Shown in pieces: positions 1 to 64,000 of a stretch of 64,000 nt of DNA. The stretch is from Clostridiales bacterium. Its GTDB lineage: Bacteria > Bacillota > Clostridia > Oscillospirales > Oscillospiraceae. A program made the translations under genes and the position numbers. The first letter of the stretch is position 1; each line of letters starts with the position of its first letter. Under the pieces are notes generated by a model. It was not told the origin of the DNA and made no database searches. It saw only the letters and a list, made by a program, of their open reading frames with translations. The stretch spans positions 1-64,000 of the forward strand of contig JAJQEV010000118.1 of NCBI GenBank assembly GCA_021201475.1. The letters run 5' to 3'.

Positions 1-54
1 GCTGCGTCTATTTTACTCCACGATGGAGGTTTACACAATTTTTGGGATGGTCTC
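1..54. mobile_element. End of an IS256-family-like insertion sequence (partial)
   Basis: Read on the minus strand from position 54, the sequence is GAGACCATCCC followed by AAAAATTGTGTAAACC. Its layout (GA..., then AATTGTGTAAA) resembles IS256-family terminal inverted repeats. The element would extend left out of the window, so no transposase is visible. Immediately outside, 55-109 forms an imperfect palindrome (GTCGGCGTCAAGGA ... TCCTTGACCCCGAC), a plausible target hairpin. The family assignment is from memory of the repeat shape and is tentative. Confidence 0.45.
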
Positions 55-179
55 GTCGGCGTCAAGGATAAATGGCTTCGCCGCGTCTTCGGCGTCCTTG
101 ACCCCGACGCCCCGTCCTGCTGTGTAGTAGACAAGCCCGGCTAAAGCCGGACTCTATTAAAAACTTTTCGCGGATGTGT

Positions 180-334
180 TCAACTTGCACTTGCAATTTG
201 CGCATTTTTGGAAAGCCCTGTTATCTCCGCTATTTCTGCTTCAGGGATTTTTTTCACATCCGTATTGCGATTTTTCTCGCCTGATACAATTCCTCTGGTG
301 TGCTTTTTCTGTAATCAATGTGCTCATTTTCCAT
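180..334 (-). pseudogene. Decayed small gene with a helix-turn-helix-like tail
   Basis: An ATG at 334 opens a reading frame beginning MENEHIDYRKSTPEELYQA and continuing ARKIAIRM before a TGA near position 256. A shift of one base restores a sensible peptide, KKIPEAEIAEITGLS, ending at 180. The pieces resemble the end of a short HTH or recombination-type nuclease protein, but the family cannot be named. The frameshift, AT-rich composition and position beside an IS end suggest a remnant. The rest of 1-443 holds no other gene that can be supported. Confidence 0.35.
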
Positions 335-442
335 GCCTATAGTATATCATACTTGAGTGAATATGGGAATGGCCTTATTGATATTTAGTTGCCAAATTAA
401 TAAGAGCAACGGCAGCCGCCTCTTTCCACGGCTAAGAGGCAA

Positions 443-483
443 TAAAAAAGCTGCCCGGAGCGCTGAATCCCAGCTCTCCGGGT
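443..483 (-). terminator. Intrinsic terminator of the PF06541 gene
   Basis: On the minus strand, CCCGGAG and CTCCGGG arms are followed by GCAGC and a run of six T. It lies 20 bases past the stop of the gene at 502-1365. Confidence 0.8.
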
Positions 484-501
484 CTGTCTCTATCGGTGGA
501 C

Positions 502-1365
502 TTATTGTTTCTTTTCCGCCGCCTTTTCCTCCTTCTTCCTGGCTTTCCGGTCGGCAAGGCGGGCCAGGCGATGGGCCTTCAGGGGGCTGCTCTCCTCCCG
601 GATTCGGTCAAGGAGTTTGCGATAGCGCTGACTGCCCAGGTGGTCATAGCGGTGACGGAACCGGGCGGAGTAGTAGGCCGCGTCCGCCAGCAAATCCGTC
701 TCCTTCAGCTCCAGCTGGAGCAGGGCGGCCTGCAGCCTGGTCTCGTCCAGCCTCTGCCTGCCGCGCTGGGCAAGCTCCTCCCTGCGGCGGTCCAGTTCCG
801 CGTTGACGGCCTTTGCCCGCTCCATCAGGACGGTGGTCATGGCCAGACTGCGGATGGTGGTCACAATATCCGCCAGCGTGATGACAGCGGCCACACCGGC
901 CAGCACCTGCCTTGTCAGAAGTGGAATCCCGGCAAACAGGCGCTCCGTGGCCGGGTGGAGGAAGTAAAGCACGATGTAAGCCGCCACCCCCCAAATCAGG
1001 CAGTAATCCAGTCGTATCCGCCCGTGGAGGTTGAAAGGCTTCTGGGAATAGTCCCAGTACCGGGTGTGAGTGGTGACCTCCAGCAGCCACCCCACGAAAT
1101 ACTCCCAGGCGGACAGTGTCACGGTGGACACCGCATAAAACAGCGCGGGATACCCCATCAGCCCCGTGAAAAACAGCACCATCATCAGGATGCCGATGCC
1201 ATAAATGGGGCAAATCGGCCCCTTCAGGAAGCCCCGCGCCACAAATTTCCTTTTGAAAAAAGAACACCAGCAGGTCTCCATAAACCACCCCAGGAAGGAG
1301 TACCAGAGGAAGTACAAAAACAGCAGCGAAATCGGATAGCCAAGCAGCGTTGGCTCAGTCATCAT
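502..1365 (-). CDS. Putative ABC-transporter type IV membrane protein (PF06541, CmpB-like)
   Basis: 287-residue membrane protein of the family called 'putative ABC transporter permease' (ABC_trans_CmpB). The first half has about five hydrophobic segments and the family's typical features: a YSFLGW-type first helix, a CPIYGIG loop and a W-Y-F pattern around WDYSQKPFNLHGR. The last ~100 residues are charged, rich in Arg, Lys and Glu, and likely cytoplasmic and helical; this tail is longer than in the paralogue at 29319-29846. No ATPase partner is adjacent, so a transport role is not shown. ATG at 1365 follows GAAAGG. It has its own terminator and appears monocistronic. Confidence 0.8.
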   Translation of the reverse strand: MMTEPTLLGYPISLLFLYFLWYSFLGWFMETCWCSFFKRKFVARGFLKGPICPIYGIGILMMVLFFTGLMGYPALFYAVSTVTLSAWEYFVGWLLEVTTHTRYWDYSQKPFNLHGRIRLDYCLIWGVAAYIVLYFLHPATERLFAGIPLLTRQVLAGVAAVITLADIVTTIRSLAMTTVLMERAKAVNAELDRRREELAQRGRQRLDETRLQAALLQLELKETDLLADAAYYSARFRHRYDHLGSQRYRKLLDRIREESSPLKAHRLARLADRKARKKEEKAAEKKQ

Positions 1366-1391
1366 ACATCATCCTTTCGGTTCCATCGGGG

Positions 1392-1925
1392 TCACCCGTC
1401 CTGATACTCCGCCAGGAGCGCATCCAGAACGGCGTTATAAATCTGCTCCGCATGGCCCTCAAAGCTGCGCTTCATGGCGTTGGCCTGGGAACGGCCCGGC
1501 GCCATCATCTCCAGGGTCATCACGTTCCCGGCATCGTCGTCCAGCGCCATGCGGACGGTGAAGCCGTCCGCTTCGGTTCGGGGCAACACATCGGCGCGCA
1601 CCATCTTCGCCCTGCGCAACTGCGCGTTCATGGCTGCCACGTTCCTGTCGCAGAGCTGGCGGACGGAGTAGGCCAGCTCCGACTCACAGATGGCGCCGTT
1701 GGCTTTCCCCTTGGGCGTGATAGAATACAGCCCCTGCTCCGATTGGACGTGGCCGGTCTCCTCCAGGCTGGCCAGCGCTTCGGAGAACTGGAAATAGTCC
1801 ACGCCCTCATCGCACAGCACCAGCTCCGTCAGCACCGTCCGGTTCACCGGCTGGCAGACCTGAGCAAGAATGTAGAGGATCAGCAGCTTCACTTCAAACG
1901 GTGTACGAACAAAACCATGGGACAT
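1392..1925 (-). CDS. DUF4364 family protein
   Basis: 177-residue cytoplasmic protein. The start MSHGFVRTPFEVKLLILY is typical of DUF4364, a family common in Clostridia, with a winged-helix-like N-terminal half (TPFEVKLLIL, then a segment ending in SEQGLYSITPKGK) and a C-terminal half of unknown role. I take the ATG at 1925 because GGGAGGG precedes it; the frame is open further upstream but that part is low-complexity and Arg-rich. A minus-strand promoter, TTGCGA-17-TATAAT, lies at 1989-2017. Function is unknown; a transcriptional role is only an inference from the fold-like pattern. Confidence 0.8.
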   Translation of the reverse strand: MSHGFVRTPFEVKLLILYILAQVCQPVNRTVLTELVLCDEGVDYFQFSEALASLEETGHVQSEQGLYSITPKGKANGAICESELAYSVRQLCDRNVAAMNAQLRRAKMVRADVLPRTEADGFTVRMALDDDAGNVMTLEMMAPGRSQANAMKRSFEGHAEQIYNAVLDALLAEYQDG

Positions 1926-1988
1926 AGTACGGCCCTCCCATCTGCCTGCGCATCCGCCATCCATTCGGCGGCGGTGCATTCTATGAAT

Positions 1989-2017
1989 ATTATAGCGAAA
2001 AGGGAACGGAATCGCAA
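1989..2017 (-). promoter_or_regulatory. Sigma-A promoter of the DUF4364 gene
   Basis: On the minus strand TTGCGA (2012-2017) and TATAAT (1989-1994) are separated by 17 bases. Confidence 0.6.
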
Positions 2018-2072
2018 GAGGGCCAGTCGGCCCCCGGCCGGAGGATTCGTGGGACAAAAACCGGCCGATGGG

Positions 2073-2116
2073 TAAAAAGACCTCCCATGCCCCCGCGAAG
2101 CGGCGGGGATGGGAGG
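2073..2116 (-). terminator. Terminator of the thiE-thiD-cytX unit
   Basis: A long stem (CCTCCCAT with CCCCGCC, GCTTCG loop) is followed on the minus strand by TCTTTTTA, downstream of cytX. Confidence 0.85.
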
Positions 2117-2148
2117 CCCTTAACAATTGTGCGGTTCCGATGCCCTGT

Positions 2149-3318
2149 TCAGGCTGCGTTCCGCTCGCATACCTTGCCCCAGAACAGGGCAAGGACCATG
2201 GTGATGAGCATATCCGGCAGGGTGTTCCCCAGGGGCAGGTCTACCTGCATCAGCAGCCGGTACACCACAAAGCCGATGAGCCAAATCACCAGCCGGGAGA
2301 CGGAATACGCCTTCTCACTACAGTCCGTTTTCAGCAGGAAGAAGTCGGCCATCTGCACCGCGATCATGGGGGCGAACACCGAGCCGATGAGGTAGAGGAA
2401 GTCGGTAATGTCGTCCATGGGGAACAGGATAGCGGCCACGATGCCCACCGCCGTCACCACAATGGCGGTCAGCTTGCCGTTGCACTTGCTGGTGATGGCC
2501 TCGGCAGAGACCCCGGCGGAGTAGGCATCCAGGAAGGTGGTGGTGACGGTGGACAGCACCACGATGACCAGTCCCACGATGCCAAGCCCCGCCTGCACCA
2601 TGATGGTGGCTACGTCGCTCTCCCCGGTGTAGATGGCGGCCCCCATGCCGATGAAGTACATCCAGCAGGAGACAAGGCCGTACACCACCGTGCTGGCCAG
2701 GGTAGCAGCCACGGGCTTCTCCGCGTCACGGGTATAGTCGCTGATGAGGGGGAGCCAGCTCAGGGGCATGGCCACCGCCAGCTCCACCGCCGCCCCGAAG
2801 GTCAGCGTCTCCTGGGTCTCGGCGGACACCGCACCGCTGTCAAAGAAAATCACCTTGCACAGCACCAGCGTCAGCAGGAAGAGCAGCGCCATCGCCACCT
2901 GATTGACCCGGCCCAGGTTGGTGATGCCCACCACCAGCCAAACGATGATGAGCCCGCCGATGACCAGGCACCACACCCAGCTGCCTACCCCGGCAATGCC
3001 GTTGGCGGCCAGGGCTCCATCGTAAATCATAATGGCCGTCCAGCCCACCAGCTGCAATACGTTCAGCACGGCGAACAGCAGCCCGCCCTTCTGGCCGAAG
3101 CTGAGCTTCACCGTCTCCATGGCGCTGAGGCCGGTGCGCCCGCCGATGAGCCCGGCGAAGAACATCATGGCGCAGCCGATGAGGTGGCCCAGGAGGATGG
3201 CCAGCAGGCCCTTCGTCATGCCCAGCGGGGCGAAGTAGGTGCCGGTCAAAATCTCCGCGATGGAGACCCCGGCCCCGAACCAAATCAGCCCGTTCTGGGC
3301 AACCGTGGTCTTTTTCAT
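2149..3318 (-). CDS. cytX: Putative hydroxymethylpyrimidine transporter CytX (NCS1 family)
   Basis: 389-residue integral membrane protein with about eleven to twelve hydrophobic segments. The opening LIWFGAGVSIAEILTGTYFA and the following GLLAILLGHLIG match the nucleobase/cation symporter (NCS1) family, and the short CytX branch is tied to thiamine regulons. It should import the pyrimidine precursor HMP for ThiD. The start codon overlaps the thiD stop by four bases, so translation is coupled. It is last in the leftward thiE-thiD-cytX unit governed by the TPP riboswitch at 4942-5028. The substrate is inferred from family and context. Confidence 0.88.
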   Translation of the reverse strand: MKKTTVAQNGLIWFGAGVSIAEILTGTYFAPLGMTKGLLAILLGHLIGCAMMFFAGLIGGRTGLSAMETVKLSFGQKGGLLFAVLNVLQLVGWTAIMIYDGALAANGIAGVGSWVWCLVIGGLIIVWLVVGITNLGRVNQVAMALLFLLTLVLCKVIFFDSGAVSAETQETLTFGAAVELAVAMPLSWLPLISDYTRDAEKPVAATLASTVVYGLVSCWMYFIGMGAAIYTGESDVATIMVQAGLGIVGLVIVVLSTVTTTFLDAYSAGVSAEAITSKCNGKLTAIVVTAVGIVAAILFPMDDITDFLYLIGSVFAPMIAVQMADFFLLKTDCSEKAYSVSRLVIWLIGFVVYRLLMQVDLPLGNTLPDMLITMVLALFWGKVCERNAA

Positions 3319-4124
3319 CTCTGGGCCTCCTTCCGGTACTGGGCGGGGAGGGCAAAGGCGTGATCCATGGGGCCGGAGCCGTGGCCCAGGTCCAGCATGG
3401 CGGACAGCGCCCCGGAGATGTACTCCTTCGCCATGGCCACCGCCTCCTCCAGGGGATAGCCCTTGGCCAGGTTGGCGGCGATGGCGCTGGACAGGGTGCA
3501 GCCTGTGCCGTGGGTGTTGGGGTTGTCAATGCGCTTGCCCCTGAGCCACAGGGCCTTGCCCTCCCGCCACAGCAGGTCGTTGGCATCGTTCAGGTCGTGG
3601 CCGCCCTTGCACAGGACGCTGCATCCGTAGCGCTGGCTGATTTCCCTGGCCGCCTGCTCCATCTGTTCGGGGGAGGTGATGGAGTGCCCCGCCAGAATCT
3701 CCGCCTCCGGAATGTTGGGGGTGGCGACCTCTGCCAGAGGCAGCAGCTCCGTCACCAGGGCGTCCACTGCGTCGTCCCGCAGCAGCTTGGCGCCGGAGGT
3801 GGCAACCATCACCGGATCCACCACGATATGTTGGGCGTGATACTGCTTCAGCTTCCAGGCGATGACCCGAATCAGGTCGCTGGAGGAGACCATGCCGATT
3901 TTCACGGCGTCGGGCGCAATGTCTGTAAACACGGCGTCCAGCTGCTCCTCCAAAAAGGTGGGTGTTGCCTCCAGAATGTCTGTGACGCCGGTGGTGTTCT
4001 GGGCAGTCAGGGCGGTGATGGCGCTCATGGCGAATACGCCATTCATGGTCATCGTCTTGATGTCTGCCTGGATACCGGCGCCTCCGCTGGAATCGCTTCC
4101 GGCGATCGTCAATGCTGTTTTCAT
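3315..4124 (-). CDS. thiD: Hydroxymethylpyrimidine / phosphomethylpyrimidine kinase ThiD
   Basis: 269-residue ribokinase-fold enzyme that phosphorylates HMP to HMP-P and then HMP-PP in the cytoplasm for thiamine salvage. The N-terminal TIAGSDSSGGAGIQADIKT is the signature substrate-binding segment, MTALTAQNT-type residues follow (ITALTAQNTTGV), and the C-terminal NPHGTGCTLSSAIAA-type anion-hole motif appears as NTHGTGCTLSSAIAANLA. Length is normal. AAAGGAG precedes the ATG. It lies 117 bases downstream of thiE, with a T-run-free hairpin between, and overlaps cytX. Confidence 0.97.
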   Translation of the reverse strand: MKTALTIAGSDSSGGAGIQADIKTMTMNGVFAMSAITALTAQNTTGVTDILEATPTFLEEQLDAVFTDIAPDAVKIGMVSSSDLIRVIAWKLKQYHAQHIVVDPVMVATSGAKLLRDDAVDALVTELLPLAEVATPNIPEAEILAGHSITSPEQMEQAAREISQRYGCSVLCKGGHDLNDANDLLWREGKALWLRGKRIDNPNTHGTGCTLSSAIAANLAKGYPLEEAVAMAKEYISGALSAMLDLGHGSGPMDHAFALPAQYRKEAQR

Positions 4125-4241
4125 GTTTCATACTCCTTTTTTGATTCAGCATTTCGTTTTATTACGCGACGCAAGGTGGTGCCCCCAATGCGCCCCGTGA
4201 AACCGGCCCTGTGGGCCGCAGTTTCCTGTTATGAAGTTGTG

Positions 4242-4874
4242 TCAGAGCTGCTCCGCCAGCCGCCGCAGCTCCCTGGCAGCTTCCTGCACGTCCTCCTGGG
4301 CGAAGAGAGCGCTGACCACCGCCGCCCCTGCCAGACTGCAGCCCTGCAGCTGGGGCAGGTTGCCCTGCGTAATGCCGCCGATGGCCACCACGGGAATGTT
4401 CACCGCCGCCGTGACCGCTTGCAGCGTCTCCCTGGGGATGGGCCTGGCGTCGGTTTTCGTCCCCGTCACAAAGGCCGCGCCGCAGCCCAGGTAGTCCGCC
4501 CCGGCCCGCTGGGCCGCCACGGCCTGGGCCACGCTGTGGGCGGATACGCCGAGGATTTTGTCCGGCCCCAGCAGCGCCCGGGCCTGCTCCGCCGCCATGT
4601 CCTCCTGACCCACATGGACGCCGTCCGCCCCCACTGCCAGGGCCAGGGCCACGTCGTCATTCACCAGAAAGGGGACGCCGTACCGGCGGCACAGGGCGCG
4701 GAGCGCCTTTGCCTCCGCCAGAAGCGCCTCGCCGGTCAGCGTCTTTTCCCGCAGCTGGACGATGGTGGCCCCGCCCAGAATGGCCTGCTCCATCTGGCTC
4801 TCCAGGGTGCGGCCGTGGAGCCAGGCGCGGTCTGTCACTGCGTACAGCCGCAGCGTTTCCGGTTTCACTTTCAT
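4242..4874 (-). CDS. thiE: Thiamine-phosphate synthase ThiE
   Basis: 210-residue TIM-barrel enzyme that joins HMP-PP and thiazole phosphate to thiamine phosphate. Visible motifs are LYAVTDRAWL at the start, QLREKTLTGEAL for diphosphate binding, NDDVALALAVGADGVHVGQED, GVSAHSVAQA, and VVAIGGITQGN near the C-terminus. I choose the ATG at 4874 because GGAGAGG lies five bases before it; an ATG at 4892 would place that site inside the gene. First gene of the leftward thiE-thiD-cytX unit, directly behind a TPP riboswitch with a terminator. Confidence 0.96.
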   Translation of the reverse strand: MKVKPETLRLYAVTDRAWLHGRTLESQMEQAILGGATIVQLREKTLTGEALLAEAKALRALCRRYGVPFLVNDDVALALAVGADGVHVGQEDMAAEQARALLGPDKILGVSAHSVAQAVAAQRAGADYLGCGAAFVTGTKTDARPIPRETLQAVTAAVNIPVVAIGGITQGNLPQLQGCSLAGAAVVSALFAQEDVQEAARELRRLAEQL

Positions 4875-4890
4875 ATCCACCTCTCCAAAC

Positions 4891-4935
4891 AAAAATGCCG
4901 CAAAGCGCCCAAAGAGAGGGACACCTGCGGCATCA
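4891..4935 (-). terminator. Riboswitch-controlled terminator before thiE
   Basis: On the minus strand ATGCCGCA pairs with TGCGGCAT and is followed by TTTTTG. It lies between the TPP aptamer and thiE and is the likely expression platform. Confidence 0.8.
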
Positions 4936-4941
4936 AATACA

Positions 4942-5028
4942 GTCTCCCTACGTTGGCATTACCCAAATCAGGTTCTTCGGGTCACGGCGATGCAGCCGAC
5001 TCTCAGCCCGCTCCGGCGAGCTCCCCGT
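4942..5028 (-). promoter_or_regulatory. TPP riboswitch controlling thiE-thiD-cytX
   Basis: The minus strand carries the canonical THI-box pieces in order: GGGGAGC, GCTGAGAG, GACCC, GAACCTGAT, TAATGCC and CGTAGGGA. These are the pyrimidine- and pyrophosphate-binding halves of the TPP aptamer. It sits downstream of TTGCAA-17-TATAGT and upstream of a terminator, so high TPP should stop transcription of thiE-thiD-cytX. Confidence 0.96.
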
Positions 5029-5044
5029 TTCGTTGTCGTATGTT

Positions 5045-5073
5045 ACTATACGCCCTTTTCCGGCAAATTGCAA
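5045..5073 (-). promoter_or_regulatory. Sigma-A promoter of thiE-thiD-cytX
   Basis: Minus-strand TTGCAA (5068-5073) and TATAGT (5045-5050) with a 17-base spacer, just upstream of the riboswitch. Confidence 0.8.
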
Positions 5074-5080
5074 GGGGCGC

Positions 5081-5109
5081 TTGACAATTTCTGCCTGCTC
5101 CTTTATAAT
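5081..5109 (+). promoter_or_regulatory. Sigma-A promoter of thiW-thiM
   Basis: TTGACA at 5081-5086 and TATAAT at 5104-5109 with a 17-base spacer, a perfect consensus. Its -35 box is seven bases from the -35 of the opposing thiE promoter. Confidence 0.9.
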
Positions 5110-5121
5110 GGACAAAGACAA

Positions 5122-5206
5122 ATCAGGGGAGCCTGCTCTTTTGGCTGAGAGGAAGTTCGACTTCGACCCTTATGACCTGACGTGGATCATGCCACCGTAG
5201 GAAGCA
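5122..5206 (+). promoter_or_regulatory. TPP riboswitch controlling thiW-thiM
   Basis: Plus-strand THI-box elements appear in order: CAGGGGAGC, GGCTGAGAGG, GACCCTTATGACCTGA, GGATCATGCCACCGTAGGAA. The arm between CTGAGA and GACC is a short AGTTCGACTT hairpin. Transcription should start near 5116, directly before it. A terminator follows at 5247-5278. Confidence 0.95.
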
Positions 5207-5246
5207 TTCGTTTCGCACAGCCGGTTCTGTGCCGCTTTGTTGTTCC

Positions 5247-5278
5247 GGGGGCGCCTGTCAGGCGCCCCTCTTTTTGTT
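5247..5278 (+). terminator. Riboswitch-linked terminator before thiW
   Basis: GGGGGCGCCT pairs with AGGCGCCCC around a short loop and is followed by TCTTTTTG. It is the expected off-state platform of the TPP switch at 5122. Confidence 0.85.
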
Positions 5279-5540
5279 GCCCCGGCGGACGGGATGGAAA
5301 GGGTGGTGAAAGGCTGACGTGCAGCGTTGCCCCGACGGTAACAGGGGCCCGGCGGAGGGGGAGCGCCCTGCGCCGCGGTACAATAGCGATGGGAAGCCGT
5401 GTTCCGGCGTGAGAGGAAGCCAGCAAGCCTCGACCGAAGGCAGAGGGCCAAGCTGCGCTCTGCCCCTCCCCTGTGGGTGGCTATTTACCGAGGGTTGCCC
5501 GCCATCCACCCAATTCATCATAGTATAAGGAGAGAAATTA
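5279..5540 (+). other. Long structured leader between the TPP-switch terminator and thiW
   Basis: About 260 bases with no gene that I can support. It contains several GC-rich potential stems, for example GGGTGG (5484 region) with CCACCC just before thiW, and a weak TACAAT. I looked for cobalamin, T-box, Moco and a further TPP motif and did not find a convincing match. Confidence 0.4.
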
Positions 5541-5542
5541 CC

Positions 5543-6061
5543 ATGAGAAGTCAATCTACCAGAAAGCTGACCGTCGCCGCCCTGCTGTGCGCCGTTGCCG
5601 TCGTGGGCAGTATGTTCTCCGTCCCCGTGTTCGGCAGCAAGTGCGCCCCGGTGCAGCACATGGTCAACATCGTCAACGCCGTGCTGCTGGGCCCGTGGTA
5701 CGGCGTGGTGTCCGCCTTCGTGTCCAGCCTGCTGCGGAATCTGCTGGGGCTGGGCAGCCCCATGGCCTTCCCGGGCAGTATGTGCGGCGCATTGCTGTGC
5801 GGCCTGGTGTATGCCAAAACGAAGAAGCTGCTGCCTACCCTGATTGCCGAGGTGTTCGGCACCGGCGTGCTGGGCGGCCTGGCGGCCTATCCTGTCTCCA
5901 TCCTCATCATGGGGAACGCTGCGGCGGACATTGCCTTTTACGCCTACATCGTGCCCTTCCTGATTTCCACCGTGGCGGGCTCCATCCTGGCCGGTGTGCT
6001 GGTCTTTGCGCTGCAAAGGAACGGCGCGCTGGAGGGCATGAGGGCCTCGTTGGAGCGCTGA
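5543..6061 (+). CDS. thiW: Energy-coupling factor substrate-binding (S) component ThiW
   Basis: 172-residue integral membrane protein with five to six hydrophobic segments, the size expected of an ECF-transporter S component. It has ThiW features: SVPVFGSKCAPVQHMVNI near the N-terminus, then GPWYGVVSAFVSSLLRN and GSPMAFPGSMCGALLCGL. It should capture the thiazole precursor hydroxyethylthiazole and share the housekeeping EcfA/A'/T module, which is not in this window. AAGGAGAG precedes the ATG at 5543. It is followed three bases later by thiM, and the pair is under a TPP riboswitch, which supports the thiazole role. Confidence 0.92.
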   Translation: MRSQSTRKLTVAALLCAVAVVGSMFSVPVFGSKCAPVQHMVNIVNAVLLGPWYGVVSAFVSSLLRNLLGLGSPMAFPGSMCGALLCGLVYAKTKKLLPTLIAEVFGTGVLGGLAAYPVSILIMGNAAADIAFYAYIVPFLISTVAGSILAGVLVFALQRNGALEGMRASLER

Positions 6062-6064
6062 CCG

Positions 6065-6847
6065 ATGGACGCCTCTCTGCTGGCGGCGCTACGGGAGAAG
6101 AAGCCGCTGATCCATTGCATCTCCAACATCGTCACCGCCAACGACTGCGCCAACCTCCTGCTGGCGGTGGGGGCAAGCCCCATGATGGCCCAGGCCCCGG
6201 AGGAGATGGAGGAGATTTCCGCCGCCGCCAAGGCGGTGGTGCTGAATACCGGCACCCCCAGCGAAGAGAAGTTCGCCGCCTGCCTGCGGGCGGGCCGCAC
6301 CGCCTGCCGGGCCGGGATACCCGTGGTGCTGGATCCGGTGGGGGTGGGGGCCAGCCGCTGGCGGCTGGGCCATGTCCAGATGCTGCTCAAAGAAGTGTAT
6401 CCCGCCATCCTGCGGGTGAACTACGGCGAAGCCGCCGCCCTGCTGCGGGGCGGGCAGACGGAGCGGGGGGTGGACAGCCTCCTGCCGCCGGAGCAGGACG
6501 CCGCCGCAACAGCGACGGCGCTGGCCAGGGCGCTGTCCACTGTGGTGCTGCTCAGCGGCACTGAGGACGTGGTGACAGACGGCGAAGCCGTGGAGACTGT
6601 GTCCGGCGGCAGCGGCTGTATGCGCAGCGTCACCGGGGCGGGCTGTATGCTGTCCGTCCTCTGCGGCGGATTCAGCGCCGTAGCCGCCACGCCCCTGGAG
6701 GGGGCCGTCTGTGCCGCCCGGTTCTGGAAGCAGGCGGCGGCACTGGCGGAGCAGGACGCCGCCGGACGGGGCATGGGCAGCTTCCGGGTGGCGCTGTTCG
6801 ATGCGGCCTTCCGACTGTCCTGCGGGGCAGAAAAACGGAATCATTGA
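6065..6847 (+). CDS. thiM: Hydroxyethylthiazole kinase ThiM
   Basis: 260-residue ribokinase-like enzyme phosphorylating hydroxyethylthiazole for ThiE. Motifs: PLIHCISNIVTANDCANLL at the start, [33 protein letters not shown], and the GAGCMLSVL anion-hole segment (usual GTGC/D replaced by GAGC, as in many ThiM). Together with ThiW it forms the thiazole salvage arm, while thiD and cytX on the other side of the riboswitch pair form the pyrimidine arm. No biosynthetic thiC or thiG is present here, so salvage is the only route seen. Confidence 0.96.
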   Translation: MDASLLAALREKKPLIHCISNIVTANDCANLLLAVGASPMMAQAPEEMEEISAAAKAVVLNTGTPSEEKFAACLRAGRTACRAGIPVVLDPVGVGASRWRLGHVQMLLKEVYPAILRVNYGEAAALLRGGQTERGVDSLLPPEQDAAATATALARALSTVVLLSGTEDVVTDGEAVETVSGGSGCMRSVTGAGCMLSVLCGGFSAVAATPLEGAVCAARFWKQAAALAEQDAAGRGMGSFRVALFDAAFRLSCGAEKRNH

Positions 6848-7180
6848 GTTTCCCCTGGTAAGATTTTGCGAAGAGTTCGGTTGCCCATTGTCACAGGGGC
6901 TGCTTTCCCTGCGCCGTCGGAAAAACGGAAAAAAATCGGTTTAGGAGGAGGTTCCCGGAGCCCTCGCTTAAGCTAAGCCGTTTTCTTTCCTGCATTCGGG
7001 CCCTGTCCCTGTCCTGGGAGGGAAGCCCCCTAAGCGGACAGCAACGCCGCATCGTGCCTGCCTGTCCTCTTGCATTTCCGCCCGCAATTTGATAAACTGA
7101 ACCGTGATAACAGGTGTCTGCAGATGTCCGCAGCGCCGGAATGAACTGCTCCCCTTTTGGGAGGCACAGGAGGATGAACG
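6848..7180. other. Intergenic region before the hydroxyacid dehydrogenase
   Basis: About 330 bases without a supported gene. A plus-strand promoter candidate, TTGCAT (7070-7075) -17- TAAACT (7093-7098), lies 80 bases before the next start. Two AAAAACGG runs near 6830-6925 and a CTTAAGCTAAG palindrome near 6966 are present without a clear role. Confidence 0.45.
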
Positions 7181-8146
7181 ATGTCCTTTGTCTATGTTTC
7201 CATGCCCTTCGGAGGCGACCGGCGGGAGAGTCTGGAGGCCGCTCTGCCCGGCGGCGAATTTTTCTACTGCCCTGCGCCGGAACTCGACGTTGCAGCCCTG
7301 ACAAGGGCCGACGTTATCATCGGCAACGTACCCCCGGCGAAGCTGACCCTAGCCCAAAACCTGCGCTTCCTTCAGCTGAACAGCGCAGGCTCCAACGAGT
7401 ATGCCGCCCCCGGCGTGCTGCCGGAGGGCGCGGCGCTGTGCAATGCCAGCGGCGCATACGGCCTCGCCATCTCCGAGCATATTCTGGCGGGGGTGCTGAC
7501 GCTGATGAAGAAGCTCCACCTCTACGCCCGCAATCAGCAGCGCCATGTGTGGCGCAGCGAGGGACAGGTGCGCTCCGTCTTCGGCTCCACATTTCTCATT
7601 GTGGGCGCGGGGGACATTGGCGGCACTTTGGCGGCCAAGGCCAAGGCGCTGGGGGCTTATACCATTGGCATTCGCCGGACGGTGCGCACCTTGCCGGATG
7701 CCCTGGATGAGGGGTACACCATGGACGCATTGGATGAGCTGCTGCCCCGGGCCGATGTAGTGGTTCTCTCCCTGCCCAAGACGCCGGAGACCACCCACCT
7801 GATGAACGCCGCCCGCCTGGCCCGCATGAAGCCAGACGGTATCCTGGTCAACGTGGGCCGGGGGGACTGCGTGGTGACGGACGACCTGACAGCCGCCCTA
7901 CGCGCCGGCAGCATCGGCGGCGCGGTGCTGGACGTCACCAATCCTGAACCGCTGCCGGACGATCACCCTCTGTGGGACTGTGGGAACCTGGTGCTGACCC
8001 CCCACGTTTCCGGCTTCTACCACCTGCCTGCGACGCTGTACAATATCCAGTCCATCGCTATCCGCAACCTGACCGCCTGGGGCAGAGGGGAAGCACTGGA
8101 GAATACGGTGGACTTCTCCACCGGCTATCGAAAGCTGCCAGGATGA
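7181..8146 (+). CDS. D-isomer-specific 2-hydroxyacid dehydrogenase
   Basis: 321-residue NAD(P)-dependent oxidoreductase. The Rossmann motif VGAGDIGG lies near residue 140, the catalytic Arg is in NVGRGD, the Glu in TNPEPLPDDHPLW, and the acid/base His in TPHVSG near residue 275. It interconverts a 2-oxoacid and a D-2-hydroxyacid; the substrate cannot be read from the sequence. The ATG at 7181 follows GGAGG. It stands alone after the thiamine genes; no thiamine link is implied. The sequence 8147-8330 after it shows no gene. Confidence 0.88.
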   Translation: MSFVYVSMPFGGDRRESLEAALPGGEFFYCPAPELDVAALTRADVIIGNVPPAKLTLAQNLRFLQLNSAGSNEYAAPGVLPEGAALCNASGAYGLAISEHILAGVLTLMKKLHLYARNQQRHVWRSEGQVRSVFGSTFLIVGAGDIGGTLAAKAKALGAYTIGIRRTVRTLPDALDEGYTMDALDELLPRADVVVLSLPKTPETTHLMNAARLARMKPDGILVNVGRGDCVVTDDLTAALRAGSIGGAVLDVTNPEPLPDDHPLWDCGNLVLTPHVSGFYHLPATLYNIQSIAIRNLTAWGRGEALENTVDFSTGYRKLPG

Positions 8147-8330
8147 GACTCCATTTTGCAGGCTGCCGTGTGTCTGATGGCATGAGGAGGGAGCGGAGGC
8201 AGGCCGTGAGGCTTGTGATAAGGAAGACTCTGGAAAGCGGAGCGGAAGGCACAGGGTAAAGGTTAAGCGCCCCTTTTTAAGCCTAATTCACGGCATGAGC
8301 GATTCTTTCAATTTACAAATCCACTAAAAA

Positions 8331-8371
8331 GTTAAAAAACAAGCCGTTTTCCATCTGAAAACGGCTTGTTT
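8331..8371 (-). terminator. Terminator of the tRNA-Leu/tRNA-fMet unit
   Basis: A perfect 13-base stem (ACAAGCCGTTTTC) is followed on the minus strand by a T run. It is T-flanked on both strands and could also stop rightward transcripts. Confidence 0.88.
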
Positions 8372-8373
8372 TA

Positions 8374-8449
<76 letters not shown>

Positions 8450-8458
8450 ATATAAATT

Positions 8459-8545
8459 TGGTGCCGGAGACCGGGATCGAACCGGCACGTGATTTCTCAC
8501 GGCAGATTTTAAGTCTGCTGCGTCTGCCAATTCCGCCACTCCGAC
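8459..8545 (-). tRNA. tRNA-Leu (anticodon TAA)
   Basis: 87-base class II tRNA with encoded CCA, anticodon loop CTTAAAA, a long variable arm, and GTTCGAT T-loop. Acceptor GTCGGAG pairs with CTCCGGC. Confidence 0.96.
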
Positions 8546-8570
8546 GTGTCGCACTCTCAAGCGCCTGATT

Positions 8571-8599
8571 ATAATAGCACACCGGCCTCCGTTTGTCAA
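8571..8599 (-). promoter_or_regulatory. Promoter of the tRNA-Leu/tRNA-fMet unit
   Basis: Minus-strand TTGACA (8594-8599) and TATTAT (8571-8576) with a 17-base spacer. Confidence 0.85.
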
Positions 8600-8710
8600 G
8601 GGTTAATTTTCTTTTTTTCCGGGAACTGCGCAGCGCCGCCTACACCGGACGCGGCGGGACTTTGCAGCGGGAGCGCTCTTTTCACCCGGCGCTCCCGCTG
8701 CGTTGGCGGT

Positions 8711-9406
8711 TCAGCCCCCGGTGGTCAGCGCTGCCAGTTCCTCCAGCACCAGCAGGAGGCAGGAGAGAAAGTCCGTTTTTCTCCCCTCGCTGACCGTCAC
8801 CAGGGCGTCCTCCGGCACCCCATCCACCTGCACCTGGTAGTATTGGGCGGAGGTCAGGCCGTCGATGCAGGTCTCTGCGGTGCTGACCCCGTCAAAGGCA
8901 TACTCCCGGATGGCGGAGCCGTCGGTGTAGAGGTAAATCACCCCGTCCTCCTCGTCCCCGCAGTCTACGGTGACGACGATTTGGGCGTAGTTGGTAAAGA
9001 GGGTGTACGTCCCCACCTCCCCGGCGGTGGTGGTCAGATCCTCCTCCGTCAGGTTCCAGATGCCCTCCTCCAGTTCGTACACCAGCGGGCGGCGCTGGTA
9101 GACCATGGTGTGCAGCGTCAGCGCCAGTACCGTCCCCAGGGCGGCCAGCACCAGGACGGCGGCCACCGCCGCCACCGTCCGCCTGACCTTGTGGCGGCGC
9201 ACCTTGGCGGCGTAGGTGCGGAGGGCGGCGGTTTCTCCGTCATCGGCGGGGGGCTCCGCAATGGGATGGCCCATCCGCTGACAGCAGGCGCGGCAGCCGG
9301 CGCACTGGGCCAGATGCTCCTCCACGGCGGCCCTGGTGTCCTGGGAGCAGTCCCCCTCCACATAGGCGGGCAGCAGGTCCCGAATCAGGTCACAGCTTAA
9401 CTTCAC
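8711..9406 (-). CDS. Membrane-anchored anti-sigma factor (zf-HC2 type)
   Basis: 231-residue protein. Residues ~1-50 form a ZAS zinc-binding anti-sigma domain with the pattern H-x3-C-x2-C (EEHLAQCAGCRAC). A charged linker (KVRRHKVRR) leads to one membrane segment around residues 85-107 (VAAVAAVLVLAALGTVLAL). The rest (~120 residues) is extracytoplasmic and of unknown fold, possibly the sensor part. It starts at GTG 9406, whose codon overlaps the stop of the sigma gene as GTGA and is preceded by GAGGAGG. It should hold the upstream sigma factor inactive at the membrane until an envelope signal arrives. No site-1 protease is encoded next to it. Confidence 0.85.
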   Translation of the reverse strand: MKLSCDLIRDLLPAYVEGDCSQDTRAAVEEHLAQCAGCRACCQRMGHPIAEPPADDGETAALRTYAAKVRRHKVRRTVAAVAAVLVLAALGTVLALTLHTMVYQRRPLVYELEEGIWNLTEEDLTTTAGEVGTYTLFTNYAQIVVTVDCGDEEDGVIYLYTDGSAIREYAFDGVSTAETCIDGLTSAQYYQVQVDGVPEDALVTVSEGRKTDFLSCLLLVLEELAALTTGG

Positions 9407-9888
9407 AGCGATTCCTCCTCGTCTAACAGTGTCAGCAGCTTGTTCTTGCCGCGATAGAAGGTCATCTTCGCCCAGGACTCCGACTTGCCGAAAATCGCCC
9501 CGATGTCGGCAAATTTCAGTTCCCCGAACACCCGCAGGGTGAACACCTCCCGAAACGGCTCCGGCAGGCGGTGAAGGGCCTGGTGGATACGCATGGCGCT
9601 GTCGTGGTCTTCCACGCCGGAGAGGGGGTCGCGTTCCTCCGGAAAATCCTCCGGTAGGTCGGCAAGCCGCCCGGCACGCCGCTGCTCCGTCCGCCACACG
9701 TTTTTCGCAATGGAAAAGAGCCAGGTGTCCACCGAGCTGCGGCCCTGGAACCGGTCAATGTGGAGATAGGCCCTGTAAAAGGTCTCGGCGGTCAGTTCCT
9801 CCGCCCGCTCCGGACTGCCCGTCAGGGAGAGCAGGTAGCGATAGACCTTGCCGGAGCTGTTGCGATAAAGGGCTTCAAAGGCGTCCAT
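9403..9888 (-). CDS. ECF-type RNA polymerase sigma factor
   Basis: 161-residue sigma-70 family protein with only regions 2 and 4. Region 2: EALYRNSSGKVYRYLLSLTG, then AEELTAETFYRAY and the W-L-F-x-I-A-K-N motif (DTWLFSIAKN). Region 4: LPEPFREVFTLRVFGEL, then the helix-turn-helix around FADIGAIFGKSESWAKM. Followed by its anti-sigma gene with a four-base overlap. A promoter-like TGTGAC...CGTCTA pair upstream (9923-9950) looks like an ECF autoregulatory site. Its target stress cannot be told. Confidence 0.92.
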   Translation of the reverse strand: MDAFEALYRNSSGKVYRYLLSLTGSPERAEELTAETFYRAYLHIDRFQGRSSVDTWLFSIAKNVWRTEQRRAGRLADLPEDFPEERDPLSGVEDHDSAMRIHQALHRLPEPFREVFTLRVFGELKFADIGAIFGKSESWAKMTFYRGKNKLLTLLDEEESL

Positions 9889-9922
9889 GGGGTTCCCTCC
9901 CTTCTGTCTGTCGGCTATTGGT

Positions 9923-9950
9923 TAGACGGGGAAACGCCGGAAAAGTCACA
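9923..9950 (-). promoter_or_regulatory. Candidate ECF-dependent autoregulatory promoter
   Basis: Minus strand TGTGAC (9945-9950), 16 bases, then CGTCTA (9923-9928). The CGTC -10 core and -AC -35 core are typical of ECF promoters, 35-60 bases before the sigma gene. Confidence 0.5.
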
Positions 9951-9986
9951 GGTATTGCAGAAAAAATTTCACAGGCAATTCCGCCA

Positions 9987-10020
9987 TAAAAAACAGGCCC
10001 CCGCAGGGGCCTGCTTTTTA
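9987..10020 (-). terminator. Terminator of the MBL-hydrolase gene
   Basis: CAGGCCCC and GGGGCCTG arms flanked by A and T runs, so it works in both directions; it lies just after the stop at 10040 on the minus strand. Confidence 0.8.
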
Positions 10021-10039
10021 TGGCAATCGAAGGAAGCCG

Positions 10040-10843
10040 TCAGAGGGTGATACGCTCCAAATCCTCCGGCACCCAGATATTCCCGTGATACACACTTCCC
10101 GCCTCGGCGGTGAACCGTTCCCGGCGGTCCGCCCCGTAGTCCCGGGTGTGGTAGAGTACCAGGTTCTTCGCGTGCAGCGAGGCGGCGTTGCGCCCTGCGT
10201 CCAGGGCGGTGGCGTGGCTGATGCGGTAGGGGTGGTACCGCTCCCGGTCTTCGTACAGGCAGAAGGCTTCGCTGAGCAGCCAGTCCGCCCCCGTCGCATA
10301 GGGGCGGCAGTCCTCCTGGAAGGGCTCGTCCCCCAGGGTGACGACGCTGGTACCGTCCGGCAGCAGCGCCCGGAAGCCGAACTGCTTCAGCTTGACGGAG
10401 TGAATGTCAAAGGCGGTCAGGGTCAGCCCCGCTACCTCCGCCGTCTCCCCGTCCTCCACGGGACACAGGAGGATGCGGCTGCCGAACAGGCCGTAGACCG
10501 GCCCGCTGAGGGCGGTGCGGCAGATGGTGTCCACCAGGCCGCACAGCTCCCTGTGGGCCAGCACCCGGAGCGTCCCCTCATAGCCGCCCCGCTGCATCTG
10601 CTGCCCGATGGCCCGCAGCACCCAGATAGCCCCCAGCAGATGGTCGGTGTGGCCGTGGGTCAGGAAGAGGACGCGGATGCGGTTCAGGTCGTAGTCCAGC
10701 CTGTGGAGGCGCTTCATCGTTTCCAGCCCGCCGCCGCCGTCCACCAGGAGGGACGCCTCGGGCTGCTCCAGCAGCCAGCAGGTGTTGTAGCGCAGCATGG
10801 GCATGGCGTCGCCGGTGCCTAGAAAGAGGATAGAGGTTGACAT
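10040..10843 (-). CDS. MBL-fold metallo-hydrolase (RNase Z-like)
   Basis: 267-residue cytoplasmic metallo-beta-lactamase-fold protein. It begins SILFLGTGDAMP, typical of the RNase Z/ElaC-like group, and carries the metal motif THGHTDH (H-x-H-x-D-H). Later ligands are probably the Asp of VTLGDEP and the His in LVLYHTRDY; an intervening SEAF segment corresponds to the second-metal region. A flexible exosite arm is not obvious, so a role in tRNA 3' processing is not supported over another phosphodiesterase activity. Own terminator; no operon partner. Confidence 0.8.
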   Translation of the reverse strand: MSTSILFLGTGDAMPMLRYNTCWLLEQPEASLLVDGGGGLETMKRLHRLDYDLNRIRVLFLTHGHTDHLLGAIWVLRAIGQQMQRGGYEGTLRVLAHRELCGLVDTICRTALSGPVYGLFGSRILLCPVEDGETAEVAGLTLTAFDIHSVKLKQFGFRALLPDGTSVVTLGDEPFQEDCRPYATGADWLLSEAFCLYEDRERYHPYRISHATALDAGRNAASLHAKNLVLYHTRDYGADRRERFTAEAGSVYHGNIWVPEDLERITL

Positions 10844-10876
10844 GGGGTGCTCCTTTATTACATATATACTAGGACA

Positions 10877-11965
10877 TTACGGTTTGTCTTTTTTGAGCGC
10901 ATGATATACGATTATAACCTCTGCATCGGGTCTGAATTCATCTGATGAGCTGAAAGAGGAGTCGCCGGCTATAGAGATTGATTTAACGTCCCCCTCCGTG
11001 CTGAACCATCCTGTTACAATGTCGTAGGCTGCCTCCACATGAATGTTGATGTATCCAGCGTCCTCAAAGGCTCTTGCGACATCTAAATAGTTCGTGCCCT
11101 TAGCATCTTTTGCACTGAGCGGCGGACTACAAAGGGCGATTGTATGATACACAATAGTAATTGGAAAAAACGAAGGATACACTTTGGTGTTTTTAAAAGA
11201 CATTCCAAAGGCTAGCTTTATTTCTGCAACCTGGTATTCATTTTCTATATTCGAGATGGAAAGGTCGGACACTTCTTCCGTATGCACATTTGAGAACCCT
11301 AATTGTTTGAGTTCGTCAACAACTTCAAGATATGTGCTTTCTTGCCATTCATAGCGCAAAGAACCGAACGGGATTGACTGCTGGCTAGTTAAGATACATG
11401 CAGCCAAGAAAAAAAGTACCATCAGTAAAATAATCCGAATCCCTTTTTTATGCTCTTTTCTCCAGGCGATACGTTTTTCTTTCCTAACGGCACGGGCTTC
11501 TTTCCTTGCTATTTCTGCTTCTCTTTGTTTCTGACGCTTTGCTTCAAATTTTCGTTCAATTACGGTGACGACAGCTTCTCCGAGAGCATTGCCTAGCGCT
11601 GTACCCAGCGCTTCTCCGAAAGTTCTACTATGGGCAGACTGTGCTTGATTGACAATTTCATCCTCATTAATGTCATTTATATAACCGCATTCATCGCACA
11701 CCCATGTACCACAGCAGTCGGTGAATCCGGTTTGTGTATTTAGGAAGGCACCACAGCCATCGCAGAACCAAGCAACGCCTTTATACAAATCACCATCGTA
11801 GACATCATCTCCAGTCAAAACTTCGCCGCATTCTGTGCATGTCCATACCCCTTTGGAGGGGTCAAACCCTTCTTGACAGTTTAGCGTTGCCCCGCATCTT
11901 GTGCAATAATATTCTGTCGTAAGTACCACCGCCTTCCAGCAGCTGTGATGATTCAATAGCCGCAA
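10877..11965 (-). CDS. Double zinc-ribbon membrane protein with PASTA-like C-terminal repeats
   Basis: Up to 362 residues. The N-terminus holds two zinc ribbons with pairs CTRC, CTEC, CDGC and CDEC. A positively charged helical stretch (KRQKQREAEIARKEARAVRK) precedes one membrane helix (IRIILLMVLFFLAACIL). Outside lie two related ~70-residue units, each opening with a YLEVVDELKQLGF / YLDVARAFEDAGY motif and closing with ITIVYHT / VIIVYHA, like PASTA domains. The gene is clearly more AT-rich than its neighbours, which suggests transfer. The start is unsure: TTG at 11965 or GTG at 11929; neither has a well-spaced ribosome site. Function unknown; envelope sensing is a guess. Confidence 0.65.
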   Translation of the reverse strand: MRLLNHHSCWKAVVLTTEYYCTRCGATLNCQEGFDPSKGVWTCTECGEVLTGDDVYDGDLYKGVAWFCDGCGAFLNTQTGFTDCCGTWVCDECGYINDINEDEIVNQAQSAHSRTFGEALGTALGNALGEAVVTVIERKFEAKRQKQREAEIARKEARAVRKEKRIAWRKEHKKGIRIILLMVLFFLAACILTSQQSIPFGSLRYEWQESTYLEVVDELKQLGFSNVHTEEVSDLSISNIENEYQVAEIKLAFGMSFKNTKVYPSFFPITIVYHTIALCSPPLSAKDAKGTNYLDVARAFEDAGYINIHVEAAYDIVTGWFSTEGDVKSISIAGDSSFSSSDEFRPDAEVIIVYHALKKDKP

Positions 11966-12059
11966 TAATCAACTCTGCAACTATCATACTCCAGAACATC
12001 TCAAAAAGCAATAACAACCTTAAAACTTTTAAAGGAATTCCCGCGCACAGAATGCCTCA

Positions 12060-12092
12060 AACAAAACCCCCGCCGGTCACCCGGCGGGGGTT
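12060..12092 (-). terminator. Terminator of the regulator/small-protein unit
   Basis: AACCCCCGCCG and CGGCGGGGGTT arms, then TTTTGTTT on the minus strand. Confidence 0.85.
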
Positions 12093-12102
12093 CCATCTGC
12101 AC

Positions 12103-12396
12103 TCAATAGGCCAGCGCGCTTCCATCCTCCATCACGCCCACCCAGCTCAGGCGGCTCTTGATGGTGTACCTGGGCGCTTCATAGGTGGGCGCGGTGCCCT
12201 TTCCGCCCTCCCGGCGGAACCAGCGGCCGTGGATGCCGGTTTCCACCTGGATTTTGGCCGGGGCGTCCCCCTCCATCCGCCCGGGGTACAGCTCCGCCGC
12301 GGCGGCCTCCAGGGCAGACTGCTCCGCACTGCCCGCCTTTTCGTAAATGGCGATCAGCTCCTCACAGGTGTAGCCCCTGGCTTCTTCTGCTTCCAT
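12103..12396 (-). CDS. Small hypothetical protein
   Basis: 97-residue acidic soluble protein with no recognised family. The N-terminal half is helical in pattern (EEARGYTCEELIAIYEKAG) and the C-terminal half has basic and aromatic residues (GRWFRREGGKG). The ATG lies four bases after the stop of the 54-residue membrane protein gene, so both are likely co-translated. Followed by a terminator. Confidence 0.6.
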   Translation of the reverse strand: MEAEEARGYTCEELIAIYEKAGSAEQSALEAAAAELYPGRMEGDAPAKIQVETGIHGRWFRREGGKGTAPTYEAPRYTIKSRLSWVGVMEDGSALAY

Positions 12397-12400
12397 GGCG

Positions 12401-12565
12401 TCACCACCAGGGCAGGTCGATGGGTACCCCGCCGTTTAGCACGGTGAGGACAATCAGAACCAGAACGGCAATGATGATGACGCGGGTCATTTTTCTGGCG
12501 ATGCCCAGCACCAGGGAGACGATGCAGAGGCCAATCAGCAGGTTCGTCAAATCAGTCGTAGTCAT
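12401..12565 (-). CDS. 54-residue single-span membrane protein
   Basis: Short frame beginning MTTTDLTNLLIGLCIVS and ending PIDLPWW. Two hydrophobic stretches (LLIGLCIVSLVLGI and VIIIAVLVLIVLTVL) are joined by RKMTR, so it may span the membrane twice. AAAGGA lies 11 bases before the ATG. It sits between the response-regulator gene and the 97-residue gene on the same strand with close spacing, which supports a real gene. Function unknown. Confidence 0.55.
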   Translation of the reverse strand: MTTTDLTNLLIGLCIVSLVLGIARKMTRVIIIAVLVLIVLTVLNGGVPIDLPWW

Positions 12566-12617
12566 AACGGTTTGGGTTCCTTTCTAATTAAAGTGTGCGA
12601 ATCTCCAGGGGCGGCGG

Positions 12618-13307
12618 TCACTCCCGGATGACGTAGCCCACGCCCCGCACCGTCTCAATGAGCTGCAGGCCGTAGACATGGTCGATTTTATTGCGGAGGA
12701 AGCGGATGTAGACATCCACCGTGTTGGTTTCCCCCGCGTAGTCGTAGCCCCAGACGGTGGTCAGCAGGGTGCTGCGAGACAGGACGGTGCCCTTGTGCTC
12801 CATCAGGCAGCGGAGCAGGTCGAACTCCCGGCGGGTCAGCTCCACCTCCTGCCCGTTCACCTCGACCCGACGGCGGGAGCGCTCAAGGGTCACCGGCCCG
12901 GAGGTCAGCAGGTCCCCCGTCTCCTCGCCCTGCTCCAGGGGGAAGGGGGTGCGCAGGGCGCAGCGGATACGGGCCAGCAGCTCCTCGATGGCGAAGGGCT
13001 TGGTGATGTAATCATTGGCCCCGGCGTCCAGCCCGGCCACCTTGTCCGCCACGTTGTCCCGGGCGGTCAGCAGGATGACGGGCATGTTCTGCCCGTCTCT
13101 GCGCAGGCGGCGCAGCACCTCGATGCCGGACAGCTGGGGCAGCATGATGTCCAGCAGCAGCAGGTCGGGCTTCTGGGTCAGGGCCAGTTCCAGTCCCTCC
13201 CGGCCATCCGGGGCCAGGGTGACGTCATAGCCCTCGTAGCACAGCTCCAGCTCCAGCATACGGGCCAGCTGCGCCTCATCCTCTACAATTAAAATCCGTT
13301 CTGCCAT
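12618..13307 (-). CDS. OmpR/PhoB-family response regulator (orphan)
   Basis: 229-residue two-domain regulator. The receiver (residues ~1-120) has the acidic pair in VEDEAQ, phospho-acceptor Asp in LLLLDIMLP, Thr in ILLTAR and Lys in ITKPF. The C-terminal winged helix shows LTRREFDLLRCLMEHKG and VDVYIRFLRNKI with VRGVGYVIRE at the end. The start at 13307 follows GAGGCAA. No sensor kinase gene is adjacent: the neighbours are malic enzyme upstream and two tiny genes downstream, so its partner must be elsewhere. Confidence 0.92.
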   Translation of the reverse strand: MAERILIVEDEAQLARMLELELCYEGYDVTLAPDGREGLELALTQKPDLLLLDIMLPQLSGIEVLRRLRRDGQNMPVILLTARDNVADKVAGLDAGANDYITKPFAIEELLARIRCALRTPFPLEQGEETGDLLTSGPVTLERSRRRVEVNGQEVELTRREFDLLRCLMEHKGTVLSRSTLLTTVWGYDYAGETNTVDVYIRFLRNKIDHVYGLQLIETVRGVGYVIRE

Positions 13308-13365
13308 GGGGTTGCCTCGATTTCTCTCTCCACACGGGCGCGCCCAGGGGCGGCCCCTTTCTTCA

Positions 13366-14538
13366 TTACAGCCGGGCCACGCCGGTCTGCCGGGCGGCCT
13401 CCGCCACGGCGGAGGCCACGGCGGGCCGCACCCGCTCGTCAAAGGCGTAGGGCAGGATGTACTCCGCGTTCAGCTCCTCCTCTGACACCAGGGAGGCCAG
13501 AGCGTTGGCGGCGGCGATTTTCATGGTGTCGTTGATGTCGCTGGCCCGCACGTCAAACGCACCCCGGAAGATGCCGGGGAAGGCCAGCACGTTGTTGATC
13601 TGATTGGGGAAGTCGCTGCGGCCGGTACCCACCACGGCGGCCCCCGCCTCCTTGGCCAGGTCGGGCATGATTTCCGGCGTGGGGTTGGCCATGGGGAAGA
13701 GAATGGCGTTGGGGGCCATGCGGCCCACCATCTCCGGCGTCACCATCCCCGGCGCGGAGACCCCGATGAACACGTCAGCCCCCTCCAGCACCTCGGCCAG
13801 GCTGCCGCTGCGTTTGGAGCGGTTGGTGATGGCGGCGATCTCGGCCTTCGCGTCGTTCAGACCCTCCCGCCCCTCGTAAATCGCGCCCTTCCGGTCGCAC
13901 ATAATGACATCGCTGAGACCCCGGGCAATCAGCAGCTTGATGATGGCGATGCCCGCCGCACCGGCTCCGCAGGTGACGACACGGATGTCCTCCATCCGCT
14001 TGCCCACCAGCTTCAGGGCGTTGGTCAGCGCCGCCAGCACCACCACGGCGGTACCGTGCTGGTCGTCATGGAACACGGGGATGGAGCAGCGCTCCTTCAG
14101 CTTCCGCTCGATCTCAAAGCAGCGGGGGGCGGAGATGTCCTCCAGGTTGATGCCGCCGAAGGAGCCCTCCAGCATGGCCACTGTGTCCACAATGGTGTCC
14201 ACATCCTTGCTCTTGACACACAGGGGGACGGCGTCCACCCCGCCGAAGGCCTTAAAGAGGACGCACTTGCCCTCCATCACCGGCATACCGGCCTCCGGGC
14301 CGATGTCCCCCAGGCCCAGCACGGCGCTGCCGTCCGTCACCACGGCCACGGTGTTCCAGCGGCCGGTCAGGTCGTAGCTCTTGGCGGGGTCCTTCTGAAT
14401 CTCCAGGCAGGGCTGGGCCACGCCGGGGGTGTAGGCCAGGGACAGGGCCTCCTTGTCCTTGACCGCCATTTTGGGCACGGTCTCCAGCTTGCCGTGCCAT
14501 TCGTAATGCTTTTTCAGGGATTCCTCTGCATAATTCAT
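13366..14538 (-). CDS. NAD(P)-dependent malic enzyme
   Basis: 390-residue enzyme of the short bacterial type, decarboxylating malate to pyruvate. Motifs: LAYTPGVAQPCLEI, DGSAVLGLGDIGPEAGMPVMEGK, metal-site segment PVFHDDQHGTA, and the NAD(P) fold GAGAAGIAI. The C-terminal part contains DFPNQINNVLAFPGIFRGA. Length is typical for the form lacking a phosphotransacetylase domain. Promoter TTGTCA-17-TATAAT at 14577-14605. It ends 58 bases before the response-regulator start; no functional link is evident. Confidence 0.95.
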   Translation of the reverse strand: MNYAEESLKKHYEWHGKLETVPKMAVKDKEALSLAYTPGVAQPCLEIQKDPAKSYDLTGRWNTVAVVTDGSAVLGLGDIGPEAGMPVMEGKCVLFKAFGGVDAVPLCVKSKDVDTIVDTVAMLEGSFGGINLEDISAPRCFEIERKLKERCSIPVFHDDQHGTAVVVLAALTNALKLVGKRMEDIRVVTCGAGAAGIAIIKLLIARGLSDVIMCDRKGAIYEGREGLNDAKAEIAAITNRSKRSGSLAEVLEGADVFIGVSAPGMVTPEMVGRMAPNAILFPMANPTPEIMPDLAKEAGAAVVGTGRSDFPNQINNVLAFPGIFRGAFDVRASDINDTMKIAAANALASLVSEEELNAEYILPYAFDERVRPAVASAVAEAARQTGVARL

Positions 14539-14576
14539 GGTGTATCCGACTCCTTCCCGTTTTTTCCAACAAGGTC

Positions 14577-14605
14577 ATTATACTCCGACCCTGCCGGTTT
14601 GACAA
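14577..14605 (-). promoter_or_regulatory. Promoter of the malic enzyme gene
   Basis: Minus-strand TTGTCA (14600-14605) and TATAAT (14577-14582), spacer 17. Confidence 0.8.
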
Positions 14606-14686
14606 GCGGGCTTTTCTCATCCCCACGGAAATCCATTTTGCAGCCTTTTGCAGTCCATGAGAAAACCGGTTTTCAGCGGAAAGTAA

Positions 14687-14715
14687 TTGCTATTTCAGCG
14701 CGAACGTGCTATGAT
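14687..14715 (+). promoter_or_regulatory. Promoter of the 140-residue hypothetical gene
   Basis: TTGCTA (14687-14692) and TATGAT (14710-14715), spacer 17, about 50 bases before the start codon. Confidence 0.7.
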
Positions 14716-14764
14716 AATTCTGTCGGCGGTCCCCGAAGGGAAGAAACCGGCAGGAGGAAGCTAT

Positions 14765-15187
14765 ATGCTCAGCAAGGAAGAGATCATCGCAACCAGGGAA
14801 TGGCAGGCGCTGAACCGTATCTGGAAGACCATGACCGCCGCCCAGCGGTCCACCGTTCAGGAGGAGTTCCGGTGCCTGACCGACTTCGTGAAGGAAAACG
14901 TGGGTAAGGACCCGGCGACCTCCTATTTGGAGGGCCTTTCCCCGGAGGCCCGGAAGTTTTTGCTGGACGAGGCAAAGGCCGGGGAACCGAACCTGTACCA
15001 CAGCCTGATGAGCGTCATCGGGGGCAGCCTCTTTGAGAAGCAGGAGGATGTGCTGGCCTACTATCTGTTAAAATACGGCAAGTCCCGCCCCTATCTGTCG
15101 GAGCATCTGCCGCTGGTGGAGGAGATTCTCTCCCTGTGCTGGAAGCGGCAGCTTGAGCAGGGCTTCCGCCCCGGAGAGGGTTTCTGA
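14765..15187 (+). CDS. Hypothetical soluble protein, 140 residues
   Basis: Unrecognised, mainly helical cytoplasmic protein: MLSKEEIIATREWQALNRIW at the start and LVEEILSLCWKRQLEQGF near the end, without Cys motifs or membrane segments. AGGAGG lies eight bases before the ATG at 14765, and it has both its own promoter and a strong terminator, so it is a monocistronic real gene. It is divergent from malic enzyme and convergent with murI. No function can be offered. Confidence 0.75.
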   Translation: MLSKEEIIATREWQALNRIWKTMTAAQRSTVQEEFRCLTDFVKENVGKDPATSYLEGLSPEARKFLLDEAKAGEPNLYHSLMSVIGGSLFEKQEDVLAYYLLKYGKSRPYLSEHLPLVEEILSLCWKRQLEQGFRPGEGF

Positions 15188-15194
15188 ATCAATA

Positions 15195-15247
15195 CAGCTG
15201 CGGCGTCCGGCGATTCGTTCGCGCCGGGACGCCGCAGCTGCGTTTTT
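15195..15247 (+). terminator. Terminator between the hypothetical gene and murI
   Basis: AGCTGCGGCGTCC arm pairs with GGACGCCGCAGCT around an AT-rich loop, followed by GCGTTTTTCC. Confidence 0.85.
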
Positions 15248-15254
15248 CCTGTCG

Positions 15255-16031
15255 TTACAGCGTGAAGAGCCGCTTGCTCAGCTCCAGGTGGACGCCGGAC
15301 GGGTCGCTGTTTTGGAAGGTAATCTGTCCCTCGCGGTCAGGGCGGTTTCGGAGGCCACCCTGCTCCAGCAGGAACCGGGTCTCCCTGGCTGCTCCGGCGC
15401 CTCCGTCATAGAACCGCACCCTGGGGCCAAGCACCCGCGCCATGTCCGCCTGGAGGAAGGGATAGTGGGTGCAGCCCAGCACCACGGCGTCCACAGGGTC
15501 GGCCAGGTAGGGGGCCAGCAGCTGACGCAGGAAGGCGTCCAGCTCCGGTGTGTGGAACTTCCCGGCTTCCACGAACTCCATCAGGCCGGGCGCGCCCAGG
15601 GGAATCAGCTCCGCCTGGTTCTGATACCGCTCCATCAGGGTGCGGCACTTCCCCTGGTGAATCGTCAGGTCGGTGGCGAGAATCAGGATGCGCCCGCCGG
15701 GGTTGCCCTCCACTGCGGGCTTGATGGCGGGCTCCAGGCCGATCATGGGGACGCCCGGATAGGCCTCCCGCAGGGTACGGATGGCCGCGCTGGTGGCGGT
15801 ATTGCAGGCCACCACCACCGCCTTCGCCCCCACCTCCAGCAGATGGGCTACATGGGCATGGGTCAGCGCCCGGACCTCCTCCACCGAGCGGACGCCGTAG
15901 GGGGCGTTGGCGCTGTCGCCGAAGAAAAGATAGTCCTCATTCGGCATAAGCCTGTACAGCTCCCGCAGCACGCTGATGCCGCCCATGCCGGAGTCAAACA
16001 CGGCAACAGGGCTTGTTCGCTTGTCTGTCAA
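15255..16031 (-). CDS. murI: Glutamate racemase MurI
   Basis: 258-residue cofactor-independent racemase that supplies D-glutamate for peptidoglycan. The first motif PVAVFDSGMGGISVL, the two catalytic cysteines (VVACNTATSA and LGCTHYPFL), and the DSANAPYG segment are all present. I take the TTG at 16031 because AGGAGG sits eight bases upstream; a TTG 30 bases further up has no such site. Promoter TTGACT-16-TATAAT with an extended TG lies at 16079-16106. Confidence 0.95.
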   Translation of the reverse strand: MTDKRTSPVAVFDSGMGGISVLRELYRLMPNEDYLFFGDSANAPYGVRSVEEVRALTHAHVAHLLEVGAKAVVVACNTATSAAIRTLREAYPGVPMIGLEPAIKPAVEGNPGGRILILATDLTIHQGKCRTLMERYQNQAELIPLGAPGLMEFVEAGKFHTPELDAFLRQLLAPYLADPVDAVVLGCTHYPFLQADMARVLGPRVRFYDGGAGAARETRFLLEQGGLRNRPDREGQITFQNSDPSGVHLELSKRLFTL

Positions 16032-16078
16032 GGCCCACACCTCCTGTCCCGGCTCCGGCAAACGATTCGCTTGCCGAT

Positions 16079-16106
16079 ATTATAGCACACTTTCCCCAAT
16101 AGTCAA
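16079..16106 (-). promoter_or_regulatory. Promoter of murI
   Basis: Minus-strand TTGACT (16101-16106), 16-base spacer, TATAAT (16079-16084) with an extended -10 TGC. Confidence 0.7.
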
Positions 16107-16176
16107 AGGAATCTGACGGGAACCGTCCGGCTGCGCCCCGGCAAGGGGCAAATCCCGCCTCCCGTCAAAGAGGGGC

Positions 16177-16206
16177 TTGCCAAAAGGGACGGATTCGCGG
16201 TATACT
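16177..16206 (+). promoter_or_regulatory. Promoter of larB-larC
   Basis: TTGCCA (16177-16182), 18-base spacer, TATACT (16201-16206), 120 bases before larB. Confidence 0.6.
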
Positions 16207-16328
16207 AAAGGAACCGGGCGCGCCTGCTTGCCGGTGATTCGGCGGGGGCAGTTGGCCGCAGCGGTGGCCTTACCGCCCCACAGACAGGCCCAGTCGGGCG
16301 ACGCACCCCATCGGGAGGGAGATTCGGC

Positions 16329-17093
16329 ATGGATGCCAGAGAAGTTTTGGAACAGGTTCAGCAGGGAACCATAAGCATAGAGGAGGCGGAACGTTTCTTC
16401 CGCCGGGAACCCATCGAGGAGGTGGGCGGCTACGCCAGGCTGGACACCCACCGGAAACTGCGCTCCGGCTTTGCCGAGGTGGTCTATTGCAGCGGCAAGA
16501 CGGTGGAGCAGCTCTCGGCCATCTTCGCCCGGCTGTACGAGGCGGAGGGGGAGGCCTTCGGCACCCGGGCCAGCCCGGAGCAGTATGAGGCCGTAGCCCG
16601 CCGCTATCCCCAGGTGAAGTACGATTCCCTCTCCCGCATCCTGAAAATCGAGGGGCCGGAGAAGGCCCACACCGGCTGCATCGCCGTCTGCACCGCCGGC
16701 ACGGCGGACATCGGCGTGGCGGAGGAGGCCGCCCAGACGGCGGAATACTTTGGCTCCCATGTGGAGCGAATCTACGATGTGGGGGTCAGCGGGCTGCACC
16801 GGCTGCTGTCCCGGCTGGAGGACATCCAGAAAGCTAACTGCGTCGTCGCCGTGGCGGGGATGGAGGGGGCCCTGGCCAGTGTGCTGGGGGGCCTGGTGGA
16901 CAAACCTGTGATTGCGGTGCCCACCTCCGTGGGCTACGGCGCCAACCTGGGAGGTATCTCCGCCCTGCTGACCATGATCAACTCCTGCGCCAACGGCATC
17001 GCCGTGGTGAATATTGACAACGGCTACGGCGCGGGCTACATCGCTACACAAATCAACCGAATTGCAACGCAAAGCGAGGGGAAAGCGACATGA
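16329..17093 (+). CDS. larB: Nickel-pincer cofactor biosynthesis protein LarB
   Basis: 254-residue carboxylase/hydrolase that acts on nicotinic acid adenine dinucleotide in making the nickel-pincer cofactor. The N-terminal segment has VLEQVQQGTISIEEAERFF, and the C-terminal PurE-like fold shows GTADIGVAEEAA, DVGVSGLHRLL, VAGMEGALASVLGGL and PTSVGYGANLGG, all typical. GGGAGGG precedes the ATG. It overlaps larC by four bases. larA and larE are not in the window, so the enzyme served by the cofactor is not known here. Confidence 0.93.
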   Translation: MDAREVLEQVQQGTISIEEAERFFRREPIEEVGGYARLDTHRKLRSGFAEVVYCSGKTVEQLSAIFARLYEAEGEAFGTRASPEQYEAVARRYPQVKYDSLSRILKIEGPEKAHTGCIAVCTAGTADIGVAEEAAQTAEYFGSHVERIYDVGVSGLHRLLSRLEDIQKANCVVAVAGMEGALASVLGGLVDKPVIAVPTSVGYGANLGGISALLTMINSCANGIAVVNIDNGYGAGYIATQINRIATQSEGKAT

Positions 17094-17932
17094 AACTGTA
17101 TCTGGAATGTGCGTCGGGCATCAGCGGCGATATGACGGTGGCCGCCCTGCTGGACTTAGGCGCGGACGAGGGGGTGCTGCGGCAGGCCCTCGTCAGTCTC
17201 CCGGTGGAGGGGTACCGGGTGGAGGTCAGCCGGGTGTCCAAGGCCGGACTGGACGCCTGCGACTTCGCCGTGCTGCTGGACGACGCCCACGAAAACCACG
17301 ACCACGATATGGAGTACCTCCACGGTCACAGCCATGACCGTGACTATACGCACGGCCATGAGCATGACGAGGAACACGACCATTCCCACGGCCATGACCA
17401 CCCCCACGCCCACGAGCATCGGAGCCTGCCGGACATCCTGCAAATCATTCAGGCGGGGGCGCTGACGTCCGGAGCCAAGGCGCTGGCGGAGCGCATTTTC
17501 ACCATCCTGGCCCAGGCGGAGGCCCAGGCCCACGGCGTACCCCTGGAGCAGGTCCACTTCCACGAGGTAGGAGCAGTGGACTCCATTGTGGACATTGTGG
17601 CCGCCGCCGTCTGCCTGGACGACCTGGGTGTCACCGAGGTGGTGGTGCCCGTCCTGAACGAGGGCACCGGCTTTGTCCGCTGCCAGCACGGGAAGCTCCC
17701 TGTGCCGGTGCCCGCCACGCTGAACATTGCGGCGCAGCATGGGCTAAACCTCCATATCCTCCCGGTGGAGGGGGAACTGGTCACCCCCACCGGCGCAGCC
17801 ATTGTGGCGGCAGTGAAAACGGAGGATGCCCTGCCGGAGCGCTTTCGTGTGATAAAGACCGGCTACGGCGCGGGCAAACGGCACTACAGCGTCCCCAGCC
17901 TGCTGCGGGCCATGCTGATCGAGCCGATATAA
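17090..17932 (+). CDS. larC: LarC N-terminal part only (LarC1), nickel insertion
   Basis: 280-residue protein that would insert nickel into the pincer cofactor in a CTP-dependent step. It begins MKLYLECASGISGDMTVAALL, carries a histidine-rich stretch (16 His in about 42 residues, ~64-108) for nickel, then HFHEVGAVDSIVDIV and ELVTPTGAAIVAA, and ends at KRHYSVPSLLRAMLIEPI. Full-length LarC has ~420 residues with a second domain, LarC2. Neither alternative frame after the stop encodes it before a terminator and the tRNA-Ser promoter. LarC2 may be encoded elsewhere. ATGA overlap with larB. Confidence 0.9.
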   Translation: MKLYLECASGISGDMTVAALLDLGADEGVLRQALVSLPVEGYRVEVSRVSKAGLDACDFAVLLDDAHENHDHDMEYLHGHSHDRDYTHGHEHDEEHDHSHGHDHPHAHEHRSLPDILQIIQAGALTSGAKALAERIFTILAQAEAQAHGVPLEQVHFHEVGAVDSIVDIVAAAVCLDDLGVTEVVVPVLNEGTGFVRCQHGKLPVPVPATLNIAAQHGLNLHILPVEGELVTPTGAAIVAAVKTEDALPERFRVIKTGYGAGKRHYSVPSLLRAMLIEPI

Positions 17933-17948
17933 CCGGAGGCTTCCGGAA

Positions 17949-17982
17949 GGGCCTGCCGCCGAACTCTTTCGGCGGCAGGCCC
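17949..17982 (+). terminator. Probable terminator of larB-larC
   Basis: GGCCTGCCGCCG pairs with CGGCGGCAGGCC around AACTCTTT. The T run after it is poor (GGGTTTGT), so strength is uncertain. Confidence 0.55.
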
Positions 17983-18031
17983 GGGCGGGTTTGTACCGTC
18001 CGAAAAATCCCGGTTCTTTCCGGAAAAAAGC

Positions 18032-18060
18032 TTGACAAAGGGTCGGATTTGCGGTATAGT
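18032..18060 (+). promoter_or_regulatory. Promoter of the tRNA-Ser pair
   Basis: TTGACA (18032-18037), 17-base spacer, TATAGT (18055-18060). Confidence 0.88.
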
Positions 18061-18089
18061 AAATAAGCACTTGCGAGGTGCACCGATTT

Positions 18090-18178
18090 GGAGAGATGTC
18101 CGAGCGGTTTAAGGAGCCAGTCTTGAAAACTGGTGATACGGCAACGTACCGTGGGTTCGAATCCCACTCTCTCCGCCA
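18090..18178 (+). tRNA. tRNA-Ser (anticodon TGA)
   Basis: 89 bases with encoded GCCA end, anticodon loop CTTGAAA, long variable arm, T-loop GTTCGAAT; acceptor GGAGAGA pairs with TCTCTCC. Confidence 0.96.
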
Positions 18179-18222
18179 AAGTCTTTCCTACAACTTGACA
18201 GTCACGTTGATTCTACCTTTTT

Positions 18223-18313
18223 GCGGAAGTACTCAAGAGGTCGAAGAGGCGCCCCTGCTAAGGGCGTAGGACGGGCAACCGTCGCGAGGGTTCAAATCCC
18301 TCCTTCCGCGCCA
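18223..18313 (+). tRNA. tRNA-Ser (anticodon GCT)
   Basis: 91 bases with encoded CCA, anticodon loop CTGCTAA, long variable arm; acceptor GCGGAAG pairs with CTTCCGC. 45 bases after the first tRNA-Ser, so the two are probably one transcript. Confidence 0.96.
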
Positions 18314-18355
18314 GAAACCCACCGGGATAATTCATTCCGGTGGGTTTCTTTTTTT
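18314..18355 (+). terminator. Terminator of the tRNA-Ser pair
   Basis: GAAACCCACCGG and CCGGTGGGTTTC arms followed by seven T. Confidence 0.9.
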
Positions 18356-18375
18356 GCGTCTGGGCGCAGGCGGGG

Positions 18376-18855
18376 TCATCCGGCCCCTTCGGTGTAGAAG
18401 CAGTAGTGGGCGGTGCCGTTCCACTTCCTGGCGCTGTTCCATCTGGCGGTGACCTCGTAAACATAGTCCCCGTCCTCCCGAAGGGTGAAGGTCAGGCCCT
18501 TTGTCTCCACCGCCTCGCCGTCGGGGATGTCGTCGGCGCACCAGTTGTCCACGCTCCAGCACTGGACGGTGATTTTGTCCGGCGAAACCTCCGCGCTGAC
18601 GGTGACGGCCCCGCCGGAGGCGTTCAGGGCGGGCATCCATTCCTGACACCAGAGCGGGTGGGCCGAGTCGGACGAAATGCCCGCCCAGCTTTCGCCGTCC
18701 TCATACTCCCAGGAGTAGGTGCCTAGCATGGCCTCTGCCGAGGCTCCGCTGCCTGCCGTGACGGTCAGGGCGGGGGGCGAAGTGCGGATACTGCCGCAGC
18801 CCGTCAGGGTCAGCAGCAGGGCCAGGGCCAGCAATCGGATGAGATGCTTCTTCAT
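18376..18855 (-). CDS. Putative lipoprotein, 159 residues
   Basis: Signal peptide with lipobox: MKKHLIRLLALALLLTLTGC, Cys 20 being the predicted lipidated residue. The mature part (~139 residues) has the pattern of a small beta-rich domain with several Trp (LGTYSWEYEDG, CQEWMP, WSVDNWCADD, ARWNSARKW) and no recognised family. It should sit on the outer face of the membrane. GGAGG precedes the ATG. It is transcribed alone; the neighbour upstream is the AraC gene on the same strand, 65 bases away. Confidence 0.75.
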   Translation of the reverse strand: MKKHLIRLLALALLLTLTGCGSIRTSPPALTVTAGSGASAEAMLGTYSWEYEDGESWAGISSDSAHPLWCQEWMPALNASGGAVTVSAEVSPDKITVQCWSVDNWCADDIPDGEAVETKGLTFTLREDGDYVYEVTARWNSARKWNGTAHYCFYTEGAG

Positions 18856-18920
18856 GGTGATTCCTCCTTTTTTAGGTTCTACTCATAAAGACGCAAAACG
18901 GAGCGGGGCGGTTGCGCGGT

Positions 18921-19898
18921 TTAAAACTTTTTCTCCGCCTCCCGCTGCCGGTACTCCACCGGGGAGCAGCCGTACTTCTCCCGGAAGCGGCGGTAAAAGT
19001 AGCTGCTGTTCCGATAGCCGATGCTGTCCAGAATGGCCTCCACCGTCAGGGGGGTATTGGCCAGCAGGTAGGCCGCCTGCTGGAGTTTCCGCTGCTGGAG
19101 CAAATCCTTGAAGCTGCCTCCGGCGTGCTTCGTCAGCAGGCGGCTCAGGAAATAGGTGGGGCAGTCCAGCCGGGCGGAGACCTCTGCCAGGGTGCCGGAT
19201 TTATAGTGGGTGTCGATGTATTTCAGGGTCAGGAACACCAGGTTCTGCTCCTGCTGATCGGGGTCGTCCCGGCTGATGGACTCCGCATACCGGGACAGAT
19301 TCAGCAGCAGCAGGCCCATGGTGGTCTGGTTCAGGGTATTGGTACCGCTGCCGCCGTGGAGCAGCGTCCACACCATGTTCTCCATCAGATTTTGCACCGG
19401 CAGAAGGTCTTTCGCCGGAATGTACAGATAGTGGGCGTCCGTTCCCGTCCCGGACAGGGTGGAGAGGAGGAAGTCCCGCAGCACGTTTTCCCGCTCGATC
19501 ATAGAGATGGAGCGGTCAAAGAACTCCGGCAGGATGATGAAGTTCACCGCGATGTCCTCCCGCCCGGCGGGGAGAATTTCATGGTACATCCCCTGGTTCA
19601 GGAACAGCAGGTCGCCCTCCTCCAGGGTGACGGTCTCAGTGTCGTTCAGAATGTGGCTGGTCGTGCCGGAACACATATACACCAGCTCCACATAGTTGTG
19701 CCGGTGCCGGGGGAAGTGGATGAACCGGGTGTGGGGGCGAATCTCGATGAGCTGCCCCTTCTCCAGCAGCTTCCGGCTGTCCACCACAAATTCCCGGCGG
19801 GAGGTATACAACTCCCGCTGAATGCGCTGGCTGCCGTCCAGGATGGCCTGTTCCTCCGCCGTGATGGGGCGAAGTTGGGAGAGCAGGGCTTCGTTCAT
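18921..19898 (-). CDS. AraC-family regulator, divergent from the rhamnose operon
   Basis: 325 residues. The N-terminal part has a cupin-like sugar-binding region with HFPRHRHNYVELVYMCSG and ILNDTETVTLEEGDLLFLNQG. The C-terminal ~100 residues carry the double helix-turn-helix (LAEVSARLDCPTYFLSRLL, then SIGYRNSSYFYRRFREKYG). Genes of this kind beside rhamnose operons act as RhaR/RhaS-type activators, so it is the likely regulator of the operon starting at 20054; this is context-based. Direct repeats spaced 22 bases lie between the two start sites (19961-19991). Confidence 0.88.
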   Translation of the reverse strand: MNEALLSQLRPITAEEQAILDGSQRIQRELYTSRREFVVDSRKLLEKGQLIEIRPHTRFIHFPRHRHNYVELVYMCSGTTSHILNDTETVTLEEGDLLFLNQGMYHEILPAGREDIAVNFIILPEFFDRSISMIERENVLRDFLLSTLSGTGTDAHYLYIPAKDLLPVQNLMENMVWTLLHGGSGTNTLNQTTMGLLLLNLSRYAESISRDDPDQQEQNLVFLTLKYIDTHYKSGTLAEVSARLDCPTYFLSRLLTKHAGGSFKDLLQQRKLQQAAYLLANTPLTVEAILDSIGYRNSSYFYRRFREKYGCSPVEYRQREAEKKF

Positions 19899-19960
19899 TG
19901 GGGATCCCTCCTCGGATGATAGGGTACCTCTATTCTACCACACCCCGCCGCAAATCGCAA

Positions 19961-19991
19961 ATAAAGTCCCTCGTTTCATTTGATAAAGACC
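19961..19991 (+). promoter_or_regulatory. Candidate AraC-type operator before the rhamnose operon
   Basis: ATAAAGTCC at 19961 and ATAAAGACC at 19983 are direct repeats 22 bases apart (two helical turns). They lie just upstream of a TACAAT -10 (20015-20020) that lacks a good -35 box, as expected of an activator-dependent promoter. Confidence 0.5.
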
Positions 19992-20053
19992 TTCTTTTTT
20001 CTGTCCGGCGGCGCTACAATAGCAGTATCAAATAAGCAAAAGGAGGGATTCCA

Positions 20054-21505
20054 ATGAGTAACTACTGTCTGGCCATCGACATCGGCGCCTCCTCCGGGCG
20101 GCACATCCTCGGTTCCGTTCAGGACGGGGTCATCACCCTGGAGGAGGTTTACCGGTTTGACAACAGACAGCTGCGGAAAAACGGCCACGACTGCTGGGAC
20201 TTGGACAACCTGTGGAACGGCATCCTCGGCGGCCTGAAAGCCTGCAAAGCCGCCGGAAAAATCCCGGCCACTGTTGCCATCGACACCTGGGCGGTGGACT
20301 ACGTCCTCTTAGACGGGGCGGACAACCTGCTGGGGGACGCTGTCGCCTACCGGGACAGCCGTACCCAGGGGATGGACAGCGTGCTGGAGGAGAAGCTGTC
20401 CCCCAGCGAACTGTATGCCCGTACCGGCATCCAGAAGCAGAGCTTCAACACCATCTACCAGCTTTTGGCCCAGCAGCGGGAGCATCCAGAGCAGCTGGAG
20501 CAGGCCAGTAGCCTGCTGATGATTCCGGACTACTTCCACTTCCTGCTTACCGGGGTCAAAAAGCAGGAGTACACCAACGCCACCAGCACCAACCTGGTGA
20601 ACGCCGCCGCCAGGACCTGGGACTATGATTTGATTCGCGCCCTGGGCCTGCCGGAGGGGCTGTTCGGCCCCCTGTCCATGCCCGGCGAGACGGTGGGGGA
20701 ACTGCTGCCGGAGATTCAGGCGGAGGTGGGCTTTAACGCCACCGTCGTCCTCCCCGCCACCCACGACACCGGCTCCGCGTTCCTCGCCGTTCCTGCGAAG
20801 GACGACAACGCGGTCTACCTCTCCAGCGGCACCTGGTCTCTGCTGGGGGTGGAAAATGAGCAGCCCATCACCAATGAGGCCAGCCGGGCCCAGAACTTCA
20901 CCAACGAGGGCGGGGCCTGGTACCGCTACCGCTACCTGAAAAACATCATGGGGCTGTGGATGATTCAGTCCATCCGCCGGGAGCTGAACGGCATCAGCTA
21001 TGTGGCGGGGAAGAATACCTTCACCGGCACCGGGCGGCAGTGGAGCTTCCCCGACCTGATTGCCGCAGCCCAGGAGGCGCAGGACTTCCCCTCTGTGGTG
21101 GATGTGGACGACGCCGGGTTCCTGGCCCCCGACAGCATGATACAGGCTGTCAAGGACTACTGCGCCAAAACCAATCAGCCCGTCCCGGAGACGGTGGGAG
21201 AGGTCATGCAGTGCGTCTATGTCAGCCTGACCCGCCGCTACGCCGAGGCCATCCGTGACTTGCAGCAGCTCACCGGCAAGACCTACACAAGCATCAACAT
21301 CGTGGGCGGCGGCTGTCAGGACGGCTACTTGAACCAGATGACCGCCAACGCCACCGGATTGCCCGTCTACGCCGGGCCGGTGGAGGGCACCGCCATCGGC
21401 AACCTGCTGGTGCAGTTCATCAAGGCAGGCGAGTTTGACAGCTTACAGGCGGCCAGAGATGCGATCCGAAAGAGCTTCGTCATTCAGGAAGTACGGCCCA
21501 TGTGA
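20054..21505 (+). CDS. rhaB: Rhamnulokinase RhaB
   Basis: 483-residue FGGY-family kinase phosphorylating L-rhamnulose at C1. Motifs: AIDIGASSGRHILG for phosphate binding, IDTWAVDYVLLD, YRDSRTQGM, ATHDTGSAFLAVP, SSGTWSLLGVE, and the C-terminal ATP loop NIVGGGCQDGYLNQMTANA. These residues (GASSGR, DTWxVD, SSGTWSL) are characteristic of the rhamnulokinase branch rather than xylulo- or fuculokinase. AAAGGAGGG precedes the ATG. It is first of four genes rhaB-isomerase-rhaM-rhaD, divergent from an AraC regulator. Confidence 0.93.
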   Translation: MSNYCLAIDIGASSGRHILGSVQDGVITLEEVYRFDNRQLRKNGHDCWDLDNLWNGILGGLKACKAAGKIPATVAIDTWAVDYVLLDGADNLLGDAVAYRDSRTQGMDSVLEEKLSPSELYARTGIQKQSFNTIYQLLAQQREHPEQLEQASSLLMIPDYFHFLLTGVKKQEYTNATSTNLVNAAARTWDYDLIRALGLPEGLFGPLSMPGETVGELLPEIQAEVGFNATVVLPATHDTGSAFLAVPAKDDNAVYLSSGTWSLLGVENEQPITNEASRAQNFTNEGGAWYRYRYLKNIMGLWMIQSIRRELNGISYVAGKNTFTGTGRQWSFPDLIAAAQEAQDFPSVVDVDDAGFLAPDSMIQAVKDYCAKTNQPVPETVGEVMQCVYVSLTRRYAEAIRDLQQLTGKTYTSINIVGGGCQDGYLNQMTANATGLPVYAGPVEGTAIGNLLVQFIKAGEFDSLQAARDAIRKSFVIQEVRPM

Positions 21506-21520
21506 AACGGAGGTTATGCA

Positions 21521-22939
21521 ATGTTAGTCAACACAAAAGCGAAGGTAGGCGTCTTTTCCATCGCACTGGGGGCCTACCTGCCCCAGTTCCCCTCCCTAGT
21601 GCCGGAGTTCCAGGCACAGTATGAAGCGTTCAAACAGAGCATCCCGGACACGGTGGACATCGTGGACGGCGGCATAGTCACAACCAAGGAGCAGTCCCAG
21701 GCTGCGGGCGACCTGTTCCGGGCGGCGGATGTGGATTTGGTGTTCTTGCAGCTCCTGACCTACGCTACTTCTTACAATATGCTCCCCGCCGTGAAGGATT
21801 TGGACGTGCCGGTGGTGCTGGTGAACGTCCAGAAGCTGAAAGCGCTGGACTATGACCACACCGACATTGCCTCCTGGCTGGGCGAAGGCTACGCCTGCGG
21901 CGCGGTAGGCGAGATGGTGGCCGACCTGGAGCGGTTCGGCAAGCGCCACGCCGTCATCACCGGCGTGGTGGAGGGGGGCGACCCCGCCGTGCAGGCCGAG
22001 ATTGAGGACTGGTGCAAGGCGGCCCAGGTGCGCCGCCGCTTCCGCCAGACCAACATCGCCCAAATCGGCCGCCCCTATCCCGGCATGATGGATTTGTATA
22101 TCGACGAGTCCAACCTGTACCGCCGGATGGGCCTCTACACGAAGCAGTTCGACTGGGAGAAGATGTGGGCCATTGCCGACAACGTCACCGATGAGGATGC
22201 CATCCGCGCCAAGGCCCAGGACATCCTGGACACCTTCGACATCGAGGGCGGCGGCAGCATCGAAGAGGTCTGGGAGATGGCGAAGTACGTCGTCGCCTTT
22301 GAACAGTGGGTGCAGGACGAGCAGCTGGGCCTTATCGCCTCCCACTACGACGGCTACGCTCAGGGCAAGGCCGGCGTGCTGGACAGTATGCTCATCCCCG
22401 CCTTCTCCATGCTCATCAAGCAAGGCACCGCCTGCGCCGTGGAGGGCGACATGAAGGTGGCCATGGCCATGAGCATCCTCAAGACCATCTCCGGCACCGG
22501 CCAGCTGGCGGAGATGTACTCCATCGACTTCAATGACGACATCGCCATCATCGGCCACAGCGGCTCCGGCGATGCCGACATCTCCGACAGGAAGCCCACC
22601 ATGAAAATCGTGAAGGTGTTCCACGGCAAGACCGGCGGCGGCTACCTGACCCAGTTCTACCCCTACACCGGCCCCGTGACCTACCTGGCCATCACCCAGG
22701 ACGGCAACGGCAGCTTCAAGTTCGTGGTGGCGGAGGGCGTCAACGAGGAGGGCAAGATCCTCTCCTTTGGCGACACCAATATGCGTACCCGCTTCACCTG
22801 CGGGGCGCGGGAGTTCGTCACCCGCTGGAGTGAGTGCGGCCCCACCCACCACTTCGCCGCGGCCACCGGGCGGCACATCGACACCGTTTTGAAGGTTGCG
22901 AAGATTTTGAACGTGCCGGTGGACATCGTCACCCGGTAA
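21521..22939 (+). CDS. L-arabinose/L-fucose-isomerase-family sugar isomerase
   Basis: 472 residues, of the AraA/FucI-type isomerase superfamily: a two-domain enzyme beginning KVGVFSIALGAYLPQFPSL with a substrate-site Glu pair and metal-binding region, and a C-terminal segment with GPVTYLAI and CGPTHHFAAATGRH. The operon has no recognisable RhaA (TIM-barrel rhamnose isomerase), so this protein most likely converts L-rhamnose to L-rhamnulose in its place. That is an inference from position between rhaB and rhaM; arabinose or fucose as substrate cannot be excluded. 15 bases after rhaB, with GGAGG before the ATG. Confidence 0.8.
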   Translation: MLVNTKAKVGVFSIALGAYLPQFPSLVPEFQAQYEAFKQSIPDTVDIVDGGIVTTKEQSQAAGDLFRAADVDLVFLQLLTYATSYNMLPAVKDLDVPVVLVNVQKLKALDYDHTDIASWLGEGYACGAVGEMVADLERFGKRHAVITGVVEGGDPAVQAEIEDWCKAAQVRRRFRQTNIAQIGRPYPGMMDLYIDESNLYRRMGLYTKQFDWEKMWAIADNVTDEDAIRAKAQDILDTFDIEGGGSIEEVWEMAKYVVAFEQWVQDEQLGLIASHYDGYAQGKAGVLDSMLIPAFSMLIKQGTACAVEGDMKVAMAMSILKTISGTGQLAEMYSIDFNDDIAIIGHSGSGDADISDRKPTMKIVKVFHGKTGGGYLTQFYPYTGPVTYLAITQDGNGSFKFVVAEGVNEEGKILSFGDTNMRTRFTCGAREFVTRWSECGPTHHFAAATGRHIDTVLKVAKILNVPVDIVTR

Positions 22940-22946
22940 GCCCGCC

Positions 22947-23264
22947 ATGGAACGGTATGCGTGGAAGGGGCGCATCCGCCCCGGAAAGCAGGCGGAGTAC
23001 AAGCGCCGCCATGACAACATCTGGCCGGAGATGAAGCAAGTCCTGAAGGACGCCGGTATCTGCCATTACAGCATTTGGATGACCGGGGACGAACTGTTCG
23101 GCTACTACGAGTGTGAACAGGGCATCGCCTACGCCGCCAAAGTGCAGGCGGAGAGCGAGGTGGTGGCCCGCTGGGACGAGTACATGAAAGATGTGCTGGA
23201 AATGGAAAAGGACCCGGAGACCGGCGCGCAGCCGCTGCTGACCCAGGTTTTTTGGCTGGAATAA
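22947..23264 (+). CDS. rhaM: L-rhamnose mutarotase RhaM
   Basis: 105-residue ferredoxin-like-fold enzyme interconverting the alpha and beta anomers of L-rhamnose. The start MERYAWKGRIRPGKQAEYKRRHDNIWPEM contains the family's catalytic His and conserved Tyr/Trp, and CHYSIWMTGDELFGYYEC and the C-terminal TQVFWLE complete the signature. It begins seven bases after the isomerase stop. Presence of RhaM supports rhamnose rather than arabinose or fucose as the operon's substrate. Confidence 0.95.
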   Translation: MERYAWKGRIRPGKQAEYKRRHDNIWPEMKQVLKDAGICHYSIWMTGDELFGYYECEQGIAYAAKVQAESEVVARWDEYMKDVLEMEKDPETGAQPLLTQVFWLE

Positions 23265-23303
23265 ACACAATACAGTTTGACAGTTAGAAAGGATGGACAC
23301 ACA

Positions 23304-24134
23304 ATGAAGGTTTTAGATGCAAACTTTATGCAGGGCTTTATGCGCATGGCGGACGACGGCTGGCAGCAGGGCTGGCACGAGCGCAACGGCGGCAATCTGA
23401 CCTACCGTATGAAGCCGGAGGAGGTGGAGGCCGTCCGGGACGACCTGTCCTTTGACGGCGAGTGGAAGGACATCGGCACCAGCGTGCCGGGTCTCGCCGG
23501 GGAGTTCTTCGTCTCCACCGGCTCCGGCAAGTACTTCCGCAACGTCATGACCGCCCCGGAGGACTCCTGCGCCATCTGCGAAATCGACAGCAAGGGCGAA
23601 CAGTATCGCGTCTGCTGGGGCCTGGTGAACGGCGGGCGGCCCACCAGCGAGTTCCCCTCCCACCTGATGAACCATGAGGTGAAGAAGGCGGCCACCGGCG
23701 GCAAGCATCGGGTCATCTACCACGCCCACCCCGCCAACACCATCGCCCTGACCTTCGTGCTGCCCCTGACCGACGAGGCGTTCACCCGGGAGTTGTGGGA
23801 GATGGCGACGGAATGCCCGGTGGTGTTCCCCTCCGGCATCGGCGTGGTGCCCTGGATGGTGCCCGGCGGACGGGACATCGCCGTGGCTACCTCCGAGCTG
23901 ATGAAGCAGCACGACGTGGCCATCTGGGCGCACCACGGGATGTTCTGCTCCGGCGAGGACTTCGACCTGACCTTCGGCCTGATGCACACGGTGGAAAAGT
24001 CCGCCGAAATTCTGGTAAAGGTCATCTCCATGACCGGCGGCGCCAAGCGGCAGACCATCCAGCCCGACGAGTTCCGCCACCTGGCGGTGGACTTCGGCGT
24101 GACCCTGCCGGAGAAGTTCCTCTTTGAAAAGTAA
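23304..24134 (+). CDS. rhaD: Rhamnulose-1-phosphate aldolase RhaD
   Basis: 276-residue class II, zinc-dependent aldolase cleaving rhamnulose-1-phosphate into dihydroxyacetone phosphate and L-lactaldehyde. Visible motifs: WQQGWHERNGGNLTYRM, STGSGKYFRN, the HxH zinc pair in YHAHPANTIALT and the third His in WAHHGMFC. I start at 23304 (ATGAAGG) behind GAAAGGATGG. Last gene of the operon, followed by a strong terminator; no lactaldehyde reductase or rhamnose transporter gene is linked. Confidence 0.95.
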   Translation: MKVLDANFMQGFMRMADDGWQQGWHERNGGNLTYRMKPEEVEAVRDDLSFDGEWKDIGTSVPGLAGEFFVSTGSGKYFRNVMTAPEDSCAICEIDSKGEQYRVCWGLVNGGRPTSEFPSHLMNHEVKKAATGGKHRVIYHAHPANTIALTFVLPLTDEAFTRELWEMATECPVVFPSGIGVVPWMVPGGRDIAVATSELMKQHDVAIWAHHGMFCSGEDFDLTFGLMHTVEKSAEILVKVISMTGGAKRQTIQPDEFRHLAVDFGVTLPEKFLFEK

Positions 24135-24186
24135 ATTGCCCACAGGGGCGGGAATCCGCCCCTGATAGGCCAGCGGCAAAACGATT

Positions 24187-24230
24187 CCCCGCAAAGGGCA
24201 GCGCGTCGCGTTGCCCTTTGCGGGGTTTTG
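24187..24230 (+). terminator. Terminator of the rhamnose operon
   Basis: CCCCGCAAAGGGCA pairs with TGCCCTTTGCGGGG, followed by TTTTGCG. Confidence 0.9.
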
Positions 24231-24276
24231 CGTTGTATGAAGTTAGGGAACCTTATCTCCCCTTTGCCGCCGCAGA

Positions 24277-24804
24277 CTAACCGGCAGTATCCCTCAGCGG
24301 CTTCCCCATCCAAACCAAATCATACCATCGCCCAAACTTGTAACCGCACCTTGGATAGCGCCCCAGTTCTGTGTAGCCCTGCCGGGCGTGAAACCGGACA
24401 CTGGCGTGAGTGATGTATGCGTCCTCCGCCGGGGCGTCCGCAATCAGGGCGCACAGGCTGACGATGCCCTGGCTGCGGAGCAGCTCCTCCAGCCTGGCGT
24501 AGAGGGCCGACCCCAGCCCTCGCCCTCTGGCGTCCCGGCGCAGGTAGATGGACGGCTCCGCCACCCAGGCGAATGCCGCCCGGTCGTGGAAGGGGGCGGC
24601 GTAGGCATAGCCCAGCACCTCCCCGGCCCGTTCCGCCACCAGGTAGGGGTAGCGGCCCTGAATCGCCTCCATCCGGCGGCGGAATGCTCCTGCGTCCGGC
24701 GGCTCATACTCAAACGTGACGGCGGTTTCCAGCACATAGGGGGCGTAAATGGCCGCCAGGGCGGCGGCGTCCTCCAGCCTGGCGGGGCGGATGATGCAGC
24801 CCAT
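24277..24804 (-). CDS. GNAT acetyltransferase, phosphinothricin-acetyltransferase-like
   Basis: 175 residues. It starts MGCIIRPARLEDAAALAAIY; the acetyl-CoA loop is RRDARGRGLGSALY, and the segment VAEPSIYLRRDARGRG together with YKFGRWYDLVWMGKPL near the end matches the PAT/YwnH/MddA-type group. Such enzymes acetylate amino groups of compounds such as phosphinothricin or methionine derivatives; the substrate here is open. Its start overlaps the stop of the upstream HAD gene by one base (TGATG), so they are co-translated. Confidence 0.85.
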   Translation of the reverse strand: MGCIIRPARLEDAAALAAIYAPYVLETAVTFEYEPPDAGAFRRRMEAIQGRYPYLVAERAGEVLGYAYAAPFHDRAAFAWVAEPSIYLRRDARGRGLGSALYARLEELLRSQGIVSLCALIADAPAEDAYITHASVRFHARQGYTELGRYPRCGYKFGRWYDLVWMGKPLRDTAG

Positions 24805-25496
24805 CACAGCGCCGCTCCTTCTGCCGCCCGGGGCGGAAGCTCCCGCCCCAGCAGGGGGATCAGCTCGTCCAGCCGCGCCACGCAGGCCCACAGCAGGGGC
24901 TGGAGGCAGTCCTCCGCCGGGCTTTGGTCGGGCACCAGCACCGGCCTGCATCCGGCGGCGAAGGCGGAGATAATGCCGTTGGGGGAGTCCTCCACGGCGA
25001 CGCACGCCTCCGGCGGCAGATGCAGTATCTCGCAGGCGCAGCGGTAAACGTCCGGCGCAGGCTTGCCCCGGGAAACATTCCTGGCGCTGATGACGTGGTC
25101 AAAGTCCTCCTCCAAACCGAACCGGGCCAACATACGCCGGGCCTTGTCCGGAGCGTTGGCGGTGACCAGCGCCAGCTCCGCCTGCCGGGTGTGGAGGAAG
25201 TCCAGCAGCGCCCGCGCCCCCGGCTTCAGGGGGATGGGGTCGGTCTCCAGCGCGTCCTCCATCAGCTCGATGCGCTTGGCCCGCAGGGCCTGATAGGACA
25301 CCTCCGGGCCGTACAGCCGCCGGATGAACCAGGCGTTGTAGGGCGCGCCCAGGCTGCGCAGCTGGAGGCCCTGGGTGCGGGTCATGGGGCAGCCCAGGGC
25401 CTGACCGGCCGCCTGCCAAGAGCGGACATAGTAAGGCTCCGTGTCGATGAGGGTGCCGTCCAGGTCGAAGAGGACGGCGAGGATTGGTTCAGGCAT
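24804..25496 (-). CDS. HAD-superfamily phosphatase (beta-phosphoglucomutase-like)
   Basis: 230 residues. Motif I is LFDLDGTLIDTEP with the nucleophile and acid Asp; motif II is LVTANAP; motif III Lys is in SRGKPAPDVY; motif IV is VAVEDSPNGI. The cap domain is helical (residues ~18-90), placing it with the phosphoglycolate phosphatase / beta-phosphoglucomutase-like class. The substrate is not defined. Co-transcribed with the downstream acetyltransferase. Confidence 0.88.
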   Translation of the reverse strand: MPEPILAVLFDLDGTLIDTEPYYVRSWQAAGQALGCPMTRTQGLQLRSLGAPYNAWFIRRLYGPEVSYQALRAKRIELMEDALETDPIPLKPGARALLDFLHTRQAELALVTANAPDKARRMLARFGLEEDFDHVISARNVSRGKPAPDVYRCACEILHLPPEACVAVEDSPNGIISAFAAGCRPVLVPDQSPAEDCLQPLLWACVARLDELIPLLGRELPPRAAEGAAL

Positions 25497-25642
25497 AGTG
25501 AAAGCTCCTTGTACTCAGGTAAGGTGGAACGGGGCGTGGCGAGGAATGGCGAAGGAGGTCGGGCGGAACCAATTCCCGTTGCAAAATTGCACCGGATGTC
25601 TAATAATATCGGATAAAAGTTGCAAAAAATTGAAATAACCCG

Positions 25643-25671
25643 TTGATATATGGTGGAAAAGGTGCTAAATT
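25643..25671 (+). promoter_or_regulatory. Promoter candidate of spo0A
   Basis: TTGATA (25643-25648), 17-base spacer, TAAATT (25666-25671). Two GTTGCAAAA direct repeats (25578 and 25618 regions) lie upstream. I see no clear sigma-H site or TGTCGAA box here. Confidence 0.6.
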
Positions 25672-25726
25672 ATTCCTGATGGCAGCCGTGGGCCGCCGGA
25701 GTTCACAGGAAAAGGAGCGGTTACTT

Positions 25727-26479
25727 TTGGACACGATGAAAATTTTGATTGCCGATGCCGACGAGGCGTTTCGCGCAGCTTTGACAGACCTGATCCGGCG
25801 GGAGCCGGATATGGAGGTGGTTCTCCAGACGGCGAACGGGGAGGAAGCGGCGGACTACCTGCTGCATCACGAGGTGGACGTGCTGCTGACGGACACTGTG
25901 CTGGCCCGGATGGACGGGATGGAACTGCTGACCCGCATTGCCCGCAGCGAGGGGCGGAAGCCCATCATTCTGGTGCTGTCCGGCTTCCTCCGAGGCAACG
26001 TGGTACGGCAGGCGGCCGGCTTGGGGGCGGACTACTTTATGATGAAGCCCTGCCGCCCGGCGGCGGTGCTGGAGCGGGTGCGCCAAATCGCGGACAAGGC
26101 CCCGGAAACAGCCCGGGACGCCACGGGGCTGGAGACCCGCGTCACCGCCATCATCCACGAAATCGGGGTACCCGCCCACATCAAGGGGTATCAGTACCTA
26201 CGGGAAGCCATCCTCATCGCAGTGGACGATATGGACGTGATCAACGCAGTGACGAAGGTGCTTTACCCGGAGGTGGCCCGGCGCTACGGCACCACCGCCA
26301 GCCGGGTGGAGCGGGCCATCCGCCACGCCATCGAGGTGGCCTGGGACAGAGGAGACATCGAGACGCTGCAAAAATACTTCGGCTACACCGTCTCCAACGC
26401 AAAGGGGAAGCCCACCAACAGCGAGTTTATCGCCATGATCGCCGACCGGCTCCAACTCCAGCGGCGGAGCAACGGCTGA
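25727..26479 (+). CDS. spo0A: Sporulation master regulator Spo0A
   Basis: 250 residues: receiver (1-~120) plus the Spo0A-specific DNA-binding domain (~145-250). Receiver residues are intact: acidic pair in IADADEA, acceptor Asp in VLLTDTVL, Ser in VLSGF, Lys in MMKPCRP. The output domain has [19 protein letters not shown], the recognition region [15 protein letters not shown] and the terminal [17 protein letters not shown] choose the TTG at 25727 since AAAGGAG is nine bases upstream; the ATG at 25736 is too far. Monocistronic, with a terminator. Contrast the degenerate paralogue at 53583-54311. Confidence 0.96.
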
Positions 26480-26495
26480 ACCGCCGGAACCAGGA

Positions 26496-26533
26496 AACCC
26501 ATTGGCAGGCATATAGCCCACCAATGGGTTTTG
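26496..26533 (+). terminator. Terminator between spo0A and purA
   Basis: AACCCATTGG and CCAATGGGTT arms with T on the plus-strand exit (TTTTG). Confidence 0.75.
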
Positions 26534-26537
26534 TGAA

Positions 26538-27830
26538 TCACAGCTTAGGGATGCGGTAGGTGATTTGATGGCGGGACGGGCCATTGGAAACCATGGTGAT
26601 GGGGGCCTGAATCTGCTGCTCGATAAAGTCCACATAGGCCTTCGCGTTGTCCGGCAGGGCATCATAGTCTTTGACGGCGGTGATGTCGGTTTTCCAGCCG
26701 GGCAGGGTGGTAAAGACGGGCCTGGCCCGCTCCAGCCTGGCGGGGATGGGGAAGGTATCCGTCACCTGGCCGTCGATTTCATAGCCAGTGCAGACCGGAA
26801 TCTCATCCAGGTAGCTGAGCACGTCCAGGCAGGTCAGCGCCACCTGGGTGGCGCCCTGAACCATGCAGCCGTACCGGGTAGCCACTGTGTCAAACCAGCC
26901 CACCCGACGGGGGCGGCCGGTGGTAGCGCCGAACTCGCCCTTATCGCCGCCCCGGCGGCGCAGCTCATCCCCGGCGTCCCCCAGCAGCTCGCTGACGAAG
27001 GGCTCCGTCTTGGCCCCCACGCAGGAGGAGTAGGCTTTCGTGACGGCAATCACGTCCTTGATGGCGGTAGGCGGCACGCAGGCCCCCACCGCGCCGAAGC
27101 CGGCCAGGGTGTGGCTGGAGGTGGTCATGGGGTAGATACCCAGGTCGGGGTCCTTCATGGAGCCCAGCTGGCCCTCCAGCAGGATGGTCTTGCCGGCCTT
27201 CTCCGCATCGTGGACGAACTGAACGGCGTCCCCCACATAGGGGCGCAGCGCCTCCCGCTGGGCCATCAACTCATCGTACAGCGCCTGCACGTCCAACTCC
27301 GGCTTCTGGTACATATAGCGGAACAGGATGTTCTTGCGCTCCACCGCGTCAGTGAGCCGCCGCATCAGCCGCTGGTCGTCATACAGGTCGCAGACCTGGA
27401 TACCGGTTTTCGCGTATTTATCAGAATAGAAGGGGGCGATGCCGCTCTTGGTGGAGCCGAAGGCTCTGCCGCCCAGCCGTTCCTCCTCGTAGGTATCCTG
27501 CAGGACGTGGTAGGACATCAAAATCTGCGCACGCTCGGAAATGAGCAGGTTGGGCGCAGGAACCCCCTGACCGGTGATGTCCTCCAACTCCGCGATGAGG
27601 CGCTTGATGTCCAGCGCGACCCCGTTGCCAATGACGTTGGTGACGTGGGGATAGAAGGTGCCGGAGGGCAGGATATGCAGGGCGAATCTGCCATAGTCAT
27701 TGATGATGGTGTGACCCGCGTTGGCGCCGCCCTGGAAACGGATGACAACATCGGACGTTTCGGCAAGCATATCGGTAATTTTCCCCTTGCCTTCATCGCC
27801 CCAGTTTGCACCTACGATTGCTTTGACCAT
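26538..27830 (-). CDS. purA: Adenylosuccinate synthetase PurA
   Basis: 430-residue GTP-dependent enzyme of AMP synthesis (IMP + aspartate). The P-loop-like GANWGDEGKGK is at the N-terminus, with NAGHTI for IMP binding, GQLGSMKDPDLGIYPMTTSS, TGRPRRVGWFD and C-terminal SNGPSRHQI. ATG at 27830 follows AAAGGAG. A promoter TTGCAA-17-TATAAT lies at 27930-27958, leaving a ~95-base leader in which I recognise no purine riboswitch. Convergent with spo0A. Confidence 0.97.
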   Translation of the reverse strand: MVKAIVGANWGDEGKGKITDMLAETSDVVIRFQGGANAGHTIINDYGRFALHILPSGTFYPHVTNVIGNGVALDIKRLIAELEDITGQGVPAPNLLISERAQILMSYHVLQDTYEEERLGGRAFGSTKSGIAPFYSDKYAKTGIQVCDLYDDQRLMRRLTDAVERKNILFRYMYQKPELDVQALYDELMAQREALRPYVGDAVQFVHDAEKAGKTILLEGQLGSMKDPDLGIYPMTTSSHTLAGFGAVGACVPPTAIKDVIAVTKAYSSCVGAKTEPFVSELLGDAGDELRRRGGDKGEFGATTGRPRRVGWFDTVATRYGCMVQGATQVALTCLDVLSYLDEIPVCTGYEIDGQVTDTFPIPARLERARPVFTTLPGWKTDITAVKDYDALPDNAKAYVDFIEQQIQAPITMVSNGPSRHQITYRIPKL

Positions 27831-27929
27831 GATGTTTTCTCCTTTTTGCCCCGGCAGCGGGTGCCGAAGCAGCGTGATATGTGCGAGGAACGCTTTCCAC
27901 GCCGCCGCGCAGCGGCCGCGGGCAAGTTT

Positions 27930-27958
27930 ATTATACGGGTTTCCCGGCATAATTGCAA
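27930..27958 (-). promoter_or_regulatory. Promoter of purA
   Basis: Minus-strand TTGCAA (27953-27958) and TATAAT (27930-27935), spacer 17. Confidence 0.8.
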
Positions 27959-28014
27959 GGAGAAAAACAGGCATGACGGACAAAAACCGGAGGCTGGGAA
28001 CAATCAGGCGTTTC

Positions 28015-28413
28015 TTAGGGCCGCTCCAGCGTCCCCTCCGGCAGGTGCCAGCGCTCCGCCCCGGAGAACGACCCGCCCCGGGCGTCCTGCACCTGCCAGG
28101 CTACCCGCAGCGCGTCTCCCTCCTGGCACACCTGGGTGCTGAGGGCGCACTGCCAGGGAGCGAACCAGCGGGAGCGGCTTCGGGCCGCGCTGCGTTCCGC
28201 CCCGGCCTGTCGGGCCAGCCGGGCGGCCCGGCGCTGGAAGCAGCGGCCTATATGCCGGTAAAAGCGGTTCAGCCGGCTTTGCGCCCGCCGCGTCCCGCCG
28301 GAGAAGCGGGGCAGGGCGGCGGAGGCCGTCAGCACGGCCTCTCCATCCTCCTGGAAGGTCTTTTCCCAGGGGGTCATGGCAAAGGTGAGGGGGGACTGCG
28401 GGGGCTGCTTCAT
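28015..28413 (-). CDS. Hypothetical protein, 132 residues
   Basis: Basic soluble protein without signal peptide or membrane segment. The pattern around AALPRFSGGTRRAQSRLNRFYRH and the closing GGSFSGAERWHLPEGTL recalls DUF3298/RsiV-like domains, in which an early PxFSG...NxFY motif and a late G-G-A-H-like motif occur, but the match is weak and the His is missing. GGAGG precedes the ATG by six bases. It sits between purA and the protease gene on the same strand. I do not assign a function. Confidence 0.6.
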   Translation of the reverse strand: MKQPPQSPLTFAMTPWEKTFQEDGEAVLTASAALPRFSGGTRRAQSRLNRFYRHIGRCFQRRAARLARQAGAERSAARSRSRWFAPWQCALSTQVCQEGDALRVAWQVQDARGGSFSGAERWHLPEGTLERP

Positions 28414-28545
28414 GGGATACCTCCATGCGCTGGGGCGCTGCCGTCAGGTGGAAGGTGCTATACACCATACTATGCGCCGGGCAGGTAAATTGTTTTTCCC
28501 TCTATCGTTTCAGCTCCAAAAATGCCTCACCGACGAACGCCGGTC

Positions 28546-29232
28546 TTACTTTCCCTTCAAAATTGCGTCCGCCTGCCGCCAGTTGGGGCAGAAGGACTCC
28601 AGGTAGCGGTAGAACCGGGCGTTGTGGCTCCCCTCCAGCAGGTGGGTCAGCTCGTGATACAGCACCATCTCCAGGCACTCCGGCGGATACTTTGCCAGGG
28701 CCAGGTTCAGGGTGATGCTCCTGGCAGTCGGGTTGCAGCTCCCCCACCGGGAGGACATCTTCCGCACCTGCCACCGGTCAACGGTCAGCCCGGTGCGCTT
28801 CTGGCACCGCTCCATCAGGGGCGGGATGGCCTGCTTCATCTGGCGGCGGTACCATTCATCCAGCACGCCCTCCCGCTGCTCCGCTGTGCTGGGACCGACC
28901 TCCAGCAGCAGCCTGCCATCCTGCCCGGTGATGTAACCGCAGTTCTCCTGAATGGGCCGCACCTCCAGCGTCCACAGCTCCCCCCAGACGGGCAGCTGCT
29001 CCCCGGTGACGTAGGCGTGGGCCTGTAAATCGGGCCTGGCCTGCATCCGGGCCTGATGAGTGTCGATCCACCGGCGCTTTTCCCGGACGAAGGCCGTCAC
29101 CTCCCGATCTGTGGTGTGGCTGGGGCAGGTGACGGCCACATGGCCGTCCGGCTTCTTCAGCCGGAGGTACATATTCTGAATGGCCTTGCGCTCCACTGTG
29201 ACAGTCAGGCCGTCTATCACAAGCTGCTGCAT
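28546..29232 (-). CDS. YgjP/SprT-like zinc metalloprotease (DUF45)
   Basis: 228 residues. The zinc motif HELTH, preceded by VLYHE, and the third-ligand region GSHNARFYRYLESFCPNWR are those of the M48-related YgjP/DUF45 family. The central segment KMSSRWGSCNPTARSITLNLAL is the family's most conserved stretch, and the N-terminal YLRLKKPDGHVAVTCPSHTT is also typical. Cytoplasmic, no signal peptide. Biological substrate unknown. AAAGGGGGG precedes the ATG; promoter TTGCCT-17-TATAAT at 29266-29294. Confidence 0.9.
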   Translation of the reverse strand: MQQLVIDGLTVTVERKAIQNMYLRLKKPDGHVAVTCPSHTTDREVTAFVREKRRWIDTHQARMQARPDLQAHAYVTGEQLPVWGELWTLEVRPIQENCGYITGQDGRLLLEVGPSTAEQREGVLDEWYRRQMKQAIPPLMERCQKRTGLTVDRWQVRKMSSRWGSCNPTARSITLNLALAKYPPECLEMVLYHELTHLLEGSHNARFYRYLESFCPNWRQADAILKGK

Positions 29233-29265
29233 GGTGCGTGCCCCCCTTTCCGCTCCGCTGCTGTC

Positions 29266-29294
29266 ATTATACCCGGAAACGGGAGCGGAGGCAA
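29266..29294 (-). promoter_or_regulatory. Promoter of the YgjP-like protease gene
   Basis: Minus-strand TTGCCT (29289-29294) and TATAAT (29266-29271), spacer 17. Confidence 0.75.
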
Positions 29295-29318
29295 GGCCGG
29301 GGTCCGACTATTTGCGCC

Positions 29319-29846
29319 TTATTGTCTCATCCGGTACCACCGCAGGCTGTCGGTGGAGCGGGTCTGCCGCAGCAGCAGGCCGCTGCACACGAAGTCCGCC
29401 GCCAGCAGCGCCAGCACAGGGGGCAGCAGGAAGCCGGGCAGCATGGCCACGAAGCGAGCCATCAGCGGCTGCACCCAGGTCACCAGGGCGACCCCCAGCA
29501 CCCCCCAGCACAGGGAGAAGGGCAGGCAGACCCGCCCCTTCACGCTGCCCGGCAGGCCACTGTAGTTCCAAAAGGCCACACCCCAACATCGCTCGTAAAA
29601 CAGCCCCATACCGTATTCCGCCAGGCTGGCCACCGCTGCCGACCCCAGGAACAGCTGTGGGACGCTGCGCCCCACCGCCGGAGGCAGCAGCAAAATCCCC
29701 ACCGCCCCCAGCCCGTACACCGGACACAGCGGCAGCAGCAGGAAGCACTTCCTGTCCTTTTTCCTGGCGTCCGTGACCCGGGCAAAGGCCACCTCTAATA
29801 AGAATCCCAAAAAAGAATACAGAATACCGTACCAAAAAAGCTCCAT
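29319..29846 (-). CDS. PF06541 membrane protein (putative ABC transporter type IV), paralogue
   Basis: 175 residues with five hydrophobic segments. It opens MELFWYGILYSFLGFLLEVAF, has CPVYGLGAVGILLL and WNYSGLPGSVKGRVCLPFS, and ends LRWYRMRQ. It is a paralogue of the protein at 502-1365 but lacks that protein's ~100-residue charged tail. I take the ATG at 29846 after GGGGTG; upstream codons read as low-quality sequence. Transport function is only a family label; no ATPase is adjacent. Confidence 0.78.
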   Translation of the reverse strand: MELFWYGILYSFLGFLLEVAFARVTDARKKDRKCFLLLPLCPVYGLGAVGILLLPPAVGRSVPQLFLGSAAVASLAEYGMGLFYERCWGVAFWNYSGLPGSVKGRVCLPFSLCWGVLGVALVTWVQPLMARFVAMLPGFLLPPVLALLAADFVCSGLLLRQTRSTDSLRWYRMRQ

Positions 29847-29950
29847 TCTTTTCACCCCACTGGTCAGTATGGTCGGCCACGGGGCAAACCATACGAAGGC
29901 GGGGCGGAATTTCCGGTGAAAAATCTGCCGCAAAGTCCCGCCGTCCAGCC

Positions 29951-29979
29951 TTGCCGCCTTGGGCAAAGTATGCTATACT
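29951..29979 (+). promoter_or_regulatory. Promoter of pyrB
   Basis: TTGCCG (29951-29956), 17-base spacer, TATACT (29974-29979), about 30 bases before the pyrB start. Confidence 0.7.
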
Positions 29980-30012
29980 GGTACCGATACCAGGAGAGGA
30001 CGTGGTTTTACA

Positions 30013-31071
30013 ATGCGGCATTTGATTGACTTTGGCGACCTGACCCGGGCAGAGTGGCAGACCATCTACGACCGTGCAGAGCAAATCATGGCGGACCCGG
30101 CAGCCTACAGCGAAGCCTGCAAGGGGAGGATTCAGGCGAACCTGTTCTTTGAACCCTCCACCCGCACCAACTTCTCCTTCCAGGCCGCCATGCTGCGGCT
30201 GGGCGGCAGCATCTTCGGCTTCGCCGACCCCAAAAGCTCCTCCGTAGCCAAGGGGGAGACGCTGAAGGATACCATGAAAATGGTATCCGCCTATGCCGAT
30301 GTGGTGGTCATGCGCAACCCCAGGGAGGGCGCGGCCAAGGCGGCCTCTCTCTACTCCGAATCCCCCGTCATCAACGCCGGGGATGGCGGCCACATGCACC
30401 CCACCCAGACCATGGCCGACCTGACCACCATTCAGCACTACCTGGGCAAGGTGGACGGCATCTCCATCGGCCTGTGCGGCGACCTGAAAAACGGCCGGAC
30501 GGTACACAGCCTCATCAAGGCCCTGGCGAAGTTTGACAACGTGAAATTCTACCTCATCGCCCCCCAGGAGCTGCGCATTCCGGAGTATATGCGGGCCTTT
30601 ATGCGCGCCCAGAACATGGGCTTCGTGGAGGTCACCAGCCTGGAGGCTGTGATGCCCAACCTGGACGTGCTATATATGACCCGCATCCAGCAGGAGCGGT
30701 TCCAAAGCCCCATCGAGTATGAGCAGGTGAAGGGCGTTTATGTGCTGACCCGCCGGAAGCTGGAGCGGGCCAGGGACAATATGCTGGTGCTGCACCCCCT
30801 GCCCCGTGTGGATGAGATCTCCGTGGATGTAGACGACGACCCCAGGGCCAAATACTTCGAGCAGGCTCGGTGCGGGATGTACGCCCGGATGAGCCTGCTG
30901 ATGGATCTCGCCATGCAGGAGCATTGCGTCCCCGACCCTGTGGAGATCGGCAGCAAGCCGGTGTGCAAAAACCCCAACTGCATCACCCAGTATGAGCATT
31001 ACCTCCCCCCGCTGGTGAAGGAGACGGGCGGCCGGTGCTGCTGCGCCTACTGCGACAAGGAAGTGGACTGA
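30013..31071 (+). CDS. pyrB: Aspartate carbamoyltransferase PyrB with a PyrI-like zinc tail
   Basis: 352 residues; the first ~307 are a complete catalytic chain of pyrimidine synthesis: FFEPSTRTNFSF for carbamoyl phosphate, MHPTQTMADL, and HPLPRVDEI. The C-terminal ~40 residues add CKNPNC and CCAYCDKE, spaced like the four zinc cysteines of the PyrI regulatory chain (C-x4-C ... C-x2-C). The nucleotide-binding domain of PyrI is absent. So it looks like PyrB fused to only the zinc domain that contacts catalytic chains. AGGAGAGG lies 13 bases before the ATG. No pyrI follows; the next genes are tRNAs. Confidence 0.95.
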   Translation: MRHLIDFGDLTRAEWQTIYDRAEQIMADPAAYSEACKGRIQANLFFEPSTRTNFSFQAAMLRLGGSIFGFADPKSSSVAKGETLKDTMKMVSAYADVVVMRNPREGAAKAASLYSESPVINAGDGGHMHPTQTMADLTTIQHYLGKVDGISIGLCGDLKNGRTVHSLIKALAKFDNVKFYLIAPQELRIPEYMRAFMRAQNMGFVEVTSLEAVMPNLDVLYMTRIQQERFQSPIEYEQVKGVYVLTRRKLERARDNMLVLHPLPRVDEISVDVDDDPRAKYFEQARCGMYARMSLLMDLAMQEHCVPDPVEIGSKPVCKNPNCITQYEHYLPPLVKETGGRCCCAYCDKEVD

Positions 31072-31096
31072 CAAGGCCATTTCCCCAAAAAAACAG

Positions 31097-31125
31097 TTGA
31101 CAAACGGCCTCTTGCGTGGTATTAT
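31097..31125 (+). promoter_or_regulatory. Promoter of the five-tRNA cluster
   Basis: TTGACA (31097-31102), 17-base spacer, TATTAT (31120-31125). Confidence 0.88.
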
Positions 31126-31146
31126 TTACGGGCTGGCAATCGAACT

Positions 31147-31220
31147 GCGGGTGTAGTTCAATGGTAGAATCCCAGCCTTCCAAGCTGGTCGCGTGGGTTC
31201 GATTCCCATCACCCGCTCCA
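31147..31220 (+). tRNA. tRNA-Gly (anticodon TCC)
   Basis: 74 bases with encoded CCA; acceptor GCGGGTG pairs with CACCCGC, anticodon loop CTTCCAA. First of five tRNAs. Confidence 0.96.
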
Positions 31221-31223
31221 TAT

Positions 31224-31300
<77 letters not shown>

Positions 31301-31413
31301 TGCCTGGCCTTCGGATGTGCAGTGAGCAATTAAGCCGCCCGGCTTCCTTGCTCCTTGCCGCCCCCCTTTCCACTTCTCAGGTTGGCAGCGATTGCAAGCA
31401 GTATTCTCTTTAT

Positions 31414-31491
<78 letters not shown>

Positions 31492-31574
31492 TTTATTACC
31501 TCTTGGAAGTGTTCAAGGCCAGAACGGTTGCTTATGTTCTTCCGATCTGGCTTTCTTCTGTGAGAAAGGGACAA

Positions 31575-31649
31575 TGGGATGTCGCCAAGTGGTAAGGCAA
31601 AGGACTTTGACTCCTTTATCCGTGGGTTCGAATCCCGCCATCCCAGCCA
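31575..31649 (+). tRNA. tRNA-Gln (anticodon TTG)
   Basis: 75 bases with encoded GCCA end; acceptor TGGGATG pairs with CATCCCA, anticodon loop CTTTGAC. Confidence 0.95.
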
Positions 31650-31692
31650 GAAAATTGCGGGTGCTTCCCGTTGTTATAGCGTGTGCTTCCAC

Positions 31693-31768
31693 GCCCCAGT
31701 AGCTCAGTCGGCAGAGCACCTGCCTTTTAAGCAGGGTGTCCGGGGTTCGAATCCCCGCTGGAGCACCA
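31693..31768 (+). tRNA. tRNA-Lys (anticodon TTT)
   Basis: 76 bases with encoded CCA, anticodon loop CTTTTAA, standard D- and T-loops. The acceptor GCCCCAG against CTGGAGC leaves a C3-A70 mismatch. Confidence 0.93.
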
Positions 31769-31808
31769 AAACTCCCGAGCGCGGCTGCGTTCGGGAGTTT
31801 TGTTTTTT
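31769..31808 (+). terminator. Terminator of the tRNA cluster
   Basis: AAAACTCCCGA and TCGGGAGTTTT arms followed by GTTTTTT. Confidence 0.9.
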
Positions 31809-31869
31809 ACTGTCCGATATCAGCCCCCTCTCCCGCCTGATTGCGCGGAGCGGGGGCTGTTTGCTCGGT

Positions 31870-33978
31870 TTATTCGATTGGTTCGTTGAAGGTGATAATC
31901 ACGTTCTTCCCGCTGCCCGGCAGGGAGAAGCGAAGATACACGCACTGGGAGCCGTACCCGTTCCAGTTGGCCCCATTGTCATAGGTCTGGGTGAGCTGAT
32001 AGTAGTTTTCGCTCAGCTCCGTCACGTCAAACCAGGTGGAGAACGGCGTGGTACCGGAAAGCTCCTGATGGCACTCGAAGGAGTCGTTGAAGAAGTCTAT
32101 TCTACAATGAGAGGCCGTGGTGACAGACGTTCCCCGGATGTACAGCGTCATCGGGAAGCCGTCACTGTTTTGCCCCAGGAACTGATTTTCAATGAAGCCG
32201 GTCACAAAGTAATCGGCATCCGTGCCCACGTTGCCGTAGGACAGATACTTGCCGTCCATGTAGCCCACGTCGTTGTAAACGGAGCCATCGCTGTCGATGG
32301 AGGTGGGAATCAGGTTCGTCACGTCATAGCTGGGCGCGGCCTCCTCGGCGGAGATGACCAGGTCGCCCGTCACAGCCGAAACAGTGATGGAGCCGTCCGA
32401 TTCGTTATAGGCATCCGCCGTGATGTCCTCCCCACCCATGGTGACGGTGACGTTGCTCAATGTGTAGCCGCTGGTGGTGACCGTCAGGACAGTGGAATAA
32501 CTTTCGCCGTCAATGACGTAGATGCTGGTATCGGACGAGGTGACGCCGTCCAGCGTGTAGGAGACGCTGTGGGTGTTCACGCTGGCCGCAGCAGTGATGA
32601 CAATATCACCTGTGACTGCGCTGATAGAGACTGTCATGGTATCCGCATCCCATACATCGGCGGTGACATCTGCGCCGCCCATGGTAACGGTCATACTGGT
32701 CAGCGCCGCGCCGGAGGACAGGGTAAAGGTCGCGGCATAGCTGCCGCCGTTGGAGACTGTGGCGGCGCTGTTGCTGGTGGTAAGCCCGGTAAGGGTGTTC
32801 GTGATGGTGTTCTCAATGGTGACGGTGCCCAGGTCGCCGTCAATCATGGCAGTCCGATAGCGGTTCACCAGGTCGGCCTGAATACCCGCCCTGCCGCACC
32901 AGTACAGCACATTGTCCAAAATGCTGCCGCCCTCCACCAGGCCGGAGAAGTAATCTCTCAGCCCGACCCAGGGGGAATACGTCCGCTTGATGTTCAGCAC
33001 GCTGCCGCCCCACAGGGTCCCCATCAGGGCGCTGACCTCATAGTGAATATCCAAATCCACGCCGGACATCCCCAAAAGCGCCTGGAGGAAGAAGCAGACC
33101 AGCCCGGTGCGGTCGATGCCACGGGAACAGTGGATGTAGGTAGGAACGCCCATGGCGGCGTTTTTCATACACTGATTGAAGCAGGCAACCAGGGTGTCTC
33201 TGTACTCGTTGGTGGTTTCAAGGGAGAACAGGTTCTCGTAGGAACTCGGCGTTTCCAGGGGAAAGGCTCCATATCCCACGCCGTCCCCGAAGTTGTACTG
33301 GCTGGCGCCGCTGTTCTCCAGGTCGATTTCATATTTCAGGTGACAAACGTTCTTCATCGTGGCGGCGAAGGTGGAGGACGCGCTCGGATAGACGCCGCGA
33401 TACAGCAGGCCGTACCGCACCGTTCCGCCGTCGCAGGCGGAGCCGCCTAAATCTCTGGCGTTATCGTCCTCCGTGTCGTAAATCTGCCGCAGACTGCCGG
33501 CGGCAAGGAGCTTGCCGTTGGCTGTGGTAACTCCGCTCCCGTTGACCGTGTACCAGCGATAGGTGTGCCCCGGAATCAAATTGTAAACCGTATAGGTTCC
33601 GGCGGAAACGGCCTCGCCCCAGGACAGGTCGGGGGAATCCTCGTCGCAGAGATAGAGGGTGCCCGCCGCGGGGAGGGTGAGGTCATACCCGGCGGGGTCG
33701 TCATAGTTCGCGTCCTCGGTGGCGTAATCCCCCACCACGGAAACGCTGGCGTAGTTGTCCTCCGTGTACGCAGTTTCCGCCGCCTCCAGATAGGCGGCCA
33801 GCGTGCTGTTGAGCTGGGAAAAGGCGGAGACGCTGTCGTCCGTTCCGCTCCCGCTGCCGTAGCCGCCTATTAGAGTAGCAATGGCGTCGTGGATGGTGGC
33901 GTCACTTCCTCCGGTGGCTGCGTTGACCGAGGCAAGGTCGGTCTGGAGCTGCGCCTGGATGGTGCTCAGACTGCTCAC
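31870..33978 (-). CDS. Phage-tail-like protein with a tyrosine-phosphatase domain and Ig-like repeats
   Basis: 702 residues, no signal peptide. Residues ~1-50 (TIHDAIATLIGGYGSGSG) resemble phage tail adaptor segments. A Y_phosphatase3-type domain spans ~165-400: DNARDLGGSACDGGTVRYGLL, then the catalytic loop HCSRGIDRTG (C-x5-R). Two ~80-residue beta-sandwich repeats follow (~410-570), each with VTMGG(A/E)D(V/I)TAD and AVTGD(I/L)VI, as in gut-phage tail proteins; then a C-terminal jelly-roll-like domain with Trp/Tyr. GTG start at 33978 overlaps the previous stop (TAGTG) behind AGGAGGTGA. Second gene of a two-gene unit under the XRE-controlled promoter. Confidence 0.82.
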   Translation of the reverse strand: MSSLSTIQAQLQTDLASVNAATGGSDATIHDAIATLIGGYGSGSGTDDSVSAFSQLNSTLAAYLEAAETAYTEDNYASVSVVGDYATEDANYDDPAGYDLTLPAAGTLYLCDEDSPDLSWGEAVSAGTYTVYNLIPGHTYRWYTVNGSGVTTANGKLLAAGSLRQIYDTEDDNARDLGGSACDGGTVRYGLLYRGVYPSASSTFAATMKNVCHLKYEIDLENSGASQYNFGDGVGYGAFPLETPSSYENLFSLETTNEYRDTLVACFNQCMKNAAMGVPTYIHCSRGIDRTGLVCFFLQALLGMSGVDLDIHYEVSALMGTLWGGSVLNIKRTYSPWVGLRDYFSGLVEGGSILDNVLYWCGRAGIQADLVNRYRTAMIDGDLGTVTIENTITNTLTGLTTSNSAATVSNGGSYAATFTLSSGAALTSMTVTMGGADVTADVWDADTMTVSISAVTGDIVITAAASVNTHSVSYTLDGVTSSDTSIYVIDGESYSTVLTVTTSGYTLSNVTVTMGGEDITADAYNESDGSITVSAVTGDLVISAEEAAPSYDVTNLIPTSIDSDGSVYNDVGYMDGKYLSYGNVGTDADYFVTGFIENQFLGQNSDGFPMTLYIRGTSVTTASHCRIDFFNDSFECHQELSGTTPFSTWFDVTELSENYYQLTQTYDNGANWNGYGSQCVYLRFSLPGSGKNVIITFNEPIE

Positions 33979-34250
33979 TATGCGTCACCTCCTACCAGAG
34001 CGGCGAGTTCGGTCACGGAGCCGTCCAGTGCTTCCGTCAACGTCTCAACGCTGGCCTGGAGGTCGCTGACGGAACTGTCCAGAGCCGCCAAATCGGCCGC
34101 AGAGCTGTCCAGCGCCTCGGTCAATGTCTCAACATTGGCCTGGAGGTCGCTGACAGAGTTGTCCAGAGCCGCAATGCCCTCCTCCATGTTATTCAGTGCT
34201 GCGGCGGTGATGGTGTTGCCGCTGGCCCAGGTTGTTCTTGTGTAAGCCAT
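33978..34250 (-). CDS. Tail-fibre-like coiled-coil protein, 90 residues
   Basis: It starts MAYTRTTWASGNTITAAALNN, the N-terminal signature of many phage baseplate or tail-fibre proteins. The remainder is a parallel coiled coil with two copies of a 28-residue unit containing SVSDLQA(N/S)VETLTEALD, encoded by an 84-base tandem duplication (about 34050 and 34134). AAAGGGGG precedes the ATG. It is translationally coupled to the phosphatase gene. The pair probably forms a fibre-like assembly, but no other structural phage genes are present, so it is either a remnant or a captured function. Confidence 0.75.
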   Translation of the reverse strand: MAYTRTTWASGNTITAAALNNMEEGIAALDNSVSDLQANVETLTEALDSSAADLAALDSSVSDLQASVETLTEALDGSVTELAALVGGDA

Positions 34251-34524
34251 TTGGTTCCCCCTTTCAAATGCGCCGGACGGACCGCCGTTCCGGGATGAGG
34301 TGGATTCGGTTTAATTTCATTCGGTTTTGTTCCTTTCTGTGTGAGCCAACGCCGTGGCAAAAGCCGTCGGGTTGGCGGTATGTCTGCGTCCAAGCCGGTG
34401 GACAGTCTGGGCGCGTCTGTGTCGGTTGGCGTTCCGCTGTTGCTGACAGCGGAATGGATAGCCACAAATCGTGAGAAGCAGATGGATTTTAAAGGGATAA
34501 AACGGCGGGTTCTCCGTAGTGTAA
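34251..34524 (-). other. ~270-base leader of the tail-fibre/phosphatase unit
   Basis: Between the minus-strand promoter (34547-34575) and the 90-residue gene. Frames through it are Arg/Pro-rich and unconvincing. No riboswitch or terminator recognised. Confidence 0.4.
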
Positions 34525-34537
34525 TCACGATTCGTGA
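34525..34537. promoter_or_regulatory. Operator 1 of the XRE repressor (perfect palindrome)
   Basis: TCACGATTCGTGA, a perfect 13-base dyad with CACG-N3-CGTG core, just downstream of the minus-strand -10 box, in a position to block leftward transcription. Confidence 0.7.
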
Positions 34538-34546
34538 CCTATGTTC

Positions 34547-34575
34547 AGTATAATACAACCTGCCCCGATTGTCAA
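34547..34575 (-). promoter_or_regulatory. Promoter of the tail-fibre/phosphatase unit
   Basis: Minus-strand TTGACA (34570-34575) and TATACT (34547-34552), spacer 17. Confidence 0.85.
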
Positions 34576-34585
34576 CCCCCTAAAA

Positions 34586-34598
34586 CCTCGAATTGTGA
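34586..34598. promoter_or_regulatory. Possible third, degenerate operator
   Basis: CCTCGAATTGTGA matches operator 1 at 9 of 13 positions and lies between the two divergent promoters. Confidence 0.3.
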
Positions 34599-34606
34599 AA
34601 TTGTGC

Positions 34607-34635
34607 TTGACTCTATTCACGAAACGTGTTATTCT
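34607..34635 (+). promoter_or_regulatory. Promoter of the XRE repressor gene
   Basis: TTGACT (34607-34612), 17-base spacer, TATTCT (34630-34635). Confidence 0.8.
34617..34629. promoter_or_regulatory. Operator 2 of the XRE repressor
   Basis: TCACGAAACGTGT, core CACG-N3-CGTG as in operator 1, lies exactly between the -35 and -10 boxes of the repressor's own promoter, so the gene should be autorepressed. Confidence 0.65.
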
Positions 34636-34658
34636 GTCAGAAAAAAGGGGGACGCGCA

Positions 34659-35045
34659 ATGACTGTTGGGCAACGCATCAAATCGCTCCGGGAGGAGCGT
34701 TCGCTCACCCAAGGGCAGTTCGCCGCAGCGCTGGGGCTGTCCAAGAGCGCCATCGGAATGTACGAGATCGGGCAGCGGGAGCCGAACCTGGAAACGCTGC
34801 ACGCCATGGCAGGCTATTTTCAGGTGGATGTAGCTTACCTTCTGGGAACCCAGGAGGTAAGGAGCGTGGACGAACTGCTGCGGCAGGTGGAGGAGACGCT
34901 GACGATTTCAGACGCAGACCCGCAGTTGGCCGAACTGATGGACAGCGCGGCCCACCTCAACGCCCAGGGCAAGCAAAAGCTGGTGGAGTATGCCAGCGAC
35001 TTGGTGCAGTCCGGGCGATACAGGCGGGGGCAGGCAGCGCCCTGA
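34659..35045 (+). CDS. XRE-family (Cro/CI-type) repressor
   Basis: 128 residues. The N-terminal helix-turn-helix (~residues 4-58) reads GQRIKSLREERSLTQGQFA, then LGLSKSAIGMYEIGQREPN, typical of XRE regulators. The C-terminal ~60 residues are helical (LLRQVEETLTISD ... NAQGKQKLVEYASDLV), likely for dimerisation; there is no LexA-type peptidase domain, so induction by RecA cleavage is unlikely. Start ATG at 34659 follows AAGGGGG. Divergent from the tail-fibre/phosphatase unit and sharing operators with it. Own terminator. Confidence 0.9.
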   Translation: MTVGQRIKSLREERSLTQGQFAAALGLSKSAIGMYEIGQREPNLETLHAMAGYFQVDVAYLLGTQEVRSVDELLRQVEETLTISDADPQLAELMDSAAHLNAQGKQKLVEYASDLVQSGRYRRGQAAP

Positions 35046-35063
35046 GCCTCGCCGCCGGCAAAG

Positions 35064-35110
35064 CAAACCGGCTTGCATTGGAAGGATGCAAGCCGGTTTT
35101 TCGTTTTTTT
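35064..35110 (+). terminator. Terminator of the XRE gene
   Basis: AAACCGGCTTGCAT and ATGCAAGCCGGTTT arms followed by two T runs. Confidence 0.9.
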
Positions 35111-35219
35111 ATGCTGCCCTCGCAAAGGGAAGGTTCGTATAGAAGAAGTGCTGCCTGCCGCTGCGAAAGCTGCGCAAGATTTGGTTACGCATGATGACGT
35201 GAAAGGCTGGTTCCAGGCA

Positions 35220-35384
35220 TTAAGGAGCCTCTGAACAAATGCACTTCGGCGTCTTGCGGTAAATTTGTGCCATAAATGCGTTGCAAAAACTTGAAATCCG
35301 TCAGGATTCCTGCGTTTTTGCGCCTTTTTCTGACGCAAATTTCCTCGCAATCCGCTCTCGTCCATTTATTCAGAGGTTCCTTAA
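35220..35384. mobile_element. MITE-like palindromic element, ~165 bp
   Basis: Imperfect 21-base terminal inverted repeats: TTAAGGAGCCTCTGAACAAAT at the left (given here as its first 20 bases plus T) and its reverse complement with two changes at 35364-35384. Inner arms also pair (TTGCGGTAAATTTGTG with CGCAAATTTCCTCGCAA; GCAAAAAC with GCGTTTTTGC), so the whole unit can fold into one long hairpin. No coding capacity and AT-richer than its surroundings. It looks like a non-autonomous IS derivative; no related transposase is in the window. Confidence 0.65.
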
Positions 35385-35448
35385 GATATTGTCGGCAATT
35401 TTGATGGCTGCCATAAGGAGAAAATTCCCTGAAACTGCCGGCATTGCC

Positions 35449-37515
35449 TTATTCGTCTGCGTCGCCCTCCGGGGCATCCTCCCCCGTCGGGGCACTGTCC
35501 CCCTCCGGGAGCTGCTGCTTCGGCTTTTCATCCAGCATATGCACCACCCGGGCCGCCGGCTCTACGCCGGTGGAGGTAATGCGGGCCTGGGCCCGCCGCT
35601 CGGCGGAGGTCGGTTCCGCCTGTTCCGGGTCGCGCCCTTCCAGGATGGCGGTCATCTCCGCGCCGGTGATGGTCTCCTTTTTCAGCAGGTAGGCGGCGAT
35701 TTTGTCCAGCATATCCCGGTTTTCCTTCAGGATTTCAATGGCCTCCTGATAGGCGTTGTTCATCAGGGTGCAAATCTCCTCATCGGCTACGGCGGCAGTG
35801 TCCTGGGCGCAGTCCATGCCATAGCTGCCGTCCAGATACTGGCTGCGGACAGTGGCGAGGCCCATGACGCCAAACTTGTCGCTCATGCCGTACATGGTGA
35901 CCATTTTCCGGGCCATGTCGGTGGCCCGCTCGATGTCGTTGGCGGCGCCGGTGGTCATGGTGCCGAATACCAGCCATTCGGCGGCCCGGCCGCCCAGGAA
36001 GGTGCGCAGGTCGGCCAGCAGCTCCTCCTTATCCTCCAGGAGCTTCTCCTCCTCCGGGGTCTGCATGGTGTAGCCCAGAGCGCCCTGGGTGTGGGGGACG
36101 ATGGTGATTTTGGAGACGGGGGTGGTGTTCTTCTGCTTGGCGGCTACCAGGGCGTGGCCCACCTCGTGGTAGGCGATGAGCTTCTTCTCCTTCTCCGTCA
36201 GCACGGTGCCCTTCTTCTCCGCACCGGCGATGACCAGCTCAAAGGAGACCAGCAGGTCGTTCTGGTTTACCGCTTGGCGGCCCATACGGACGGCCCGCAG
36301 GGCGGCCTCGTTCACCAGGTTAGCCAGGTCTGCGCCCACGGAGCCTGCGGTGGCCTGGGCGATTTTGTTCAGGTCCACGTCCTCCGCCAGCTTGATTTTA
36401 CGGGTATGCACCTGGAGGGTGGCCAGGCGGCCCGCCAGGTTGGGCCGATCCACGGTGATACGGCGGTCAAACCGGCCGGGGCGGAGCAGCGCCTTGTCCA
36501 GCACCTCCGGGCGGTTGGTGGCCCCCAGGACGATGACGCCCTTGGTGGGGTCGAAGCCGTCCAGCTCGGCCAGCAGCTGGTTCAGGGTCTGCTCCCGCTC
36601 GTCATTGCCGCCCATGCGGTTATCCCGGTTCTTGCCGATGGTGTCGATTTCGTCAATGAAGATGATACAGGGGGCCATCTTGGCGGCCTCCTTGAACAGG
36701 TCACGGACGCGGCTCGCGCCCACGCCCACATACATCTCCACAAAGTCCGAGCCGGAGATGGAGAAGAAGGGCACCTTGGCCTCGCCTGCCACGGCCTTGG
36801 CCAGCAGGGTCTTGCCGGTGCCGGGGGAGCCCACCAGCAGCGCGCCCTTGGGCAGTTTTGCGCCGATGGCGGTGTACTTGCCGGGGTTATGCAGGAAGTC
36901 GATGATCTCCTCCAGGCTCTCCTTGGCCTCGTCCTGCCCGGCCACGTCCTGAAAGGTGACGCCGGTTTCCTTCTCCACATACATCTTGGCGTTGGAGCGG
37001 CCCACGTTGCCGATGCCGCTGCCCATGCGGCTGCTCATCATGCGGAACAGCAGCAGCATAGCCCCCACCATCAGGGCTATGGGGAGGATATAGTTGACCA
37101 GGAAGTAGACAATGCCGCTGCTGGACTGATACGGCGTGCCGAAGACCACGCCATGCTCCTCCAGAAGCAGGGTGAAGTCGGTATAGCTCACCGGCGCGGT
37201 ATAGAGGACGGGCATCGTGATGCTGGATACATCCACTGTGCCGTCATCCGCGTAATAGCTCTCCAGCCAGGCCTGCTCCCCTTCTTCGGTCAGCGTGATG
37301 GTGTACTTGCCGGACTCCATGGTGACGGACTCCACCTGGTCGGATTTCACCAGGGAAATCAGCTCACTGAACTGAATCTCCACACTGCCGGTGTCGGACA
37401 TGGATCCGGAAACGGCATAGACCGCCCCCAGCAGCACCAGCGCCCAGACGAGGACCGTAATGATGCCAACAATGGTGCGGCGCTGATTGTTTTTGTTATT
37501 CTTATCGTTCTTCAA
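35449..37515 (-). CDS. ftsH: ATP-dependent zinc metalloprotease FtsH (first copy)
   Basis: 688-residue membrane-bound AAA protease. Two N-terminal membrane segments ([15 protein letters not shown] and [15 protein letters not shown]) flank an extracytoplasmic domain. AAA motifs: Walker A GSPGTGKT (Ser for the usual Pro), Walker [33 protein letters not shown]; zinc site HEVGH. The C-terminal ~70 residues are acidic and Pro-rich ([11 protein letters not shown]). The TTG at 37515 has GAAGAAGG seven bases upstream and is my choice; an ATG at 37542 lacks such a site. It degrades misassembled membrane proteins and regulators. Promoter at 37596-37624. A second FtsH lies at 51077. Confidence 0.96.
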
Positions 37516-37595
37516 GTTGAAACCTTCTTCCGGGAAAACCATAAACAAAGGGTTGGAAGCGGCGGGAATCACCGCTGATTTTCTGCTTGCTCTTG

Positions 37596-37624
37596 AATAT
37601 ACCACAAAAAGATAGGAAATACAA
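37596..37624 (-). promoter_or_regulatory. Promoter of the first ftsH
   Basis: Minus-strand TTGTAT (37619-37624) and TATATT (37596-37601), spacer 17. Confidence 0.7.
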
Positions 37625-37696
37625 GAAATGACCCGTGAATAATCTGTAAAATTGAGGAATGTTTTTCAGATTACGCTTTCTTCACGGGGCAAACTG

Positions 37697-37705
37697 TGTT
37701 ATAAT
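37697..37705 (+). promoter_or_regulatory. Extended -10 promoter of rlmB
   Basis: TGTTATAAT, an extended -10 box, about 65 bases before rlmB; the -35 position is poor. Confidence 0.6.
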
Positions 37706-37769
37706 GCCTCTGTAGGGCCTGGTTCGGGAGGCTGCCCGGCAGGCCGCGTTTTGGAAAGGAAGAAACCGG

Positions 37770-38648
37770 ATGAATCAGGAAAAGCGCCCGTCCAGAGGGC
37801 GGGAAGCGCAGAAGTCAGGCCATCGCCCGCCCCGCAGGCAGCGGGAGGAGCGTGACCGCAGGGATTCGGAGCGGCGGGACGGCCAGCCCAGGCGTCAGCC
37901 CTCCGAGGCGGAGGCGGACGGCATCATTGAAGGGCGCAACGCCGTAATGGAGGCCCTGCGGGCCGGGGTGCCTCTGGATAAGGTTTATATCGCCAAGGGG
38001 GAGACGGACTCCACCCTGAGCTATCTCACCGCCAAAGCCAAAGAGAGCGGCGCGGTGGTGGTGGACGCTGACCGCCGGAAGCTGGACGCCATGTCCCGCA
38101 CCCACTCCCACCAGGGGGTCATTGCCCTGACCGCCGTGCGGGAGTATGCGGACGTGGACGATATCCTCCGCGCCGCAGAGGAGAAGGGAGAGCCGCCCCT
38201 CATCGTGGTGTGCGACGAGCTATCCGACCCCCACAACCTGGGCGCGGTCATTCGGACGGCGGAGTGCGCCGGGGCCCACGGCGTCATCATCCCCAAGCGC
38301 AGGAGCGCCGGGCTGACGGCGGTGGTGGCCAAGACCAGCGCCGGGGCGGTCAGCTATGTGCCGGTGGCCCGGGTGTCCAACCTGACGGCCACCCTGAACG
38401 ACCTGAAGCGGAAGGGCGTTTGGATCTTCGGCGCGGAGGCCGACGGGGAGACCCCCCTCTATCAGGCGGACCTCAAAGGGGCGGCGGCCATCGTCATTGG
38501 CAGCGAGGGCTTCGGGATGAACCGCCTTGTGCGGGAGTGCTGCGATTTTACGGTCAGTATTCCCATGAAGGGGCAGGTCAATTCTCTGAATGCGTCGGCG
38601 TCGGCAGCCATCCTGCTGTACGAGGCGGTGCGCCAGCGCCTCGGGTGA
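37770..38648 (+). CDS. rlmB: 23S rRNA (guanosine-2'-O)-methyltransferase RlmB (TrmH family)
   Basis: 292 residues. The first ~50 are a disordered, Arg-rich extension that probably binds rRNA. A substrate-binding domain follows (GIIEGRNAVMEALRAG), then the SPOUT knot with motif 1 NLGAVIRTAECAG, motif 2 VIGSEGFGM and motif 3 SIPMKGQVNSLNAS. It 2'-O-methylates a 23S rRNA guanosine (2251 in E. coli numbering) or a related site. GGAAAGGAAG precedes the ATG. It is 71 bases upstream of the pseudo-ATPase gene, possibly cotranscribed. Confidence 0.93.
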   Translation: MNQEKRPSRGREAQKSGHRPPRRQREERDRRDSERRDGQPRRQPSEAEADGIIEGRNAVMEALRAGVPLDKVYIAKGETDSTLSYLTAKAKESGAVVVDADRRKLDAMSRTHSHQGVIALTAVREYADVDDILRAAEEKGEPPLIVVCDELSDPHNLGAVIRTAECAGAHGVIIPKRRSAGLTAVVAKTSAGAVSYVPVARVSNLTATLNDLKRKGVWIFGAEADGETPLYQADLKGAAAIVIGSEGFGMNRLVRECCDFTVSIPMKGQVNSLNASASAAILLYEAVRQRLG

Positions 38649-38719
38649 CGACGCAGGTCTATGGGGCGGCTGCGGCCCCTGCGGAGAACTTCGGAATGAG
38701 ATTGTGATAAGGTGGGCTG

Positions 38720-40996
38720 ATGGGAATGAAGGAACAGCATGAAACGGAAACTCCCGAAGAGAAGCTGGAGCAGACCAAATGGAACACCGTGGATGAGCTG
38801 AACGATGTGGAGAAGCTGATGCACACCGGCGCGGTGCCCAACGAGACGGCCTATGAGCTGGACGACATCATCCGGGAGTATGCCGATACAGACGCCGTCA
38901 CGCCGGAAGCCGCCGAGACCCGGATGGAGGAGATCGAGAAGCGGCTCCAGGACGACTTCCCCCAGGAGCAGCCTGTGTCGAGCGGCTCCGGGGAGCCTGT
39001 GGACCCGGATGAGACAAGACGGTTCATTCAGCAGCAGGTCTCTGAGGCCATCGAGCCGGAGGAGCAGCCTACCCTCTGGCAGCGGCTGTTCCACCGGAAG
39101 AAGCAGACAGCCGCGCCGGAGGAGGCGGAGGATGTGGACAATGTGCTCTCCATGCCCGCCGACCCGCTGCACCCCATCAAGCAGACGCTGAACGCGGTGC
39201 AGGACAAGGCCAACGACTTTGCGGACAATATGTTCCGCAGCGAGAAGCAGGACGAGCAGACCCGCCTGGAGGAGCGCTACACCCCCGGCACGGACCAGGA
39301 GGAGGCACCCCCCGCAAAGCCCCAGAAGCCCAGACGGGTGAAGCAGCGGGAGGCGGCCCCCGACCTGAACGTAGAGGATTTGGCCCAGCGGTACCGCACC
39401 GGGCTGGACTCCCTGGGAATGCGGATTTGGATGGTGCTGGTCATCGCCATCGTACTGACCGCGCTGGCGCTGGCCCAGGAACTGGGCTGGCCATTGCCCG
39501 CTGTGCTGACGGAAAACCCCAGGATGCTGGCGGGTTGCCTGACCTGGGGGCTGGCGCTGGCCGCCGTGCTGGGGCTGGATGTACTTTGGCTGGGGCTCAG
39601 CGCCCCGGTGCGGCGCTGCACCGGCCTGCACACCATGACGGCGGCGGCGGTTCTCGCCACGCTGCTGGACGGCGTCTTTTACGCTGTGCTGGGGCGGGAG
39701 GGGCCGCTGCCGCTGGCGGGGCTGGCTGCCCTCAGCCTGTTTGGCGCCATGTGGGGTGCCTATGACCGGAAGAAGGCCCTTTACATCTCCTGCCACACCG
39801 TCTCCGGTACGGCGGAGCCCTACCGCGTGACGCTGGATGAGGACAAGTGGGACGGCACTCCCGCCTTTGACAAGGAGGCTGGCTCCACCATGGGCTTTGG
39901 CAGCCAGATTCAGAGCATGGACGGCTCCACCAGGATCTGCCGCATTATCGTCCCCGTCCTGCTGCTCGGGGCGGTGGTGCTGGCCGTCGTTGCGACGGTG
40001 GTCAGCGGGGAGCGAAGCCTGCTGCTGTGGTGCCTGTCCACGGTGCTGGTGACGGCGTCGCCGGTGTCCTCTCTCCTGATTTACGGGCAGCCGCTGCTGC
40101 GGGTGACCCGCCGTCTGGATCGCTTTGGCGCGGTGCTGGCGGGCTGGGACGGCGCGGAGAGTATGTCCGGTCAGGCCAATATTTTGATTAAGGATGAGGA
40201 TTTGTTCCCGGCGGGCTGCGTCACCATCACCGATGTGCGCTATTTTGGCGACGTATCTGAGGAGCGGGTGGTGGCCTGCACCGCCTCCATGCTCCGCAGC
40301 GCGGGCAGCGGCCTTGCGGGCCTCTTTGAGGATTTGCTGAAGCTGCAGGGCGGCTTCTGCCGCACGGTGAAGGATCTGGAATGCAGCGAGGCCGGCGGCC
40401 TCAGCGCCACCATCCGTGACGACAACGTGCTGGTGGGTACGGACGGCTTTATGACGGTGAACCGTATCCCGCTGGAGGGCTACCGGGTGCGCTCTGCCGT
40501 GTACTGCGCCATCAACCGGGAAATCGTGGGGATGTTCAAGCTGGAGTATACCCCCTCCCACTATGTGAAGCCCGCCCTGCGGGAGCTGATTCGCTCCGGC
40601 GTATCGCCGGTGCTGGCCACCCGGGATTTCAACATCACCCCCGGCACCTTGCAGCGGTACGATCTGCCCGCTGACCAGATGGAGTACCCCCCCATCAGGC
40701 GGCGGCGGGAGCTGTCCCAGCCCGGCCAGACCCATAACGAGGTGCTGGGCGCGCTGCTGCTGCGGGAGGGCCTGGGCGCCTTCTCCGATGCCGTAGTAGG
40801 CGGACGGCGGCTGTGCAGCCTGGTGCGCATCAACACCATACTGGCCCTGCTGGCCTCGGTGGTAGGCATCCTGATGGCCGCCTACCTGACCAGCCAGCTG
40901 GCCTTCGCGTCGCTGACGGTGGTCAACCTGCTGACCTTCCTGGTGTTGTGGCTGGTGCCGGAGCTGCTGATTGCCGGATTTGCGGACAAGTTTTAG
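38720..40996 (+). CDS. Pseudo-P-type ATPase: large membrane protein without the DKTGT motif
   Basis: 758 residues. About 220 acidic, hydrophilic N-terminal residues lead to four membrane helices (~238-360), a ~60-residue loop, two helices (~415-460), a ~260-residue cytoplasmic part and two final helices. This is P-type ATPase topology. After helix 6, TASPVSSLLIYGQPLL takes the place of the CPC...TP segment and ANILIKDEDLFPAG that of the VVFDKTGTLT motif, so the phospho-Asp is gone. TPSHYVKPALRELIRSG matches the P-domain stretch before TGD, which reads ATRDFN. No GDGxND hinge. It cannot pump by the normal cycle; a scaffold or sensor role is a guess. Confidence 0.75.
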   Translation: MGMKEQHETETPEEKLEQTKWNTVDELNDVEKLMHTGAVPNETAYELDDIIREYADTDAVTPEAAETRMEEIEKRLQDDFPQEQPVSSGSGEPVDPDETRRFIQQQVSEAIEPEEQPTLWQRLFHRKKQTAAPEEAEDVDNVLSMPADPLHPIKQTLNAVQDKANDFADNMFRSEKQDEQTRLEERYTPGTDQEEAPPAKPQKPRRVKQREAAPDLNVEDLAQRYRTGLDSLGMRIWMVLVIAIVLTALALAQELGWPLPAVLTENPRMLAGCLTWGLALAAVLGLDVLWLGLSAPVRRCTGLHTMTAAAVLATLLDGVFYAVLGREGPLPLAGLAALSLFGAMWGAYDRKKALYISCHTVSGTAEPYRVTLDEDKWDGTPAFDKEAGSTMGFGSQIQSMDGSTRICRIIVPVLLLGAVVLAVVATVVSGERSLLLWCLSTVLVTASPVSSLLIYGQPLLRVTRRLDRFGAVLAGWDGAESMSGQANILIKDEDLFPAGCVTITDVRYFGDVSEERVVACTASMLRSAGSGLAGLFEDLLKLQGGFCRTVKDLECSEAGGLSATIRDDNVLVGTDGFMTVNRIPLEGYRVRSAVYCAINREIVGMFKLEYTPSHYVKPALRELIRSGVSPVLATRDFNITPGTLQRYDLPADQMEYPPIRRRRELSQPGQTHNEVLGALLLREGLGAFSDAVVGGRRLCSLVRINTILALLASVVGILMAAYLTSQLAFASLTVVNLLTFLVLWLVPELLIAGFADKF

Positions 40997-41010
40997 ACCG
41001 GAGGATGTCG

Positions 41011-41886
41011 ATGGAACTGTCGCCGATGAATATCCTGGTCACGCTGGACGAAGCCTACCTGCCCAGGCTGCGGGTGCTGCTGACCTCTTTATACCTGACG
41101 GACCCGGAGCAGCCGGTGGAGCTGTATCTGCTCCACCGCGCCATCCCGGAGGGGGCGCTGGAGCGGCTGGCGGGGCAGCTTCGCCCGCTGCACTACCGCC
41201 TCCACCCGATAATGGTGGAGGAAGCGCTGTTCGCGGAGGCGCCGGTGTCCAAGCGCTATCCCCAGGAGATGTATTACCGCCTGCTGGCGGGGCAGCTGCT
41301 GCCCCAGGCGCTGAAGCGGGTGCTGTACCTGGACCCTGACCTGCTGGTCATCAACCCCGTCCGCCCCCTGTGGGAGCTGGATTTGCAGGGCAAGCTGTTT
41401 GCGGCGGCGGCCCACACCCACAAGACGGAACTGAGCAACACGGTGAACAACCTCCGTCTCGGCACCGAGCATAAATACTACAACTCCGGCGTGCTGGTCA
41501 TTGACCTGGACCAGTGCCGGAAAAAGGTTCAGCCGGAGGACGTGTTCCAGTACGCTCAGGCGCACGCCAGCGACCTGGTGTTGCCCGACCAGGATATCCT
41601 GAACTGTCTGTACGGCAGGGAAACGCTGGAGTTGGACGATTACCTCTGGAACTATGACGCCCGGAAGTTCCGGGATTACTACCTGCGCAGCGGCGGGGAA
41701 TCCACCGTGGCATGGGTGATGCGGTACACCGCCATTCTTCACTTCTGCGGCAAGGCCAAGCCCTGGAACCCCCGGTACCGCCACCGGTTCGGCGTGCTGT
41801 ACCAGCACTATATGGTCATGGCGAACCGGCTGCTGGGGGAAGAGCGTCTTGGAAGCGCCGGAGCTTTCCCTGGAGGAGTGCTGTGA
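41011..41886 (+). CDS. Glycosyltransferase family 8 protein
   Basis: 291 residues, GT-A fold. The start NILVTLDEAYLPRLRVLLTSL is typical of GT8; the metal-binding D-x-D is in VLYLDPDLLVI, followed by YYNSGVLVIDL and LPDQDILNCLY; C-terminal ILHFCGKAKPWNPRY carries the late His and Lys. It transfers a hexose from a nucleotide sugar to an acceptor of surface glycans or glycolipids; donor not determined. I choose the second ATG (41011) because GGAGG abuts the first. Last gene of the rlmB-pseudo-ATPase-GT8 run. Confidence 0.88.
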   Translation: MELSPMNILVTLDEAYLPRLRVLLTSLYLTDPEQPVELYLLHRAIPEGALERLAGQLRPLHYRLHPIMVEEALFAEAPVSKRYPQEMYYRLLAGQLLPQALKRVLYLDPDLLVINPVRPLWELDLQGKLFAAAAHTHKTELSNTVNNLRLGTEHKYYNSGVLVIDLDQCRKKVQPEDVFQYAQAHASDLVLPDQDILNCLYGRETLELDDYLWNYDARKFRDYYLRSGGESTVAWVMRYTAILHFCGKAKPWNPRYRHRFGVLYQHYMVMANRLLGEERLGSAGAFPGGVL

Positions 41887-41902
41887 AACGGAATAGGGTT
41901 AA

Positions 41903-41946
41903 AAAACGCATCGGTGACGGGAAGCCGTCACCGATGCGTTTTTTTG
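41903..41946 (+). terminator. Terminator after the GT8 gene
   Basis: AACGCATCGGTGACGG pairs with CCGTCACCGATGCGTT, followed by a run of T. Confidence 0.92.
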
Positions 41947-42048
41947 CAAATAGTTCCAGGCACGTCCCCAACAGCACCGGGCATACTACTTCTGCGTTCC
42001 GAACAAGGTACATCATCACCAAACGCGGAACCGGGGGGAGTGATGACC

Positions 42049-42912
42049 ATGAGCAGGAAGAGAAACCGCTGGGCCAGGCGGTTGGGCCTGACCCTGTGCG
42101 CCTGCCTGACGGCGTGGGTGCTGACCGGGCGGGCGCTGGCCGATGACGGGGAGGAGGATGCCTCCGGCGTGGCGGTACCCATCCTGATGTATCATAGTAT
42201 CTTGGGGTACTATCAGGACAATGACTACTGCCTGTCCGCCCGGCAGTTTGAGGGTGACCTGGCCTGGCTGAAAGCCCATGGGTATGAGACGGTGTTCGTC
42301 TCCGACCTGGCGGCCTACGTCCTGGAGGGCGTACCGCTGCCGGAGAAGCCGGTGGTGGTGACGCTGGACGACGGCTTCCTGAACAGCCTGACCACGGTAC
42401 TGCCTCTGCTGGAGGAGTATGACATGAAGGCGGTGGTCTCCGTGGTGGGCAGCTACACAGAGCGGGCCGTGGCAGAGGCTGACCCCAACCCCAATTACGC
42501 CTACCTGACCTGGGAGGACATCCGCACCCTGTCCGCCTCCGGCCGGGTGGAGATCGGCAGCCACACCTGGGATATGCACAGCCTGGACGGCGGCCGGATG
42601 GGGGCCGGGAAAGCCCCCGGCGAGGCGGCGGCGGACTACCGGGCCGCCCTGAGGGATGATTTGGCGCGGCTCCAGACCCTGCTGACAGAGCGCAGCGGCG
42701 TCACCCCCACCACCTTCGCCTACCCCTACGGGGCCGCCTGTCCGGAGGCCCTGCCGGTCTTGCAGGCGCTGGGCTTCACCGCAGCCCTGACCTGCGAGGA
42801 GCATATCAACTGTCTGACAGGCGACCCCGCCCAGCTCTTCACCCTGGGGCGGTTCAACCGCCCCGCCAACCTGACCACGGAGGACTATATGGCCAGGGTG
42901 GGGCTGGAATAG
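42049..42912 (+). CDS. Secreted polysaccharide deacetylase
   Basis: 287 residues with an N-terminal signal or anchor (RRLGLTLCACLTAWVLTGRALA, cleavage likely after ALA; shown only in part here as a motif region). The NodB domain has motif 1 VVTLDDGFLNS with the catalytic and metal Asp, motif 2 IGSHTWDMHS (H-x4-H), and a later FAYPYGAACPEA. It should de-N-acetylate an extracellular glycan such as peptidoglycan. Start taken at 42049, eight bases after GGGGGAG; ATG 42043 is an alternative. Monocistronic between two terminators. Confidence 0.88.
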   Translation: MSRKRNRWARRLGLTLCACLTAWVLTGRALADDGEEDASGVAVPILMYHSILGYYQDNDYCLSARQFEGDLAWLKAHGYETVFVSDLAAYVLEGVPLPEKPVVVTLDDGFLNSLTTVLPLLEEYDMKAVVSVVGSYTERAVAEADPNPNYAYLTWEDIRTLSASGRVEIGSHTWDMHSLDGGRMGAGKAPGEAAADYRAALRDDLARLQTLLTERSGVTPTTFAYPYGAACPEALPVLQALGFTAALTCEEHINCLTGDPAQLFTLGRFNRPANLTTEDYMARVGLE

Positions 42913-42924
42913 GATATGAAGCAG

Positions 42925-42957
42925 CGCGGCGGCACGTCTGTGCCGCCGCGTTTTTGT
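42925..42957 (+). terminator. Terminator after the deacetylase gene
   Basis: CGCGGCGGCAC and GTGCCGCCGCG arms followed by TTTTTG. Confidence 0.92.
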
Positions 42958-42972
42958 GGCAGAAAACAGCGA

Positions 42973-43001
42973 TTGAAAAATCCCCCTGCCGGTGGTATGA
43001 T
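42973..43001 (+). promoter_or_regulatory. Promoter of trmO
   Basis: TTGAAA (42973-42978), 17-base spacer, TATGAT (42996-43001). Confidence 0.8.
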
Positions 43002-43040
43002 GAAGCAACAGACACGCAAACGGAGAAAGGAGCGTCCCTC

Positions 43041-43742
43041 ATGCCGGAGCCAACCGCCGCCATGCACATCATCGCCCATATTCACACTGACTTTGCCACC
43101 AAGTTCGGCGTCCCCCGGCAGAGCGGGCTGGTGCCCGCCCTACAGGGGCGCATCGTCTTTACCACGGAGTACCGGGTGCCGGAGGCCGTCCGGGGAATGG
43201 AGGGATTCTCCCACATCTGGCTGATTTGGCAGTTCTCCCAGGCGGTGCGGGAGGGCTGGTCCCCCACGGTGCGGCCACCCCGGCTGGGGGGCAACACGCG
43301 GATGGGGGTCTTCGCCACCCGCTCCCCCTTCCGGCCCAACGCCATCGGCCTGTCCTGCGTCCGGCTGGAGCGGGTGGTGCCGGACACCCCGGAGGGGCCG
43401 GTGCTATACGTTTCCGGGGCCGACCTGATGGACGGCACCCCCATTTTTGACATCAAGCCCTACCTGCCCTATGCCGACTGCCAGCCCGACGCAGTGGGAG
43501 GCTTCGCGGCGCAGCCATGGGAGCGGGAGCTGACAGTGAACTTCCCGCCGGAGCTTTTGGAGCAGATTCCCCCGGAGAAGCGGGAGGGGCTGGTGGGCGT
43601 GCTGGCCCAGGACCCCCGGCCCTCCTACCAGAAGGACGGGGCGCGGGTGTACGGCTTCACCTTCGCCGGGTATGAGGTGCGCTTCACCGTGGCGGACGGG
43701 GTGCTAACCGTGCGGGAGGTCAAACCAGCAGACCGGCGGTGA
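43041..43742 (+). CDS. trmO: tRNA (t6A37) N6-methyltransferase TrmO (TsaA-like)
   Basis: 233 residues. The beta-barrel TsaA/TrmO domain shows IIAHIHTDFATKFGVPRQSG, EGFSHIWLIWQF, PRLGGNTRMGVFATRSPFRPNAIGLS and GADLMDGTPIFDIKPYLPYAD; the RSPxRPNxIG core is diagnostic. A C-terminal domain with PPEKREGLVGVLAQDPRPSYQ completes the standard length. It methylates the threonylcarbamoyl adenosine at position 37 of certain tRNAs using SAM. GAAAGGAG precedes the ATG. Its end overlaps the convergent SpoIIM-like gene by 23 bases. Confidence 0.94.
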   Translation: MPEPTAAMHIIAHIHTDFATKFGVPRQSGLVPALQGRIVFTTEYRVPEAVRGMEGFSHIWLIWQFSQAVREGWSPTVRPPRLGGNTRMGVFATRSPFRPNAIGLSCVRLERVVPDTPEGPVLYVSGADLMDGTPIFDIKPYLPYADCQPDAVGGFAAQPWERELTVNFPPELLEQIPPEKREGLVGVLAQDPRPSYQKDGARVYGFTFAGYEVRFTVADGVLTVREVKPADRR

Positions 43743-44352
43743 ATGCCGCCGTGGCCTGGCTCAGCAGGTGGCACAGGGCGGTACCCGCCAGCGCCCCGGC
43801 TAGACACAGGCCGCACCAGACCAGGTAACCCCTGACGGGGAACCCGGCCCGCCTGCTGCTGCGGGCCAGGGCCAGATTCCGGGCATTTCCCCAGCCGGGA
43901 ATGGCGATGAACAGCAGCGCAGCGGTGGAGACGGCCTGAGCCAGCCCGAAGAGCAGCAGCGCTGCCAGCACTCCCTCCGCCCCGGCGCAGCTGCCGCAGG
44001 CGGACACCACGAAGGAAAACAGAAACCCCCGCGCCCCCACTACCAGGGGCAGCGCGGGGAAGCCCAGGGGGCACAGCCCCAGCAGCGCGGCGGCGGCAGG
44101 CAGCCGAACGGCCCGCCACAGCAGGCCGCCCCAGCCGGAGCCGCCGGTCTGGGCCTGCAAGACGCCGGTGTAGCCGGTCAGATAGGCTTCCAGGGCGGCC
44201 CGGCCCGCCCCGTCCATGCGGTAGGCGGCGAAGCAGCCGGACAGCACCCCCAGCAGGAAGGCGCACCCTAGGGCCAGAATCGGCTCTGTCAGCCCCTGCT
44301 TCGGCAGGCGCCAGACTCGCAGCGCCCGCCTGCCCTGTTGTTTTACCGCCAC
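43720..44352 (-). CDS. SpoIIM-like membrane protein
   Basis: 210 residues, five or six hydrophobic segments after a short basic N-terminus. The order of helices, with a conserved-type stretch LPLVVGARGFLFSFVVSACG and a following PGWGNARNLALAR, resembles stage II sporulation protein M, which with SpoIID and SpoIIP drives engulfment of the forespore. The match is by pattern only and the sequence is unusually Ala/Leu-rich. Overlaps trmO tail to tail; divergent from the ThrE genes. Confidence 0.6.
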   Translation of the reverse strand: MAVKQQGRRALRVWRLPKQGLTEPILALGCAFLLGVLSGCFAAYRMDGAGRAALEAYLTGYTGVLQAQTGGSGWGGLLWRAVRLPAAAALLGLCPLGFPALPLVVGARGFLFSFVVSACGSCAGAEGVLAALLLFGLAQAVSTAALLFIAIPGWGNARNLALARSSRRAGFPVRGYLVWCGLCLAGALAGTALCHLLSQATAAFTAGLLV

Positions 44353-44471
44353 TGAGCCGCCCCCTTTTCCCGGACCCGCGGGAAGTCCCGCTGGGACATC
44401 CTATGCCTGCCCCGGCGCGGATATGCCCCCGGCGGGCCGGAGGGAGACCATGCAGAAAGAACGTGAGAGAG

Positions 44472-45236
44472 ATGGATAGCAGAGCCGTGTTAGACCTTGC
44501 CGGGCTGTCTGGCAAAATCCTGCTGCAAAGCGGTGCGGAGATTTACCGGGTGCAGGAAACCATGCTCCGCATCATGCGTGCCTGCGGCGTAGAGGACGGC
44601 AACGTCTATGTGGTGGCCAACGGCATCTTTGCCACCGTCCACGAGGGACGGGAGGACGAAGGCTGCCTGGTGCGCCACGTCCCCCTGGGCAGCGTACATC
44701 TGGGCTATATCCATGAGGTGAACCAAATCTCCCGGGCCATCGAGGCCGGAACCATGACGCCGGAGGAGGCGCTGCGGCGGGTGGAGTCCCTGGACATCCC
44801 CGCGGAGCGGACGCTGCTCCAGGTGTGCGCCTGCGCCATCGGCAGCGGGGCCTTTGCCTTCCTGTTCGGCGGCTCCTGGCAGGACGCCCTGGCCGCCATC
44901 CCCATCGGCGTGGCGCTGCAATACTTCCTGCTGTTCGTCGGCCCCCACCTGCGGCGGGGGCTGTCCGGCATGGGCGGTGGGCTGCTGATTACCGTGTGCG
45001 CGGACTTGCTGGCCTGGTTCCTGCCTGTCCTGGGGCGGGATTATATCGTCATCGGCTGCCTGATGCCCCTGGTGCAGGGGGTGTCCTTCACCAACGCCAT
45101 CCGGGAGTTCTTCAACGGGGACTATCTGGCGGGGGTCACGCATATGCTGGACGCCCTGATGGGCGGCGTCTGCATCGCCTGCGGCGTGGCGGCAGGGCTG
45201 ATGCTGACAGACTGGGTCAGGGGGTGCTTCCTGTGA
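44472..45236 (+). CDS. Threonine/serine exporter, ThrE N-terminal part
   Basis: 254 residues. The soluble N-terminal ~110 residues (LAGLSGKILLQSGAEIYRVQETM ... VVANGIFATVHEG) form the conserved DUF1212 region, followed by five membrane segments (e.g. VCACAIGSGAFAFLFGG, IVIGCLMPLVQGVSFTNAI). In the split form found in Firmicutes this pairs with a short ThrE2 protein, here encoded directly downstream with a one-base overlap (TGATG). The pair should export threonine and serine, or small dicarboxylates in some relatives. Start at 44472 behind GAGAGAG. Confidence 0.88.
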   Translation: MDSRAVLDLAGLSGKILLQSGAEIYRVQETMLRIMRACGVEDGNVYVVANGIFATVHEGREDEGCLVRHVPLGSVHLGYIHEVNQISRAIEAGTMTPEEALRRVESLDIPAERTLLQVCACAIGSGAFAFLFGGSWQDALAAIPIGVALQYFLLFVGPHLRRGLSGMGGGLLITVCADLLAWFLPVLGRDYIVIGCLMPLVQGVSFTNAIREFFNGDYLAGVTHMLDALMGGVCIACGVAAGLMLTDWVRGCFL

Positions 45237-45682
45237 TGACGCAATTTCTGGTGGCCATGGTGGGGGTATGGGCCTTCGCGGTGCTGTTCCACGCCCCCAG
45301 ACGGTTCTATGGGGCCTGCGCCCTCTGCGGCGGGGTGGCTTGGGTGGTGTACCTGATCGCCACCACGGAGTATCAGGCGGGCCCGGCGGTGGCGGCTTTG
45401 CTGGCCTCCACGGTGCTGGCCCTCGTGGCGGCAGGGCTTTCCATTCAGCTGAAAGCCCCCTCCACCATGTTCCTGCTGCCGGGGATATTCCCGCTGGTGC
45501 CCGGCGCGGGGATTTACTACGCCGCTTACTACATGATTCAGGGGGATTTGTCCCTGGCCGCTGCCAAGGGGGTGGAGACCCTCCTGGTGTCGGGAGGCAT
45601 CGCGTTGGGGCTGATGATCGGCGCGGCCTGCTCCAACATCGCTATGCGAATCATCGGCATCCGGCGCAGGATGCGGGGGTAG
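45236..45682 (+). CDS. Threonine/serine exporter, ThrE C-terminal part (DUF3815)
   Basis: 148 residues with four or five membrane segments. It has the motif PSTMFLLPGIFPLVPGAGIYY, the hallmark of the DUF3815/ThrE_2 half, and TLLVSGGIALGLMIGAA. It works with the upstream N-terminal half as a split exporter; translational coupling by the one-base overlap fits a 1:1 complex. Confidence 0.88.
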   Translation: MTQFLVAMVGVWAFAVLFHAPRRFYGACALCGGVAWVVYLIATTEYQAGPAVAALLASTVLALVAAGLSIQLKAPSTMFLLPGIFPLVPGAGIYYAAYYMIQGDLSLAAAKGVETLLVSGGIALGLMIGAACSNIAMRIIGIRRRMRG

Positions 45683-45741
45683 GGGGGTTCCCTTGCCGTT
45701 AAACGGCATTTTCGCTGCGCTCCCTAGCCTTACGGCGGAAT

Positions 45742-45911
45742 GGGCGGCAGTCTCACCAGTGTGAAGTTACATCGTCTGTTGCCTGACAGACCACCTGAAT
45801 TAAGGGACAAGGCGCTAGCTGCCAACGGGATAGGGGGGAAGGTTCTTAGGGAGGGGCGAGACCCCGAAGCCCCTCCCTAAGCCGCCCTCTTTTGTTACTT
45901 TTCTCGGCGGG
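45742..45911 (+). repeat. Dispersed repeat, copy A (~170 bp)
   Basis: The stretch from GGGCGGCAGTCTCACCAG to TTACTTTTCTCGGCGG recurs in inverted orientation at 56075-56241 with roughly 80 percent identity by eye. Shared landmarks: GTGAAGT-ACATCGTCT, ACCACCTGAAT, GGTTCTTAGGG, CCCCGAAGC and CCGCCCTCTTTTGTTACTTTTCTCGGCGG. It carries a stem from the CCCTCCCTAA / TTAGGGAGGGG arms. Non-coding. Region 45683-46002 holds nothing else I recognise. Confidence 0.8.
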
Positions 45912-46002
45912 ACGGGAAATGGGCCCCCGACAGTTCCTTTCAAAAGCCCGACCTGAGAAATACTTGAGCCAAAAGTGAACGTGCAATCCGCATTGCTCCC
46001 CC

Positions 46003-46031
46003 TTGACAACGCCGATGAACTGTGCTAAAAT
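46003..46031 (+). promoter_or_regulatory. Promoter of the DUF6711-like gene
   Basis: TTGACA (46003-46008), 17-base spacer, TAAAAT (46026-46031): a strong consensus about 95 bases before the gene. Confidence 0.82.
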
Positions 46032-46125
46032 ACGAATATCACCAAATGGAGATAATATAAATCCGGACGGTGAAAGAACAGCTTTTGCAGGCAGAACCAA
46101 GGAAAGGAGGAACCCCAGCAGCAGC

Positions 46126-46497
46126 ATGACAGTGACTGATTTGACCATCGGCGGCGTGAAAATGCCCACCCCTGCCCTGGAGGGGCTGACCATCACCCGG
46201 GAGAAAATCTGGTCATCCGACACCGGCCGCACCGCCAGCGGCAAAATGGTAGGCACTATTGTGGCCATCAAGACGAAGGTGGCCATCAAATGGCCGGTGC
46301 TGACCATGGACGAGGTGGAGACCATTGAGGGCGCGGTCAGTTCATCCGCGCCCTTTGTCACCATGACCTATACCGACATGACCGGCGCTACATCCACAAA
46401 GACGGTGTACTTCGGCACGCCGTCCTACACCGTGTACAGCTACGCAGACGGCACGCAGTATGTAAAGGATGTGACGGTGGACGGCATAGAGCAGTAG
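46126..46497 (+). CDS. Phage-type structural protein (DUF6711-like), isolated
   Basis: 123 residues of beta-rich composition: TDLTIGGVKMPTPALEGLTI at the start, then SGKMVGTIVAIKTKVAIKWP and TVYFGTPSYTVYSYADG. This resembles the DUF6711 family of small siphophage tail or head-tail proteins. No other phage structural, lysis or integration gene is near, yet it has its own strong promoter. GGAAAGGAGG lies 15 bases before the ATG, a long spacing, so the start may differ. Perhaps a leftover or a captured protein. Confidence 0.65.
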   Translation: MTVTDLTIGGVKMPTPALEGLTITREKIWSSDTGRTASGKMVGTIVAIKTKVAIKWPVLTMDEVETIEGAVSSSAPFVTMTYTDMTGATSTKTVYFGTPSYTVYSYADGTQYVKDVTVDGIEQ

Positions 46498-46520
46498 CCT
46501 CAGCCTGCCCAACAAATAGA

Positions 46521-46554
46521 AGCTGCCCGAAGGTGTTCCTTCGGGCAGCGTTTG
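46521..46554. terminator. Hairpin between convergent genes
   Basis: GCTGCCCGAAG and CTTCGGGCAGC arms between the DUF6711-like gene and the hydratase gene. T runs are weak on both sides (GTTTG; CTTCTATTT), so efficiency is uncertain. Confidence 0.6.
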
Positions 46555-46571
46555 CGTATTCTGAGGCTGAA

Positions 46572-48836
46572 TTACAAATCCTGGGCGTAGTAGTTCATCA
46601 GGCAGCCGGCCAGCACCACGTCTCGCTCCTCCCGGGTCATGCCGGGGAGTTGAAGGGTCAGACTGGTAGCCTTTACGCCGTCCTCACTGGGCTGGAACAG
46701 GGTGGCCTGCACGCTCTCCGCGTCGCCCTCCAGGGCGGCCCTGATGCCGGGGACGTAGAGCCTGTCCCCCGGCTGGATGTTCAGCGCGGCCACGTCGGGG
46801 ACGATGAAGGGCAGCATCCCCCAGTTCACCACGTTGGAGCGGTAGCGCTTGGTAGCGTACTCCGCCGCCACGTTGGCCACGCCCCCCAGCACCCGCTGGC
46901 AGGAGGCGGCCTGTTCCCGGGCGGAGCCGTCGCCGGGCTTCAGGGCCATGACGAAGGAGCCCAGGCCGGTGGCGGCGGGGTCGTGGCCCTCCAGGGCGGC
47001 CAGCACTTCCTCATCGTAGTTGCCCGCACGGCGCTTCAGCTCTACCGCCTTGACGGCCTTGGCCCGGCCCACATAGGCGGGGTCCTTGCGGCTCAGGGCG
47101 AACTCACTGAGGCGCAGGGGGTTGGAGCGGTAGGAGGAGGTGTCGCCGGAGGGGATCAGCTCATCGGTGGTGGTCACTGGGTCATAGATGGCGCTGGCGG
47201 CGGTCATCAGCAGGTTCTCCGGCAGGGCGATCTGCTCCGGCCAGTCAGTGATGTTGGGGCCAAAGACCAGTTCCGTCTCCGGCTTGGGGTTGCCCACGCC
47301 GAAGTAGACCCTGGCCTTGTAGGCGGAGTCGTCATACTCGTAGGGCTCGTAAGCGGGGTCGGCGGGTACGTCCGGCAGCTCGGTGGCGGCGGTCAGCGCA
47401 CCGCCGTTCAGGACGGTGGCGGCGATGGAACGGGCGTCCATCAGGCCCACATAGGAGATTTGGCCGTCAGCGGGCTTGGAACCCTCCCGGTTGGGGAAGT
47501 TCCGGGTGGAGTGGCGGATGGAGAAGCCGCCGTTGGCGGGCACGTCGCCCGCGCCGAAGCAGGGGCCGCAGAAGCAGCTGCGGACGCTGACGCCGACGGC
47601 CAGCAGGTCGGTGATGGCCCCGTTCTTGGACAGCGCCAGGAAGGTAGGCATACTGCCGGGGTAGACGCTGAGCCACAGCCGGTCATTGTCCAGCGCATGG
47701 CCCTGGAGCATCTCCCGCACCCGCATGATGTTCTGATAGGTGCCGCCGGAACAGCCGGCCACCACGGCCTGATCCACATAGAACTTGCCGTCCCGCACCT
47801 TTTCGGTCAGGCTGGCGGGGGGCGTTTTCAGCTTGAACTGGCGGACGGTGGCCTGGTCTACCTCGTGGAGGATGTCCATCATGTTGGCCTTGAAGTCCGC
47901 GATGGTGAAAGTGTTGGAGGGGTGGAAGGGCAGGGCGATCATGGGCTCCTCCGAGTCCAGGTCGATGGTGATAACATCGTCATAGTACGCCCCATCCTGG
48001 GGGGCCAGCTCCTTGTAGTCCTCCGGGCGGCCCAGGGCGGTGAGGTACTGCTTCACGGTGTCGTCGGTAGCCCAGATGGAGCTGAGGCAGGAGGTCTCGG
48101 TGGTCATCACGTCGATGCCGCAGCGGTACTCCATGGCCAGGTTGGCCACGCCGGGGCCGAAGAACTCCATAACGCTGTTCTTCACGATGCCCTTGGCGAA
48201 GGTGGAGCCCACCAGATGCAGGGCGATGTCCTGGGGGCCGACGCCGGGGCGGGGCTTGCCGGTGAGGTAAATGGCGATCACTCTGGGGTAAGAGATGTCA
48301 TAGGTACGGTTCAGGAGCTGCTTCACCAGCTCCGGGCCGCCCTCACCCATGGCCATGGTACCGAAAGCGCCGTAGCGGGTGTGGCTGTCAGAGCCGAGAA
48401 TCATCTTGCCGCCGCCGGCGTAGCGCTCCCGCATATAGGAGTGAATGACGCTCTGGTGGGCGGGGACGAATTCCCCGCCGTACTTCTTGGCGGCGGAGAG
48501 GCCGAACACATGGTCGTCCTCATTGATGGTGCCGCCTACGGCGCACAGGCTGTTGTGGCAGTTGGTCAGGACGTAGGGGAGGGGGAACTCCTTCAAACCG
48601 GAGGCCCGGGCGGTCTGGATGATGCCCACATAGGTGATGTCATGGGAAGCCATGGCGTCAAAGCGGAGCTTCAGCGCCTGCATATCGTCCGTGGTGTTAT
48701 GGCTCTTCAAAATGCCATAGGACATGGTGCCCTTTTTGGCCTCCTCCGTGGCGGGCAGCCCGGCGGCGCCCGCCTCTGCGGCGGGGATAAAGCGCCCGCC
48801 GGAATAGTAAGCGCCGGAGTGCAAAACAGATAGCAT
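46572..48836 (-). CDS. Aconitase-superfamily hydratase (YbhJ-like)
   Basis: 754 residues. The start SVLHSGAYYSGGRFIPAAEA and overall length match the aconitase-like hydratase group that includes E. coli YbhJ rather than AcnA or AcnB. Substrate and cluster residues: GSDSHTRYGAFGTMAMGEGG, first Fe-S Cys in VAGCSGGTYQNI, and the C-x2-C pair in SCFCGPCFGAGD. The C-terminal swivel domain has YRSNVVNWGMLPFIV. It should hydrate or isomerise a tricarboxylate or related acid with a 4Fe-4S cluster; true aconitase activity is not assured. Start at 48836, eight bases after GGAGG. Confidence 0.85.
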   Translation of the reverse strand: MLSVLHSGAYYSGGRFIPAAEAGAAGLPATEEAKKGTMSYGILKSHNTTDDMQALKLRFDAMASHDITYVGIIQTARASGLKEFPLPYVLTNCHNSLCAVGGTINEDDHVFGLSAAKKYGGEFVPAHQSVIHSYMRERYAGGGKMILGSDSHTRYGAFGTMAMGEGGPELVKQLLNRTYDISYPRVIAIYLTGKPRPGVGPQDIALHLVGSTFAKGIVKNSVMEFFGPGVANLAMEYRCGIDVMTTETSCLSSIWATDDTVKQYLTALGRPEDYKELAPQDGAYYDDVITIDLDSEEPMIALPFHPSNTFTIADFKANMMDILHEVDQATVRQFKLKTPPASLTEKVRDGKFYVDQAVVAGCSGGTYQNIMRVREMLQGHALDNDRLWLSVYPGSMPTFLALSKNGAITDLLAVGVSVRSCFCGPCFGAGDVPANGGFSIRHSTRNFPNREGSKPADGQISYVGLMDARSIAATVLNGGALTAATELPDVPADPAYEPYEYDDSAYKARVYFGVGNPKPETELVFGPNITDWPEQIALPENLLMTAASAIYDPVTTTDELIPSGDTSSYRSNPLRLSEFALSRKDPAYVGRAKAVKAVELKRRAGNYDEEVLAALEGHDPAATGLGSFVMALKPGDGSAREQAASCQRVLGGVANVAAEYATKRYRSNVVNWGMLPFIVPDVAALNIQPGDRLYVPGIRAALEGDAESVQATLFQPSEDGVKATSLTLQLPGMTREERDVVLAGCLMNYYAQDL

Positions 48837-48923
48837 GGTCATTACCTCCAAAGGGAATCAGGATAAACATACTGCACCCTCAGTATAACAAAAGATGGGG
48901 AAAGTTGCAACCGCCAATACTGC

Positions 48924-48963
48924 AAAAAAAGAAAAAATACCCCAGGATAACCTGTGGTATTTG
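48924..48963 (-). terminator. Terminator of the 221-residue membrane-anchored protein gene
   Basis: AATACCACAGG and CCTGGGGTATT arms followed on the minus strand by TTTTCTTTTTTT. Confidence 0.85.
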
Positions 48964-49046
48964 CGCAAAATGCAGGGAACGGCGGGGACGGCTGCAATCC
49001 TGTGACGTTCTGCGGCCCTTTCCAGAGCCGCAGGAGGCGGGCGGGG

Positions 49047-49712
49047 CTACGCCGTCCACTCGCTGTGAATAACGCCCACCAGGTACCACTCGGAGCCGGA
49101 CTGCTGGAACACCAGCTTCAGGCTGGACCAGTCCCGGTCAGTGGCGTCGGTGGCGGGGAGGTAGAAGTCCACAAAGTGGCAGCCTGGGTAGGCGTCAGAT
49201 ACGTTCTCCAGGCTGTTGCCGGAGTGCAGCACGGTGTCAATGCCAAGCTCCGCCACGCCCCAGTAATCCGCATCCCACACATAGCTGTCAAAATACTCCG
49301 GGATGGTCAGCTTGATGGGGGAGGAGTCGCTGCTGCTGACGCCCCAGACGTAGGCGGTCTCATCCTCCTCTGCATTGGCCAAATCGGTAGCGGAGAAGGT
49401 CAGGTTGGAGGCAGGGTCTACCGTGGAGTAGGGGGTGAAGGTGACGCCCTCCTCCGGGTCAACGAAGGCGGCAAGCGCCTCAAAGTCCTGCTCAGAGATG
49501 GCCCGCATGGCCTTTACGGCGGCGATTACCATCTGGCCCTTTTGACTGGGAATCTCCTCGGCGTCCTGCTGGTCGGCGCTGGCGTCCGCAGCGCCGGTAC
49601 CGGTACGGGCGGCAGGCGGCTGCCCTGAAACGACGCCACGCAGCACGAAGCCCGCAGCCAGACCTACAATTAACGCAATAAAGCAGAAGAACACAACTAC
49701 GCGCCGTTTCAC
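49047..49712 (-). CDS. Membrane-anchored extracytoplasmic protein of unknown function
   Basis: 221 residues. Basic N-terminus (KRRVVV) and one membrane segment (FFCFIALIVGLAAGFVL), then a Thr/Ala/Ser-rich linker and a ~150-residue outer domain with aromatic and acidic residues (PYSTVDPASNLTFSATDL, FDSYVWDADYWG) closing with SEWYLVGVIHSEWTA. The late WYLVG pattern recalls NTF2-like or DUF-type extracellular domains, but no family can be named. GTG at 49712 has GGGAGG eight bases upstream. Its terminator follows at 48924-48963. Confidence 0.7.
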   Translation of the reverse strand: MKRRVVVFFCFIALIVGLAAGFVLRGVVSGQPPAARTGTGAADASADQQDAEEIPSQKGQMVIAAVKAMRAISEQDFEALAAFVDPEEGVTFTPYSTVDPASNLTFSATDLANAEEDETAYVWGVSSSDSSPIKLTIPEYFDSYVWDADYWGVAELGIDTVLHSGNSLENVSDAYPGCHFVDFYLPATDATDRDWSSLKLVFQQSGSEWYLVGVIHSEWTA

Positions 49713-49933
49713 GCCCGTCACCTCCCGGGAAAAGTTATATTCCATAGTGTACCAGAAAAAAACGCAAATTGCAACAGCAGGCGAAAAAAATAAATGTTTT
49801 TCCCGAACCGGCAGAGGAGGCTGGCGTCCCGGGACGGATTTTGCGTGAGAAATGCGGAAAACAGGTAGATTTTTCGGCTGAACTACGGTATAATCGTCTT
49901 ATCATCTCAGAAGCAGGGGGAGGCGGGCCAACC

Positions 49934-50470
49934 ATGCCGATCGATACGAAGGAGCAAATTGCCAATGCGGTGCGGACGCTGCTGGAGGAAAAGCACGTCA
50001 AAAAACTGACCGTGAAGGACATCGTGGAGGCGTGCAGCATCACCCGCCAGACCTTCTACTATCACTTTGAAGATATCCCCGACCTGCTGCGCTGGATTAT
50101 GGAGCGGGGCTCGGAAAAGATAATGCGGGAGTGCATCGCCCAAGGGGATGCGGAGAGCGGCCTGCGGTACCTCTTCCTGGTGGCCGTCAACCTGCGCACG
50201 GTGGTAAATCAGAGCCTCAGGACGAACTACGGGGAAGAGATGGAGCGCATCATGGTGCAGCAGTTCCGCGCCTGCTTTGAGCAGATTGTGGACGAGATGG
50301 GCCTGTATCGGCGCTACAGCCGGGCCGATTTGAGGCTCATCATCCGCTATCACAGTGCGGCAATGATGGGGCTGCTGCGGGACTGGACGGAGGCGGACAC
50401 GGAGGACCTGAACCATATCGTCCATCAGGTGTACCTCATCCTGACGGGGGAAGTATCCGCGTTGAATTGA
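49934..50470 (+). CDS. TetR/AcrR-family regulator
   Basis: 178 residues. The N-terminal helix-turn-helix reads ANAVRTLLEEKHVKKLTVKD, then IVEACSITRQTFYYHFEDI; the SITRQTFYYHF recognition helix is classical. The C-terminal ligand domain (~residues 70-178, e.g. RYLFLVAVNLRTVVNQSL, AAMMGLLRDW) resembles the DhaS-like subgroup. Its target is unknown; the divergent neighbour is the 221-residue membrane-anchored protein. A TATAAT at about 49890 may be its -10. Followed by a perfect terminator. Confidence 0.88.
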   Translation: MPIDTKEQIANAVRTLLEEKHVKKLTVKDIVEACSITRQTFYYHFEDIPDLLRWIMERGSEKIMRECIAQGDAESGLRYLFLVAVNLRTVVNQSLRTNYGEEMERIMVQQFRACFEQIVDEMGLYRRYSRADLRLIIRYHSAAMMGLLRDWTEADTEDLNHIVHQVYLILTGEVSALN

Positions 50471-50488
50471 ACGGAACCTGTGACGGAC

Positions 50489-50535
50489 AAAATCGCCGGA
50501 GTGTCAAAAAATTTGACACTCCGGCGATTTTGTTT
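50489..50535 (+). terminator. Terminator of the TetR gene
   Basis: AAAATCGCCGGAGTGTCAAA and its exact reverse complement, then TGTTT; symmetrical and probably bidirectional. Confidence 0.9.
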
Positions 50536-50651
50536 GGACACTTGGCCTATTCTGCACATTGTGGCCCCCGCCCAAAGGCGATATGATAAAATCAGAACAG
50601 CGGGAGGACTGCGCCCGGATGGCCGTAGTCCTCTGCGAAGGGGGCAAAGCC

Positions 50652-51077
50652 ATGGAAACTGAAATCCTTTCCGTCAAGCTGCGGGAGCTGGATGAGACGG
50701 TGGGCCAACTGCACAGCCGTATCGAGCGGAGCCAGGCGGTCAGCCGCAGCAAACGCCAGGCAGAGCTGGAGGCGGTTCGCCAGGACTGCGCGGAGGCGGA
50801 ACAAACGCTCCGCAGCCGGATGCGGTTCAGCCGCTCCGGGTTCGTCCGGGAGCTGACGGAAGCCTGCGATGAGCTGGAGCGTGCGGCGAAGCACGCCTAC
50901 GGGCGGGTTTGCACCACCCGATCCGAGGCGGAAGGGGAGCATCCCAACGCCGAGGAGAGTATTTTGCTGGCAGAGTATGCGTTGGATTTTGCCATGCAGG
51001 CGGCTAACCGTGCGCTTGCGCTGTCCCTGGAGGCCATGAACCGGCAGCCGGAACCATCAGAACGGGAGGAAACCTAA
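50652..51077 (+). CDS. Coiled-coil protein translationally coupled to ftsH
   Basis: 141-residue soluble, highly charged protein, predicted almost wholly helical: KLRELDETVGQLHSRIERSQ and AELEAVRQDCAEAEQTLRSR show heptad spacing, and AEYALDFAMQAANRALALSL an amphipathic helix. No known family. Its stop overlaps the start of ftsH by one base (TAATG), so it is co-translated with the protease and could be an adaptor or substrate regulator; that is a guess. Start at 50652 behind GAAGGGGG. Confidence 0.7.
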   Translation: METEILSVKLRELDETVGQLHSRIERSQAVSRSKRQAELEAVRQDCAEAEQTLRSRMRFSRSGFVRELTEACDELERAAKHAYGRVCTTRSEAEGEHPNAEESILLAEYALDFAMQAANRALALSLEAMNRQPEPSEREET

Positions 51078-52891
51078 TGAAAGAAGTCAAATCACCGAGA
51101 CGGCCCTTGATCTACTACTACGGCATCGTGCTGCTGACCCTGCTGATTTTCAACCTGATTGTCGCGCCCCTGCTCTCCTCCTCCCAAATCGTGGAGGTGG
51201 ACTACGGCACCTTTATGAGCATGATTGAAAATCAGGAAATCGGCTCTGTAGAAATCACAGACACCCAAATCTACTTCACCGATACGGATGACACCGTCGT
51301 CTACACCACCGGCCTGATGCAGGACGCCACCCTGACCGAGCGGCTGTACGAGGCCGGGGCCACCTTCACCTCGGAAATTGAGGAGACCACCTCGCCCATT
51401 CTCACCATCCTCCTCTCCGTGGTGCTGCCGCTGGTCATCTTCGTGGCTCTGGGGCAGTACATGAGCAAGAAGCTGACCGAGCAGATGGGGAAGAACTCCA
51501 TGTCCTTCGGCATGGGCAAGAGCAATGCCAAGGTCTATGTGGAATCCACGGCGGGCATCCGCTTTGACGATGTGGCCGGGGAGGAGGAGGCCAAGGAGAG
51601 CCTGGCCGAAATCGTGGACTATCTGCACAACCCGGACAAGTACACCCAGGTGGGCGCGTCCATGCCCAAGGGCCTGCTGTTGGTGGGCCCTCCGGGCACC
51701 GGCAAAACCATGCTGGCCAAAGCAGTGGCAGGGGAGGCTAACGTGCCCTTCTTCTCCATCTCCGGCTCGGAGTTTGTGGAGATGTTCGTGGGCATGGGTG
51801 CCTCCAAGGTGCGGGACCTGTTTAAGCAGGCCAAGGAGAAGGCCCCCTGCATCGTTTTCATTGACGAGATTGACGCCATCGGCAAGAAGCGGGACAGCCA
51901 GCTGGGCGGCAATGACGAGCGGGAGCAGACCCTGAACCAGCTGCTGACGGAGATGGACGGCTTCGAGGGCAACAACGGCGTCATCATCCTGGCCGCCACC
52001 AACCGGCCGGAGTCCCTTGACCCGGCGCTGACCCGCCCCGGCCGGTTTGACCGTCGGGTGCCGGTGGAGCTACCCGATTTGCAGGGCCGTGAGGCGATTT
52101 TGAAGGTTCACGCCAGGAAAATCAAGGCCGCCGAGGACGTGGACTACCACACCATCGCACGGATGGCCTCCGGTGCCTCCGGCGCAGAGCTTGCCAACAT
52201 CGTGAACGAGGCGGCCCTCCGCGCCGTCCGGAATAACCGCTCCGTCGTCACCCAGGCCGACCTGGAGGAGAGCATCGAGGTGGTCATCGCGGGCTACCAG
52301 AAGAAGAACGCCGTCCTCTCCGACCAGGAGAAGAAGGTGGTGGCCTACCACGAAATCGGCCACGCCCTGGTGGCGGCGCTGCAAACCCACTCCGCCCCGG
52401 TGCAGAAAATCACCATCATCCCCAGAACCTCCGGCGCGCTGGGCTACACCATGCAGGTGGAGCAGGGGGACAAGTACCTCCTGACGAAGCAGGAACTGGA
52501 GAACAAAATCGCCACCTACACCGGCGGCCGGGCCGCAGAGGAGCTGGTGTTTGGTGAAATCACTACCGGCGCCTCCAATGATATCGAGCAGGCCACCAAG
52601 CTGGCCAGGGCTATGATCACCCGCTACGGCATGAGCGAGGATTTTGACATGGTGGCCCTGGAGACGGTCAACAACCAGTACCTGGGCGGCGACACCTCCC
52701 TGGCCTGCTCTGCGGACACCCAGAAAGAAATCGACCGCAAGGTGGTCGACCTCGTGCGGACGCAGCACGAGAAGGCGTTGGGCATCCTGGCGGAGCATCG
52801 GGAGAAGCTGGACGAGCTGTCCCTGTACCTGTACGAGAAGGAAACCATCACAGGGGAAGAGTTCATGGAAATTCTGAACCGGGAAGCGTAA
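51077..52891 (+). CDS. ftsH: ATP-dependent zinc metalloprotease FtsH (second copy)
   Basis: 604 residues, shorter than the copy at 35449-37515 because it lacks the acidic C-terminal tail. Two membrane segments ([20 protein letters not shown] and [16 protein letters not shown]) flank the outer domain. AAA motifs: [41 protein letters not shown]; zinc site HEIGH. The Walker A is canonical, unlike the GSPGTGKT of the first copy. Middle gene of a coiled-coil/ftsH/DUF308 unit. Confidence 0.96.
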
Positions 52892-52906
52892 GGGAGGTAT
52901 CACAAC

Positions 52907-53446
52907 ATGAGAAGACGCTCCAGTTTTGGTTGGATGGAATTGGCCATCGGCATTCTGCTCATCGCCCTGGGCATTTTGGCCGTTTGCTGGCCCCAGGGCG
53001 TGTTAACGGGCATTGTGATGATTTACGGCGTCATCGCCGTGCTGACGGGCATTGTGGACATCGTGTTCTATGTCCGGTTTGACCGGTTTACCGGCTTCGG
53101 GCCGATCGTGTCCCTGATTTCCGGCGTGCTCAGCGTCATGGTGGGCTTCATGCTGCTGGTATATCCCGATGTGGGCACCCGGGCGCTGTCCATCCTGTTC
53201 CCCCTGTGGTTCCTGGCCCACTGCTTTTCCCGCCTGGCTCACCTGCCCTTTATCCGGCGCGAGGCCGGGCCAGGCTATTACTATTTCATGCTGGTTGCCA
53301 ACATCATCGGAATCATGCTGGCGGTGCTGATGCTGTTCCAGCCGGTGTTCAGCTACTTCTCCCTGGGGCTCATCATCGGCGTTTACCTGATTCTACTGGG
53401 CATTGACAGCATTGTGCTGGGGGTCAGCGGCGTGGGGGCAGGCTGA
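52907..53446 (+). CDS. HdeD-like membrane protein (DUF308)
   Basis: 179 residues with six membrane segments arranged as repeated hairpins: MELAIGILLIALGILAVCWP, GVIAVLTGIVDIVFYV, SLISGVLSVMVGFMLLVYPD, LSILFPLWFLAHC, ANIIGIMLAVLMLFQP and LGLIIGVYLILLGIDSI. The repeated GIxLIxxGIxxxxxP pattern is that of HdeD/DUF308 proteins, linked to acid or envelope stress in other bacteria. 15 bases after ftsH, GGGAGG before the ATG. Likely part of the same envelope-maintenance unit. Confidence 0.88.
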   Translation: MRRRSSFGWMELAIGILLIALGILAVCWPQGVLTGIVMIYGVIAVLTGIVDIVFYVRFDRFTGFGPIVSLISGVLSVMVGFMLLVYPDVGTRALSILFPLWFLAHCFSRLAHLPFIRREAGPGYYYFMLVANIIGIMLAVLMLFQPVFSYFSLGLIIGVYLILLGIDSIVLGVSGVGAG

Positions 53447-53460
53447 CCCGACGCAGAGCG

Positions 53461-53488
53461 TGTCGGACGGATATCGAATCGTGTCGAA
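53461..53488 (+). promoter_or_regulatory. Three phased Spo0A-box-like sites
   Basis: TGTCGGA at 53461, TATCGAA at 53472 and TGTCGAA at 53482. The last is the exact Spo0A box core; each of the others differs by one base. They are 11 and 10 bases apart, on the same helix face, and end 30 bases before the -35 box of the Spo0A-like gene. Confidence 0.6.
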
Positions 53489-53517
53489 CGAAAAAATGCG
53501 TCTTTTGCGAAAAAAAG

Positions 53518-53546
53518 TTGAATCTTTTCCTTTTGTATGATATTAT
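53518..53546 (+). promoter_or_regulatory. Promoter of the Spo0A-like gene
   Basis: TTGAAT (53518-53523), 17-base spacer, TATTAT (53541-53546). Confidence 0.8.
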
Positions 53547-53582
53547 TTCTATAAGAATCATATAAAAGGAGCTGGGGCATTT

Positions 53583-54311
53583 ATGATCAAGGTGATTATC
53601 GCCGCCGCAGACAGCGTCCAACGCAGGGCGCTGAAGGAGACGCTGCTGCAAAACGATTCCCTGACGCTTTCCGCAGTGACGGACTGCGGCAGCGAGCTTT
53701 TGGCGCTGCTGGACGGCCAGCCGCCGGATATCCTGCTGGTGGGGCAGGAGCTTGCGGATCGCTCCGGCCTGCAGATGCTCTCCGAGCTGCGGGGGACAGC
53801 CTTTCTCCAGCCGGACGTGGTCTTTGCCTTTTCCGGCGGCGGCACAGGCAGCTTTCAAATCCTGCTGAACGCCATGGAGTGCCCGCCCGACAGGGAGTCG
53901 CACCTTGCCGCCCCCGGCCTGGCCCTGTACCAGGCGGACCAGATGGGGCCAGTGCCTTATCGGCGGCTGGTCGCCGACTTCCTGTTTGCCCTAGGGATTC
54001 CGGCCAACGTGAAGGGGTACCGCTACCTGATGTGGTCGCTGGAGCAAATCAGGCAGGACCCGGAGTTGCTAAACCTGTTGACCAAGGCGCTATACCCCAT
54101 GGTGGGCCGTCAGTTCCGGACGAAGGACGGCGCAGCGGAGCGGGCCATGCGGCACACCATCGGCACCGCCTTCTGCCAGGGCGACCAGACGGTTTGGGCC
54201 TCCTACTTCCCCTCCTGCGTCCACGGGAGGAAGCCTACCAACGGGGAGTTCCTGGCGGGGGCCCACGAAGCGCTACGGCAGATGGAGGGGCGGGCAAACG
54301 CATCTGATTAA
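53583..54311 (+). CDS. Spo0A paralogue with a degenerate receiver domain
   Basis: 242 residues. The C-terminal ~105 residues are clearly the Spo0A output domain (FALGIPANVKGYRYLMWSL, LLTKALYPMVGRQF, AAERAMRHTIGTAF, GRKPTNGEFLAGAHEALRQM), aligned without gaps to the Spo0A at 25727-26479. The receiver-like N-terminus has lost its chemistry: the acidic pair reads AAADS, the acceptor position reads ILLVGQ (Gly for Asp), and no switch Lys-Pro is found. It should bind Spo0A-type DNA sites without phosphorylation control. AAAGGAG precedes the ATG. Three box-like sites upstream suggest control by Spo0A or by itself. Confidence 0.85.
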   Translation: MIKVIIAAADSVQRRALKETLLQNDSLTLSAVTDCGSELLALLDGQPPDILLVGQELADRSGLQMLSELRGTAFLQPDVVFAFSGGGTGSFQILLNAMECPPDRESHLAAPGLALYQADQMGPVPYRRLVADFLFALGIPANVKGYRYLMWSLEQIRQDPELLNLLTKALYPMVGRQFRTKDGAAERAMRHTIGTAFCQGDQTVWASYFPSCVHGRKPTNGEFLAGAHEALRQMEGRANASD

Positions 54312-54327
54312 CAGGCACAAAAGGCGA

Positions 54328-54377
54328 GAAACGCGAGGCTGGAATGCCCGAAGGGAGCATTCGGCCTCGCGTTTTTG
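54328..54377 (+). terminator. Terminator between the Spo0A-like gene and aroD
   Basis: AACGCGAGGC and GCCTCGCGTT arms with an inner GAATGC / GCATTC stem, followed by TTTTTG. Confidence 0.88.
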
Positions 54378-54391
54378 TCCTGCGCAGTTTG

Positions 54392-55159
54392 TTACAGCGC
54401 CTGCTCCAGCAGCCGCAAAACGGTGTCCAGCTGACGCACTTCCATCTGACCGGGGGCGGAGCTGTGGGAGGCGCAGCCAAAGGTGGCGGCGGAGCCGAAC
54501 ACCTGGCCGCACAGTCGGGAAATCACGCCGTCCCCACCCATGCTCATGGTGATGATGGGCCGGTCGGCGTAGCGGCGCACCATCTCCTCCGTAGCGGCCA
54601 GCAGCGCCAGCACATCCTGCCGACTTTGGGGCATGACGGCCAGCTTGGGAATGTCCACCCCCATCGCCTGGATACGGCGCAGCCTGGCCACCAGCGCCTC
54701 CTGAGGCGGGGTGGTCTGGAAGTTGTGGCTGGAGCCGATCACTTTTACGCCGCTTTGGTGGGCGAAACACAGAATGTCCTGTACCATGGCGTCCCCGGAG
54801 AAGGCTTCCACGTCGATCAGGTCGGCGCAGCCGGTGGCGGCGATGCGCTTGCAGAGGGCGGCATAATCCGCCGGGGCGATCTCCTTTGCGCCGCCCTCTC
54901 CGGCGGTGCGGAAGGTGGCCAGCAGAGGGGTGTCCCCCAGGGCGGCCCGGAGGGCGCGGAGGCAATGCTCCACCCTGTCCGGGGAGGCGAACCCGTCGAA
55001 CCAGTCCACCCGCCACTCCACCATGTCCAGCGGCAGGTCGGCAAAGGAGCGGGCCTCGGCCAGGACGGCCTCCTCCGTCCGCTCCACAATGGGAACGATG
55101 ATTTTGGGCCGCCCGGCCCCCAGCGTCACACCGCGCACGGTTACGGTCTGCACAGTCAT
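54392..55159 (-). CDS. aroD: Type I 3-dehydroquinate dehydratase AroD
   Basis: 255-residue TIM-barrel enzyme of the shikimate pathway, removing water from 3-dehydroquinate through a Schiff base. Motifs: PKIIVPIVERTEE, MVEWRVDWFD (Glu and Arg of the site), GSSHNFQTTPP with the general-base His, DIPKLAVMP with the Schiff-base Lys, and SMGGDGVISRL. Start ATG overlaps the aroK stop (ATGA). Second gene of an aroK-aroD unit. Confidence 0.95.
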   Translation of the reverse strand: MTVQTVTVRGVTLGAGRPKIIVPIVERTEEAVLAEARSFADLPLDMVEWRVDWFDGFASPDRVEHCLRALRAALGDTPLLATFRTAGEGGAKEIAPADYAALCKRIAATGCADLIDVEAFSGDAMVQDILCFAHQSGVKVIGSSHNFQTTPPQEALVARLRRIQAMGVDIPKLAVMPQSRQDVLALLAATEEMVRRYADRPIITMSMGGDGVISRLCGQVFGSAATFGCASHSSAPGQMEVRQLDTVLRLLEQAL

Positions 55160-55731
55160 CCCTCCTGTCCGCACCCCTGGCGGCGCTCCTTCATCGCCGC
55201 CAGGATGTCGTTGCAGATTTGCGCCGCGTCCTTCCCGTCCGTGGCAACGGCGATATCTGCCGCCGCCTCATATTTGGGCTGGCGCTGGGCCATCATGGAT
55301 TGGATATAGCCAATGTCCTTATGGCCCTCCAGCAGAGGGCGGCTGCCGGAGCCCGCCACCCGGGCCAGAATGGTCTCCGGCTGCGCCGTCAGCCAAACGA
55401 TGGAGCCGCACCGGCGCATGGCCTGCACGTTAACCTCCCGCATGGCGACGCCGCCGCCGCAGGAGACGACGAGCCGTTTCCCCGGCTCCAGGGTGGTGAG
55501 GAGCTCCGTCTCCATCTGCCGAAAGGCTTCCTCCCCCAGGGTGGCGAAGATGTCGGAAATGCTCCTGCCTGCCCTGCGCTCGATTTCCCCATCCATCTCA
55601 ATGATTTCCATGCCGTACAAAGCGCTGAGGGCCTGGGCCACGGTGCTTTTGCCCGCCCCCATAAAGCCGATCAGGAACAGGTTCCCGTCTGGGCCCCGCT
55701 TCGCCTGCTGCAAGGATTCCGGTTCGTTCAT
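55156..55731 (-). CDS. aroK: Shikimate kinase AroK
   Basis: 191 residues. P-loop FMGAGKSTVAQALS, shikimate-binding EMDGEIERRAGRSISDIFA with the D-x-D pattern, GEEAFRQMETELL, CGGGVAMRE, and the lid Arg in GSRPLLEG. It phosphorylates shikimate at O3. I start at 55731 (AAGGGGGAG upstream); the open frame further up is Arg-rich and unlikely. Promoter TTGCGT-17-TAGAAT at 55793-55821. Confidence 0.95.
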   Translation of the reverse strand: MNEPESLQQAKRGPDGNLFLIGFMGAGKSTVAQALSALYGMEIIEMDGEIERRAGRSISDIFATLGEEAFRQMETELLTTLEPGKRLVVSCGGGVAMREVNVQAMRRCGSIVWLTAQPETILARVAGSGSRPLLEGHKDIGYIQSMMAQRQPKYEAAADIAVATDGKDAAQICNDILAAMKERRQGCGQEG

Positions 55732-55792
55732 GGGCAATCTCCCCCTTTTGCAGCGTAGGCCCACGGCGCAGCGCCGCTGCAATACTGCTGTT

Positions 55793-55821
55793 ATTCTACC
55801 AGATTGCGGGCGGCTACGCAA
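55793..55821 (-). promoter_or_regulatory. Promoter of aroK-aroD
   Basis: Minus-strand TTGCGT (55816-55821) and TAGAAT (55793-55798), spacer 17. Confidence 0.65.
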
Positions 55822-55871
55822 GGGGGATTGTTTTGCCTGCCACGGAAATCAAGTTTTTAATCAAGTGTACC

Positions 55872-55970
55872 AAAGAAACCCCTCAGTCTGGCCTTGCGGC
55901 CAGCCAACTCTCCTTTCAGGGTAGGGAGCGAAGCGGAACTACCGCTTGACGGTGGAGGGGGTGGTTCCTT
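55872..55970. repeat. Palindrome-rich dispersed-repeat-like segment
   Basis: ACCCCTCAGTCTGGCCTTGC begins a segment with nested short stems (CTGGCC/GGCCAG; CTACCGCTTGACGGTGG). The form resembles interspersed non-coding repeats that I know from gut Firmicutes. A single copy in this window, so the call rests on memory of the pattern. Confidence 0.4.
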
Positions 55971-56074
55971 AGATAAGTTTTTTAATTGCTGGGTGGGGCC
56001 TTCTTAGATATGGTTCTTTATAGAGAGTTCGCCCGGCCTTCCCTTGCCAGGGAAGCGGGGCTTACTTTTCTCGC

Positions 56075-56241
56075 TCCGCCGAGAAAAGTAACAAAAGAGG
56101 GCGGCTCAGGGGGGAGCTTCGGGGCCTCGCTCCCCCCTAAGAACCCTCCTCCTATCCCACTGTGGGCTTCGCCTTATCCCTCATTCAGGTGGTCTATCCC
56201 GTTAGAGACGATGTGACTTCACACTGGTGAGACTGCCGCCC
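56075..56241 (-). repeat. Dispersed repeat, copy B (~167 bp, inverted relative to copy A)
   Basis: Reverse complement of the unit at 45742-45911. At its low-coordinate edge a TTACTTTTCTCG ... CGAGAAAAGTAA hairpin straddles the boundary. Together 55822-56405 contains no gene I can support, only repeats and hairpins. Confidence 0.8.
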
Positions 56242-56257
56242 ATGGCGGCTGGCGGGG

Positions 56258-56304
56258 ATTGCCGCCCACGTCCCTCACCTTCGGTGGGACGGGCGGCAAT
56301 TTTG
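56258..56304 (+). terminator. Strong hairpin with TTCG loop, terminator-like
   Basis: ATTGCCGCCC and GGGCGGCAAT arms with an inner CGTCCC/GGGACG stem and TTCG loop, followed by TTTG. No upstream plus-strand gene needs it; it may belong to the adjacent repeat. Confidence 0.5.
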
Positions 56305-56405
56305 TTATCCTTTTGGTCGTGGACATCTAACTGTACGACTGCGTTATTTCCCTCAACCCAGGGCTTTTTAAATTGATTTTCGCGTTTTGCCTGCGGGCGC
56401 AGGCT

Positions 56406-58043
56406 TTACTTTGCCGCCGGTGCGCCCGCCTTGATGCGGGCGATCTCCTCCTGAATCTCCTCCATCTTCTCCTTGGTCAGGGGATAGAACCGCATGACGA
56501 TCAGGCTGGTAATCCACCCCAGCATAGGCGCGCCGATGAAGCAGATCAGGGTGGCCCACATCAGGCTGGCGCTGTAGGGGGTTTCCACGGTAGGCAGCGC
56601 CGCGCCGAAGCCCACCGCCGCATAGACGGCAGCCACCACGGTGGAGGCCAGGGAGGAAATCAGCTTGTCCACAAAGCTGAGCACGGTGCCGATGACGCCG
56701 GGCAGGTACTTGCCGGAGCGGTACACCTCATAGTCGGCGCAGTCCGCCGTCATGGGGGTGGTGATGGCGCTGGCGATGCTGGTAAAGCCCCGCATGGCGG
56801 TGTAGACCAGCACGAACATCAGCCCAAAGAGGCTCCAGTTGGCCGGACGGAATAGCCCGGCCCAGGTGCTGATGCTGGTCAGGCTGAAGGAGGGCAGCAG
56901 GAAGCGCCAGCCGGAGCGCACCCCCGCCAGAATCATCGCGGCCAGAATCACGCCGCAGGCGATGGAGCCGCAGGTGCCCACCACCAGCGCCCGCTTCTGC
57001 CCCAGGTAGCGGGCGATGAAGTTGATGCCAAGGATGGACAATATGGCCACCGGGATGGCGGTGATGGCGGAATTGGAGGAGTACAGGGCGTAGTTGCCGA
57101 AGATAACGCCGAACAGGCAGATGTACACCGTGGTGTTGCTCATCATGCTGAGGGTCAGCTTGTCGGCGGCGGTGGAGACTGCCAGCATCTGAATGGGCCG
57201 GTTGTGGGTCAGCACGTCCAGATAGTCCCGCATCCCCACCTTGGCGCTGCCCGTCTGGCCCAGGCCGAAGTACTGGGGGCGGTCCTTCCGCCACAGGCCG
57301 ATGACGGCCAGGAGGGACAGCACTGCGGCTATGCCCCCCACCACCAGCTGGAAATACTGCCACATCTCCGGATTGTAGAAGGCGCTGAGGGTCTGCACAC
57401 CGGTCTCTGCGTCGGTGGTGATGACGTTGGCCAGGTTGGGAGTCTGGGCCACCAGCTGGGCGATTTTGTCCCCGGCGGTGTCGCTGGTCAGGGTGAAGCG
57501 GGGCACCAGCGTGTTGGTCTGGAAAATCGGATACCACAGGCTCATCAGGATGATGTTGTAGACCGCGTCGAACATGGAAAAGATGGGGCGCTGCTTCGGG
57601 TCGTTGGTCAGGCAACTCTGGGCGGATTTCGTGACGATGCACTGGCAGGTGTAGCCGACAACGTAAATCATATAGATGACGATCCACACCACCAGCCGGA
57701 AGGCCGGAGGCGTCAAAGGCACCACTCGGAACATGAGGAAGGATGCCGCAAACAGAATCACTTCACCGATGACGATGAATGGCCGGTTCTTGCCAAATCT
57801 TCCGTTGGTCTTGTCCAGAATCATCCCCACAAAGGGGTTGGCGACCCCGTCCCAAATCCGCATGATGGTGACCAGGGAACCGGCCAGCACAGCGCCCAGA
57901 CCGATGATGCCAATAAGGTAATAGGACATGGCGGACACCATCATCATATAGGCGTTGGTGGCGGAGTTGTTGAGGGCGTAGAAGCCGACCTCCCACAGCC
58001 TGGCGCGGTGGACGCCATTTTCTTCCAGGGGTTGCCTTGCCAT
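56406..58043 (-). CDS. GPH-family (glycoside-pentoside-hexuronide) cation symporter
   Basis: 545 residues with twelve membrane segments. The N-terminus has the family's pattern LWEVGFYALNNSATNAYMM and the loop DGVANPFVGMILDKTNGRFGKNRPF, equivalent to the D-P-x2-G-x2-D-x4-RxGKxRP motif of GPH/MelB-type symporters. A longer-than-usual outer loop (~residues 180-215, with TDAETGVQT) is present. It should import a glycoside or related sugar with a cation; substrate unknown as no sugar genes adjoin it. ATG at 58043 follows AGAAGG; promoter at 58134-58162. Confidence 0.88.
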   Translation of the reverse strand: MARQPLEENGVHRARLWEVGFYALNNSATNAYMMMVSAMSYYLIGIIGLGAVLAGSLVTIMRIWDGVANPFVGMILDKTNGRFGKNRPFIVIGEVILFAASFLMFRVVPLTPPAFRLVVWIVIYMIYVVGYTCQCIVTKSAQSCLTNDPKQRPIFSMFDAVYNIILMSLWYPIFQTNTLVPRFTLTSDTAGDKIAQLVAQTPNLANVITTDAETGVQTLSAFYNPEMWQYFQLVVGGIAAVLSLLAVIGLWRKDRPQYFGLGQTGSAKVGMRDYLDVLTHNRPIQMLAVSTAADKLTLSMMSNTTVYICLFGVIFGNYALYSSNSAITAIPVAILSILGINFIARYLGQKRALVVGTCGSIACGVILAAMILAGVRSGWRFLLPSFSLTSISTWAGLFRPANWSLFGLMFVLVYTAMRGFTSIASAITTPMTADCADYEVYRSGKYLPGVIGTVLSFVDKLISSLASTVVAAVYAAVGFGAALPTVETPYSASLMWATLICFIGAPMLGWITSLIVMRFYPLTKEKMEEIQEEIARIKAGAPAAK

Positions 58044-58133
58044 AATCATACCTTCTTTGTTCGGGAATTTCCTGCCAGGTTTGTCCTTCTATGCGGGTAT
58101 TCAGGAACCTTTCCGACAGAATATACATAACTC

Positions 58134-58162
58134 ATTATATCAGCTGCAAGGCGCTTCATCAA
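58134..58162 (-). promoter_or_regulatory. Promoter of the GPH symporter gene
   Basis: Minus-strand TTGATG (58157-58162) and TATAAT (58134-58139), spacer 17. Confidence 0.8.
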
Positions 58163-58253
58163 CCGACAATTTCAGTACAATGTTGAATCAACGCCGCATC
58201 GGAAAGCCTTTTGGCGCAAATCTGAAATTCCACTGGCATATTGCGGCAAGCTG

Positions 58254-58262
58254 TGATACAAT
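58254..58262 (+). promoter_or_regulatory. Extended -10 promoter candidate of metA
   Basis: TGATACAAT, an extended -10 box, leaving a ~160-base leader before metA. The leader can form a GCCAGG/CCTGGC stem near its start; I find no SAM riboswitch motif in it. Confidence 0.5.
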
Positions 58263-58428
58263 AAAACGTGCGCCCCGCCAGGGGCCTGGCGGCGGCAAGT
58301 TCATCCAAAGGGGGGCTGCTCAAAAATGGAACGCACAGTTTTTCGAATGCCGGGCTTTCATCTGCCCTGCGCACAAGTCCAAAGGCTATCCGCTCATTCT
58401 CTCACCATTTTGATAAGGAGTCCTTACT

Positions 58429-59361
58429 ATGCCCATTCGTATTCCTGATTCGCTGCCTGCCCGCACCACGCTGGAGGGGGAAAACATCTTTGTCATGACG
58501 GAGTATCGCGCCATGCACCAGGATATTCGTCCTCTGAACCTGCTGCTGCTGAACCTGATGCCCACGAAAATCACCACGGAGACTCAACTGCTGCGGAAGT
58601 TTGCCAACACGCCGCTGCAAATTGAGGTGGAGCTGCTGCAAACGGCCAGCTATGTTCCGCAGCACGTTGACCAGGATCATCTGTCCACCTTCTACCGCAC
58701 TTTTGACGAGGTGAAGGATCACTACTTTGACGGCATGATTATCACCGGCGCGCCGGTGGAGAATCTGGACTTCGCCGATGTAGATTACTGGGATGAGCTG
58801 TGCCGTATCATGGAGTGGACCAAAACCCATGTCCACGCCACCCTCCACATCTGCTGGGGCGCTCAGGCTGGGCTGTACTATCACTTCGGGATTCAAAAAT
58901 ACTCCTATGACCGCAAGCTGTTCGGCATCTTCCCCCATCGGGTGCTACGCCCCCAGTCTCCCTGGTTCCGGGGCTTTGACGACGTGTTCTACGCCCCCCA
59001 TTCCCGCTACACCTATGTGAGGAAGGAGGACGTGCTGGCGGTGCCGTCGCTGGAACTGCTGGCGGAGTCCGACCAGGCGGGCATCTTCGCGCTGAAGAGC
59101 GCGGACAACCGCCTGTTCTTCGTGATGGGCCATCCGGAATATGACCGGGACACACTGCGGCTGGAGTACGAGCGGGACCTGGCCAAAGGGAAGGACATTC
59201 AGGTGCCGGCAAATTATTTCCCCAATGACGACCCCACCCAGACCCCCATCGTCAACTGGCGCAGCTCCGGTCAGCTGCTCTACACCAACTGGCTGAACTA
59301 CTATGTCTACCAGACCACGCCCTATAACCTGAACGAAATCAGCCGCAAGGGCGGGAACTGA
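58429..59361 (+). CDS. metA: Homoserine O-acetyltransferase MetA (acetyl-CoA type)
   Basis: 310 residues, class I glutamine-amidotransferase-like fold, first step of methionine synthesis from homoserine. Catalytic Cys is in HICWGAQAGL, and the His and Glu are in MGHPEYD; LNLMPTKITTETQLLR is the family hallmark. The specificity position reads TGAPVEN, with Glu where the E. coli enzyme has Gly (APLG); Glu there is associated with acetyl-CoA rather than succinyl-CoA use. AAGGAG precedes the ATG. Monocistronic with a terminator. Confidence 0.95.
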   Translation: MPIRIPDSLPARTTLEGENIFVMTEYRAMHQDIRPLNLLLLNLMPTKITTETQLLRKFANTPLQIEVELLQTASYVPQHVDQDHLSTFYRTFDEVKDHYFDGMIITGAPVENLDFADVDYWDELCRIMEWTKTHVHATLHICWGAQAGLYYHFGIQKYSYDRKLFGIFPHRVLRPQSPWFRGFDDVFYAPHSRYTYVRKEDVLAVPSLELLAESDQAGIFALKSADNRLFFVMGHPEYDRDTLRLEYERDLAKGKDIQVPANYFPNDDPTQTPIVNWRSSGQLLYTNWLNYYVYQTTPYNLNEISRKGGN

Positions 59362-59383
59362 CCGCCATCTCATCCTCCAACCA

Positions 59384-59421
59384 AACACGGCCGACAGCCC
59401 AGACTGTCGGCCGTGTTTTAT
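59384..59421 (+). terminator. Terminator between metA and the SDR gene
   Basis: AACACGGCCGACAG and CTGTCGGCCGTGTT arms, T run on the plus exit; the stem reaches the SDR stop, so it may serve both convergent genes. Confidence 0.88.
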
Positions 59422-60188
59422 AGCCTCCGAATCAGCGCCCAGGCCCCCATCATTAGCGCGCTGGGCACGAACTTTGCCGCCACCCGGTGGACGGTGCAGA
59501 CCAGCCCCGGCGTGGACACCGCAAGCCCCAGCTTTGCATCGGCCAGCGCATGGCGCACCACGTTCTTTTCGCTGGAGGCCAGGGGGAAGTGGCGGATATA
59601 GGAGCTGTTTCGGGTTCTCTGCGCCCCGGAGATAAACTCCGTATCCTTCACCCAGTAGGGGCACACCGCCGTCACGCTGATGCCTGTCCCCCGCAGCTCC
59701 GCCCGCAGGGCCCGGCTGTAGCGGTAGAGGAACGCTTTGGAGGCGGCGTACACCCCCAGGTAGGGGAAGGGCTGGAAGGCGGCGGTGGAGCAGATTTCCA
59801 GCACCCGGCTCCCTCTGCCCATATAGGGCAGGACAAGTTGGGTCATGTCCACGGTGGCCCGGCAGTTCAGGTCGATCATGCCGTCGCAGTCGGCCAGGGA
59901 AATATCCTTCCAGGCCCCGATTTTGCCGAAACCCGCCGCGTTGACGAGGATGCGCACGTCCGGCCGCTCCGCCTTTAGCAGCTGCTCCAGCGCCTGGAAG
60001 GACACCTGTTCCGTCAGGTCCAGGGGGATGTAGCGCAGCGGCGTCTCCACCTGGGCTTCCAGCGCGTGCAGCCGCTCCTCACGGCGGGCGATGACCCAAA
60101 TCTCATCCAGCGCCTCCTGGCGGCTGAGCTGGCAGACAAACTCCCGCCCCAGACCGCTGGACGCTCCGGTGACAATGCCAATGTTCAT
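59418..60188 (-). CDS. Short-chain dehydrogenase/reductase
   Basis: 256 residues. NAD(P) motif TGASSGLGREF, NAAGFG after beta-strand 4, catalytic Ser in ICSTAAFQ and the Y-x3-K pair in YAASKAF. The RRE residues after beta-strand 2 (VIARREERL) suggest NADPH preference. A long C-terminal end with a hydrophobic stretch (FVPSALMMGAWALI) resembles DltE/YqjQ-like SDRs. Substrate unknown. Start at 60188 behind GGAGG. Confidence 0.9.
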   Translation of the reverse strand: MNIGIVTGASSGLGREFVCQLSRQEALDEIWVIARREERLHALEAQVETPLRYIPLDLTEQVSFQALEQLLKAERPDVRILVNAAGFGKIGAWKDISLADCDGMIDLNCRATVDMTQLVLPYMGRGSRVLEICSTAAFQPFPYLGVYAASKAFLYRYSRALRAELRGTGISVTAVCPYWVKDTEFISGAQRTRNSSYIRHFPLASSEKNVVRHALADAKLGLAVSTPGLVCTVHRVAAKFVPSALMMGAWALIRRL

Positions 60189-60236
60189 GGGATAGCCTCC
60201 TTGTTGTGCAATCGCTTCCCCTATAGGATACCCCAA

Positions 60237-60510
60237 AATCGGCGGCAGCGCAAGGAATTGCCATCCAGTTCAGAGGAGTGCGATTCTTAGGCAGGGATGG
60301 AGGAAGGCCATCCCCTGAAAGGGAAAATAGCCCCACACCCCAGACCCGGCAGGCACCCTTTTGCCTTCGTTCACTCCACTTACATGGCAAGGGCAAAAGA
60401 ATACGGCTCTCCCGTTCCGCAATTTCGGCATATAGTTTGGATGTACCACACCAGCGCTTGCCCACGCCAAATGGCCCGAACCGCCGGAAGCCGGTATTTA
60501 TGACAGATCA
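60237..60510. other. Intergenic region without a recognised gene
   Basis: About 275 bases between the SDR and M16C genes. Frames here are Pro/Arg-rich and lack ribosome sites. A GGATGG...CCATCC stem near 60296 is the only structure noted. Confidence 0.4.
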
Positions 60511-60514
60511 AGCA

Positions 60515-60546
60515 GCCCCGCCGGTTTTGACAACAAACCGGCGGGG
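60515..60546. terminator. Hairpin after the M16C gene
   Basis: GCCCCGCCGGTTT and AAACCGGCGGGGC arms just past the stop at 60564. There is no T run, so terminator function is uncertain. Confidence 0.45.
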
Positions 60547-60563
60547 CGTGTGTCCCGTTATAG

Positions 60564-63455
60564 TTACAGCTCCAGCAGGGTCCAATCCGCCCGGCCCGCC
60601 TCTGTAAAGAGGCTGTCCGGCCCGATGACGCAGACGGAGCCCCGGGCCGAAGCCTGCTCCAGCGGCTCCGCCAGCGCCAGAAGCCCGACCTTGCCGGTCT
60701 CCAGCATCTCACGGCGGCACCGGCGGCGGGTCTCATGGGTCGTTCCACGGAACCAGCCCTCAAAAATGGCCTGGGCCTTGTCCGCCGGGGAACGCAGCGG
60801 CTCGGTGGCGGCCACAGCGCCGATGATTAGAGGCTCCAGCTCCTCCGGCCCGTTGCAGAACTGCTCCAAAAACTCCGGCGCGGCCTGGTAGACCTCCAGG
60901 GAGCGCAGGCCGTTGGGGTCCCGGTAGGAGTGGAAGGTGACGGAGCCGTTCTCCCGCACCCGGAAGCCGGTGCCGTAGGCCCCGCCCTGCACCCGCACCT
61001 CATTCCACAGGTACTGATAGGACAGAATGGTGGACAGCACCTGCAATTCCCCAAAGTGGGCCTTCCCCACCTGGCCCAGGTCAGCCCCCAGGGCGGCGTA
61101 GGACACCTGGGAGGGGATGACGATGCCCTCCCGGCTGGGGGCGGAGCAGGGATAAGCCGCTGCCTGCGGCACGGCGTCCCCGGCGGGGAAGTTATCCGCC
61201 AGCCCAGCCAGGTCGGCCTCCGCCACCGGCCCGGCCACACCCAGGGTCAGCCGACGGGCGGTGAAGCACCGCTCAGACAGGGCGGAGATCTGGGCCAGCA
61301 GGGAATCCTTCCCCTCCGCAAAGGCCCCCGCCGTCTCATGGAGCCAGCGGTAACAGGTGTAGCCGCTCTCGGCCTCCCGCACGGCCCCCTCCGCCGTCAG
61401 GTGGGACAGGGTGCGGAAGATGGCGAACTGGTTGCCGTTGGCGATGATGGACTGGCGGTAAGTCGTCTCCGCCTGGAGCAAAATCTCCCGGACGGGGCCG
61501 GCCTGGTTCAGACGGGTCTCCAGCAGCACCTCCCGGATGAGCCGGACGGCGTGGGGCACCTGCTCCTCCAGCACGCTGCACGACACCACGAAGCAGGGGG
61601 TGCAGACGCCGTCCTCCTTCGGGCGGGAGAACACGTCCAGCCCGAAGGTCAGCTTGCCCAGATGGGTTTTCAACTCCTGCCGCAGTTGGGACGCGGAGTA
61701 GTGGGTGGTGGGCAGGTTGCCCAGGAGGCGGCTCAGCAGCCGCAGCGGAGGCAGTTCCTCCAGGGTGCAGTCCGTCAGGGCAAAGTACAGGTCAAAATAC
61801 ACCACGCCCTTAGCCAGGGAGGGGTGGCGCAGCAGGGTGACGCCTTGCAGTTCCCCCGCCTCCGGCTCCAGCCGCTCCGGCTCCGGGGAGACCTCCTTCA
61901 GCTGCAAATGGGGCAGGGCGGCCAGAGCCTCCGGGCTGTCCGGGGTCTGCTGCCACCGCTCCAGGGCGGCGGTCTGGGCGATGACCTCCGAGCGCTGCCC
62001 CTCGTCCCAACCGGCGGCGATGTCCGCCAGGCGGCGCTGCTCCGCCTGCTGAACCTCCCCGTTCAGGGTGGGGGAGGGCAGCGTGGTCAGCGTGACCAGA
62101 TGCGCCTCGTCCAGCAACGTCTCCCGCAGGAGCCCAGGGAAGTAGTCCCCTTCCACCTGCCGGTTCAGGGCGGCGAAGGCGTCCTCTGTAGTCAGGTACA
62201 GGGCCGGGTCGCCGCCGTAGTTCCAGGACTTCATGGCGGTCAGCCCCAGAAGCACCCCCTGGGGCTCGTTCCGCTCCCGGTACCGGAAGGCCAGCCGGTT
62301 CAGGGAGGCCAGCAGCGCCCCCTTGTCCAGCCCGTCCCGGGCCAAAGGCTCCAGCGTCTCCCGGAGGGCGGACTGAATCTCGCCGCACAGGGCCTGCTCC
62401 GTGTTCTCCACCTGGACGAGCAGCCAGGGCTGGAGCATATAGTCGCACAGCTCCATCTGCACGTTCTGGCCCAGGCCCCGCTCCAGGATGGCCCGTTTCA
62501 GGGGCGCATCGTTGGAGCCTGCCAGATAGCCGCACAGCACCTCCAGGGCGATGAGCTTTTCCTTGTCCTGCCAGGAGCCTACCACCTTGCCCATGGTGAA
62601 GTAGGTCTTTTGGGCGGTGTCCTCCGTGGGGGCCACGCTATAATAGGCCACAGCGTCCTGCCGTGCCACCGGCTCCTGCCAGGTCAGGGAGAAGTCCGGC
62701 ACCTGACGCTGGTAGTGGGAAAGGTAGTCCCGGTCAATGACCTCCAGCACCCGCTCAATGGGCAAATCGCCGTCCAGGAAGATTTTTGCGTTGGAGGGGT
62801 GATAGTACCGTTTGTGGGTGGCCAGGAACTGCTCGTAGCTCAGCTCCGGAATGTGCACCGGGTCGCCGCCGGACACGAAGCGGTAGCAGCTGGTGGGGAA
62901 GAGCATCCGGTTCATTTCGTTGGCAATCACCTCGTTCACCGAGGAGAAGGCCCCCTTCATCTCATTGAACACCACGCCCTTATAGGTGGGCTGGGCCTCG
63001 CCGTCATGCAGCTCATAGTGCCACCCCTCCTGCCGGAAGATGTTCGGGTTTTCATAGATGGCGGGGCAGAACACCGCGTCCAGGTACACCGTCATCAGGT
63101 GGAAGAAGTCCGTCTCGTTCCGGCTGGATACGGGGTACACCGTCTTATCCTGGAAGGTAATGGCGTTCAGGAAGGTGTTCATGGAGGTTTTCAGCAGCTC
63201 CACAAAGGGCTCCTTGGCGGGGAAGCGTTTGGAGCCGCACAGCACGGAGTGCTCCAGGATGTGGAACACGCCGGTATCGTCCTCCGGGAGGGTCTGGAAC
63301 CCTATCATAAAGGTCTTGTTCTGCTCCGGCCGCTGGAGCCAGGCCAGCTGCGCCCCCGTCTGCTCATGCTCCAACTGGCAGAGGGTACCCTCCAGCTCCT
63401 CCACAGGCTGAATCCGCTTCACCTGGAAGCCGTGCAGCCGTTCGCCACGGTTCAT
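60564..63455 (-). CDS. M16C-type (presequence-protease-like) zinc peptidase
   Basis: 963 residues, four-domain M16C architecture in one chain. The inverted zinc motif is HILEHS (H-x2-E-H) at residues ~62-66, followed by CGSKRFPAKEPFVELLKTSM and NAITFQDKTVYPVSSRNE, typical of the Cym1/PreP/HypA group. The second, inactive half shows LLSRLLGNLPTTHYS and LSYQYLWNEVRVQGGAYGTGF with the R/Y pair that completes the active site. Cytoplasmic, no signal peptide; degrades small unfolded peptides. ATG at 63455 follows AAAGGAG. Confidence 0.94.
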   Translation of the reverse strand: MNRGERLHGFQVKRIQPVEELEGTLCQLEHEQTGAQLAWLQRPEQNKTFMIGFQTLPEDDTGVFHILEHSVLCGSKRFPAKEPFVELLKTSMNTFLNAITFQDKTVYPVSSRNETDFFHLMTVYLDAVFCPAIYENPNIFRQEGWHYELHDGEAQPTYKGVVFNEMKGAFSSVNEVIANEMNRMLFPTSCYRFVSGGDPVHIPELSYEQFLATHKRYYHPSNAKIFLDGDLPIERVLEVIDRDYLSHYQRQVPDFSLTWQEPVARQDAVAYYSVAPTEDTAQKTYFTMGKVVGSWQDKEKLIALEVLCGYLAGSNDAPLKRAILERGLGQNVQMELCDYMLQPWLLVQVENTEQALCGEIQSALRETLEPLARDGLDKGALLASLNRLAFRYRERNEPQGVLLGLTAMKSWNYGGDPALYLTTEDAFAALNRQVEGDYFPGLLRETLLDEAHLVTLTTLPSPTLNGEVQQAEQRRLADIAAGWDEGQRSEVIAQTAALERWQQTPDSPEALAALPHLQLKEVSPEPERLEPEAGELQGVTLLRHPSLAKGVVYFDLYFALTDCTLEELPPLRLLSRLLGNLPTTHYSASQLRQELKTHLGKLTFGLDVFSRPKEDGVCTPCFVVSCSVLEEQVPHAVRLIREVLLETRLNQAGPVREILLQAETTYRQSIIANGNQFAIFRTLSHLTAEGAVREAESGYTCYRWLHETAGAFAEGKDSLLAQISALSERCFTARRLTLGVAGPVAEADLAGLADNFPAGDAVPQAAAYPCSAPSREGIVIPSQVSYAALGADLGQVGKAHFGELQVLSTILSYQYLWNEVRVQGGAYGTGFRVRENGSVTFHSYRDPNGLRSLEVYQAAPEFLEQFCNGPEELEPLIIGAVAATEPLRSPADKAQAIFEGWFRGTTHETRRRCRREMLETGKVGLLALAEPLEQASARGSVCVIGPDSLFTEAGRADWTLLEL

Positions 63456-63522
63456 TGTAATTGCTCCTTTCATGTCGGGGAGGGGCGGAACAGCCTCTCC
63501 CATACAGTTCCTGTCTGATTCA

Positions 63523-64000
63523 TCAGTCGGCCTTGGAGACCAGAATGCTGCGCTTCTTCCAAAGTCCGCTGATGTAGTACACAAAGACGGGGATGGCGGT
63601 CAGGTAGGTGGCCAGGCTGTAGCCCAGGAAGAAGCCCATGGCCCCCATGTCCAGCACGATGCCCAGCAGCCAAGAGAGCAGCACCCGGCCCGCAAAGGCG
63701 TCCAGGAAGGCTACCACCATGCTGAACTGCACGAAGCCTTGGGCGCTGACCAGGGCATTGCAGGCGGGCATGACGCATTTGCCGGGCAGCTCCACCACCA
63801 GCGTAAACATACACATCCCCGCATAGGCCAGCACCGCCGTGTCCTGGGTGAACATCCGGAAGCAGACCACCGGCGCCAGGGCGAACGCCACCCCGAACAG
63901 GGCGTTGACCATCGTGGTAAACAGCAGGCACCAGCTGATGGTCTGACTGACCCGCTTCTGGTTGCCCGCCCCCAGGTTCTGGCCAATCATGCTGCTGGCC
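63523..64000 (-). CDS. MATE-family efflux transporter, C-terminal part (cut by window edge)
   Basis: The last ~159 codons of a membrane transporter whose start lies beyond 64000. The first visible residues, ASSMIGQNLGAGN, are the conserved MATE loop after helix 7, followed by about five membrane segments and LWKKRSILVSKAD at the end. MATE proteins export cationic compounds with Na+ or H+. It lies 67 bases upstream of the M16C gene and may be cotranscribed. Confidence 0.88.
   Translation of the reverse strand, partial: ASSMIGQNLGAGNQKRVSQTISWCLLFTTMVNALFGVAFALAPVVCFRMFTQDTAVLAYAGMCMFTLVVELPGKCVMPACNALVSAQGFVQFSMVVAFLDAFAGRVLLSWLLGIVLDMGAMGFFLGYSLATYLTAIPVFVYYISGLWKKRSILVSKAD

What the first reader, a model, noticed from the sequence alone, without database searches (positions are those of the whole stretch)
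53583..54311. Spo0A paralogue that has lost phosphorylation chemistry but kept the DNA-binding domain
Seen: the C-terminal ~105 residues align gap-free with the genuine Spo0A encoded at 25727-26479, while the receiver part has AAADS for the acidic pair, Gly for the acceptor Asp (ILLVGQ) and no switch Lys-Pro. Known: Spo0A normally needs phosphorylation to dimerise on its boxes. Inferred: this protein may be a constitutive activator or a competitor that sets a threshold for sporulation entry, an arrangement I do not know to be described.
Basis: partly seen in the sequence, partly recalled or inferred. Interest (0 to 1): 0.75.

Follow-up and report, generated by a model that had tools for sequence, protein, structure and literature searches.

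The report
Spo0A paralogue unable to be phosphorylated
Seven related gut bacteria carry, besides the normal master switch for spore formation (Spo0A), a second copy that has lost its phosphate on-switch but kept the DNA-reading residues, and its gene sits behind a Spo0A-type control site, so it could be a built-in brake or bypass on sporulation that can be tested.

Summary
The gene is real and intact, not decaying. The 242-aa protein (PAR) is a divergent Spo0A descendant. Its C-terminus matches the DNA-bound Spo0A structure (Z 18.5) and its N-terminus best matches the Spo0A receiver (Z 11.0). One detail is wrong: the C-terminal alignment to Spo0A is not gap-free (2-residue deletion; 42 of 118 columns identical).

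Seven species, one sub-clade of the genus, keep PAR at the same locus; all lack the Asp, none is frameshifted, and dN/dS is 0.22 (DNA-binding domain) and 0.43 (receiver remnant). New here: all seven promoters carry tandem 0A boxes (TATCGAA-N3-TGTCGAA in the window) above a σA-type promoter, the only exact such tandem in the 2.69-Mb genome. PAR keeps the base-reading residues but has replaced much of the presumed activation patch. I favour a Spo0A-induced, phosphorylation-blind competitor at 0A boxes; that is inference.

Not unprecedented: receiver-less phage Spo0A, a second Spo0A in C. thermocellum and Asp-less receivers are known. Several other secondary Spo0A-like proteins in this family also lack the Asp.

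The parts
53583..54311 (+). PAR, the Spo0A-derived pseudo-response regulator, whole CDS (242 aa, stop included)
53583..53843 (+). Receiver remnant, residues 1-87 (β1-α1-β2-α2-β3-α3-β4), Ala-Ala acidic pair
   Evidence: AF2 model; best receiver match is Spo0A receiver 1dz3, Z 11.0
53742..53744 (+). Gly54 codon at the phospho-acceptor position (Asp56 in the B. subtilis Spo0A numbering used here)
   Evidence: Gly in 7 of 7 orthologues
53844..53951 (+). Residues 88-123, where α4-β5-α5 and the linker would be; mostly pLDDT under 50, highest dN/dS
53952..54290 (+). Spo0A_C DNA-binding domain, residues 124-236, with recognition residues E186 R187 R190 H191
53472..53478 (+). 0A box 1, TATCGAA
   Evidence: ATCGAA conserved in 7 of 7 orthologues
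53482..53488 (+). 0A box 2, TGTCGAA (consensus), 3 bp after box 1
   Evidence: exact in 6 of 7 orthologues, TGTCGAG in G010; the tandem is the only exact WRTCGAANNNTGTCGAA in the genome
53518..53523 (+). σA-type -35, TTGAAT
   Evidence: conserved in 7 of 7
53541..53546 (+). σA-type -10, TATTAT, 17 bp after the -35
   Evidence: spacing conserved in 7 of 7
53565..53571 (+). Ribosome-binding site AAAGGAG
25727..26479 (+). Genuine Spo0A (comparison protein)
   Evidence: TIGR02875 275.6 bits
25597..25613 (+). Degenerate tandem 0A-like boxes TGTCTAA-N3-TATCGGA upstream of genuine spo0A
   Evidence: TGTCTAA conserved in all seven species, second box varies
52907..53446 (+). DUF308 membrane-protein gene directly upstream, part of the conserved synteny
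51077..52891 (+). ftsH, part of the conserved synteny
   Evidence: next to PAR wherever the contig reaches that far

Best explanation
PAR is a chromosomal, vertically inherited Spo0A descendant that can no longer be a phosphorylation switch. SHOWN by sequence: loss of acidic pair, acceptor Asp and switch Lys; no confident α4-β5-α5 third; retained Spo0A_C fold and base-reading residues; purifying selection; a conserved tandem 0A-box site above a σA-type promoter. INFERRED: Spo0A~P (and perhaps PAR itself) binds those boxes and controls PAR. Once made, PAR binds 0A-type sites without phosphorylation, because the receiver that normally masks the effector is broken. Because the presumed activation patch (B. 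subtilis 227-240) has been rewritten while the base-reading residues have not, PAR occupies Spo0A sites without recruiting RNA polymerase normally, and so acts as a Spo0A-dependent negative-feedback competitor that raises the threshold or limits the duration of the Spo0A response.
For: Conserved Ala-Ala, Gly and no Lys in 7 species. Spo0A_C fold at Z 18.5 to Spo0A-DNA complex 1lq1. E213, R214 and R217 kept in 7 of 7, H218 in 6 of 7. Tandem 0A boxes and a 17-bp-spaced σA-type promoter conserved in 7 of 7. The tandem is the only exact match in 2.69 Mb, with about 0.03 expected by composition. dN/dS 0.22 in the DNA-binding domain and 0.43 in the receiver remnant, no frameshift. Residues invariant in 48 genuine Spo0As are replaced in the presumed activation patch (for example L232W, G237P). 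The isolated Spo0A DNA-binding domain binds targets without phosphorylation, and the TGTCGAA core matters for binding (PMC3485338). SpoIVA is present in the genome, so the sporulation pathway is likely there.
Against: No expression, binding or phenotype data exist. Other helix-turn-helix residues invariant in genuine Spo0A are also changed (T208K, S210G, R211A, V212A), so DNA specificity may have shifted. The boxes lie about 64-80 bp upstream of the predicted start, farther than boxes that overlap the -35; whether Spo0A acts there is unknown. At up to 2 mismatches the tandem pattern is not enriched genome-wide over its control, so a broad shared regulon cannot be shown. That residues 227-240 form the σA-contact patch is from my own knowledge of B. 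subtilis genetics; the paper search for it found nothing.
Confidence: 0.4

Rival explanations
1. PAR is a dedicated constitutive activator or regulator of a small target set (for example its own promoter), parallel to Spo0A, with altered DNA specificity and a re-tuned σA contact.
For: The rewritten activation patch is fixed, not random, in 7 species (V204, W205, F209, P210, C212). Helix-turn-helix residues outside the base-reading set are changed in a fixed way (K, D, A-A).
Against: Base-reading residues E213/R214/R217 are kept, and the promoter carries consensus 0A boxes, pointing to shared rather than separate DNA sites.
Confidence: 0.25
2. PAR works as a heteromeric partner of Spo0A: its receiver remnant or C-domain pairs with Spo0A on tandem boxes and tunes cooperativity, rather than acting alone.
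For: The receiver remnant, though inactive, is still under purifying selection (ω about 0.43) and still folds as a receiver half.
Against: The α4-β5-α5 part, a common receiver dimerisation face, has no confident fold. No co-complex was modelled.
Confidence: 0.15
3. PAR's receiver remnant is a ligand- or protein-sensing pseudo-receiver that switches the DNA-binding domain by a non-phosphate signal.
For: Ligand control is known for at least one other pseudo-receiver (c-di-GMP and ShkA, PMC7010744, abstract). The remnant is maintained rather than lost outright.
Against: No conserved pocket was identified; the remnant evolves about twice as fast as the DNA-binding domain and is truncated.
Confidence: 0.1
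4. PAR is a decaying duplicate of no function.
For: It evolves faster than genuine Spo0A (DNA-binding domain ω 0.22 against 0.09; receiver 0.43 against 0.15).
Against: Seven species, no frameshift or stop, ω well below 1, near-invariant recognition residues, conserved promoter with 0A boxes, conserved synteny.
Confidence: 0.05

Closest known systems
Spo0A (TIGR02875), genuine master regulator of sporulation
   Same: Same two-domain origin; the Spo0A_C domain and the receiver remnant both match Spo0A best among solved structures
   Different: No phospho-acceptor, acidic pair or Lys; receiver truncated; presumed activation patch changed; scores 89 against a cut-off of 200
Receiver-less Spo0A homologues of gut phages (PMC10294663)
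   Same: Spo0A DNA-binding domain freed from phosphorylation control, suggested to act on host sporulation
   Different: PAR is chromosomal with conserved synteny in seven species, keeps a receiver half, and has a 0A-box promoter; a scan of viral contigs with the PAR alignment found no relative
Second Spo0A of Clostridium thermocellum, Clo1313_0637 (PMC4890492)
   Same: Second chromosomal Spo0A homologue
   Different: It is 49% identical to B. subtilis Spo0A; PAR is about 30% identical to its own genome's Spo0A. I did not examine that protein's active site
Aspartate-less / pseudo-receiver response regulators such as ChxR (PMC4395418, PMC12632262, PMC3960148)
   Same: Response regulator lacking the Asp; ChxR binds DNA without phosphorylation
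   Different: Different output-domain family; PAR also lacks a confident last third of the receiver
Other secondary Spo0A-like proteins of the same family (L069-L072, L078, L080, L082, L188, L225, L228)
   Same: Spo0A_C plus a receiver without the acceptor Asp
   Different: They carry Glu, Asn, Ser or Thr instead of Gly, most keep the Lys, and PAR forms its own fully supported clade

Membership tests
Spo0A_C domain (PF08769) | Match above the Pfam cut-off of 25 bits | tested here: met
   82.2 bits, E=3e-23; 1lq1 Z 18.5
Spo0A equivalog (TIGR02875) | Score at or above 200 bits | tested here: not met
   89.4 bits
Spo0A equivalog (TIGR02875) | Phospho-acceptor Asp and switch Lys | tested here: not met
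   Gly in 7 of 7, no Lys; Asp56 and Lys108 are present in 48 of 48 genuine Spo0As
Spo0A equivalog (TIGR02875) | Base-reading recognition helix residues (E213, R214, R217) | tested here: met
   All kept in 7 of 7; which residues read bases is recalled from the 1lq1 structure, not recomputed
Spo0A equivalog (TIGR02875) | Binds 0A boxes | not testable with these tools
   Needs EMSA or ChIP
Response-regulator receiver (PF00072) | Match above the cut-off of 30.2 bits | tested here: not met
   24.6 bits, though the fold of residues 1-87 matches Spo0A receiver 1dz3 at Z 11.0
Aspartate-less / pseudo-receiver proteins | Receiver homology without the acceptor Asp | tested here: met
Phage receiver-less Spo0A | Carried by a phage and lacking a receiver | tested here: not met
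   Conserved chromosomal synteny, receiver half retained, no viral-contig relative
Spo0A regulon member (as a target gene) | 0A box(es) at a σA promoter | tested here: met
   Tandem boxes conserved in 7 of 7; actual regulation not tested

The most novel reading that the evidence does not exclude
PAR is a Spo0A-induced, phosphorylation-blind decoy that competes with Spo0A~P at 0A boxes: a chromosomal negative-feedback brake on sporulation made from the master regulator itself, and one of several independently arisen Asp-less Spo0A paralogues that rewire sporulation in this family of gut bacteria.
Probability: 0.3. Interest if true: 0.75.

Novelty: new variant of a known kind. Interest (0 to 1): 0.52.

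Why it matters
Spo0A~P level is the textbook decision variable for spore formation, and how gut Clostridia set that threshold is largely unknown. A chromosomal Spo0A copy that cannot be phosphorylated, with a conserved Spo0A-type control site in its own promoter, makes a feedback hypothesis directly testable in cloned promoters. The wider pattern, loss of the phospho-acceptor in several secondary Spo0A-like proteins, suggests the DNA-binding half is reused more often than the single-Spo0A picture implies, and that automatic annotation as 'Spo0A' can mislead.

Tried and rejected
Decay: rejected, seven intact orthologues with dN/dS well below 1. Phage origin of this gene: the viral-contig scan with the PAR alignment found nothing; 13 faecal phage-labelled records match P0001 at 24-41% identity, but they are unannotated. 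Recent duplication of this genome's own Spo0A: the tree puts PAR on a long separate branch outside the genus Spo0A clade, exact place unresolved. Broad 0A-box regulon: the pattern with up to 2 mismatches gave fewer hits than its reversed control (27 against 54), and the 1-mismatch sites I inspected did not point to known sporulation genes. spoIIAA-like upstream regions: no 0A box seen by eye. PAR after ftsH-DUF308 in other genus members: no Spo0A_C found in the two loci checked, G005 and G018, but those stretches end about 150-250 bp past DUF308, so undecided. Literature on constitutive Spo0A alleles and on the σA-contact residues was not found in the library.

Full report
OBSERVATION. The ORF 53583-54311 (+) is open and starts with ATG. 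Pfam Spo0A_C matches residues 130-229 at 82 bits; the receiver model reaches only 24.6 bits, below its cut-off of 30.2. The genome holds two Spo0A_C genes, this one and the genuine spo0A at 25727-26479. PAR and Spo0A are about 30% identical overall, and 42 of 118 aligned columns are identical in the DNA-binding part, with a 2-residue deletion before KPTN.

ACTIVE SITE. Against 48 genuine Spo0As of the family, which keep Asp10 (47 of 48), Asp56 (48) and Lys108 (48), the seven PAR proteins have Ala, Gly and no Lys. The AlphaFold model (mean pLDDT 74.5) gives β1-α1-β2-α2-β3-α3-β4 for residues 1-87, a stretch of pLDDT under 50 (77-91 and 95-123) where α4-β5-α5 should be, and a confident DNA-binding domain. 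VIA-align gives Z 18.5 (rmsd 1.5 over 110) to Spo0A-DNA complex 1lq1 for the C-domain and Z 11.0 (rmsd 2.1 over 84) to Spo0A receiver 1dz3 for the N-part, tied with other receivers within about 1. The absence of α4-β5-α5 rests on a low-confidence stretch of a model built from 11 sequences, so it is likely, not proven.

DISTRIBUTION. Close orthologues (75-93% identical) exist in six other species of the genus. They sit in the same order tetR, small coiled-coil gene, ftsH, DUF308, PAR, then aroD and a shikimate-kinase gene on the other strand, as far as each contig reaches. These seven form one sub-clade by aroD identity (85-95% against about 50% in the rest of the genus). The search of 300 family genomes found no close orthologue outside the genus. 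The named-genome scan gave six PAR loci, all 'Clostridiales bacterium' MAGs. All 26 good-quality genomes of the genus carry SpoIVA, so the clade is sporulation-competent on paper.

SELECTION. No frameshift or stop. Nei-Gojobori dN/dS averages 0.22 in the DNA-binding domain, 0.43 in the receiver remnant and 0.73 in the linker. Comparators: aroD 0.26, DUF308 0.22, ftsH 0.07; genuine Spo0A 0.09 (DNA-binding domain) and 0.15 (receiver) in the same species. PAR is constrained, but less than Spo0A.

PROMOTER. Between DUF308 and PAR all seven genomes keep [T/C]ATCGAA-N3-TGTCGA[A/G], then TTGAAT-17 bp-TA(T/A)(T/A/G)AT and AAAGGAG (coordinates). TGTCGAA is the core of the Spo0A box, also for C. difficile (PMC3485338). 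WRTCGAANNNTGTCGAA has one exact match in the 2.69-Mb genome, this one; about 0.03 are expected by base composition. The pattern was written after seeing the site, so cross-species conservation is the stronger argument. The genuine spo0A promoter has a weaker version, TGTCTAA-N3-TATCGGA, whose first box is conserved in the seven, and spoIIGA has an upstream TGTCGGA in six of seven.

DNA-BINDING DOMAIN. PAR keeps E213, R214 and R217 in 7 of 7 and H218 in 6 of 7, but changes T208, S210, R211 and V212, and the 227-240 stretch (L232W, G237P and others), all invariant or nearly so in genuine Spo0A, and A257H. From my knowledge of B. subtilis work, 227-240 is the σA-contact region; the library search did not return a source. 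This pattern suggests DNA reading kept and activation altered.

CONTEXT IN THE FAMILY. Among 87 secondary Spo0A_C proteins gathered, 49 are near stand-alone domains, 12 have a 40-110 aa extension, and 26 have a receiver-sized or longer N-part. The sample was taken on purpose from genomes rich in copies. Of the receiver-bearing ones several lack the acceptor Asp, with Glu, Asn, Ser or Thr instead. PAR is a separate, fully supported clade, but branches are long and the number of independent losses is not settled.

PRIOR ART. Gut phages carry Spo0A without the receiver (PMC10294663). C. thermocellum has a second Spo0A (PMC4890492). Asp-less receivers are well known (PMC4395418, PMC12632262). No paper found describes a chromosomal, clade-conserved Spo0A paralogue without the phospho-acceptor and with a 0A-box promoter, but the library lacks most subscription papers.

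CONCLUSION. Best explanation: a Spo0A-regulated, phosphorylation-blind competitor at 0A sites (0.4). Rivals: separate activator (0.25), heteromeric partner (0.15), signal-sensing pseudo-receiver (0.1), decay (0.05).

Noticed in passing
window 25736-26479 and 48 genuine Spo0As of the family: Genuine Spo0A in this family mostly has a D-A acidic pair instead of D-D (Ala in 38 of 48, Thr in 6), and Ser in place of the switch Thr in 48 of 48.
   Followed up: partly
L069, L070, L071, L072, L078, L080, L082, L188, L225, L228: Secondary Spo0A-like response regulators whose acceptor Asp is Glu, Asn, Ser or Thr; L080 and L082 keep the full E-R-R-H recognition set. The Glu cases could mimic phosphorylation.
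   Followed up: partly
L172, L177, L180, L183, L191 and others (49 of 87 sampled): Stand-alone Spo0A_C proteins of about 100-140 aa are common in copy-rich genomes of the family, up to nine Spo0A_C matches in G108. Mobile-element origin not checked.
   Followed up: no
L196:1672-2841, L203:388-1380, L212:167-1411: Spo0A_C at the end of longer proteins of 330-414 aa with an N-part of unknown kind.
   Followed up: no
L229:1027-1794 and L229:8121-8888: Two nearly identical complete Spo0A paralogues about 7 kb apart in G062, besides the better-scoring copy.
   Followed up: no
window 25597-25613: Degenerate tandem 0A-like boxes upstream of spo0A, first box conserved in seven species: possible autoregulation.
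   Followed up: partly
window 22235 (-): The only other exact TGTCGAA in the 64-kb window.
   Followed up: no
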